From assembly GCA_900319855.1 (NCBI GenBank), contig ONQC01000021.1:1-33868 (forward strand): a stretch of 33,868 bases of DNA. The letters are read 5' to 3'. Each line of letters opens with the position of its first letter. Position 1 is the first letter of the stretch. The DNA comes from an uncultured Bacteroidales bacterium. Its GTDB lineage: Bacteria; Bacteroidota; Bacteroidia; Bacteroidales; UBA932. Position numbers and translations under genes: made by a program. The notes beneath the pieces are model-generated. The model worked only from the letters and a program-made list of their open reading frames with translations. It did not search any database and had not been told where the DNA came from. Below are positions 1 to 33,868 of this stretch, one piece after another.

Positions 1-1653
1 CGAATCGAAGTTCTTGACCCAGCTCTCGAGCGTATTGCTGTGGGTGATGGTCATTTCCTCACCCAGCAGGAGGGTCAGGTTGTGCCGGTCGTTGTTCAGC
101 AGGTTGGCGAAGTCGTAATTGAGGGTGTTCGTGTTGCGGTAACGGTTATGGAACGCCTCCTTGTGCTGGGCCTGGGCCGTCTTGGGATAGTCCGGATCGT
201 TGTTGACCGCATAGGTGGTCAGGCCATAGAAACGGTCATCCTCCTGACGGTAATCTTCCAGACCGCCTTCGATCTTCAGTCTCAGGTTGTCCACGATCGT
301 CCAGTTGAAGGAAGCATTTGCATTCCAGCTCGTACGCAGACGGCGGGAATCGTTATCGGCCACGGACTGGAGCGGCGGGGCGTTGTCACCATAATCCTGC
401 TCCAGGTCGGAATCCGTGCTCGTTGCCGCGACCGGGATCGGAGCATAGGAAATGGCATGTTTGAGACGGCCATTACCGGAGGTCGTACCGGAATCGTTCT
501 GGCCGCTGGAGCCGGAACCCCGGACGTTGGTACGGGAATAACGGACGTTGGCATCGATGCTGGTCCGTTCCGTCGTTTTGAAACTGCCCTTGAAACTGAG
601 GTTGTCACGGGTATAGGCGGAACCCACCATGATCGCGTCATCGCCCAGATGCGCATAGCCCAGGGTCCAGCTGGCGTTGTCGGAACTGCCGGATATCGAA
701 AGGTCGGCGCTGAAGGAAGAGCCCGTCTTTCCGAAAACGGCATTCACCCAGTCGTTTACAGGGGCGCCCTTATACAGGTCGATATCGTTGAAAGAGCCGA
801 AATAAGGCAGATAATCGGTATTGACCTTTCCGCGGATGGAAGCCAGTTCATACTGGAACTTGACGAAGTTCTCGGCATCCATCGGCTGGAGGGCGTTCTT
901 GTTCGCCATCGTCTTCAGTCCGTAGTAGGTATTGAACTTCACGGAGACCTTCTGGCCCTTGTCGGCGCTCTTGGTCGTCACGATGACGACACCGTTCGCA
1001 CCGCGGCTACCGTAGATGGCCGTGGAGAAGGCATCCTTGAGGACGTCGATGGACTGGATTTCAGAAGAAGGAATGTCATTGATCGACTCGACCGGGAAAC
1101 CGTCCACGATGTAGAGCGGGCTGTTGTCCTGGGTAATGGAACTACCGCCACGGACACGGATCTTGATGTCGGCGTCCGGATCGCCTTCCGTCGTAACGAC
1201 CGAGACGCCCGCCATCTTGCCGGACAAAGCCTGGCTTACAGAGGTTACAGGCTGCTCGGTCAGCTTGTCACTGCCGACGGAGGAAACGGAGCCGAGCAGG
1301 TCACGGCGCTTGACCGTCGCGTAACCGACCACAACGACCTCGTCGAGGAAGGTAGAATCCTCCTTCAGGGTCACATTGATCTGGGTTCTCCCTTCGATGG
1401 GGACCGTCTGGTCGCTCAGGCCGATGAAAGAGAAGACCAGGTTGACAGCATCGGCAGGAACCGAAATCTCGTAATCACCGTCCAGGCCGGTGACCACGCC
1501 GATGGTGGTTCCTTCCACGAAGACGCCGGCGCCCATCAGCGGTTCCCCGCTCTCGTCCGTCACGACGCCACGGATGGTCGTCTGGGCGGACAGGCTCCAG
1601 GCTGCTCCCATGCAGATCAACGCAAGAAATAGTTTCTTTGCTGGATTTTTCAT
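1..1653 (-). CDS. SusC/RagA-family TonB-linked outer membrane transporter, N-terminal 551 codons (partial)
   Basis: This is the N-terminal part of a TonB-dependent oligosaccharide transporter; the C-terminal barrel runs off the left edge. The frame stays open from the ATG at 1653 to base 1. Residues 1-24 form a signal peptide ending in WSLSAQ. Next come a CarboxypepD_reg-like domain (TIRGVVTDESGEPLMGAGVF, about 26-100), a TonB-box-like stretch (DEVVVVGYATVKRRDLLGSV) and the plug domain, with LYIVDGFPVESI and IYGSRGANGVVIVTTK, the usual SusC signatures. The family imports glycans together with a surface SusD lipoprotein, expected just outside the window. It lies 37 bp downstream of the PL1 lyase, so it probably shares the pectinase transcript, and pectin oligosaccharides are the likely cargo. 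The family call is secure; the substrate is inferred from the neighbours. Confidence 0.95.
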   Translation of the reverse strand, partial: MKNPAKKLFLALICMGAAWSLSAQTTIRGVVTDESGEPLMGAGVFVEGTTIGVVTGLDGDYEISVPADAVNLVFSFIGLSDQTVPIEGRTQINVTLKEDSTFLDEVVVVGYATVKRRDLLGSVSSVGSDKLTEQPVTSVSQALSGKMAGVSVVTTEGDPDADIKIRVRGGSSITQDNSPLYIVDGFPVESINDIPSSEIQSIDVLKDAFSTAIYGSRGANGVVIVTTKSADKGQKVSVKFNTYYGLKTMANKNALQPMDAENFVKFQYELASIRGKVNTDYLPYFGSFNDIDLYKGAPVNDWVNAVFGKTGSSFSADLSISGSSDNASWTLGYAHLGDDAIMVGSAYTRDNLSFKGSFKTTERTSIDANVRYSRTNVRGSGSSGQNDSGTTSGNGRLKHAISYAPIPVAATSTDSDLEQDYGDNAPPLQSVADNDSRRLRTSWNANASFNWTIVDNLRLKIEGGLEDYRQEDDRFYGLTTYAVNNDPDYPKTAQAQHKEAFHNRYRNTNTLNYDFANLLNNDRHNLTLLLGEEMTITHSNTLESWVKNFDS

Positions 1654-1690
1654 GGATGTTGTTTTTAATTAGATGGTTGTATATTGGATA

Positions 1691-3568
1691 TTATAGTTTT
1701 TCGTACGTTCCCGAAGTATTCTGCGCGGCCACGATGTCGCGGACCAGATAATGCAGGTACATCTCTACATTCGTATAGCGACCGTTCTTGTCCAGGGTCT
1801 TGGCCCCGGCATCGGAAGCACTGGACTTGTTCAGTCCGAATTCCGTCTCGAACCAGTCGGGCATGCCGTCTTCATCGGAATCCCGGACCTTGTCAAGTTC
1901 TTCCGAAGAAGCGCCGTAAGCCGGCCAGGCGGATCCATAGGCCGCCTTGACATCGGCAATGTCCTTGATGATCCGGCCTGTCCCGGCCTTTACATCGCCG
2001 CTGATCCGGGTGTCTACCGCATCTTTCTTCAGGCTGGCACCCGCCCATTGGGTAACCGCATCCAGGGCCCCGGAGGCGGAGTGGGTCGTCGAATAGGCAG
2101 CCTTCCCATCCTTGCCGGCAATGGTCAGCGCGGCTGAGAGCGGAGTATTGTAATGGGCATGGGAAGACCCATTGTGCCAATAAATCTTATTATTCAGGTC
2201 GGCGTTCCCATCGTATTGATTGCCGCTGATATAGATCTGTGGATAACCGTCGTCGATGTCTTTCCCGCCGCAAGCCGAACACGTACTGGTATAGGCCCCA
2301 TACAGATCCACGACGTATTGACGGTCCTTGGAGGACGGACCTTTCTTATAATAATTGTTCACGATATTGAACCATCCGCCTTCGCCACCATAGGTACTGT
2401 TGTCTCCCCAGTCGTAGATCACGTTGTTGCGCAGTTCAACGTTGCCGCGCCGGGCGGGATTCTTATGGTCCTGGTAGATATGGGGGTGATCGATGCGGGC
2501 ATTTCGGCTGTCGTGATGGGCCAGCAGGTTGTGGTGGAAGCTGGCGTTTTTGCCGCCCCAGATACCGCCATAGCCATGCGTGCCTTTTGAATGGAGCTTG
2601 CACTCCTTCATCGACTCGGCGATCAAGCACCACTGCATGGTAAAATTCTCATTTCCATAGAAAGAAGCCGTCTCATCCACACTCCAGCTCATGGAACAAT
2701 GGTCCAGGATGACATTGTCCAGATAACGGCCCCAGATGCAGTCTTCCCCATCGGCATCGCCATTCTTGATCTGCGCCTCCGTCCAGGGAGCCTCATCTCC
2801 CAGACGGAAACGGATGAAACGGATGATCACGTTATTCGCCTGGATGTTGACCGTATAGTTCTTCAGGCAGATACCATCCCCCGGCGCCGTCTGGCCGGCC
2901 ACGGTCACATCCCCGCGGGTAATCTTCAGGTCGGACTGCAGTTCAATGGTCCCGGCCACATCGAAGACAATGATGCGGGCGCCGCTTGTGCCCAGCGCTT
3001 CACGCAGGGATCCGGCACCGGAGTCCTTCGTATTCGTCACATGGATCACTTTGCCGCCGCGGCCGCCGGTCGTATACATGCCGCCGCCTTCCGCACCCGG
3101 GAAAGCGCGCGCAACGCCATCCTCCTCTACGGAAGGGATCTTGAACCTATCGTAGTACTGATCGGAAGGACCGGGGTCCGGTTCCGCGGAACCTTCCGTC
3201 CGGGCATCAATCGCAGACGACCAATTGGAAAACAGTTTGGTTCCGGATGAAGAAAAAGCCACGGAACGGACGGCGAACTGGTAATCCGTCGCCTTGGTCA
3301 GCTCATTGATGATCACGTTCCGGTTGGAGGTCATACCGGTTTTGACTTCAGCGCCCCCTAAAAGCAGTTTCCAATCGTATTGCGACGCACCGTTGACGGC
3401 GGACCACTGGAAGCTCAGTGACGTCTCCGTCGCGCTGTGAAGCTGGATACCGGAAGGGACGGCCGGCGCGGTCGAATCTTCTTTTTTCGGATCCGGATCG
3501 CCGTTGCCGCCGCAGGAGGCCAGAATCAGGCCGGAAACGGCCAAAAGGGTCAGAATGCTTTTCTTCAT
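1691..3568 (-). CDS. Pectate lyase, polysaccharide lyase family 1, lipoprotein with FN3-like domain
   Basis: Predicted surface or periplasmic lipoprotein of 625 aa that cleaves polygalacturonan by beta-elimination. The signal peptide ends in a lipobox (LASC, Cys19). A fibronectin-III-like domain follows at about 35-125, then a right-handed beta-helix from about 155. The helix opens with AFPGAEGGGMYTTGGRGG and VTNTKDSGAGSLREAL, typical of Bacteroidota PL1 lyases. Near the C terminus, DSDEDGMPDWFE resembles a calcium-binding loop often found at the end of this group. The start follows the GH105 stop by three bases, which places both genes in one operon. Its 4,5-unsaturated products are substrates for the GH105 gene next door. 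The family is clear; whether pectate or methylated pectin is preferred cannot be read from the sequence. Confidence 0.9.
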   Translation of the reverse strand: MKKSILTLLAVSGLILASCGGNGDPDPKKEDSTAPAVPSGIQLHSATETSLSFQWSAVNGASQYDWKLLLGGAEVKTGMTSNRNVIINELTKATDYQFAVRSVAFSSSGTKLFSNWSSAIDARTEGSAEPDPGPSDQYYDRFKIPSVEEDGVARAFPGAEGGGMYTTGGRGGKVIHVTNTKDSGAGSLREALGTSGARIIVFDVAGTIELQSDLKITRGDVTVAGQTAPGDGICLKNYTVNIQANNVIIRFIRFRLGDEAPWTEAQIKNGDADGEDCIWGRYLDNVILDHCSMSWSVDETASFYGNENFTMQWCLIAESMKECKLHSKGTHGYGGIWGGKNASFHHNLLAHHDSRNARIDHPHIYQDHKNPARRGNVELRNNVIYDWGDNSTYGGEGGWFNIVNNYYKKGPSSKDRQYVVDLYGAYTSTCSACGGKDIDDGYPQIYISGNQYDGNADLNNKIYWHNGSSHAHYNTPLSAALTIAGKDGKAAYSTTHSASGALDAVTQWAGASLKKDAVDTRISGDVKAGTGRIIKDIADVKAAYGSAWPAYGASSEELDKVRDSDEDGMPDWFETEFGLNKSSASDAGAKTLDKNGRYTNVEMYLHYLVRDIVAAQNTSGTYEKL

Positions 3569-3571
3569 GGC

Positions 3572-4735
3572 TTATCGTTCGATTTCAAGGGCGGCCCAGA
3601 TCAGCGGACCGATGCCCTTGGGATCATTTTCAGTAATCTTTTCGTGGATATAATAATCATAGTCTCCGCTGCGGTTGTCCTTGCCGCCGAGTCCGGCGAC
3701 GGCGCAGCAGTCGGTCAGGGTCACGGTTCCGTCCGCATCTTCGCGCACGAAGCGGCGGACCAGGCTGTCATAAAGGGCCTTCGGGTCGACCTGCAGGTCC
3801 CGGCCCTGGCGGGCCGCCTTCAGATAGACATACGTGAACATGCAGGAGCAGGTGGACTCCAGGTAGTTGCCCTCCGCACCGGGGCGGTCCAGCACCTGGT
3901 ACCACAGGCCGGTCTGCGGATCAGCATACTTCGGCAGCACCTCCAGGATATGACGGAAGATCGCATCGAGCGCGGGACGGTCGGGATGATCCTCCGGGAA
4001 GAGGTCCAGCACCTCGGAAAGGCCCATGGCATACCAGCCCAGGGCGCGGCCCCAGGCGTGGGCTGACTGACCCGTCGCAGGGTCCGCCCAGAACATTTCA
4101 TGGGAGGAATCCCAGGCATGCCGGTACAGGCCGGTCTGCGGGTCATAGGTATGCTCCGCCACGACCCGGAAATGCCGGGCAATGTCGCTGAAAGCCGCTG
4201 CCTGCAGGCTGTCCGGCAGGAAGCGCGTCGCATATTCCGCATAGAAAGGCTGGGCCATGTACAGGCCATCCAGCCACATCTGCTCCGGATAGACCTGCTT
4301 GTGCCAGAAACCGCCTTCCGGGGTACGGGGCTGGTCCTTCAGCTGGTCGTACAACACATCCATCGCCTTGCGGTATTTCTCTTTCCCGGTCAGGTCATAC
4401 AGGCGGAAAAGGGTCCTTCCCGGACAAATGTGGTCCGTAGAGAAATTGGACTTTTTATATTTATAAATGATACCCGCAGAATCGATGACGGCATCGTACC
4501 ATCCATCCACATACTGCAGGATCTGCTCGCCGCCATAGGTGTCATAGACATCCAGGAAGGCCTTGAGCTCCAGTCCGGTGGTATAGTTCCACTTGAGATT
4601 GCCCGCCTGCCCGTCCAGGTACGAGCCTTCGGGGCACCGGGCCATCTCGGAAGAGACCACCTGCAAAGACAACGGTGTCCTGGCCGCGTTGCAGGCGGTC
4701 AGGACCAGGGTCAGGATCAGTGCGAATCTTCTCAT
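3572..4735 (-). CDS. GH105 unsaturated galacturonyl/rhamnogalacturonyl hydrolase, lipoprotein
   Basis: 387 aa (alpha/alpha)6-barrel hydrolase that removes the 4,5-unsaturated uronic acid left at the non-reducing end by pectin lyases. The signal peptide has a lipobox (LTAC, Cys15). The block EQMWLDGLYMAQPF (about 151-164) carries Asp156, which aligns with the catalytic Asp of the YteR group. AWGRALGWYAMGLSEVL is another GH105 hallmark. GH88 is the closest alternative, but the WLDGLYMAQPF block favours GH105. The start overlaps the stop of the CE12-CE8 gene by four bases (ATGA), suggesting translational coupling. The PL1 lyase directly downstream makes its presumed substrate. Confidence 0.9.
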   Translation of the reverse strand: MRRFALILTLVLTACNAARTPLSLQVVSSEMARCPEGSYLDGQAGNLKWNYTTGLELKAFLDVYDTYGGEQILQYVDGWYDAVIDSAGIIYKYKKSNFSTDHICPGRTLFRLYDLTGKEKYRKAMDVLYDQLKDQPRTPEGGFWHKQVYPEQMWLDGLYMAQPFYAEYATRFLPDSLQAAAFSDIARHFRVVAEHTYDPQTGLYRHAWDSSHEMFWADPATGQSAHAWGRALGWYAMGLSEVLDLFPEDHPDRPALDAIFRHILEVLPKYADPQTGLWYQVLDRPGAEGNYLESTCSCMFTYVYLKAARQGRDLQVDPKALYDSLVRRFVREDADGTVTLTDCCAVAGLGGKDNRSGDYDYYIHEKITENDPKGIGPLIWAALEIER

Positions 4736-6417
4736 TTGTTGTCGTACGGGTTCCAGACGATGCCGTCCTCGCTTTGGAACATGACTTTCTCGAATGAATA
4801 CTCCGCGGCTTCACGGGCCGTGAGCTGATGCGACCATTTCACCCGCGGTCCGCGGGCGCCGGGACCGGTATTGCGGAACTCCGCGTAATAGGAATTCTCC
4901 TTGGTGTTGGCTTTCCCTTCTTTCTCCCAGTCGTGCCAGCCGTCCGGCAGGATGTGGCTGCCGAGTTCACAGTCGATGAAGACCGTCTTGGCATAGGCGC
5001 CCCATGGCCGGCCCAGGTAGCACTTGTCGATGCCCGGGGCGGCGGTCAGCTTGCAGTTCTTGAAGACATAGCCGTATTTCTGTCCCGGCAGGGTCGAGGC
5101 CGCCGTGACATAGCTGTTTTTCTTGGAATGGATCATGCAGTTCTCGAAATAGGCGATGCTCGGTCCGAAAATGAAATCGGTCGTGCCCTCGATGTAGCAA
5201 TCCAGATAATAGTTCCGTTTGATGCCTCCGTCCTTGCCGAAGCGTCCATAAGTATAAAGGGTATCCTGGTTGCCGATGAAACGGCAGCGATGGAAGAACA
5301 GGAAATCTCCGTCCGTAAACACGGCGACCGCCTGGCCGATCTGCTTGCCTTCGCCGGCGCTGTTTTCGAAGGTCAGGTCTTCGAAGGTCACGTAGCTGGA
5401 GTGGACGTAGACGCTGGCGCTGCCGGACGTCCCGATCTTCAGGTCGCTGTCCGGCCAGGTGTCCTCAGCGTATTTTCCCCAGGTAATCACCGTATTCTCA
5501 GCATCTTTTCCACTGATATGGATCCGGAACTTGTTGTGCGGGATGGTGACCTGCTCGCGGTACACGCCCGGATTGATGCGGATGGTGGTGATGGTGCCGT
5601 GGCTGTAATCGGGCACGGCATTGATGGCTTCCTGGACGGTGAAATAGTCGCCGAAACCGTTCTGGTCCACGATGATGTCATAATGGACCAGATGGGCGCC
5701 GATCTCCGGAATCCGGGCCCGGAGGGTGTCGCAGACGATCTCCGCGACCTTGCGCGCGCCACGCGCGACTGTATGGGTATTGTCCTCCTTGCCGTCCGGA
5801 GCACTGACATATTTACCGGCCGGAAGGTGCATGAAATACGGACGGGAAGCCTCGTCGCCCAGGCCCTCGATCCAGTCGAGGGTCGCCGTGGTGATGTCCA
5901 GCAGCGGCACACCGAATTCGGCGGCCACCTGGCGCATCGCTTCCGGATAATCGGTATGGCAGTTGCGGTCCAGGCCGTATTCCTTGAACCAGCGACGGGC
6001 CACCGGGGTCAGCAGCACCGGATGGGCGCCGGCCTCCAGGGCCGTGCGCACGAAGAGCCGCAGATTGTCCTGATAGGCCCCGAAGGCGGGCGCATAACGG
6101 GCCGGATCATCTTCCTTGGCATCGTTGTGGCCGAATTCGATGAAGACATAGTCCCCCGGCTTCAAAGCCGCCTTGACCTTGTCCCACAGCCCCAGGTCGA
6201 TGAAACTCTTGGTGCTCCGCCCGTTCTGGGCATAATTGATGACTTCGAATTCCTCATCCACGAAGTTGCGGAACATCATGCCCCAGCCCCGCTCGGGATT
6301 GCCGCCGGCCAGGTTCTTGTCCGCCATGGTGGAATCGCCCATCAGGTGGATGGTCTTGGAGGAAGTGCCGGCCAGCATGACCAGCAGCATGCCCAAAGTA
6401 AAGAGTATCCTTTTCAT
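4732..6417 (-). CDS. Fused CE12 rhamnogalacturonan acetylesterase and CE8 pectin methylesterase
   Basis: 561 aa exported two-domain esterase that probably strips acetyl and methyl esters from pectin. A signal peptide covers about residues 1-20. The N-terminal SGNH domain (about 22-235) shows HLMGDSTM (nucleophile Ser29), AQNGRSTKSF, FIEFGHNDA (96-99 GHND) and EDNTHTVARGA (Asp212, His215), the CE12 pattern. The C-terminal beta-helix (about 248-555) shows GQAVAVF, NQDTLYTY (Asp385), GTTDFIFGPS (Asp414) and CYLGRPWGAYA, the catalytic blocks of CE8. All expected catalytic residues are present, so both halves look active. It starts 6 bp after the GH28 stop and overlaps the GH105 start. Esters removed here would open the backbone to GH28 and PL1. 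Confidence 0.92.
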   Translation of the reverse strand: MKRILFTLGMLLVMLAGTSSKTIHLMGDSTMADKNLAGGNPERGWGMMFRNFVDEEFEVINYAQNGRSTKSFIDLGLWDKVKAALKPGDYVFIEFGHNDAKEDDPARYAPAFGAYQDNLRLFVRTALEAGAHPVLLTPVARRWFKEYGLDRNCHTDYPEAMRQVAAEFGVPLLDITTATLDWIEGLGDEASRPYFMHLPAGKYVSAPDGKEDNTHTVARGARKVAEIVCDTLRARIPEIGAHLVHYDIIVDQNGFGDYFTVQEAINAVPDYSHGTITTIRINPGVYREQVTIPHNKFRIHISGKDAENTVITWGKYAEDTWPDSDLKIGTSGSASVYVHSSYVTFEDLTFENSAGEGKQIGQAVAVFTDGDFLFFHRCRFIGNQDTLYTYGRFGKDGGIKRNYYLDCYIEGTTDFIFGPSIAYFENCMIHSKKNSYVTAASTLPGQKYGYVFKNCKLTAAPGIDKCYLGRPWGAYAKTVFIDCELGSHILPDGWHDWEKEGKANTKENSYYAEFRNTGPGARGPRVKWSHQLTAREAAEYSFEKVMFQSEDGIVWNPYDNK

Positions 6418-6423
6418 ATGAAA

Positions 6424-7890
6424 TTATTGTCTTACCGGTTTCCCGTTCACCGTAACATCCTCGAAAGTGACATCCTCTGCATTGTACACCTCAACTTCCT
6501 TATCCGAGGTGAAGACGGAATGGGCGAACCGGATGCCGCGGACCGGCAGTTCTGGGATGCCGTTGATAAAGATCGCCTGGTCGGCGCCCTGGCAGACGAT
6601 GTTGCTGAAGACGAAGTCGCGGAATTCGGGGGTCGTCTCATCGACGGGCTGGATGTCGGGCTGGCCGTCCTTGGTGAGTTCGGAAGCCGCCACGCCGGCA
6701 TAATAGAGATTGAACACCACGCCGTAATCGACGATATCCTTCATGTAAATCCGGTCGCACCAGATGTTGCGGACCAGGCCGCCGCGGCCGCGGGCGCTCT
6801 TGAAACGCAGGCCCACGTCCGTGCCGATGAACGAACAGTTGCGCACGAGGATGTTCTCCACGCCGCCGCTCATCTCGCTGCCGATTACGAAGCCGCCATG
6901 TCCGTGATAGACCGTGCAGTCCTCGATCAGCAGGTTGCGGCACACCTTGGCATGCCGGCGGCCGTCCTCATCCTTGCCCGACTTGATGCAGATCGCATCG
7001 TCGCCCACGTCAAAGGAAGAACCGGTCAGCCAGACATTCTCGCAGGCATCGATGTCAATGCCGTCTCCGTTGGTCGACCAGGCCGGGTTCCGGACCATGA
7101 TATTCTTGATTGTCAGGTTCTTGCAATAAAGGGGATGGAGATTCCAGCAGGGGGAATTCTGGAAGGTGCAGCCCTCGAGCAGGATGTTCTCGCATTCCCG
7201 GAGGGAGACCATCACCGGACGGAGGAACGTCTTGATCTCCTGCTCGTCCAGGGACGGATCCGGATAATTCAGCGAACCGGCGGTCAGGCGTGCCTTGTAA
7301 TACCCCTCGTCCGGATACCAGACATCTTCCTTCTCGCTCAGCACGCCGCCTTTGGCCAGGATCTTCTTCCACAAGTCAGAAGAGACCTTGCGCTTCTTGA
7401 CTTCGCGCCAGGCATCGCCGTTGCCGTCGATGATGCCCTCGCCGGTAATGGAGATGTCATGCTCCCCTGTCGCATGGATCGGCGAGAGGCAGCGACGGAC
7501 ATCCAGACCCTCGAAATTCGTGTCGATGATCGGATACAGGTCCTGGTTGGAATCGAAGACGATCACCGCCCCCCGCTCCAGATGCAGGTCGATATGGCTC
7601 TTCAATCCGATCGGTCCGGTCTTCCAGATCCCGGCCGGAACGACGAGATGACCGCCGCCCTGTTCCGTCAACCGGTCGATGGCCCGGGCAAACGCCGCCG
7701 TATTGTCGGCGACACCGTCACCGATAGCCCCGAAATCCGTCAGGGTAACGGAGCGGGACGGAATGGACGGCAGACTCCAGGCCGGCATGTCGAAAGGAAG
7801 GTCTCCGAAAGAGTGGGAGACGGACGGACGGACGCAGCCGGAAACGAACAGTCCGGCTGCGACAAAGGCTATCAGGATAAATCTTCTCAT
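6424..7890 (-). CDS. GH28 polygalacturonase-type glycoside hydrolase, lipoprotein
   Basis: 488 aa beta-helix enzyme that hydrolyses alpha-1,4-galacturonan or rhamnogalacturonan. The catalytic blocks are intact: NGDGIDI (274-280), VGDDAICIKSG (DD at 297-298), YHGHGGFVIGSEMSGG (329-343) and GLRFKSARGRGG (360-371), matching the usual NTD, DD, GHG and RxK motifs with Gly for Thr in the first. I chose the ATG at 7890 because it begins a clean lipoprotein signal (MRRFILIAF, lipobox Cys19). The earlier ATG at 7911 lies only a few bases beyond the presumed transcription start. This is the first gene of the operon, under the promoter and palindrome upstream. Endo versus exo action and exact substrate are not decidable here. 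Confidence 0.9.
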   Translation of the reverse strand: MRRFILIAFVAAGLFVSGCVRPSVSHSFGDLPFDMPAWSLPSIPSRSVTLTDFGAIGDGVADNTAAFARAIDRLTEQGGGHLVVPAGIWKTGPIGLKSHIDLHLERGAVIVFDSNQDLYPIIDTNFEGLDVRRCLSPIHATGEHDISITGEGIIDGNGDAWREVKKRKVSSDLWKKILAKGGVLSEKEDVWYPDEGYYKARLTAGSLNYPDPSLDEQEIKTFLRPVMVSLRECENILLEGCTFQNSPCWNLHPLYCKNLTIKNIMVRNPAWSTNGDGIDIDACENVWLTGSSFDVGDDAICIKSGKDEDGRRHAKVCRNLLIEDCTVYHGHGGFVIGSEMSGGVENILVRNCSFIGTDVGLRFKSARGRGGLVRNIWCDRIYMKDIVDYGVVFNLYYAGVAASELTKDGQPDIQPVDETTPEFRDFVFSNIVCQGADQAIFINGIPELPVRGIRFAHSVFTSDKEVEVYNAEDVTFEDVTVNGKPVRQ

Positions 7891-7924
7891 GACGGGGGCG
7901 CGCCCACCCATGGGGGCAGGCGTA

Positions 7925-7932
7925 CAAATATA
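7925..7932 (-). promoter_or_regulatory. Bacteroidota -7 box for the pectinase operon
   Basis: On the minus strand the sequence reads TATATTTG, a match to TAnnTTTG. It predicts a transcript starting near 7918, about 28 bases before the GH28 start at 7890. The -33 position falls on the palindrome at 7950-7959, so a bound repressor would block this promoter. Confidence 0.6.
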
Positions 7933-7949
7933 TAGATAAAAATTGAATT

Positions 7950-7959
7950 CCGTGCACGG
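7950..7959. promoter_or_regulatory. Candidate LacI-type operator at the pectinase promoter
   Basis: A perfect 10-bp palindrome, CCGTGCACGG, at the expected -33 region of the pectinase operon. A central CpG-containing palindrome is usual for LacI-family operators. A second palindrome with the same CCGTGC half-site lies at 8036-8050 by the regulator's own promoter. Binding by the adjacent regulator is inferred. Confidence 0.55.
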
Positions 7960-8035
7960 TAACGGAAAATAATCGCAAATTGTACCCCGTTGTATCCAAA
8001 TACATTAAAACATTGCAATTAATTTTCGTTATCGG

Positions 8036-8050
8036 GCACGGAAACCGTGC
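8036..8050. promoter_or_regulatory. Second candidate operator at the regulator's promoter
   Basis: An inverted repeat GCACGG-AAA-CCGTGC ends about 20 bp before the regulator's -7 box, just upstream of its -33 region. It shares its half-site with the palindrome at 7950-7959, although here the arms are spaced by AAA. The six T residues that follow make it resemble a terminator, but no gene ends upstream on this strand, so an autoregulatory operator is more likely. Confidence 0.45.
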
Positions 8051-8069
8051 TTTTTTCAGAATTATTTTC

Positions 8070-8077
8070 TACCTTTG
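8070..8077 (+). promoter_or_regulatory. Bacteroidota -7 box for the LacI-type regulator
   Basis: TACCTTTG matches TAnnTTTG and ends 23 bases before the regulator's ATG at 8101. A T-run at 8051-8056 is near the -33 position. Confidence 0.55.
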
Positions 8078-8100
8078 GGCCCGAATGCAACGTATGACCG

Positions 8101-9156
8101 ATGACTGAGAAAAAAAGAACGATGACGATCAAGGATATCGCCTTGCATACCGGCCTGTCGAAAGGCACGGTGGACCGCGTCCTCCACAACCGGGGCGAAG
8201 TCTCCAAGAAGAGTTATGAGAAGGTCATGCGCTATATCGAAGAGAGCGGATATACACCGAATGTCCATGCTTCCCTCCTCGCCTCCCGCATGGACCGCCA
8301 GATCGCCGTTCTCCTCCCCCACCACGAGCCCGGTTCCTTCTGGGAACTGGCCCAGAAAGGGCTCTCAGAGGCGGAAGAAAGCGTCACGGGCCTGGGACTG
8401 CTCGTCCGCCGCGTCGGGTATGAGCAGTTTGACGTCGACTCTTTCAACAAGGCCTGCGAGGAAATTCTCGGAAGCGACCCCGACGGCGTCGTCATCGCGC
8501 CGATGTTCCGCAGCCAGACCGCCGTCCTGACCGAACGGCTGCGGCAGAAAGGCATTCCCTACGTGTACATCGATTCCAAGTTGGAAGAAGATGACTATAT
8601 GGCCTATTTCGGCATGCCGATGTACCAGAGCGGTTACATGTGCGGGGCCTTGCTGACCAACGGGATGCCGGTCGACGAAGCCGTCATGATCCGCATCCGC
8701 CGGGACAAGAACCGGCTGTCGGACCCTACGGTCAACCGCCGTGCAGGCTTCCTGGATTACATGCAGGAGAATTTCCCGGACTGCAAGATCCATAACCTGT
8801 TCATCGAACCGACCGATCCCGCGGCCAACGCCACCGTGCTGGACGGTTTCTTCTCAGAACATCCCGGCATCCGGCACATCGTCATGTTCAATTCCCGCAT
8901 CCACTTGATCGTCAATTATCTGGAAGAGCATCCGGAACGAAAATGGCGCGTCGTGGGATTTGACAACCTGCCCCTCAACAATGAGGCGCTCAAACGGGGT
9001 ACCGTGACCATCCTAATCGCGCAGCGTCCGGACGAGCAGGTACGCCTGGCCGTCCAAGCCCTGGCCGACAAGATCCTGTTCAAGAAAGATCCCGTCCACC
9101 GCGACCATTACATGCCGATGGACATCCTGACCCGTTTCAACGTGGATTACTACTAG
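8101..9156 (+). CDS. LacI-family transcriptional regulator of the pectin locus
   Basis: 351 aa DNA-binding regulator. The N terminus carries the LacI helix-turn-helix (MTIKDIALHTGLSKGTVDRV, about 8-27), followed by the hinge region YTPNVHASLLASRM. The rest (about 66-345) is a periplasmic-binding-protein-like sensor domain with QIAVLLP and WRVVGFDNLPLN. The family binds palindromic operators and responds to a small sugar-like ligand. It is transcribed away from the pectinase operon, with paired palindromes between them, so it most likely controls that operon and itself. The ATG at 8101 fits the promoter; a start at 8122 (MTIKD) is possible. Its stop codon overlaps that of the CE15 relic on the other strand. 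The target is inferred. Confidence 0.9.
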   Translation: MTEKKRTMTIKDIALHTGLSKGTVDRVLHNRGEVSKKSYEKVMRYIEESGYTPNVHASLLASRMDRQIAVLLPHHEPGSFWELAQKGLSEAEESVTGLGLLVRRVGYEQFDVDSFNKACEEILGSDPDGVVIAPMFRSQTAVLTERLRQKGIPYVYIDSKLEEDDYMAYFGMPMYQSGYMCGALLTNGMPVDEAVMIRIRRDKNRLSDPTVNRRAGFLDYMQENFPDCKIHNLFIEPTDPAANATVLDGFFSEHPGIRHIVMFNSRIHLIVNYLEEHPERKWRVVGFDNLPLNNEALKRGTVTILIAQRPDEQVRLAVQALADKILFKKDPVHRDHYMPMDILTRFNVDYY

Positions 9157-9387
9157 AGAAACCGGTCGGCAAAGTCCAGGTATTGCTGCCAGTCATACGG
9201 CAAGATCTCGTGTTTGCCATACCTTCCCTGCCTCCACCAGGCCCAGGTATTCCCCGTACGGATCGGACCAGAGGTCCAGGCTGCCGCTTTCCACATACAG
9301 CGGCCGCGGCGCGATCAGGGCCAGCAATTCATGCTGGTCGAACGGCAGGGTATCCTCCGCCTCGTCATAATTGAACCCCGGATTCCG
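9153..9387 (-). pseudogene. Relic of a CE15-like (glucuronoyl esterase family) C terminus, with internal deletion
   Basis: Translated from 9387 downwards, the minus strand gives NPGFNYDEAEDTLPFDQHEL, then LLALIAPRPLYVESGSLDLW and SDPYGEYLGLVEAGK. These resemble the C-terminal part of the CE15 / glucuronoyl esterase-like alpha/beta-hydrolases. That frame ends at a TGA at 9195-9193. A second frame continues with GKHEILPYDWQQYLDFADRF, the expected end of the same family, to a TAG at 9155-9153. The join (GKVY to GKHE) implies an internal deletion of some tens of codons and a frame change. The N-terminal two thirds are missing, so it cannot be active. It follows the GH43 frame directly and abuts lacI tail to tail. 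The family assignment is from memory of motifs; the relic status is clear. Confidence 0.75.
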
Positions 9388-9474
9388 CTAGAATTCCGTC
9401 CGGACATCCAGATCCGTCACATCCACCCAGCCGGCATCGTTTTTCGGGGCATAGCGGTTGCAGAAGAAACCATA
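9388..9474 (-). pseudogene. Detached C-terminal tail of the GH43 gene after an in-frame TGA
   Basis: Directly after the GH43 stop (TGA at 9477-9475), the same frame continues for 28 codons: YGFFCNRYAPKNDAGWVDV, then TDLDVRTEF, and a TAG at 9390-9388. Such a segment ends the C-terminal beta-sandwich of related GH43 proteins. A single base change, for example from GGA, CGA or TGG, would explain the TGA. Confidence 0.7.
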
Positions 9475-11088
9475 TCACGCACCCGTCCACGTCCCCGGCC
9501 GGGCCGTGAATGCCTTTTCTACCGGCGTAAATGTCTCCCCATCCTCGCTCCAGCTGAAGTGGCACACCGCATCCGGCACATTTCCCTCTACGGGACGGCA
9601 CCGGACCTCCAGCCTCACCCAGACCTGCGCCCGTGCCTGGTCCGGATAGGAAACCGCCGGGACCTGGGTCGAAGAATATGGGAATACTTGTTTTTCAAAG
9701 GAATATGGAATCGTCAGGAGATCCGTCGCCTCTTCCATGGCTCCCCCGTCGGAAGCCGTATCGAGGGAGAAGAAGGACAGTCGGGCACCTTCTTCCGTAT
9801 CCGTCAGCCGGAAACCGGCCAAAGCATCCCCGGTCACGACGAATCCCGCCTGTTCGCCCCGTTCTTTCAACCGCGGATTCGGACGGAAATCCAGGCGGGC
9901 GGTCACGGTGAACCGTTCCGCCGGAAACTTCCGAGAAAGGAGATTGGGGCAATCCCTCAAACCAACATCTTTCTTTTGCTCAACGCTATACAGCCGGATT
10001 CCGCCACCCGGAAGGAGATAATGCCAGACCGGAGCGGGAACGCAGGGATATTCCCAAGACAATGGCAGGCCATAAGGTCCCTCGGCAGCGGGGACCAGCC
10101 CGTCCTGCAACTGGTACGGATTGACGCCGGTATAGAGATCCGGCACCGGCCAGGAGCCAACCGGCTGACCGACACCGTCACCGTCGGGATCTTCACCGAT
10201 CACCGGCCAGCCGTCAGCCCCCCACCGCATCGGCTGGAGGTGGACGATCCGGCCATAGGCTTCCTTGTCCTGGAAATGCAGGAACCAGTCCTGACCGGAC
10301 GGCGTATCGACCCAGGCGCCCTGGTGCGGACCATTGATGGTGCCCGGCGCAGATGCCATGACGATTTTTTCTTCATAAGGTCCCAGGATGTCGTCCGAAC
10401 GCAGGACGGTCTGCCAACCCGTCGCAACGCCGCCCGCCGGCGCAAACAGGTAATACTTCCCGTCCCGTTTGTACAGTTTGGTCCCTTCTATGGTCGGCTG
10501 GGTCGCATGTCCGTCGTAGATAATCCGGGAAGGACCCAGCAAACGGGTGCCGTCCGATGCCATCGGCGCCATCAGGAGGACGCTCTTCAGCCCGGCTCTC
10601 GAACCGGCCAATGCATGTGACAGCCAAGCAGTTCTATCCTCATCCCAGAAAGGGCATGGGTCGATGAAACCCTTTTCGCGCACCACCCATACCGGCGGTT
10701 CCCAGGCGCCCCGCGGGTCGCGGGTCCGAACCATGAAGATGCCCCGGTCGGGATCGCCGCAAAAGATATAGAACCAGCCTTCATGGTAACGGATGGCAGG
10801 CGCCCACACCCCTTCCCCATGCCGGACGACAGCGTTGAAATCCTGCAATCCGTCACCCGGATAATCCGCCAATGCCGCTCCGATCAGTTCCCAGTGGACC
10901 AGGTCCCGGGAATGCAGGATGGGCAACCCCGGAAAATGGTTGAAGGAAGAAGCCGTCATGTAATAATCCTCCCCCACCCGGCAGACATCCGGATCGCTGT
11001 AGTCCTGGTGGAGGACCGGGTTGGTATAAGACTGCGCGCGAAGCAGGAGGCAAGACAGCAGGAAAACAAAGGGAAGGAATCGTTTCAT
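9475..11088 (-). CDS. GH43-family arabinofuranosidase/xylosidase, prematurely terminated
   Basis: 537 aa exported hydrolase expected to remove arabinose or xylose side chains from hemicellulose or pectin. I start at the ATG at 11088 (MKRFLPFVFLLSCLLLRAQS), a clean signal peptide; the longer frame to 11121 lacks one. The five-bladed propeller (about 20-320) has the three expected acidic residues: Asp32 in DYSDPDV, Asp143 in GFIDPCPFWDE, and Glu201 in TIEGTKLY. A C-terminal beta-sandwich follows (about 360-537) and stops at WTGA-TGA, although the same frame continues with 28 more family-like codons. The last strand is thus missing unless the TGA is read through or is a sequencing error. The specific activity is not assigned; the sequence resembles GH43_12-type enzymes. 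Confidence 0.85.
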   Translation of the reverse strand: MKRFLPFVFLLSCLLLRAQSYTNPVLHQDYSDPDVCRVGEDYYMTASSFNHFPGLPILHSRDLVHWELIGAALADYPGDGLQDFNAVVRHGEGVWAPAIRYHEGWFYIFCGDPDRGIFMVRTRDPRGAWEPPVWVVREKGFIDPCPFWDEDRTAWLSHALAGSRAGLKSVLLMAPMASDGTRLLGPSRIIYDGHATQPTIEGTKLYKRDGKYYLFAPAGGVATGWQTVLRSDDILGPYEEKIVMASAPGTINGPHQGAWVDTPSGQDWFLHFQDKEAYGRIVHLQPMRWGADGWPVIGEDPDGDGVGQPVGSWPVPDLYTGVNPYQLQDGLVPAAEGPYGLPLSWEYPCVPAPVWHYLLPGGGIRLYSVEQKKDVGLRDCPNLLSRKFPAERFTVTARLDFRPNPRLKERGEQAGFVVTGDALAGFRLTDTEEGARLSFFSLDTASDGGAMEEATDLLTIPYSFEKQVFPYSSTQVPAVSYPDQARAQVWVRLEVRCRPVEGNVPDAVCHFSWSEDGETFTPVEKAFTARPGTWTGA

Positions 11089-11118
11089 GACGTATTTTCC
11101 CGGAAAGGCCGGTTTGGA

Positions 11119-11126
11119 CAAAGGTA
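11119..11126 (-). promoter_or_regulatory. -7 box upstream of the GH43 gene
   Basis: The minus strand reads TACCTTTG, matching TAnnTTTG, 30 bases before the GH43 start at 11088. No CCGTGC palindrome is present here, so GH43 may not belong to the neighbouring LacI-type regulon. Confidence 0.5.
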
Positions 11127-11147
11127 GTGAAATTCATGAATTATCGC

Positions 11148-11155
11148 TATCTTTG
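11148..11155 (+). promoter_or_regulatory. -7 box upstream of the 5'-nucleotidase-type gene
   Basis: TATCTTTG matches TAnnTTTG and ends 22 bases before the ATG at 11178, supporting that start over in-frame alternatives further upstream. Confidence 0.55.
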
Positions 11156-11177
11156 CCATCTATTTGAGACCCTATTC

Positions 11178-12923
11178 ATGAAAGCCAGACATCTCTTATT
11201 CCTTGCCCTGCTGGTCGCGGTCACTGCCTGCGGCCACCGCCTCAAAGACGGGCATTACACCCTGCAGGTCCTTTCCACCAACGACGTGCACGGCACCTGG
11301 TTCGACTCCACCTATGTCGACAACGGCACCCGGAATTCCCTGTTCGCCATGAAATACTACATCGACAGCATCCGGACCGCCTTCGGCCCGGAGAATGTCG
11401 TGCTGGTCGACGCCGGAGACTGCCTCCAGGGAGACAACGCGGCCTACTATTACAATTATGTGGATACGGTCACCCCGCATCTGTTCCCCCGGCTGATGTC
11501 CTACATGAAATACGATGCCGTCGCCGTCGGCAACCATGACATCGAGACCGGACATCCCGTCTATGACCGCGTTGCGGCCGACCTGAAAAAAGCGGGAATT
11601 CCCTTCCTCGGCGGCAATGCCATCCGCAACGACAACGGACAGCCGTATTTCCCGCTGTACAAGATGATCAAGCGGGCCGGTCTCCGCATCGCCATCGTAG
11701 GCTATACCAATGCCAACATCAAGGCCTGGCTGGGTGAAGAGCTCTGGAGCGGAATCACCTTCAAGCCCATCATCGACCTGGTCCAGAAGGATATCGACCA
11801 AATCCGGGAAAAGGAGAAACCGGACGTCGTACTGGTCGTCGTCCACTCCGCCAGCGGGCAGGGAGACGGCTCGGTCCTTGAGGCGGAAGGCCTGGACATC
11901 TTCAACAGCGTCCACGGCATCGATTTCCTGATCTGCAGCCACGACCACCGGGCCCTGATCAAGGACGGTGAGGAGGCGGCCTTCCTGAATTCCGGCAGTC
12001 ACAGCCGCAACGTCGCCCACGGCACCCTGCACCTGGAAGTCGAAAAAGGCCAGATCGTCAAGAAATCCTTCGAAACCGAGCTCATCCCCGTGGACAAGCG
12101 GAAAGCCGACCCGGTCATGCGCGCCGCCTTCCAGAAAGATTATGAAGCCGTCAAAGCCTTTACCCTGCGCGAGGTCGGCATCCTGAACACCGACCTCTGG
12201 ACCCGCGATGCGTACAAAGGCATGAGTGATTACATGAACCTCATCCACACGCTGACGATCGGCTGCGCCCCGGCGGAGATTTCTTTCGCCGCGCCGCTGA
12301 CCTTCAACGGACACGTCAAGTCCGGCGTGTTGATCTACAACGACCTATTTACGATCTATCCATTTGAGAATCAGCTGTATGTTGTCCAGATGACCGGCGA
12401 GGAGATCAAGAAATACCTGGAGATTTCCTACGCCCGCTGGATCAACACCATCTCCAAGCCGACCGACCACGTCCTCAACATCCAGTCCAACGACGATCCC
12501 CGCACGCAGCAGCGCGGCTGGTCTTTCGTCGAGCGTTCCTATAACTTCGATTCAGCTGCCGGCATCAACTACACCGTCGATGTGACCAAGCCCGTCGGCG
12601 AGCGCATCACCATTACGACCACGGTGGACGGACAGCCGTTCGAGCTGGAACGCACCTACAACGTCGGCATGACCTCCTACCGCGCCAGCGGCGGCGGCAA
12701 TCTCCTCCAGGAGGCGGGCATCGATACCGACAACATCGACGCGCGCGTCGTTGCGCGGTATCCGGAAATCCGCAACATCCTGTATGATTATCTGATGGAG
12801 AACGGCTCGATCGATCCCGAGGTCATCGGTGATCCGAAGGTCATCGGCCGGTGGTCCTTCGTCCCGGAGAAACTCGCCGCACCGGCCCTCGCCCAGGACA
12901 TGGCCCTGCTCTTCCGGCGATAG
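11178..12923 (+). CDS. 5'-nucleotidase/UshA-type metallophosphoesterase lipoprotein
   Basis: 581 aa envelope lipoprotein with lipobox VTAC (Cys18). The N-terminal calcineurin-like domain has the metal-binding blocks LSTNDVHGTW, VLVDAGDCLQGD, VGNHDIETG, VVVHSASG and SHDHR. The last block normally reads GHxH, so a Ser replaces the Gly. The C-terminal half (about 340-530) fits the 5'-nucleotidase C-terminal substrate domain, with INYTVDVTKPVGERI and YRASGGG. The family hydrolyses extracellular nucleotides or 2',3'-cyclic nucleotides for nucleoside and phosphate salvage. I chose the ATG at 11178 because it starts the signal peptide. It is a single-gene unit facing ffh, with a shared terminator between them. 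Confidence 0.88.
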   Translation: MKARHLLFLALLVAVTACGHRLKDGHYTLQVLSTNDVHGTWFDSTYVDNGTRNSLFAMKYYIDSIRTAFGPENVVLVDAGDCLQGDNAAYYYNYVDTVTPHLFPRLMSYMKYDAVAVGNHDIETGHPVYDRVAADLKKAGIPFLGGNAIRNDNGQPYFPLYKMIKRAGLRIAIVGYTNANIKAWLGEELWSGITFKPIIDLVQKDIDQIREKEKPDVVLVVVHSASGQGDGSVLEAEGLDIFNSVHGIDFLICSHDHRALIKDGEEAAFLNSGSHSRNVAHGTLHLEVEKGQIVKKSFETELIPVDKRKADPVMRAAFQKDYEAVKAFTLREVGILNTDLWTRDAYKGMSDYMNLIHTLTIGCAPAEISFAAPLTFNGHVKSGVLIYNDLFTIYPFENQLYVVQMTGEEIKKYLEISYARWINTISKPTDHVLNIQSNDDPRTQQRGWSFVERSYNFDSAAGINYTVDVTKPVGERITITTTVDGQPFELERTYNVGMTSYRASGGGNLLQEAGIDTDNIDARVVARYPEIRNILYDYLMENGSIDPEVIGDPKVIGRWSFVPEKLAAPALAQDMALLFRR

Positions 12924-12926
12924 ATG

Positions 12927-12957
12927 AAAAAAAGGGGTTCCGCTATCTGCGGAACCC
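12927..12957 (-). terminator. Intrinsic terminator of ffh, probably bidirectional
   Basis: A perfect 9-bp stem (GGGTTCCGC at 12935-12943 with GCGGAACCC at 12949-12957) with a 5-base loop. On the minus strand it is followed by seven T residues (12933-12927). The ffh stop codon (12945-12943) lies partly in the loop. On the plus strand it also follows the nucleotidase gene by about 11 bases, with only three T residues. Confidence 0.8.
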
Positions 12958-14262
12958 TTTCATTTTCTGCATCAGGTTGCCCGTCATCGCGGTCTTCATG
13001 ACCTTGCGGGTCCCTTCAAACTGCTTGAGGAGCCGGTTCACTTCCGGGAGCGAAGTACCCGAGCCGTCCGCAATGCGCTTGCGGCGGCTGCCGTTGATCA
13101 CCTCCGGATGGTCCCGCTCGTACGGAGTCATGGACATGATGATCGCCTCGACGCCCTTGAATGCATCGTTATCGATATCCACGTCCTTGATGGCTTTGCC
13201 CACGCCCGGAATCATGCCGGCCAGATCCTTGATGTTGCCCATCTTCTTGATCTGCTGGATCTGGTTGTAGAAATCCATGAACGAGAACTGGTCCTTGGCC
13301 AGTTTCTTCTTCAGTTCTCGCGCCTGTTTCTCATCAAACTGTTCCTGGGCCTTCTCCACGAGGGTCACGACATCGCCCATGCCAAGGATCCGGTCCGCGA
13401 TGCGCGTCGGATGGAACACGTCCAGGGCCTCGAGTTTCTCACCGGAAGAAACGAACTTGATCGGTTTGCCGACAACGGCCTTGATGGAAAGTGCCGCACC
13501 GCCGCGGGTGTCGCCGTCCATCTTGGTCAGGACGACACCGTCGAAATCCAGGCGGTCATTGAACGCCTTGGCCGTCTCGACGGCATCCTGGCCGGTCATC
13601 GCATCCACGACGAAGAGGGTCTCGGTCGGCTGGATGGCCTGATGCAGCGCGGAGATCTCGTCCATCAGTTCCTGATCGACGGCCAGACGGCCGGCGGTAT
13701 CGACCACGACCACCGAATACCCTTCCGCCTTCGCCTTGGCAACGGCGTGGCGGGCGATCACGATCGGATCTTTCTCCCCTTCCTCGGTATAGACCGGGAC
13801 CTGGATACTCTCGCCCAGGACCTTCAACTGTTCGATGGCAGCCGGACGGAAGGTATCGCAGGCGGCCAACAGGACCTTGACGCCCTTTTTCTTGATATAC
13901 AGGCCGAGTTTCCCGGTAAAAGTCGTCTTACCGGAGCCGTTCAGACCCGCTACCAGCACGATGCCCGGATTGCCTTTGATATTGATGTCGCTGGAGCTGC
14001 TGCCCATGAAATCGGCCAGTTCGTCATGGACGATCTTGACCATCATCTGCTGCGGCTTGACCGCCGTCAGGACATTCTGGCCCAGCGCCTTGGTCTTGAC
14101 CCGCTCGCAGAAATCCTTGGCGACCTTGAAACTGACATCGGCATCCAGCAACGCCTTGCGGATATCCTTTACCGTCTCAGAAACATTGATTTCGGTGATT
14201 TTTCCTTCACCCTTGAGTATCTTGAAAGACCGTTCCAGCCTTTCGCTCAGATTTTCAAACAT
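12943..14262 (-). CDS. ffh: Signal recognition particle GTPase Ffh
   Basis: 439 aa protein subunit of the signal recognition particle, which binds signal peptides at the ribosome and docks with FtsY. It has an N-terminal four-helix domain, then the G domain with AGLNGSGKTT (P-loop, about 105-114), DTFRPAAIEQL, VVVDTAGRL and TKMDGDTRGG. The methionine-rich M domain follows, with MGNIKDLAGMIPG and GSRRKRIADGSG. Length is normal. I chose the ATG at 14262 (MFENLSERLERSF), the standard Ffh start; the frame extends upstream but through the promoter. It is monocistronic. Confidence 0.97.
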   Translation of the reverse strand: MFENLSERLERSFKILKGEGKITEINVSETVKDIRKALLDADVSFKVAKDFCERVKTKALGQNVLTAVKPQQMMVKIVHDELADFMGSSSSDINIKGNPGIVLVAGLNGSGKTTFTGKLGLYIKKKGVKVLLAACDTFRPAAIEQLKVLGESIQVPVYTEEGEKDPIVIARHAVAKAKAEGYSVVVVDTAGRLAVDQELMDEISALHQAIQPTETLFVVDAMTGQDAVETAKAFNDRLDFDGVVLTKMDGDTRGGAALSIKAVVGKPIKFVSSGEKLEALDVFHPTRIADRILGMGDVVTLVEKAQEQFDEKQARELKKKLAKDQFSFMDFYNQIQQIKKMGNIKDLAGMIPGVGKAIKDVDIDNDAFKGVEAIIMSMTPYERDHPEVINGSRRKRIADGSGTSLPEVNRLLKQFEGTRKVMKTAMTGNLMQKMKGFRR

Positions 14263-14281
14263 AGCCGTATTTTTGGGATTG

Positions 14282-14289
14282 CAAATGTA
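14282..14289 (-). promoter_or_regulatory. -7 box for ffh
   Basis: The minus strand reads TACATTTG, matching TAnnTTTG, 20 bases before the ffh ATG. It lies back to back with the plus-strand box at 14302-14309, so the two promoters overlap in their upstream regions. Confidence 0.55.
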
Positions 14290-14301
14290 GCAAGAAATCA
14301 T

Positions 14302-14309
14302 TAAATTTG
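14302..14309 (+). promoter_or_regulatory. -7 box for the small AraC-type regulator
   Basis: TAAATTTG matches TAnnTTTG and ends 19 bases before the ATG at 14328. The GTG at 14307 falls inside this box and so is an unlikely start. Confidence 0.5.
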
Positions 14310-14327
14310 TGCAAAATAGTTGCGCAT

Positions 14328-14885
14328 ATGGCCCGTATCTCACCGGCCGATGCGGAATCCGCCCGGAACCGCATCCGGCAATGCAACCTCCCCCGCCCCC
14401 TGACCATTTTCTTTTTCGGCTTTGACCCTGTCCGGCCGGAAGAGGAGCATTTGGCGGCTGAGCCGACGCCGGCTCCGCCCCAGGAAAGTCCGGAACCGAA
14501 ACGCCGGGGACCCAAGCCGGAAAGCCGACGGATCAGCTACGACGAAATCCGGCAGCGGGTCGAATCATGGGTGGAGGCAAAGGAAGATTTCATGGACGAA
14601 GTATCCCTGGAAGATCTCGCCCAGCAGACAAATCTGTATAAGACGCACTTGCTCAAGTACTTCCGTCACTGTGAGCACAAGGATTTCCGGTACTGGAAGA
14701 TGGAAAAGAAGATTGGGCTGGCCCGCAGTCTGCTGCTGGACGATTCCGAACGGGCCATTGCCGATATCGCCGTTCGTTGTGGTTTCAACAACGTGGCCAA
14801 TTTCTTCCGGCAGTTCAAAAGGGTCACCGGCTGTACGCCCACCCAATGGCGGGAAAGACGGCTATCGGGGGACGGACAAGATTAA
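14328..14885 (+). CDS. Small AraC-type helix-turn-helix protein
   Basis: 185 aa with only an AraC/XylS-type DNA-binding domain at the C terminus (about 75-178). The second helix-turn-helix shows AIADIAVRCGFNNVANFF followed by KRVTGCTPTQWRER, the usual AraC signature. The first is SLEDLAQQTNLYKTHLLKYF. The N terminus (1-35) is short and of unknown role, and a Pro/Glu-rich linker with basic PKRRGPKPESRR joins it to the DNA-binding part. No ligand domain or receiver domain is present, so its signal is unknown. The last 24 bases overlap the end of the convergent lipoprotein gene. The fold is certain; the targets are not. Confidence 0.8.
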   Translation: MARISPADAESARNRIRQCNLPRPLTIFFFGFDPVRPEEEHLAAEPTPAPPQESPEPKRRGPKPESRRISYDEIRQRVESWVEAKEDFMDEVSLEDLAQQTNLYKTHLLKYFRHCEHKDFRYWKMEKKIGLARSLLLDDSERAIADIAVRCGFNNVANFFRQFKRVTGCTPTQWRERRLSGDGQD

Positions 14886-15320
14886 GCCACCGCCGGCAAC
14901 CTCGAAATCCACCGTCCGCAGATACGATCCGGTCTCGGGGTTATACGAATTGCCCTCGTGGTTGATATCCAGGATGCGCAGCGTCTCGGAATCCGTCAGC
15001 ATCCCCGACGGATCCTTGGCGTAAATGCTGTACGTCTGTCCCTCGCGGATGTGCTCCAGCCGGAACTGGTACCCCTCGCGCTGGGTAATCTGGGACTGCG
15101 TATCCAAGGGGTTCTGCTGCTTTTTATCCGAGGAGGCATACGTAGAAAGGACAATATCAATATTCCGGACCATCTGCCGGGTTGCAGGATCATATACGAC
15201 GCCCTGAACCACCAGGACCTCATCGGTTTTCCGGTCCGTATCGCCCGTCGCCTCCCCGTCACAGGCCACGCCGGCAAAGGCCAGCGCAACCCAAAGGGCA
15301 TATTTGAGTAATCTCTTCAT
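14862..15320 (-). CDS. Small hypothetical lipoprotein, probable beta-sandwich
   Basis: 152 aa. The signal peptide MKRLLKYALWVALAFAGVAC gives Cys20 as the lipidated residue. The mature part (VVQGVVYDPATRQMVRNIDI, then SQITQREGYQF and SYLRTVDFEVAGG) looks like a carboxypeptidase-regulatory or transthyretin-type beta-sandwich, as in several small Bacteroidota lipoproteins. I do not recognise a specific family and assign no function. A -7 box lies 35 bases upstream and a terminator-like hairpin separates it from the GIN-domain gene, so it is probably its own unit. It overlaps the AraC-type gene by 24 bases tail to tail. Confidence 0.75.
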   Translation of the reverse strand: MKRLLKYALWVALAFAGVACDGEATGDTDRKTDEVLVVQGVVYDPATRQMVRNIDIVLSTYASSDKKQQNPLDTQSQITQREGYQFRLEHIREGQTYSIYAKDPSGMLTDSETLRILDINHEGNSYNPETGSYLRTVDFEVAGGGLILSVPR

Positions 15321-15354
15321 CAGTTAACGTATTACGGTCCGGGTTTCAGCGCTG

Positions 15355-15362
15355 CAAAGATA
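15355..15362 (-). promoter_or_regulatory. -7 box for the small lipoprotein gene
   Basis: The minus strand reads TATCTTTG, a match to TAnnTTTG, 34 bases before the ATG at 15320. A TTG lies at about the -33 position (15383-15381). Confidence 0.5.
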
Positions 15363-15373
15363 ATCAATTTCCG

Positions 15374-15411
15374 GAAAAAACAACCAGCCGCCACCTCCCG
15401 GCGGCGACTGG
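15374..15411 (-). terminator. Terminator after the ABC/GntR/GIN operon
   Basis: CCAGtCGCC at 15411-15403 pairs with GGCGgCTGG at 15392-15384 on the minus strand, with one mismatch. The stem is followed by GTTGTTTTTTCC. It lies 36 bases after the GIN-domain gene's stop. Confidence 0.6.
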
Positions 15412-15446
15412 TCTGGTCTATAATTTCAAACCAAGCTTATGGAAAA

Positions 15447-16160
15447 TCAATGGGAAAGAATGTCACCGGACCCCCGGACCGACTGGGAAACATTGCCGGA
15501 AACTTCCAGGTTGCGGACATCGATGTCGCCGGAACCGGCGATGGAGTAATCGGCGGATTCCGCCTTTCCGGACAGTTTCACGTCGCCCGAACCGGCAATC
15601 GACACGGCGACCCCTCTTTGTACCTGCGCATCGGCCTTGATATCTCCGGAACCGGCGATGGTAATGCCGAGGCTGTCGCACCGCAGCCCTTTCAGGTCCA
15701 TGTCACCGGAGCCCATCAGGGTGATGGAGAAATCCTTGTCGGTGGAAAGGCCGTCGCAACCGAAATCACCGGAACCGAGAATGGTTACGGAGGCGAGATC
15801 CGGTGCATAAAGCGTAATCGAATGCTCTCCCAAGGAGAAACTGGAGAGAGAATCGGAGTGGAACCGGACGGACAAGGTGCCATCCGTTACCTCCGTTTTC
15901 AGATACGGCAGGATATTGTCAGAAATGGTAATCTCCATGAACGGGTCCACATCGGCCTGGATAAACCGGACATCCAGGCTCCCCTGAAGGGACAGGTCCT
16001 CGAAGGAATCCAGGGAACGGCGTTCCGAGGCCATGACGCCACTGGCGGTCACATGGTTCGCATTCCATTTACGGATCGTATCATCATTAATCCGGATAAA
16101 ACAGGAGGTCATGGGGAGCAAGAGGGCCACCATGGCGGCCAGGATAGCAGTTCTTCTCAT
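15447..16160 (-). CDS. GIN-domain (DUF2807) lipoprotein, putative adhesin-like beta-helix
   Basis: 237 aa with a lipobox-like signal end (LPMTSC, about Cys20). The body is a DUF2807 'head GIN' domain with six GSGD repeats (LGSGDFG, MGSGDMD, AGSGDIK, AGSGDVK, AGSGDID, RGSGDIL) in the C-terminal half, spaced as turns of a right-handed beta-helix. The family is common in Bacteroidota; its role is not established and the adhesin label is only a database name. It starts 6 bp after the GntR gene, as the last gene of the ABC/GntR operon. This suggests an envelope-stress or cell-surface role for the operon, but that is inference. Confidence 0.85.
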   Translation of the reverse strand: MRRTAILAAMVALLLPMTSCFIRINDDTIRKWNANHVTASGVMASERRSLDSFEDLSLQGSLDVRFIQADVDPFMEITISDNILPYLKTEVTDGTLSVRFHSDSLSSFSLGEHSITLYAPDLASVTILGSGDFGCDGLSTDKDFSITLMGSGDMDLKGLRCDSLGITIAGSGDIKADAQVQRGVAVSIAGSGDVKLSGKAESADYSIAGSGDIDVRNLEVSGNVSQSVRGSGDILSH

Positions 16161-16166
16161 TTTCAG

Positions 16167-16508
16167 TTACTTTTTAAAAACAACGTCAGGATCGAGTCCC
16201 AATAATTCAATTTTGCGGAGGATTTGGGGGACTTCTTCTTCCAGGAAGGCCTTCCGCTGGGCCGCAAGGATGATATCTTTCGCCTGCGCGCTGACGAAAT
16301 AACCGATGCCGCGCTTGTTGAAGATGATACCGTCAGAGGTGAGTTTTTCGTATGTGCGCATGACCGTGTTCGGATTGACACCCACGTCGGCTCCATACTC
16401 CCGCACCGAGGGGATCCGCGCCTCCGGCTCCAGTTCTCCGGAAAGGATGCGGTCGCAGATGGCATCGAAGATCTGCATATAGATGGGTTTGTTCTCACTA
16501 AATTCCAT
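16167..16508 (-). CDS. GntR-family regulator, YtrA subfamily
   Basis: 113 aa, a typical length for the YtrA group. The winged helix-turn-helix covers about residues 8-75, with IYMQIFDAICDRILSGELEP, RIPSVREYGADVGVNPNTVM and RTYEKLTSDGIIFNKRG. A short helical dimerisation tail follows and no ligand domain exists. YtrA-type regulators usually repress a co-transcribed ABC transporter by binding an inverted repeat at the operon promoter. Such a repeat is visible at 18228-18251. It starts 4 bp after the permease gene. The family call is secure and the autoregulation is inferred. Confidence 0.9.
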   Translation of the reverse strand: MEFSENKPIYMQIFDAICDRILSGELEPEARIPSVREYGADVGVNPNTVMRTYEKLTSDGIIFNKRGIGYFVSAQAKDIILAAQRKAFLEEEVPQILRKIELLGLDPDVVFKK

Positions 16509-16512
16509 ATCC

Positions 16513-17385
16513 TTAATGCTTTAAGGTTTTCAGTCGGAACCAGATAGCCGTTCCGAGACCGCCTACGATTACGATAACATTCATCCAAATCGCAAGATTC
16601 ACCCGAAGATTCCAGTTCGCATTCTGCAGCTTCTCAACATCCAGCGACTCTAACCACTGTTCGATATTCCCGGAGAAATGGACGAAGAAGAGGGAAAGGA
16701 TCGTGGACAGGACGATGGACAGGGCAATCAGGCAAAGGATCGTCATCGGCACTTTTTTCCGTTTGAAACAAAGGGCGCCCAGCAGGAAAACCAACAGGGT
16801 CCTCATCATATTGGTCCACAGGATCCAAAGACCGCCGCCGCCCAACGCGACCGGAACGGACCGGCCGTTGAGCTCCATGAGGCTGACTTCATTCCAGCCC
16901 GCATCGGCCCCATACATCATTTCGTTGAGGTTGATCGAAGCCAAGGCCTTGCCGTACGTCGGGTCGCACAGGCTCAGGACTCCGTCCGTCAGGTTGTAGC
17001 AGATCAGGAAAGCGAAGGGTACGACGACCAGCGTCACCAGCATCATCGAGAGGAACTTCTCCAGGCGAGAGGCCGGGATCATCAGCCAGTCGGAGCCGTA
17101 GCGCTTTTCCGTCAGGGCGCCATATTGCTTGACCGGGAAAGAGATGCACAGGATCAGCAAGGTAACGAAGAAAATGCCGATGCGGGCGCCGATGGGCGGG
17201 GTCACCCAGCCTTCCCAGGAGCCGAAAAGGCCATGGGTCAGCAGATTGACGAGCACGGTGAGAAGGTAAAGCACCACCGGCATGCATCCGAGCAGCAGGA
17301 GGGAAAGCCCGTAGTTAGCCCGCAGGTTGTGCAGATCGTACGCCAGATAACGGCCGAAACGTTTACTGTCAAAATACTTGTTCAT
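16513..17385 (-). CDS. ABC transporter permease subunit (ABC-2-like)
   Basis: 290 aa integral membrane protein with about six hydrophobic segments, including LSLLLLGCMPVVLYLLTVLV (about 28-47), IFFVTLLILCISFPV, LVTLVVVPFAFLICYNL, LLVFLLGALCF, ILCLIALSIVLSTILSLFFV, and WMNVIVIVGGLGTAIWF near the C terminus. It follows its ATPase by 6 bp and precedes the YtrA-type regulator, the standard layout. The transported substrate is unknown; peptide or lipid-related cargo and antibiotic resistance are known for relatives. No motif here decides between them. Confidence 0.85.
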   Translation of the reverse strand: MNKYFDSKRFGRYLAYDLHNLRANYGLSLLLLGCMPVVLYLLTVLVNLLTHGLFGSWEGWVTPPIGARIGIFFVTLLILCISFPVKQYGALTEKRYGSDWLMIPASRLEKFLSMMLVTLVVVPFAFLICYNLTDGVLSLCDPTYGKALASINLNEMMYGADAGWNEVSLMELNGRSVPVALGGGGLWILWTNMMRTLLVFLLGALCFKRKKVPMTILCLIALSIVLSTILSLFFVHFSGNIEQWLESLDVEKLQNANWNLRVNLAIWMNVIVIVGGLGTAIWFRLKTLKH

Positions 17386-17391
17386 GACTTC

Positions 17392-18219
17392 CTAGGCTTT
17401 GAAAAGGTTCTTGATATAGTCTTTGTGACGATGGACGGTGTTGAACAGGGCCTCGATGTTCACCTTGCTTTCCCGGCCGTCGGTATTGGGGAGCACCTGG
17501 ATGAAACCGCCCGGCAGCTGCTCGCTGTACAGGGCCTCCGGATGCAAGGTTGTCCCGTAATCGAAGAACAACTTGCCGGTGATCTCCTCGATGGAAGCGT
17601 TCAGCAGGACATCCTGGCGGTCCAGGATGATGATCGGGTCGATGATGTTCTCCAGGTCACGGACCTGATGGGTCGAAATCACGATGGTCGAATCGTCGGC
17701 GGTATGCCGCATGATGGCGCTGCGAAACTGGGTCTTGGAGGGAATATCCAGCCCGTTGGTCGGTTCATCCATGAACAGGTACTTCACATTACACGCAAGC
17801 GCGAAAGAAATATAGGTCTTCTTCAGCTGTCCGGACGACATGGCGTTCATCTTCTTGGCCGGATCATTTTCGAACTCCGCCATAAGGGTCAGGAACTTGT
17901 TCAAGTCGAATGCCGGCCAGAAAGCACCGCGGGAACGGGCGAACTGCTCTGCCGTCATATTCAGCGGCGCCACTTCGTCCGCCAGGTAGAACTGGTCTGC
18001 CAGGAATTCGGCGTCACGGCCATACGGTTCCTTCCCGTCCGTCAGGATCCGGCCGGCATCTACCCGCTTCAGACCGCACAACAGCGTCAGAAGGGTTGTC
18101 TTGCCCACACCGTTCTCTCCCAGAAGGCCATAAATCTTCCCCTCCTCCAGCCGAAGGGAAATGTTTTTCAGAACGGGGGTCGGCCCGTAACTGAATGCCA
18201 GGTTTTCGATGGTAATCAT
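17392..18219 (-). CDS. ABC transporter ATP-binding protein
   Basis: 275 aa nucleotide-binding subunit. Walker A is GENGVGKTT (about 34-42), the signature is MSSGQLKKT (in place of LSGGQ), Walker B is YLFMDEPTNGLD, and the switch histidine is in IVISTHQVRD. It is the first gene of a four-gene operon with permease, YtrA-type regulator and GIN-domain protein. A perfect-spacing promoter and a palindrome lie directly upstream. About 70 C-terminal residues beyond the core are of unknown role. Confidence 0.93.
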   Translation of the reverse strand: MITIENLAFSYGPTPVLKNISLRLEEGKIYGLLGENGVGKTTLLTLLCGLKRVDAGRILTDGKEPYGRDAEFLADQFYLADEVAPLNMTAEQFARSRGAFWPAFDLNKFLTLMAEFENDPAKKMNAMSSGQLKKTYISFALACNVKYLFMDEPTNGLDIPSKTQFRSAIMRHTADDSTIVISTHQVRDLENIIDPIIILDRQDVLLNASIEEITGKLFFDYGTTLHPEALYSEQLPGGFIQVLPNTDGRESKVNIEALFNTVHRHKDYIKNLFKA

Positions 18220-18227
18220 ATCTCTTT

Positions 18228-18251
18228 AGTGTGTTAGTTCATTAGTACACT
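18228..18251. promoter_or_regulatory. Candidate YtrA/GntR operator at the transcription start
   Basis: An imperfect inverted repeat with 11-bp arms and a TC centre: AGTGTGTTAGT at 18228-18238 and ATTAGTACACT at 18241-18251, matching at 8 of 11 positions. It lies between the -7 box and the ATPase start codon, over the predicted transcription start, where a repressor would block initiation. Confidence 0.5.
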
Positions 18252-18252
18252 G

Positions 18253-18283
18253 CAAAGATAGGCACATTTTTCATTTCTGCAAA
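18253..18283 (-). promoter_or_regulatory. Consensus Bacteroidota promoter for the ABC/GntR operon
   Basis: On the minus strand TTTG (18283-18280) is followed after exactly 19 bases by TATCTTTG (18260-18253), a perfect fit to the TTTG-N19-TAnnTTTG consensus. The ATPase start is 33 bases further on. Confidence 0.8.
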
Positions 18284-18291
18284 TTATTTCG

Positions 18292-18327
18292 AAAAAAAAT
18301 GTCCCGGAAACAGGAAATTTCCGGGAC
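18292..18327 (-). terminator. Intrinsic terminator of the DUF4301 gene
   Basis: A perfect 10-bp stem (GTCCCGGAAA at 18301-18310 with TTTCCGGGAC at 18318-18327), a 7-base loop, and on the minus strand ATTTTTTTTC after it. It lies 25 bases after the DUF4301 stop. Confidence 0.85.
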
Positions 18328-18352
18328 ACTTCATCTATTCAATGGATAAAAC

Positions 18353-19858
18353 CTATTGATGGGCAGGGCGCAGGAGGTCGAGTACCACCTTGACCGGATT
18401 GAAGGTCTCCAGCGGAACTTCGACGAACATCGTGTTCCAGTCGCTCATGGAGCCGTTCCACAAGCCCGGAAGTTCCAGGGCTTTCAATTCCCTGCCCTGG
18501 TAGCTCTTCGAACTGATGAAACCGGCATCTTCGTCCACATATTTCAGGAGGTCGAACTTCTCGCCCTTGTAATTCTTCAGGCAGCAGACCAGGTCGACCG
18601 GATTGAAGTGCGTGGCATGGGCCAGGATGTCCTTGGAGCGGGCATCCTCCGGATTGATCTGGACGCTCTCCAAGATCTGCAGGTTGCTGCTGCCGTCCTT
18701 GCCGGCAATGATGAAGGGACCGCCGCCGGGCTCGCCTTCGTTCTTGACCATGCCGCACACGCGGATCGGGCGGTCCAGTTTGCTGCGGAGCAGGGCGACG
18801 CGCGCAGCCGGATCGGTCGTCAGCGGAAGCTGGATGCAAAGCTCGCGGTCCAGGAAGGATTCCACCTTGTCGCAAAGCTGGCGGCAAGAAGCGGACGAAG
18901 GATCGGTTTCCGCATCGAAAGCCCGCAGAAAGCCAAACAATTTATCCCTAAGCTCCAGGCATTTACCCAGAAGGACCTTCTTATACCGGGCTGTCACCGG
19001 AAGCATACGCTCATTAGAAACATTGTCGATGTTCTTGATGGATACGATTTCCTGCGGGACCTGATTCAGGTTATAGATCAGGGCGCCATGACCTGCGGGC
19101 CGGAAAAGAAGCCGGTCATCCTCCGTCCGGAAGGGATGGTTCTTCGGATCCACGGCCACCGTATCGGTCGCTTTGTCCTGATACGTAAACGCAACATGAT
19201 ACTTCACTCCGTAACGGGCTTCGTATTCCGCCTTAACCTCTTCCAAGGCTGCTTCGAAAAGCGGGCGGTGCTCCGGGGAAATGGTCACGACCAGGTTGGC
19301 CGTCCCGTCGGCATTGCGCATGTAGTCCTGCGCCTCGACCAGATGCTCGGCGAACGCGGTCCGGCATTCGGCAGGATAGCGGTGGAAACGGATGACACCC
19401 TTCGGTTTCGAACCGTAGCCCAGGCCTTCATCCGTCAGGACCTTGCGGGCCACATCTTTGCGGTACTCTGCCGTGTCCTGCGGCTCGCCGAACATCTCCG
19501 GTGTATAGAAAGCAAAAGACTTGATGGCCGCTGCCAACCGGGAGACCGCCGCCTTTTCATCCAGGTCCTCCCCTTTTTCCAGTTTGTCCAAACCGGAGAA
19601 AATGTCCTTGAACATACGGGAGGCGGCACCCGAGGCCGGAACGAATTTGCACTTTCCGTCGATCGAGGCCTGTTCATAATAGGCGACGGCCGCGTCGGCC
19701 TGCGCCTCGTCCAGGACGACGATGCCCCGCTGCGGGGTCGCCGCTCCGACGATTTTCATCCAGGGAAAGCCCTTTTTGAAACGCTCTACCTGCTGCTGGA
19801 CGGTCTTCACGTCCGATCCGCGGTCCTTGATCTGTTTGATGTCTTCTTGGCTGAACAT
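18353..19858 (-). CDS. DUF4301 family protein
   Basis: 501 aa cytoplasmic protein without signal peptide. The sequence (GAATPQRGIVVLDEAQADAA, FVPASGAASRMFKDIF and KPKGVIRFHRYP) matches what I know of the Bacteroidota DUF4301 family. The PASGAASRMFK stretch looks like a phosphate-binding loop of a nucleotidyltransferase-like fold, but the reaction is unknown. It is a single-gene unit with a -7 box 54 bases upstream and a strong terminator downstream. No functional link to the neighbours is apparent. Confidence 0.8.
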   Translation of the reverse strand: MFSQEDIKQIKDRGSDVKTVQQQVERFKKGFPWMKIVGAATPQRGIVVLDEAQADAAVAYYEQASIDGKCKFVPASGAASRMFKDIFSGLDKLEKGEDLDEKAAVSRLAAAIKSFAFYTPEMFGEPQDTAEYRKDVARKVLTDEGLGYGSKPKGVIRFHRYPAECRTAFAEHLVEAQDYMRNADGTANLVVTISPEHRPLFEAALEEVKAEYEARYGVKYHVAFTYQDKATDTVAVDPKNHPFRTEDDRLLFRPAGHGALIYNLNQVPQEIVSIKNIDNVSNERMLPVTARYKKVLLGKCLELRDKLFGFLRAFDAETDPSSASCRQLCDKVESFLDRELCIQLPLTTDPAARVALLRSKLDRPIRVCGMVKNEGEPGGGPFIIAGKDGSSNLQILESVQINPEDARSKDILAHATHFNPVDLVCCLKNYKGEKFDLLKYVDEDAGFISSKSYQGRELKALELPGLWNGSMSDWNTMFVEVPLETFNPVKVVLDLLRPAHQ

Positions 19859-19911
19859 AGTTATTGTATTTCTGTGTTATTACTTTGGTGGACAAGGGAT
19901 ATTTCCATCAT

Positions 19912-19919
19912 CAAATATA
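19912..19919 (-). promoter_or_regulatory. -7 box for the DUF4301 gene
   Basis: The minus strand reads TATATTTG, matching TAnnTTTG, giving a leader of about 47 bases before the ATG at 19858. A good -33 element at the usual spacing is not seen. Confidence 0.45.
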
Positions 19920-19959
19920 GGAAGAATCTCCGACCAAACCAAGCCGTCGCCGGGATTTC

Positions 19960-22809
19960 TCACATCGGCTCCGCGTCCGCTTGCATGAAGAAGGCGATCT
20001 TGTCGACCAGTACATAATAGGACCGGCCGGAAGCATCCCGTTCGCTCCCCCACGCATAATGCCATCCCAATGCGGTGCTGGAGAAAGAAGGGTGGGAAGA
20101 CAGGGTGAAAGCCAGATGGGTCTGCGTCGTCCGCCAGACCATCAGGGCCTCATAGCTATATTCATTGACCGTGGCCATTGCGGGATTGAGATCGATCGTA
20201 TAGACGGTCTCCCCCAAGGCATAGCGCTGTCCGGGGCCCTTCGCTTCCCGCCAGGTCGACATCATGAAAGCATCGGTCTCGAAGTTGATCTGGTAACTTC
20301 CGTCCAAGCTTTCCTCGGTGCCCAACGTCCAGACCCGGTTGCCCGGCGTATTGCGCAAATAGAAGGAGGCATTTTCAAAATCGGGACGGATGGCCACGCA
20401 GGTGGAAAGGACTTCACGTAAGGAACTGAAAGCCTCGACACCGGGCGCTGCCCAAAGATCCGCGCTGACCTTGTCCCCTTCCAGGATTCCACCCAGCTGC
20501 GTATATAAGTAACAGTCCAGATAACCGAGCGGGAACTTGCACGACACCCCGGTCCTTTGGTTGTTGACGATGGCGGCAACCGGGACCTTCCCCGCCGAAT
20601 ACCCAGCCTTACCGGAAGGGGCAAGGACCAGTTTCCCGGCATCCGACAAAGAGAAAGAGAACTGTCCGCTGTCTTCGAAAGAGAAACTGCTGCGGGGAAT
20701 GGCCGGTGAAACGGTCGCCCCGCCCGTCGCTTCCACCGGACGGCCCAGATAAACCAGGGATCCATCCGAAGGCTTCTTCCAGGGTGCCACCCCCATCAGG
20801 GATACATTGCGGATGATTCCCAGGGAGCCCGTCCCGTCCAGCCCCGGGAAGGGATCGGAGATCCAAACCGGGATCTCGACGGGCTTGATGTCCGGGCATT
20901 GCGGTGTCGTGGCGATCAGGGTACCCCTCTGGCTGAGCAGTGCTTCCAACGCATCCGGGTAGGCGGCAACATAGGCACGATTCCCCGTCACGCCCAGATA
21001 AGAAGAAAGCGGACTCTCACCGACGGAGATGGCTGGTTGCAGATATCGTTCATATAACGTTCTGTCCAAACCGTAGGCGCCGGAAGAACCGACTGAAAGC
21101 GGTATGTTACCGTCTGCATTCGTCGTACGAAAGCCGCAGTTTACCGGTGCGCCGAGCGTTCCATCCATATCCAGAAAGACATTAGCGGGATCCGAGGCCA
21201 TCACGGGCGCTTTGATGGTCAAGTCGACCTCGACTTCTTCTCCATCGGAGGTTACCGCCAAAAGACGAACCGTGCTGCTCCGCAGGGCAGAGACTTTCAA
21301 TCCGCCGGAGAGGGCCTCAACGAAAACGGCGTCGCTGCCCTCGGCCACCGAAAAGGAAGAGATTCCGACCGCGGACCCGTCCCGTTGCAAAGACAAGGTC
21401 CCGACCTGGGCGATGTAACGGGGTTCGCAATCCCAGACGGTCACCAGTTCTCCACCAGGGAGCACCATCAGGCAGGAACGGGCCTCCAGGCGGCCGTCAT
21501 AGGTTCGCGCAATCATTTCCAGCTGCGTTCCGCCCGGCAGGGTTGAAGAAGGCTTCAGCTGATAGATCCCGGACTCCGTCCCTTCCGCAAACGAGGCCAG
21601 GGCAGGATGGGAGGCTGCAGGAAGCATCTTTTCATCGGATTCTCCCGCATATTTGATATACAGCGACCAATCCTGCCCGGCTGTCTCCGGATGATCGGTC
21701 CCTTCAAAGCCATAGGTGACCCGCACTGCGGCGGCTGCGCCCTTCCGCACCGGATAACGGTCTGCGCCGAAAGCGAGATAGCGGGAATCATGCCAATCAT
21801 CGGAACCGACCTTCCAGGGCCAGTCACCGTTATCGTAACACTGCATTACCGTACGATAGTCCGGCCCGAAGCCCACTTCATACCGGCGGTTACGCCCGAC
21901 CGAAAAGTTCCGGACATTGTCTTCGCCCAGGAAGAAACGGTAAGACAGGCTTCCGCCGACGCCATACCGGTCCGGATCCTGTTCCAGGGATACTTCTACA
22001 TAAGAAGCACAGACCTGATAATCCGCCCCGTATTCCCGGAGCAAGGAAGGCAGGTCCTTGCCTGCCGGAACATCATTCTTCAAAAGGTTCCCCTGCAGGT
22101 TTTCCGGCACATAGAGCACGGCGCTCCCGTCTGTCGTCAAAGCGAACTCCCGGTCTTCCAGCAAATCCCGGGCATGGGCGACCGACTCGCCGAACGGGCG
22201 GAGGGTCCCGTTGATGTTTCGCAAGGTATAACAGATATTCCGGAGCAGCCACGAGGGGTCGTCCTCATGCTCTTTGACACGGGGCGACGCCGAAAAGAAA
22301 GAGCGGTAGCCGTCCAGCAGATGGAATTCGAACCGGGAGACCAGCCGGCTGACCGGGACGGGGCAGGTCCCCTCCATGGGCACATTCTCAACCGATCCGG
22401 CCATCGGCAAACCGTCTGCATCCATCTGCGCATAGGACCCGATCCGCCAGGTAACGGAAGGAAGTTCTTTTTCGGAAAGCGGAAGGTCGGCCTCTTGAAG
22501 GCCGGTCATGTTTACGAAAGCATAGGCCGTTCGGGATCCGTTTCCCGACAGCAGCAGGGAGCAAGCCTGTCCCGACGTATAACGGCGGGATACCTCCAGC
22601 CGGCCTTCCCGATAGACGGCCAGCAGGACCGAGGTGATTTTCGTTTCAGCCGCTTCGTCGACAACACTCTTCGTCTGTCCCGGATAGGCAGCCGGTTGTA
22701 AGGCGAACAGGACATGGCCGGTTTCGGGGCTTTCCCGCCGGCAGCCGGCAGCCGCCACCCAGACTGCGAGAAGCAGAAGGATGACCCGGCGACCGGCAGA
22801 TTGCTTCAT
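19960..22809 (-). CDS. Large DUF4906/fimbrillin-like lipoprotein
   Basis: 949 aa surface lipoprotein. I start at the ATG at 22809 (MKQSAGRRVILLLLAVW), which gives a signal peptide with lipobox AAGC; an ATG three codons earlier is also possible. The N-terminal third (FALQPAAYPGQTKSVVDEAA, TKITSVLLAVYREGRLEV and YAFVNMTGL) looks like the Mfa/FimA-type fimbrillin fold of Bacteroidales. The segment around SYRFFLGEDNVRNFSVGRNR is typical of DUF4906 proteins. The long C-terminal part is rich in beta-strand and Ig-like stretches of unknown role. No fimbrial anchor, usher or mfa cluster is adjacent, so it is a solitary surface protein. Adhesion is plausible but not shown. Confidence 0.75.
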   Translation of the reverse strand: MKQSAGRRVILLLLAVWVAAAGCRRESPETGHVLFALQPAAYPGQTKSVVDEAAETKITSVLLAVYREGRLEVSRRYTSGQACSLLLSGNGSRTAYAFVNMTGLQEADLPLSEKELPSVTWRIGSYAQMDADGLPMAGSVENVPMEGTCPVPVSRLVSRFEFHLLDGYRSFFSASPRVKEHEDDPSWLLRNICYTLRNINGTLRPFGESVAHARDLLEDREFALTTDGSAVLYVPENLQGNLLKNDVPAGKDLPSLLREYGADYQVCASYVEVSLEQDPDRYGVGGSLSYRFFLGEDNVRNFSVGRNRRYEVGFGPDYRTVMQCYDNGDWPWKVGSDDWHDSRYLAFGADRYPVRKGAAAAVRVTYGFEGTDHPETAGQDWSLYIKYAGESDEKMLPAASHPALASFAEGTESGIYQLKPSSTLPGGTQLEMIARTYDGRLEARSCLMVLPGGELVTVWDCEPRYIAQVGTLSLQRDGSAVGISSFSVAEGSDAVFVEALSGGLKVSALRSSTVRLLAVTSDGEEVEVDLTIKAPVMASDPANVFLDMDGTLGAPVNCGFRTTNADGNIPLSVGSSGAYGLDRTLYERYLQPAISVGESPLSSYLGVTGNRAYVAAYPDALEALLSQRGTLIATTPQCPDIKPVEIPVWISDPFPGLDGTGSLGIIRNVSLMGVAPWKKPSDGSLVYLGRPVEATGGATVSPAIPRSSFSFEDSGQFSFSLSDAGKLVLAPSGKAGYSAGKVPVAAIVNNQRTGVSCKFPLGYLDCYLYTQLGGILEGDKVSADLWAAPGVEAFSSLREVLSTCVAIRPDFENASFYLRNTPGNRVWTLGTEESLDGSYQINFETDAFMMSTWREAKGPGQRYALGETVYTIDLNPAMATVNEYSYEALMVWRTTQTHLAFTLSSHPSFSSTALGWHYAWGSERDASGRSYYVLVDKIAFFMQADAEPM

Positions 22810-22963
22810 AGATACCATATACTTATTGTTTAACCGAGTTGTCACCGATGGAAACCGGCCGGATCGCCCAACCGGTTTCCGGATAAAAATCGCTCGCCTC
22901 ATACCAACGATGGCAAAGGTCGACAGACGGATCCGTTTTCCAAGAAAAGAACACGGCTAATTG

Positions 22964-23001
22964 AAAAAAGTGCCTTCCAGCTATCCAGAAGGCACTTTTT
23001 T
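22964..23001. terminator. Strong bidirectional terminator hairpin
   Basis: AAAAAAGTGCCTTC (22964-22977) and GAAGGCACTTTTTT (22988-23001) are perfect 14-bp arms around a 10-base loop. The flanking A and T runs allow termination on either strand. It insulates the DUF4906 gene from the recF-pdxB operon. Confidence 0.85.
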
Positions 23002-23036
23002 CTCCGAAAGATCCGTTTGAAAACAATAAAACGGCT

Positions 23037-23062
23037 CCGGACGCCTTTTGAAGGGCGCCCGG
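23037..23062 (-). terminator. Possible terminator of the recF-DUF721-pdxB operon
   Basis: On the minus strand CCGGGCGCC (23062-23054) pairs with GGCGTCCGG (23045-23037) over 9 bp with one G-T pair, followed by AGCCGTTTTATTGTTTTC. The T-rich tail is broken, so the call is tentative. Confidence 0.4.
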
Positions 23063-23139
23063 ATTATCCGATCAAGCTATTAGGAATTAACCATTTACCA
23101 GGACGGAAAAACCGTCTTCCCTGGAAAAGCCGTTTCCGA

Positions 23140-24174
23140 TCAGTCAATGTAGAATTCCCGACGATACCGGTATTCAGACCGAAGCTGTTCGAAGGACGAA
23201 GGATTCAGCCGGAACATGAAATCATCCGTATAAATCGGGTAATTATAGGATAAGATAGAAGCAATCTCCCCTTGGGTCATATCCCGGAAGTCCAGTTTAA
23301 CAGCCTCATTCTCAGGGAACTCCGTCGGCGGATAAAACTCATACAGGGGAGCAATGCCGAAATAATGCGCAATGGCCCGGACGGCGGCCGACGTGCCGTT
23401 CTGCTTTCCCTGATAGGAGTAACCGGCAATGTGGGGCGTAGCGATATCGACGGCATCCATCACCCGCGGGTCGACATCCGGCTCATGGTTCCAGGTATCG
23501 ATGATGACCGGGCCCAATTTCGGAATGGCCTTCAGCAGCGCCTCATCATCGACGATCTCGCCCCGGGAAGCATTGATAAAAAAGGCGCCGGGTTTCATCT
23601 TCCGGAAAAAAGCAGTAGATACCATCCCGCGGGTCGTGTCATCCAAAGGGACGTGCATCGTCACGATGTCAGATTGGGCCAGCAACTCGTCCAAAGAGCA
23701 AAAACCAAACGGGCCCTCAGCCTCAGCACGGGGCGGATCGCAGAGCAAAGTCTTGAAACCCAATCTTCTGGCCACGGAATCGACCCATTTACCGACATGG
23801 CCGACCCCGATGATTCCAATGGTTTTCCCGGCCAGTTTGATGGCTTTCCGGGAGGCGACCGCATAAATCGCGCAGATGACATACTCCATCACGCCGCCGG
23901 CATTGCATCCTGCCGCATTCCGCACCAGGATGCCGTGGGCATCACACCAATCCAGATCGATATGATCCGTTCCGATGGTTGCCGATGCGATGATCTTGAC
24001 TTGGGAACCCTCCAGGAGGGCGGCGTCGCAGCGGGTGCGGGTACGGGTAATCAAGGCATCTGCCTCCCGCACATCATCCGGACCGATTTCTCCCCCCTTT
24101 TTATAAATGACTTCGGCATACGGTTCAAAAACGCCTTTGAGAAACGGGATGGCCTGATCCGCAACTATACGCAT
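23140..24174 (-). CDS. pdxB: 4-phosphoerythronate dehydrogenase PdxB
   Basis: 344 aa NAD-dependent D-2-hydroxyacid dehydrogenase that oxidises 4-phospho-D-erythronate in the DXP-dependent pyridoxal phosphate pathway. Early residues MRIVADQAIPFLKGVFEPYA and ITRTRTRCDAALL are typical of PdxB, as opposed to SerA. The Rossmann motif is GIIGVGHVG (about 120-128). The catalytic triad is Arg204 (NASRGEIVDD), Glu231 (WNHEPD) and His248 (TPHIAGYS). The C-terminal extension contains the short PdxB dimerisation region. The ATG at 24174 follows the DUF721 stop by 2 bases, so it is the third gene of the recF operon. Confidence 0.93.
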   Translation of the reverse strand: MRIVADQAIPFLKGVFEPYAEVIYKKGGEIGPDDVREADALITRTRTRCDAALLEGSQVKIIASATIGTDHIDLDWCDAHGILVRNAAGCNAGGVMEYVICAIYAVASRKAIKLAGKTIGIIGVGHVGKWVDSVARRLGFKTLLCDPPRAEAEGPFGFCSLDELLAQSDIVTMHVPLDDTTRGMVSTAFFRKMKPGAFFINASRGEIVDDEALLKAIPKLGPVIIDTWNHEPDVDPRVMDAVDIATPHIAGYSYQGKQNGTSAAVRAIAHYFGIAPLYEFYPPTEFPENEAVKLDFRDMTQGEIASILSYNYPIYTDDFMFRLNPSSFEQLRSEYRYRREFYID

Positions 24175-24176
24175 GA

Positions 24177-24521
24177 TTATTTCAGAATAACAGATTTGAC
24201 ATATCCTTCTGCAGAGCCGGTAAAAAGTTCGTCCTGGGAAAGGGCGGCATTGATGGCCTCGGCGATTTCCTTCCGTTGGAAAGACAACTGGTTCCGCACG
24301 ACAGAAGAAGAAAGGGTGCAATACAAGACCCCTTTGAAAAATGACTTCGACAAGGTATACGGAGCGGCGCCAGTCACGGAATCCCAGGCGGCGAAAACCC
24401 GCTGACGGTTCAGCCCGGAAGACAGTTTCATCTCCTGGACGAAACGATGGATCAGTTCGTCCATGCCGACCGCTTCCTTCCGCGCCAGGCGCGATGCATT
24501 CCTATACTCCTCGTAGGCCAT
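24177..24521 (-). CDS. DUF721 (DciA-like) protein
   Basis: 114 aa. The sequence (FVQEMKLSSGLNRQRVFAAW, DSVTGAAPYTLSKSFFKGVL and SSSVVRNQLSFQRKEI) fits DUF721, a KH-like nucleic-acid-binding fold related to DciA, the loader of replicative helicase in many bacteria. The ATG at 24521 shares its A with the recF stop (TGATG), indicating coupling; a GTG just before it is possible. Placement directly after recF is a common Bacteroidota arrangement and supports a replication or repair role. Confidence 0.85.
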   Translation of the reverse strand: MAYEEYRNASRLARKEAVGMDELIHRFVQEMKLSSGLNRQRVFAAWDSVTGAAPYTLSKSFFKGVLYCTLSSSVVRNQLSFQRKEIAEAINAALSQDELFTGSAEGYVKSVILK

Positions 24522-25615
24522 CACACCCGGGTAAAGTTGCCTCCGACCGTCTCGAAATACGCCCGGTCGTCCGTAATCCGGTCCACAATGCCCTGCATGC
24601 GGACCTTATTGCTGTCCGTAATGAAGATCTGGCCGAAATCCTGGCCGGCCACCAGGGAAAGCAGGTTGGAAATCCTGTCCATGTCCAGCTTATCGAAGAC
24701 GTCGTCCAACAACAGCATCGGCGGGAAACCATAGCCCTTCTTCATCAACTCATATTGCGCGAATTTCAGGGAGACCAGGAAAGACTTCTGCTGTCCCTGG
24801 GACCCGCAGCGACGGATCGGATGACCGTCCATCAGGAATACCAGGTCGTCCCGCTGGATGCCGGAAGTCGTATAGCCGAAAATCCGGTCCTTTTCGCGGT
24901 GGCTGGCAAAGACCTCCTCAAGCGTCCCCTTGTCCAAATCCGAAACATAACGGATGGAAACGGCCTCCCGTCCGCCCGAAAGCATCCGGTAAAAGTCGGC
25001 CACGACCGGGCTGAGATCTTCGCAGAACCGGCGGCGCGCCTGCCAGACCCGTCCGGCGAAACCGGCCATCCGGCCATCGAAAACCGCCAGCAGGTCCGGA
25101 TCCGCCCCTGCATCTTTCAACAAGCGGTTACGCTGGAGAAGAAGCCGGTTATATTGCTGGATATCGGACAAATACGCCCGATCCATCTGGGACAGGACCG
25201 CATTGATGAAACGCCGGCGCTCTTCGCCGGACTCGCTGACCAGGGAGGTATCGGCCGGAGACACCATCACGATCGGAAGTTCGCCAATATGCTCGGAGAC
25301 CCGTGCATAGGGCTTGTCATCGCGTTTGAGCCGCTTTTCGCCGCCCTCGCGGACTTGGATCGTGACCAGCGACTCCGTCCCGTCGATATCGTAGGTGCCG
25401 GCAAGCGCAAACGCGTCGGTGCCGTAACGGAAAGAATACCGGTCCGAGGCGGAGAAAGCACTTTTGGTCATCGACAGGTAATAGATCGCATCCATCAGGT
25501 TGGTTTTCCCTTCCCCGTTGTTTCCGCATATGCAGTTGATATTGGGCGAGAACACGAGTTCCGCCAATGCGATGTTCCGGAAGTCCTGGACGACGATTTT
25601 CTTCAAGATGGCCAT
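24521..25615 (-). CDS. recF: DNA repair ATPase RecF
   Basis: 364 aa SMC-like ATPase that helps load RecA at gaps with RecO and RecR. Walker A is GNNGEGKTN (about 31-39), the signature region is around GSQGQQKSFLVSLKFAQYEL, and Walker B is MLLLDDVFDKLD. It begins MAILKKIVVQDFRNI, the normal RecF N terminus. I chose the ATG at 25615 over the frame's earlier one at 25624, which would fall within the -7 box. It is the first gene of the recF-DUF721-pdxB operon. Confidence 0.95.
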   Translation of the reverse strand: MAILKKIVVQDFRNIALAELVFSPNINCICGNNGEGKTNLMDAIYYLSMTKSAFSASDRYSFRYGTDAFALAGTYDIDGTESLVTIQVREGGEKRLKRDDKPYARVSEHIGELPIVMVSPADTSLVSESGEERRRFINAVLSQMDRAYLSDIQQYNRLLLQRNRLLKDAGADPDLLAVFDGRMAGFAGRVWQARRRFCEDLSPVVADFYRMLSGGREAVSIRYVSDLDKGTLEEVFASHREKDRIFGYTTSGIQRDDLVFLMDGHPIRRCGSQGQQKSFLVSLKFAQYELMKKGYGFPPMLLLDDVFDKLDMDRISNLLSLVAGQDFGQIFITDSNKVRMQGIVDRITDDRAYFETVGGNFTRV

Positions 25616-25621
25616 ATAGTG

Positions 25622-25629
25622 CAAATTTA
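25622..25629 (-). promoter_or_regulatory. -7 box close to the recF start
   Basis: The minus strand reads TAAATTTG, a match to TAnnTTTG, ending only 7 bases before the recF ATG. If used, the transcript would be nearly leaderless. Confidence 0.4.
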
Positions 25630-25690
25630 TAAAAAAAAGCGATTCGATGGCAAAAAACCATCCGCGATTGCGAGTTTCTATATTTTTTGC

Positions 25691-25698
25691 TAAATTTG
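25691..25698 (+). promoter_or_regulatory. -7 box for the TPR-yebC operon
   Basis: TAAATTTG matches TAnnTTTG, with TTG at 25668-25670 as a -33 element. The leader to the ATG at 25753 is about 48 bases. Confidence 0.55.
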
Positions 25699-25752
25699 CA
25701 AGCTATTCCGCATAGCGGACCTAAATGATAAAAATATAAACAGTATAACATT

Positions 25753-26436
25753 ATGGCAAAAAAAGTTCTTACGGAGCAGGAAAAGCTCCAGCAGGAAAAA
25801 GTAGAAGAGAGAGTGTCGGCTGTCGACCAGTTCTTCAAAGAAAACGGTAAATATATCTGGGGATGCGTCATCGCCCTGCTCGTTATCTGGGCCGCCATCC
25901 TGTGCTACCAGCGTTTCTATCTCCAGCCGAAGCGGGCGGAAGCCGCCGCGCAGATGTTCCCGGCTGAAAACAATTTCTCCGCCGGTAACTATGACCTCGC
26001 CCTCAACGGTGACGGCAACGTGCTCGGATTCGCCCAGGTCATCGAAGATTACGGCAAAAAGGCCGGTGCGTCCGCTTACCTGTATGCCGGTATCTGCGAA
26101 CTCCAGCTCGGCAACTACGAGAACGCCCTCAACTATCTGAAGAAATACAACGGCAAGGATGAGATCCTCGGTGCCCGTGCCCTCGGCTGCCAGGGAGATG
26201 CCCTGGTCGGTCTGGAGAGACTGGGTGAAGCCGTCGCCTGCTACGACAAGGCGGCTGCCAAGGCCGATAACATCTTCGCTGCAAGCTATCTCCTGAAAGC
26301 CGGCGTGGCCTGCGAGGAGATGGGTAACGCCCCCAAGGCCCTTACCTATTACAAGAAGATCAAGGACCAGTATCCGCAGTCCATGGAAGGCTACGATATT
26401 GACAAGTACATTTCCCGGATCGAAAACGCACAGTAA
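25753..26436 (+). CDS. TPR-repeat membrane protein (YfgM-like)
   Basis: 227 aa protein with a cytoplasmic N terminus, one membrane segment (about 35-57, WGCVIALLVIWAAILCYQRF) and a C-terminal domain of tetratricopeptide repeats (AGICELQLGNYENALNYLKK, LVGLERLGEAVACYDKA and CEEMGNAPKALTYYKKI). This layout matches YfgM-like ancillary proteins, which associate with secretion or chaperone complexes, but that function is by analogy only. It is followed by yebC after three bases and probably co-transcribed. Confidence 0.8.
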   Translation: MAKKVLTEQEKLQQEKVEERVSAVDQFFKENGKYIWGCVIALLVIWAAILCYQRFYLQPKRAEAAAQMFPAENNFSAGNYDLALNGDGNVLGFAQVIEDYGKKAGASAYLYAGICELQLGNYENALNYLKKYNGKDEILGARALGCQGDALVGLERLGEAVACYDKAAAKADNIFAASYLLKAGVACEEMGNAPKALTYYKKIKDQYPQSMEGYDIDKYISRIENAQ

Positions 26437-26439
26437 ACC

Positions 26440-27201
26440 ATGGGAAGAGCATTTGAATTCCGCAAGGAAAGGAAACTGAAGCGCTGGGGTCACATGGCCC
26501 GCGTCTTCACCAAACTCGGAAAGGAAATCACCATCGCCGTCAAGCAGGGCGGTCCGGATGTCGTCGGCAACCCGCGTCTGCGCGCCCTCATCGCTGAGGC
26601 CCGCAGCGAGTCCATGCCGAAGGAAAACATCGAGCGCGCCATCAAGAAGGCAACGGAAAAGAACGCCGGTGACTTCAAGGAAGTCGTGTTCGAAGGCTAC
26701 GGCCCTCATGGAATCGCCTACCTCGTAGAAACCGCCACCGATAACAACACCCGCACCGTGGCCAACGTCCGCAGCTATTTCACCAAGTGCGGCGGCAGCC
26801 TCGGCACCAGCGGCAGCGTGGCCTTCATGTTCGACCACAAGTGCGTCTTCCGCATCAAGGAGGACCCGGCCAAGCCGATCGATATCGAAGAACTCGAGCT
26901 CGAGCTCATCGACTTCGGTGCCGACGAGGTCTTCAAGCAGGAAGTCGAGGATGCCGACGAGAACGTGACCGTCGAAATCTGCATCTATGGCGATTACACC
27001 GCCTACGGCGCCATCCAGAAATACATCGAAGAGAACGGGTATGAACTGATCTCCGGTGGTTTCGAGCGCATTCCGAACGTGGACCTGAAAGAGGTCACGC
27101 CGGAGCAGCGTTCCACCCTCGAAAAGCTCACCAACCTCCTCGAGGACGACGAAGATGTCACCAACGTGTACACCACGATGAAACCGTCCGAAGAGGAATA
27201 A
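26440..27201 (+). CDS. YebC/PmpR/TACO1-family protein
   Basis: 253 aa. The start MGRAFEFRKERKLKRWGHMA and the following FTKLGKEITIAVKQGG, PKENIERAIKKATEK and YEGYGPHG-like FEGYGPHGIAYLVE are the standard signatures of the YebC family. Members act as DNA-binding regulators or, as shown for relatives, as translation factors that relieve ribosome stalling at difficult sequences. Length is full and no defects are seen. It is the second gene after the TPR protein and ends at a strong terminator. Confidence 0.95.
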   Translation: MGRAFEFRKERKLKRWGHMARVFTKLGKEITIAVKQGGPDVVGNPRLRALIAEARSESMPKENIERAIKKATEKNAGDFKEVVFEGYGPHGIAYLVETATDNNTRTVANVRSYFTKCGGSLGTSGSVAFMFDHKCVFRIKEDPAKPIDIEELELELIDFGADEVFKQEVEDADENVTVEICIYGDYTAYGAIQKYIEENGYELISGGFERIPNVDLKEVTPEQRSTLEKLTNLLEDDEDVTNVYTTMKPSEEE

Positions 27202-27221
27202 GTATCCGAACGGAGAATCTA

Positions 27222-27251
27222 AGCCGGATCTCATGGGATCCGGCTTTTTTT
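27222..27251 (+). terminator. Intrinsic terminator of the TPR-yebC operon
   Basis: AGCCGGATC (27222-27230) pairs perfectly with GATCCGGCT (27237-27245) around a 6-base loop, followed by a run of T residues. It lies 20 bases after the yebC stop. Confidence 0.88.
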
Positions 27252-27263
27252 GTGGCCTTGCGC

Positions 27264-27294
27264 TTGCGAATCCTTGTATTAATCAGTATCTTTG
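27264..27294 (+). promoter_or_regulatory. Promoter of the decarboxylase operon
   Basis: TTG at 27264-27266 and TATCTTTG at 27287-27294 are separated by 20 bases, near the Bacteroidota consensus. The leader to the ATG at 27333 is about 33 bases. Confidence 0.6.
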
Positions 27295-27332
27295 CATGAT
27301 TTGGAAAATCAGATATCTAATAAAACGTTCAT

Positions 27333-28895
27333 ATGTCCATACAACAGGAAAATATCCAGAAACTGGTGGAGCGCCGGGCCAAGGCCAAACTTGGCGGCGG
27401 TGAAAAACGCATCGAGGCGCAGCACCAGAAAGGCAAGTACACGGCCCGCGAACGCATTGCCATGCTTCTCGATGAAGGCAGCTTTGAAGAATTCGACATG
27501 TTCGTCCAGCATCGCTGTACGAACTTCGGCATGGACAAGCAGCACTTCGACGGCGACGGCGTCGTCACCGGCTGCGGCACCATCGGCGGCAGGCTCGTGT
27601 ATGTCTTCGCCCAGGATTTCACCGTCAACGGCGGTTCCCTTTCCAAAACCATGTCCGAGAAGATTTGCAAGGTCATGGATATGGCCCTTCGGAACGGAGC
27701 CCCCTGCATCGGCTTGAATGACTCCGGCGGCGCGCGCATCCAGGAAGGCATCGATGCCCTGGCGGGCTTCGGTGAGATTTTCGAGCGCAACATCCTCTCT
27801 TCCGGTGTCGTTCCGCAGATCAGCGGTATCTTCGGTCCCTGTGCCGGCGGAGCGGTCTACTCCCCTGCCCTGACCGACTTCACCCTCATGGTCAAGAACA
27901 CCTCCTACATGTTCCTGACGGGTCCTGCCGTGGTCAAGAGCGTGACCGGAGAAGAAGTGGACCAGGAACAGCTCGGCGGCGCCAGCGTCCATGCCACCAA
28001 GAGCGGCGTAGCGCATTTCGCGGCTGAGAATGAGGAAGAAGGCATCGCCACCATCAAGGAGCTGCTGTCCTACATTCCGCAGAACAACATGGAAGAAGCC
28101 CCTCTCGTGCCGACTTCCGATCCATATAACCGGGTCGATGACGAACTCAACGAGATCGTCCCGGACAATCCGAACAAGGCCTACGACATGTACCGCGTCA
28201 TCCGCGGCATCGTGGACGACGGCAAGTTCTTCGAGATCCACAAGGAATACGCCAAGAACATCATCGTCGGCTTCGCACACATGAACGGCCGCAGTGTCGG
28301 CATCGTCGCCAACCAGCCGAACATGCTCGCCGGCGTGCTGGACATCAACGCATCCCGCAAGGGCGCGCGTTTCGTCCGCTTCTGCGACGCCTTCAATATT
28401 CCGATCGTCACCCTCGTCGACGTGCCGGGCTTCCTCCCGGGCACCCAGCAGGAATACGGTGCCATCATCACCAACGGCGCCAAACTCCTGTATGCCTATG
28501 GCGAGGCCACCGTTCCGAAGGTCACCGTCACCCTGCGCAAATCCTACGGCGGCGCCCACATCGTCATGAGCTGCAAGCAGCTCCGCGGCGACATCAACTA
28601 CGCCTGGCCTTCCGCACAGATCGCGGTAATGGGCGCTGACGGTGCCGTCAACATCCTGTATGCCAAAGATCTCAAGGCCACGGAGAATCCGGAGGAGAAA
28701 GCCGCGATCCGCGCAGCCAAGAAGGAGGAATACGAAGAGTTGTTCAACAACCCGTACCGGGCGGCCGAGAAGGGCTATATCGATGATGTCATCGAGCCGC
28801 GCAATACGCGTTTCCGCGTGATCCGCGCCCTGGAGCAGCTTTCTGCCAAGAAGCAGGACATCCCGGCCAAGAAGCATGACAACCTCCCTCTCTAA
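27333..28895 (+). CDS. mmdA: Acyl-CoA carboxyltransferase subunit, probably methylmalonyl-CoA decarboxylase alpha
   Basis: 520 aa crotonase-fold carboxyltransferase of the propionyl-CoA carboxylase beta / MmdA group. Signatures include [55 protein letters not shown] and [17 protein letters not shown]. It transfers the carboxyl group between the acyl-CoA and biotin on the carrier subunit. The next three genes encode an OadG-type subunit, a biotin carrier and a Na+-pump beta subunit. No biotin carboxylase is present, so the operon should decarboxylate, most likely methylmalonyl-CoA to propionyl-CoA, while exporting Na+. This suits propionate-forming Bacteroidales. A glutaconyl- or malonyl-CoA substrate is a less likely alternative. 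Confidence 0.9.
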
Positions 28896-28907
28896 CATTC
28901 CGCCAGC

Positions 28908-29837
28908 ATGAGAGTCAAGAGAATATTTACAACCCTGGCGGTCCTGCTCGCCTGCACGGCGGCGCATGCCCAGAACGTCATCGACCTCATTATTTCCGAG
29001 GTCCTGGCGGAACCGGACAGCACCGGCATCGTCGATGATTTCGGCGGACGCAGCGGCTGGATCGAGATCTTCAATAAATCCCAGGGAACGGTCAATCTGG
29101 GAGGCTGCTACCTCACGGACGACCGCAACAATCTTCGCAAAAGCCTGATACCCAAGACCGATTCCCGCGCTCAGCTGGGACCGCGCCAGGTCATGCTGTT
29201 CTATGCGACCGGCAACGGCGACATGGGTACTTTCTACACCAATTTCCAGATCCGTCCGGGCAGCACCATCTATCTGGTCAGCAACGACGGACGCACCATC
29301 GTGGATTCCATCGCCGTACCGGCGAACCTGCCGAAGGGAATGTCGGTCAGCAAGTTCGCCCACGACAACAAGCAGATGGTATTCGAGACGGCTGCCGAGC
29401 CGACTGATCCCAGCCCGCGGGTGCTCAACGGCAGCCAGAACGTCGAATCGAACGCCCAGAAGATGGCCCGTACCGATCCGCACGGCTTCATCCTGACCGT
29501 GGTCGCCGTAAGCGTCGTCTTTTCCGCCCTGGCCATTCTGTGGTTCTTCTTCTGGCTGCTCTTCGAGCGTCCGGCGAAGAAGAAAGCACAGCCGAAGAAA
29601 GCTCCGGTTGCAAAACTGGCAGCAGGCAAAGCCCCGGATGCGGAAGTGGCGGCCGCCATTGCCATGGCTTTCGACATGGAACAGGGCGGCGACACCTATG
29701 CAGCCATCGCCATGGCCCTGCACCTCTACCTGAGCGAAGCCGTCCATGACAACGAAAGCTTCGTGATCACAATCCAGCCCGCCAAGGCCTCCGGGTGGAA
29801 CAACAAGGCCCAGACATTCAGGAAATTACCCAGATAA
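28908..29837 (+). CDS. Lamin-tail domain fused to OadG-type decarboxylase subunit
   Basis: 309 aa. Residues 1-22 are a signal peptide (ending AAHAQ). Residues about 24-170 resemble a lamin-tail beta-sandwich (LIISEVLAEPDSTG, SGWIEIFNKSQGTVNLGG, CYLTDDRNNLRKSLIP and PKGMSVSKFAHDNKQMVFET). A single membrane segment follows (about 193-219, GFILTVVAVSVVFSALAILW), then a Lys/Ala-rich stretch and a C-terminal tail like OadG/MmdD (EVAAAIAMAFDM, NNKAQTFRKLPR). OadG-type subunits anchor and assemble the decarboxylase on the membrane. The predicted topology puts the lamin-tail domain in the periplasm, where its role is unknown. It sits 12 bp after mmdA and 12 bp before the biotin carrier. Confidence 0.8.
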   Translation: MRVKRIFTTLAVLLACTAAHAQNVIDLIISEVLAEPDSTGIVDDFGGRSGWIEIFNKSQGTVNLGGCYLTDDRNNLRKSLIPKTDSRAQLGPRQVMLFYATGNGDMGTFYTNFQIRPGSTIYLVSNDGRTIVDSIAVPANLPKGMSVSKFAHDNKQMVFETAAEPTDPSPRVLNGSQNVESNAQKMARTDPHGFILTVVAVSVVFSALAILWFFFWLLFERPAKKKAQPKKAPVAKLAAGKAPDAEVAAAIAMAFDMEQGGDTYAAIAMALHLYLSEAVHDNESFVITIQPAKASGWNNKAQTFRKLPR

Positions 29838-29849
29838 AACATTCAGCTA

Positions 29850-30284
29850 ATGAAAACCTATAAGTTCAAGATCAATGGCAAGGAGTACGAAGTTGCCATC
29901 AACAATGTCGAAGGAAAGAATGCGTCCGTGACCGTCAATGGCGCCGAGTATCAGGTCGAGCTTGAGAACGCTCCCGCTGCCGCTCCCGTCGCAGCCCCTG
30001 TGGCCGCTGCTCCTGCAGCCACCGCCGCTCCGGCTCCGGCTGCCGCTCCCGCTGCAAAACCGGCCGGTGCCGGCAAGGTCGTGGCCTCCCCGCTTCCGGG
30101 TGTCATCATCGAAGTCTCCGTCAAGGAAGGCCAGGCCGTCAAGGCCGGACAGAAGGTGGCCGTCATCGAGGCCATGAAGATGGAGAATGAGATCGCCGCC
30201 GAGTGCGACGGTACCATTACCGCCATCCATGTCGCCAAGGGCGACTCGGTCCTCGAAGGTGCTGACATCGTAACCATCGCCTAA
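29850..30284 (+). CDS. Biotin carboxyl carrier subunit of the decarboxylase
   Basis: 144 aa. The N-terminal part (1-40) is a small conserved region, followed by an Ala/Pro linker (about 41-73) and a biotinyl domain (about 76-144). The biotinylation site is EAMKMENE with Lys110. The carrier shuttles the carboxyl group from the carboxyltransferase to the membrane beta subunit. It is third in the operon and starts 12 bp after the OadG-type gene. This matches MmdC-type proteins. Confidence 0.93.
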   Translation: MKTYKFKINGKEYEVAINNVEGKNASVTVNGAEYQVELENAPAAAPVAAPVAAAPAATAAPAPAAAPAAKPAGAGKVVASPLPGVIIEVSVKEGQAVKAGQKVAVIEAMKMENEIAAECDGTITAIHVAKGDSVLEGADIVTIA

Positions 30285-30289
30285 TTCCC

Positions 30290-31432
30290 ATGGATCAGAT
30301 CATCAGCAGTCTGCAACAGTTCTGGCAGTACACGGGCTTTGCCAACGTGGCCTGGCAGAACCTTGCCATGATCGCCATCGGCATTGCCTTCATCACCGTC
30401 GCCATCATCAAGGAATGGGAGCCGCTGCTCCTGATCCCGATCGGCTTCGGTATGATCATCGGCAATATCCCGATGTTCCCGGGTCTCAATATCGGCATTT
30501 ACGAGAACGGATCCGTCCTGAACACCTTGTATCAGGGTGTCAAGATGGGCTGGTATCCCCCGCTGATTTTCCTGGGCATCGGTGCGATGACGGACTTCTC
30601 CGCCCTGATCTCGCAGCCCCGGCTGATCCTGATCGGTGCGGCTGCCCAGATGGGTATCTTCGGAGCCTATCTGCTGGCCATGGCGTTCGGTTTCGCCCCG
30701 AACGAGGCCGGTGCCATCGGCATCATCGGTGGTGCGGACGGCCCGACCGCCATCTTCCTGAGCTCCAAACTGGCTCCGGACCTGATGGGCGCCATCGCCG
30801 TTTCCGCCTACTCCTACATGGCCCTCGTCCCGGTCATCCAGCGCCCGATCATGCTGGCGCTTACGACCAAGAAGGAGCGGCTCATCCGTATGCCGAACCC
30901 GCGTGCCGTCAGCCAGAAAGAGAAGATCATCTTCCCGGTCATCGGCTTCCTCATCACGGCGTTCATCGTCCCGTCCGGCCTTCCGCTGCTGGGCATGCTC
31001 TTCTTCGGTAACCTGCTGAAAGAGAGCGGTGTGACCCGCCGTCTGGCAGAGACCGCCCGCGGCCCGCTCGTGGATGTCGTCACCACCCTGATCGGCCTTA
31101 CCGTCGGTGCCTCCACGCAGGCGGACAAGTTCCTGACCGGCAAGTCCCTGCTGATCTTCGGCCTGGGTCTGCTGTCCTTCGTGATCGCCACCACGACCGG
31201 CGTGCTTTTCGTCAAACTCTTCAACCTTTTCCTCAAGGAAGGCCGCAAGATCAATCCGCTGATCGGCAACGCCGGCGTTTCCGCCGTTCCGGACAGCGCG
31301 CGCGTCTCCGAAGTCGTAGGTCGCGAATTCGACAAGAACAACCACCTGCTCATGCACGCCATGGGTCCGAATGTGGCCGGCGTCATCGGCTCCGCCGTTG
31401 CGGCAGGTATCCTGCTGAGCTTCTTGGGATAA
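30290..31432 (+). CDS. Na+-translocating decarboxylase beta subunit (OadB/MmdB)
   Basis: 380 aa multi-spanning membrane protein, the Na+ pump of the complex. It decarboxylates carboxybiotin and couples this to Na+ export. The family hallmark IGGADGPTAIFLSSKLAPDL contains the essential Asp-Gly-Pro-Thr, and the C terminus has GPNVAGVIGSAVAAGILLSF. PLLLIPIGFGMIIGNIP near the N terminus is also conserved. It starts 5 bp after the biotin carrier as last gene of the operon and is followed by a long hairpin. The assignment to methylmalonyl-CoA versus oxaloacetate rests on the carboxyltransferase gene. Confidence 0.94.
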   Translation: MDQIISSLQQFWQYTGFANVAWQNLAMIAIGIAFITVAIIKEWEPLLLIPIGFGMIIGNIPMFPGLNIGIYENGSVLNTLYQGVKMGWYPPLIFLGIGAMTDFSALISQPRLILIGAAAQMGIFGAYLLAMAFGFAPNEAGAIGIIGGADGPTAIFLSSKLAPDLMGAIAVSAYSYMALVPVIQRPIMLALTTKKERLIRMPNPRAVSQKEKIIFPVIGFLITAFIVPSGLPLLGMLFFGNLLKESGVTRRLAETARGPLVDVVTTLIGLTVGASTQADKFLTGKSLLIFGLGLLSFVIATTTGVLFVKLFNLFLKEGRKINPLIGNAGVSAVPDSARVSEVVGREFDKNNHLLMHAMGPNVAGVIGSAVAAGILLSFLG

Positions 31433-31437
31433 GGAAA

Positions 31438-31484
31438 AAACCTCCAGGAAAAACGCAAAAAATTACGATTTTTCTTGGAGGTTT
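31438..31484 (+). terminator. Long hairpin ending the decarboxylase operon
   Basis: AAACCTCCAGGAAAAA (31438-31453) pairs with TTTTTCTTGGAGGTTT (31469-31484) over 16 bp with one G-T pair. It starts 5 bases after the stop codon. No T-run follows beyond the arm itself, so termination occurs within the A/T-rich end or the hairpin acts mainly in mRNA protection. Confidence 0.65.
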
Positions 31485-31505
31485 CCCAAAAACGCCCTAT
31501 ATTTG
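31475..31505 (+). promoter_or_regulatory. Promoter of the tRNA-Ala gene
   Basis: TTGG at 31475-31478 and TATATTTG at 31498-31505 are 19 bases apart, close to the consensus. The tRNA starts 18 bases later. The -33 element lies within the upstream terminator's right arm. Confidence 0.6.
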
Positions 31506-31523
31506 CAGTCCAATCAGAAAGAT

Positions 31524-31596
31524 GGGGTATTAGCTCAGTTGGTAGAGCGTTTGAATGGCATTCAAAAGGTCAGGAGTTCGATTCTCCTATGCTCCA
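31524..31596 (+). tRNA. tRNA-Ala (anticodon GGC)
   Basis: A 73-base cloverleaf. The acceptor arms are GGGGTAT and ATGCTCC with G-T pairs. The D arm contains AGCTCAGTTGGTAGAGC, the anticodon arm TTTGA-ATGGCAT-TCAAA puts GGC in the loop, and the T arm is AGGAG-TTCGATT-CTCCT. The discriminator is A; the 3' CCA is not encoded. It reads GCC and GCU alanine codons. It has its own promoter and terminator. Confidence 0.95.
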
Positions 31597-31597
31597 C

Positions 31598-31633
31598 AAA
31601 AATCCCTCTCAGATCAGCCTGAGGGGGATTTTT
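31598..31633 (+). terminator. Intrinsic terminator after tRNA-Ala
   Basis: AAAAATCCCTCTCAG (31598-31612) pairs with CTGAGGGGGATTTTT (31619-31633) over 15 bp with one T-G pair around a 6-base loop; the right arm ends in five T residues. Confidence 0.85.
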
Positions 31634-31683
31634 CGTTGATAGAGTGACAAAATGAATCACCTGAGTGAAAGATGGCCACTAAC

Positions 31684-31797
31684 TCTTCTTCACCACCGAT
31701 GACCGCATCACGGAAAGAGAATGCAACGACAGCTATGCCAGCATGAAGGCCTGGGCCTTTGGCAAAGGCGAAGATTGGAAGCGGATCAGAGGGAGCG
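31684..31797 (+). pseudogene. Orphan coding-like fragment, no start codon
   Basis: After a TAA at 31681-31683, the plus strand encodes LFFTTDDRITERECNDSYAS followed by [18 protein letters not shown]. Codon choice (ACC, GAC, ATC, GCC, AAG) resembles the genes of this window and the composition looks like protein. It has no good start (the only ATG is mid-fragment) and runs into the antisense end of the Na/Pi gene before a TGA at 31816. I do not recognise a family. It may be the tail of a lost gene; chance is possible because it is short. Confidence 0.3.
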
Positions 31798-33453
31798 GAT
31801 GGATTTCGCGAGGTTGATCATATGGTCGGCCATACGTTCGGCATTTGAAGAGAGTTCCAGATACTGGGCTCCCACGGTAGGCGTACAGATGCCTTTTTCC
31901 ATCCGGGCGATATGGCCCTCTTCCATTCGTTTGGTATAGTCGTCAATCTCTTCCTCGATGGTATTGGCCTTCGCCAACGCATCGAAGTCCTCATTCTGGT
32001 ATGCCGCCGTGGCAGACCGGTACAACTGGTGCAGCAGCTCTTTGAGTTGGCTGATCTCGTACTTGGCATCATCAGAGAACTGCTGGGAAGAGTTGGAAAG
32101 GGCGACGGCGTACTCCACGATGTTCTCGGCATAGTCACCAATCCGTTCGATGTCCCGGACATTCCGGTAGGTACCGGAAAGGTAAGCGATATCCTTCTCT
32201 GAAAGCCCGCGTCGGCCACTCAGCCGGACCACGAATCCGATCAGCTCCCGGTTGATGAAATTGAGCTGGCGCTCATCGCGTTCGAAAGCATTCTTCTCCT
32301 TAAAATCCAGATGTACGGCCATATCCAGGCTGCGGTCGAGGTTTACCAGTGCGATGTCCGCCATCCGGAGGATTTCCCGCTTAACCTGGGAAACGGCCAT
32401 CGGAGGGGTCCGGAGCATATTCTCATCGACATAGCGCAGCGTAAACTCGGATTCGGTGACGAGCGGCTTATCCGGCACCAGCCGTTTCACCAAAGTCACC
32501 AGCGAACCCGTAAGCGGCAGCATGATGGCAACCGTCAACACATTGAAGAACGTATGGAACATCGCCAGCTGCAACTGCGGGGCGGAAGGGAAAAGGCGTT
32601 CGAATACGGAACCGTACGAAATGTCGAACCATCCCAGTCCCCAAGCCGCCAGCATGAACAAGACCACGCCGGTGCAATTGAACAGCAGGTGGATCAGGGC
32701 GGTGCGTTTGGCATTGGTGCCGCTGGTCACGCCGGCGATGACCGCCACCACGCAGGAACCGATGTTGGAACCCATCGTGAGATAGATACCCTGATTGATG
32801 CCGATAAGCCCCGTAACGACCATGGTCAGCGCGATGGATGTCATCACCGAGGAACTCTGGATAATGGCCGTGAACAGCGCGCCGAGGAGTACCAGCAAAA
32901 CCGGATTGCGGATGCCTGCCAGGAACGTCTTGACACCGTCAAGGGCGGCAAAAGACTCCATGGAACCGCTCATCAGTTCCAAACCGACGAACAGCAGGCC
33001 GAAACCGGCCAGGATACCGCCGACCGTCTTATAGGTGCTCCGTTTGGCAAAGAGGGTCATGAAAGCGCCCAACCCCGCAAAGGCGGAGAAGATGACGCTG
33101 GTAGATACGGAATTGCCCCCGAACATACCCAGCGCAACGATCTGTGCCGTTACCGTGGTACCGATATTGGCGCCGTAAATGATGGTTGCGGCCTGCATCA
33201 GGGAAATGATCCCAGCATTGACGAAGCCGATGGTCATGACGGTCGTCGCGCCGGAACTTTGGATGGCGGCTGTGCCGAGCGCGCCGATTCCGACGCCGAG
33301 AAGTTTGTTGTCGGAGGCGATGGAAAAGAGTTTTTTCAGTTTTTCAGAGCTCGCAGCCTCCAGATTGGAGCTCATCATCTGACACGCGATCAGGAATACG
33401 CCGATTCCTGCGAGAAGTGTCAGCAAAGAGGTAATGATTGCTATTAAATCCAT
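31786..33453 (-). CDS. Na/Pi cotransporter family protein with PhoU-like domain
   Basis: 555 aa. It starts [20 protein letters not shown] and contains two inverted membrane repeats, each with a QSS motif ([15 protein letters not shown] and [17 protein letters not shown]), as in the NptA / PNaS family that co-transports Na+ and phosphate. The C-terminal cytoplasmic part (about 345-550) is helical and PhoU-like, with [40 protein letters not shown] and [19 protein letters not shown] start at the ATG at 33453, the usual N terminus, preceded by a typical leader (ACAAAACAACATCA). The frame continues upstream without a stop into a kdsA fragment. A clear -7 box is not seen between the two, so expression may come from the kdsA side. 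Confidence 0.9.
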
Positions 33454-33507
33454 TGATGTTGTTTTGTAAAGTAGACGAAGATTCTCCCAGGGGTGAATCC
33501 GGTCTAA

Positions 33508-33868
33508 AGCCGCAGCCTGCAGCAGATCGGTCTGACGCGAGAGGAAAGCGGGTATCTGGATCACATCGGCTACTGCCGACACCGGGTCGCACTGCCAACT
33601 CTCATGCACATCGGTCACGATAGGCAGGCTGAACTCCCGTTTCACTTCCTCGAGGATACGCAGTCCTTCATCGATACCGATACCGCGCGCCGAAGCGGAG
33701 GTACGGTTAGCTTTGTCGAACGAGGACTTGAAATAGAGGGTGATACCCAAGTCATAACAGAGACGTCTGAGCGTCTCCGCCGTCGTCATGACGATGTCTC
33801 TGTTTTCGATAGCACACGGCCCGGCAATAAGGAACATAAAGCCATTTACGATTTGGTCATTTACGATT
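33508..33868 (-). pseudogene. kdsA: 5' fragment of kdsA (3-deoxy-8-phosphooctulonate synthase), fused in frame to the Na/Pi gene leader
   Basis: From the ATG at 33837 the minus strand encodes [17 protein letters not shown], then [37 protein letters not shown] and [19 protein letters not shown]. These are the opening beta-strands of KdsA, which makes Kdo-8-phosphate for lipopolysaccharide. KdsA is normally about 265-280 aa; identity stops after 110 codons, so the rest of the barrel and its later active-site residues are missing. The frame then passes through 18 codons of leader into the Na/Pi ATG without a stop. The frame also stays open to the window edge upstream of the ATG, so the true start may lie outside. 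A real deletion or an assembly misjoin could explain it. Confidence 0.8.
33843..33868. repeat. 15-bp-period tandem repeat at the window edge
   Basis: CATTTACGATT occurs at 33843-33853 and again at 33858-33868, a period of 15 bp. On the minus strand each unit encodes IVNDQ or IVNG in the kdsA frame. The array may continue beyond the window. Confidence 0.55.

Follow-up and report, generated by a model that had tools for sequence, protein, structure and literature searches.

The last 360 or so bases of the window, the stretch of 33,868 nucleotides analysed here, are most likely a piece of another bacterium's kdsA misjoined at a contig end, that is, an assembly artefact. Taken at face value the piece is fused to a Na/Pi cotransporter gene, and this fusion is most likely not a real feature. 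A second result concerns the genus to which the genome, an uncultured Bacteroidales bacterium (G000), belongs. Judging from profile searches across related genomes, it is likely that the genus has given up Kdo synthesis almost wholly and has kept LpxC, LpxK and a late acyltransferase.

The open frame and the affinities of its two parts

The window is the whole of contig G000:C23, and the kdsA piece thus lies at the end of a contig and not merely at the edge of a window. The genome has 2.15 Mb in 60 contigs and is estimated to be 90.89% complete and 0.32% contaminated. A sequence-only reading had described 110 codons of kdsA that continue in the same frame, by way of 18 leader codons, to the start of the Na/Pi gene, and this was confirmed. 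The frame at 31786-33837 on the minus strand encodes 683 aa without stop or frame change, with codon 110 of kdsA ending at 33508 and the Na/Pi ATG at 33453-33451. The last 361 bases of the contig consist of the kdsA piece and 31 bases of the DNA upstream of kdsA. The features are as follows.

33508..33868, minus strand: kdsA block of apparently foreign origin, 110 codons (33508-33837) and 31 upstream bases (82% DNA identity to L035; TIGR01362 match; tree)
33508..33522, minus strand: 15-nt junction tract, like both putative parents, namely kdsA codons and the LRL-stop tail of a native small ORF (identity counts)
33454..33507, minus strand: putative native leader of the Na/Pi gene, whose first bases, TTAG, correspond to the end of the congeners' small upstream ORF (alignment to L114, L115 and L117)
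31786..33453, minus strand: Na/Pi cotransporter-PhoU gene, judged native, 555 codons (TIGR00704, PF02690, PF01895; DNA identity to congeners)

Is the intact frame a sign of a real gene? It is weak evidence, because an open frame is expected by chance in about 14% of cases (one frame in three, multiplied by a chance of roughly 0.4 that 18 codons contain no stop). Upstream of the corresponding ATG, the four nearest congeners (L114-L117) keep the frame open for 3, 16, 0 and 10 codons. Residues 137-457 of the 683-aa frame match the Na/Pi family TIGR00704 with 210.4 bits, just over the curated cut-off of 210.1; PF02690 is matched too, and a PhoU domain (PF01895) stands at the C end of the product. 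Compared with a Na/Pi-cotransporter II-related protein of these families, the window gene is complete and differs only by a spurious N-terminal extension. In a set of 61 genus genomes that includes G000, 25 have a DNA match to its 5' part, some of them a weak one. The best four congeners (G008, G019, G057 and G009) are 78-83% identical to the 5' part and 74-78% identical to the whole gene over about 1,680 bases, and their DNA similarity starts at 33467-33473, 14-20 bases before the ATG. By these congeneric matches the Na/Pi gene is native to the genome. A tRNA-Ala (GGC) at 31524-31597, just beyond the 3' end of the Na/Pi gene, is the only tRNA found by ARAGORN in the window and is ordinary.

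The kdsA part is incomplete. Residues 1-110 match profile positions 3-113 of the 258 of TIGR01362 (KDO-8-P synthase) with 155.5 bits; compared with a KDO-8-phosphate synthase KdsA, the piece lacks positions 114-258, and it gives no full-length match over the curated family cut-off of 314 bits. A chimaeric gene had been one of the proposals made from the sequence; as a functional protein it would have the N-terminal part of KdsA fused to the Na/Pi transporter. The single 683-codon frame is what such a protein would need, but the piece amounts to under half of the KdsA profile, its likeness to kdsA ends near 33509, the start of the Na/Pi gene is conserved, the four nearest congeners have no long upstream frame, and the fused part is found in 0 of 14 congeneric Na/Pi loci. 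We consider a functional chimaera barely credible.

Where does the kdsA piece come from? Genome contigs were scanned with the 120 residues of the piece and the best 80 loci were taken, a set from which G000 or near-identical records may be missing. The top matches among these loci are from uncultured Bacteroidales and Paludibacteraceae, many with ruminant or horse isolate names. Among the same best 80 loci, L035 and L034 are 82% identical in DNA to the block 33509-33867, and L033 is 81% identical to it. The DNA similarity to kdsA spans from the contig end to about 33509, where it ends abruptly; for L033, L034, L042, L043 and L046 the alignment is about 10 bases longer than for the other loci listed. 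A tree of 99 rows places the fragment in a group with L038 and L033-L035 (89/86, a support below the tool's star level), within a clade of 35 rows that otherwise holds only uncultured Bacteroidales/Paludibacteraceae-type genomes (support 97/83). Note that the tree rests on a fragment of 110 residues and that its finer branches are weak. Identity to the fragment is 41-62% for twelve full kdsA genes from the family to which the window belongs, against 87-89% for the best five other loci; these 12 are drawn from 86 family genes over the cut-off, among which a closer one may exist. The kdsA genes of two congeners, G018 and G338, are 57% identical to it. No near-identical donor was found among the matches listed, the best identity being 82% in DNA and 89% in protein. 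GC content is uninformative on foreign origin, with 54% in the block and a sliding mean of 57% (SD 4) in the window. Identity and tree show that the affinity of the kdsA block is foreign, to Paludibacteraceae-like Bacteroidales.

The join and its possible causes

In three of the four nearest congeners (L114, L115 and L117) an ORF of 94-95 codons ends in LRL-stop 50-56 bases before the Na/Pi ATG, and L116 has other sequence in its place. This small ORF is conserved, has a hydrophobic start and encodes a putative protein of no assigned function. At the join the window reads CTGCGGCTTTAG, which is LRL-stop, and it keeps only the tail of the small ORF. Over the 19 nt ending in LRL-stop, the window is identical to L115 at 16/19 positions, to L114 at 13/19 and to L117 at 12/19. 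When the L115 tail was compared with all minus-strand positions of the window, 16/19 occurred once, at the join, as the single best, and 15/19 once elsewhere. The same junction is absent from related genomes as far as their upstream DNA extends: a tblastn search with the kdsA fragment gave nothing at E <= 1 in the 14 congeneric Na/Pi loci (L114-L127), 13 of which have 135-1,501 bases of upstream DNA, about 1.2-1.5 kb in 11 and only 135 and 223 bases in two. A search for the native neighbour in other parts of G000, with the upstream DNA of L114 as query, hit nothing but the start of the Na/Pi gene.

At which point does the sequence change from one parent to the other? Over the 15-nt tract (33508-33522), each of 13 kdsA loci agrees with the window at 10-14/15 positions and L115 does so at 13/15. 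The kdsA loci and L115 agree with each other at 9-12/15 positions in this tract, at 8-13/30 before it and at 4-8/19 after it, in counts that use L115 as the sole native parent and let relatives stand in for the true parents. By these counts the switch of parent lies in a short tract alike in both sequences, which fits an assembly error, a read that was itself chimaeric and cellular end-joining alike. Two parts with different closest relatives that switch at one point are what a chimaeric contig would have, and so is parental similarity at the join, but here that similarity is short (9-12/15, with relatives as proxies).

Chimaeric contigs have been described as one of the ways in which metagenome assembly from short reads fails (PMC7299287). 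The window resembles them in that sequence of two organisms appears to be joined where it is alike, and differs from the usual ones in that the apparent shared tract is short and the join is known from sequence alone. We suggest that a kdsA piece of a Paludibacteraceae-like Bacteroidales was joined to G000 during metagenome assembly or through a chimaeric read, at a place where the two sequences share a short similar tract. What truly precedes the Na/Pi gene would then probably be a small ORF some 95 codons long, like that of 3/4 of the nearest congeners, and there would be neither a truncated native kdsA nor a fusion protein, in a host lineage that as a rule has no kdsA. The join would have arisen computationally or during library preparation, not inside the cell. 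A misjoined assembly had been among the first proposals, and it gains from the foreign affinity of the piece, its abrupt end, the similarity at the join, the position at a contig end and the near absence of kdsA from the genus.

An artefact is favoured because the piece lies at the contig end, no other orthologous part of the kdsA locus was found in G000, and the 14 congeneric loci show no kdsA at this place. When 8 kb around the kdsA of L035 were compared with G000, these 359 bases were the only orthologous block found, with 40 of 62 first-look candidates scored. Two other matches, from another part of the query, have 70% identity over 367 bases (C24) and 77% over 82 bases (C28). Several observations weaken the case. 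The apparent shared tract is short (8-15 nt), and true parents may share more; the k-mers of usual assemblers are longer than that. The similarity of the tail is lower when L114 or L117 is taken as the native parent, the block's GC content lies within the range of the window, the donor was not found among the matches listed, the estimated contamination is low, and the native neighbour was not found in G000.

One alternative is a real insertion, in which a kdsA fragment of a neighbour bacterium was end-joined in the cell at the similar tract, replacing the small ORF and leaving a non-functional piece. Short similarity at the join is expected of illegitimate recombination as well, and the full kdsA genes of G018 and G338 may be acquisitions if they are not contamination. 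Against this, the foreign DNA amounts to only about 360 bases and stops right where the contig does, the scored comparison just described revealed no additional orthologous part of the donor locus on other G000 contigs, and the G018 and G338 genes are too distant from the fragment to be its source. It would also require a rare event where a known artefact suffices. A real insertion is therefore unlikely, and a misjoined contig end is the reading we prefer. In practical terms, the fusion is a warning on gene calls at contig ends, for an annotation at face value would report a damaged kdsA or a chimaeric transporter.

Kdo and lipid A genes across the genus and family

There is a further question, whether the genome ever had a kdsA of its own. 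Two overlapping sets of the genus were used, 61 genomes (including G000) and 165 genomes at least 90% complete. A kdsA over the family cut-off occurs in 1/61 (G018, 88% complete) and a full-length kdsA in 1/165 (G338). At E <= 0.001 the profile matches in 46/61 genomes, of which one is over the cut-off and the rest mostly show a weak two-part pattern; such weak two-part matches were excluded from the counts. Frames of 340-342 codons in G036 (121 bits) and G001 (60 bits) were rejected as kdsA, being far below the cut-off of 314. In the family, 86/249 genomes at least 85% complete have kdsA over the cut-off, in 17/24 genera by a hand count of a table that omits the genera of the 137 genomes without a match. 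A control genome, Bacteroides ihuae, was matched in all marker searches, with its kdsA and kdsB matches not graded by cut-off; the 86 family genomes are the better control for the kdsA search.

KdsB is over the cut-off in 1/61 genomes, with weak matches in five more, and PF04413, the N-terminal domain of WaaA, is found in 7/61, six of these without full kdsA. In the same 61 genomes LpxC is present in 59, LpxK in 59 and PF03279 acyltransferases in 57. LpxC and LpxK are both present in G000, which also has a PF03279 match of 50 bits to part of the profile, and profile searches of this 90.89% complete genome gave no match to kdsB or PF04413. Thus kdsA is absent from the genus as a rule with the lipid A genes present, the pattern of a lineage without Kdo, and that early suggestion is supported. 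LpxC frames of the genus (e.g. L148-L152) are mostly of about 300-340 codons without a FabZ fusion. An LpxC-FabZ fusion is usual in Bacteroidota.

Could the piece be the relic of a native gene after all? A recent deletion inside a native kdsA that left its 5' part joined to the Na/Pi gene would agree with the intact open frame, but the near absence of full-length kdsA from the genus, the grouping of the piece with other Bacteroidales and its low identity to the 12 genes of its own family speak against it. The version of this idea with an intact copy elsewhere fares no better. No other kdsA was found in G000, where a copy could lie in the missing part of the genome, and 163/165 genus genomes have no match at E 1e-30. 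Two matches on C53 (34.9 and 27.6 bits, both within one 370-codon frame) were rejected as intact kdsA; by their weak two-part match they look like the related DAHP synthase. A native deletion is highly improbable. Given the marker counts, the genome probably had no native kdsA to truncate.

The loss is not uniform, as the six PF04413 genomes without full kdsA and the kdsA-bearing G018 and G338 demonstrate. Those six (G013, G023, G041, G047, G048 and G052; loci L143-L146, with G048 and G013) have a PF04413 glycosyltransferase, and four have a weak kdsB-type match. In G018 a 9-kb contig (C50; L004/L177) holds kdsB, kdsA, a KpsF/KdsD-type isomerase and a WaaA-like gene together, the last below the WaaA equivalog cut-offs; this gene set may be an acquisition or contamination. 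In G338 (C2:38000-54000; L178) the full kdsA is near a 215-codon KdsD-like ORF and several ORFs unrecognised by eye, perhaps an accessory island.

Probable lipid A without Kdo

If Kdo synthesis has been given up as proposed above, lipid A would probably be finished and joined to sugars without Kdo in this genus, and the kdsA scrap in the window would be foreign and not a relic. Escherichia coli attaches Kdo ahead of the late acylation steps and normally cannot grow without it. Is there any precedent for its absence? In the available text of a survey of nine genes, Cyanobacteria and Dictyoglomi have only lpxA, C, D and B, and cyanobacterial LPS is reported without Kdo (PMC3087551). As far as that text goes, the window's genus resembles Cyanobacteria in keeping early lpx genes without the Kdo steps and, unlike them, keeps LpxK and a PF03279 acyltransferase as well (PMC3087551). 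In the accessible part of a study of infant gut genomes, CMP-KDO and KDO2-lipid A modules are named and no Kdo-less genus is mentioned (PMC9213500). A limited literature search found no description of Kdo-less Bacteroidales or of such a lipid A route there.

The near genus-wide lack of Kdo synthesis matters more than the fusion and is worth following. The genus is large and probably one of gut Bacteroidales. If the lack is true, a large genus that has lipid A genes and makes no Kdo would have implications for the purpose that Kdo serves, and also for how a host perceives such an outer membrane.
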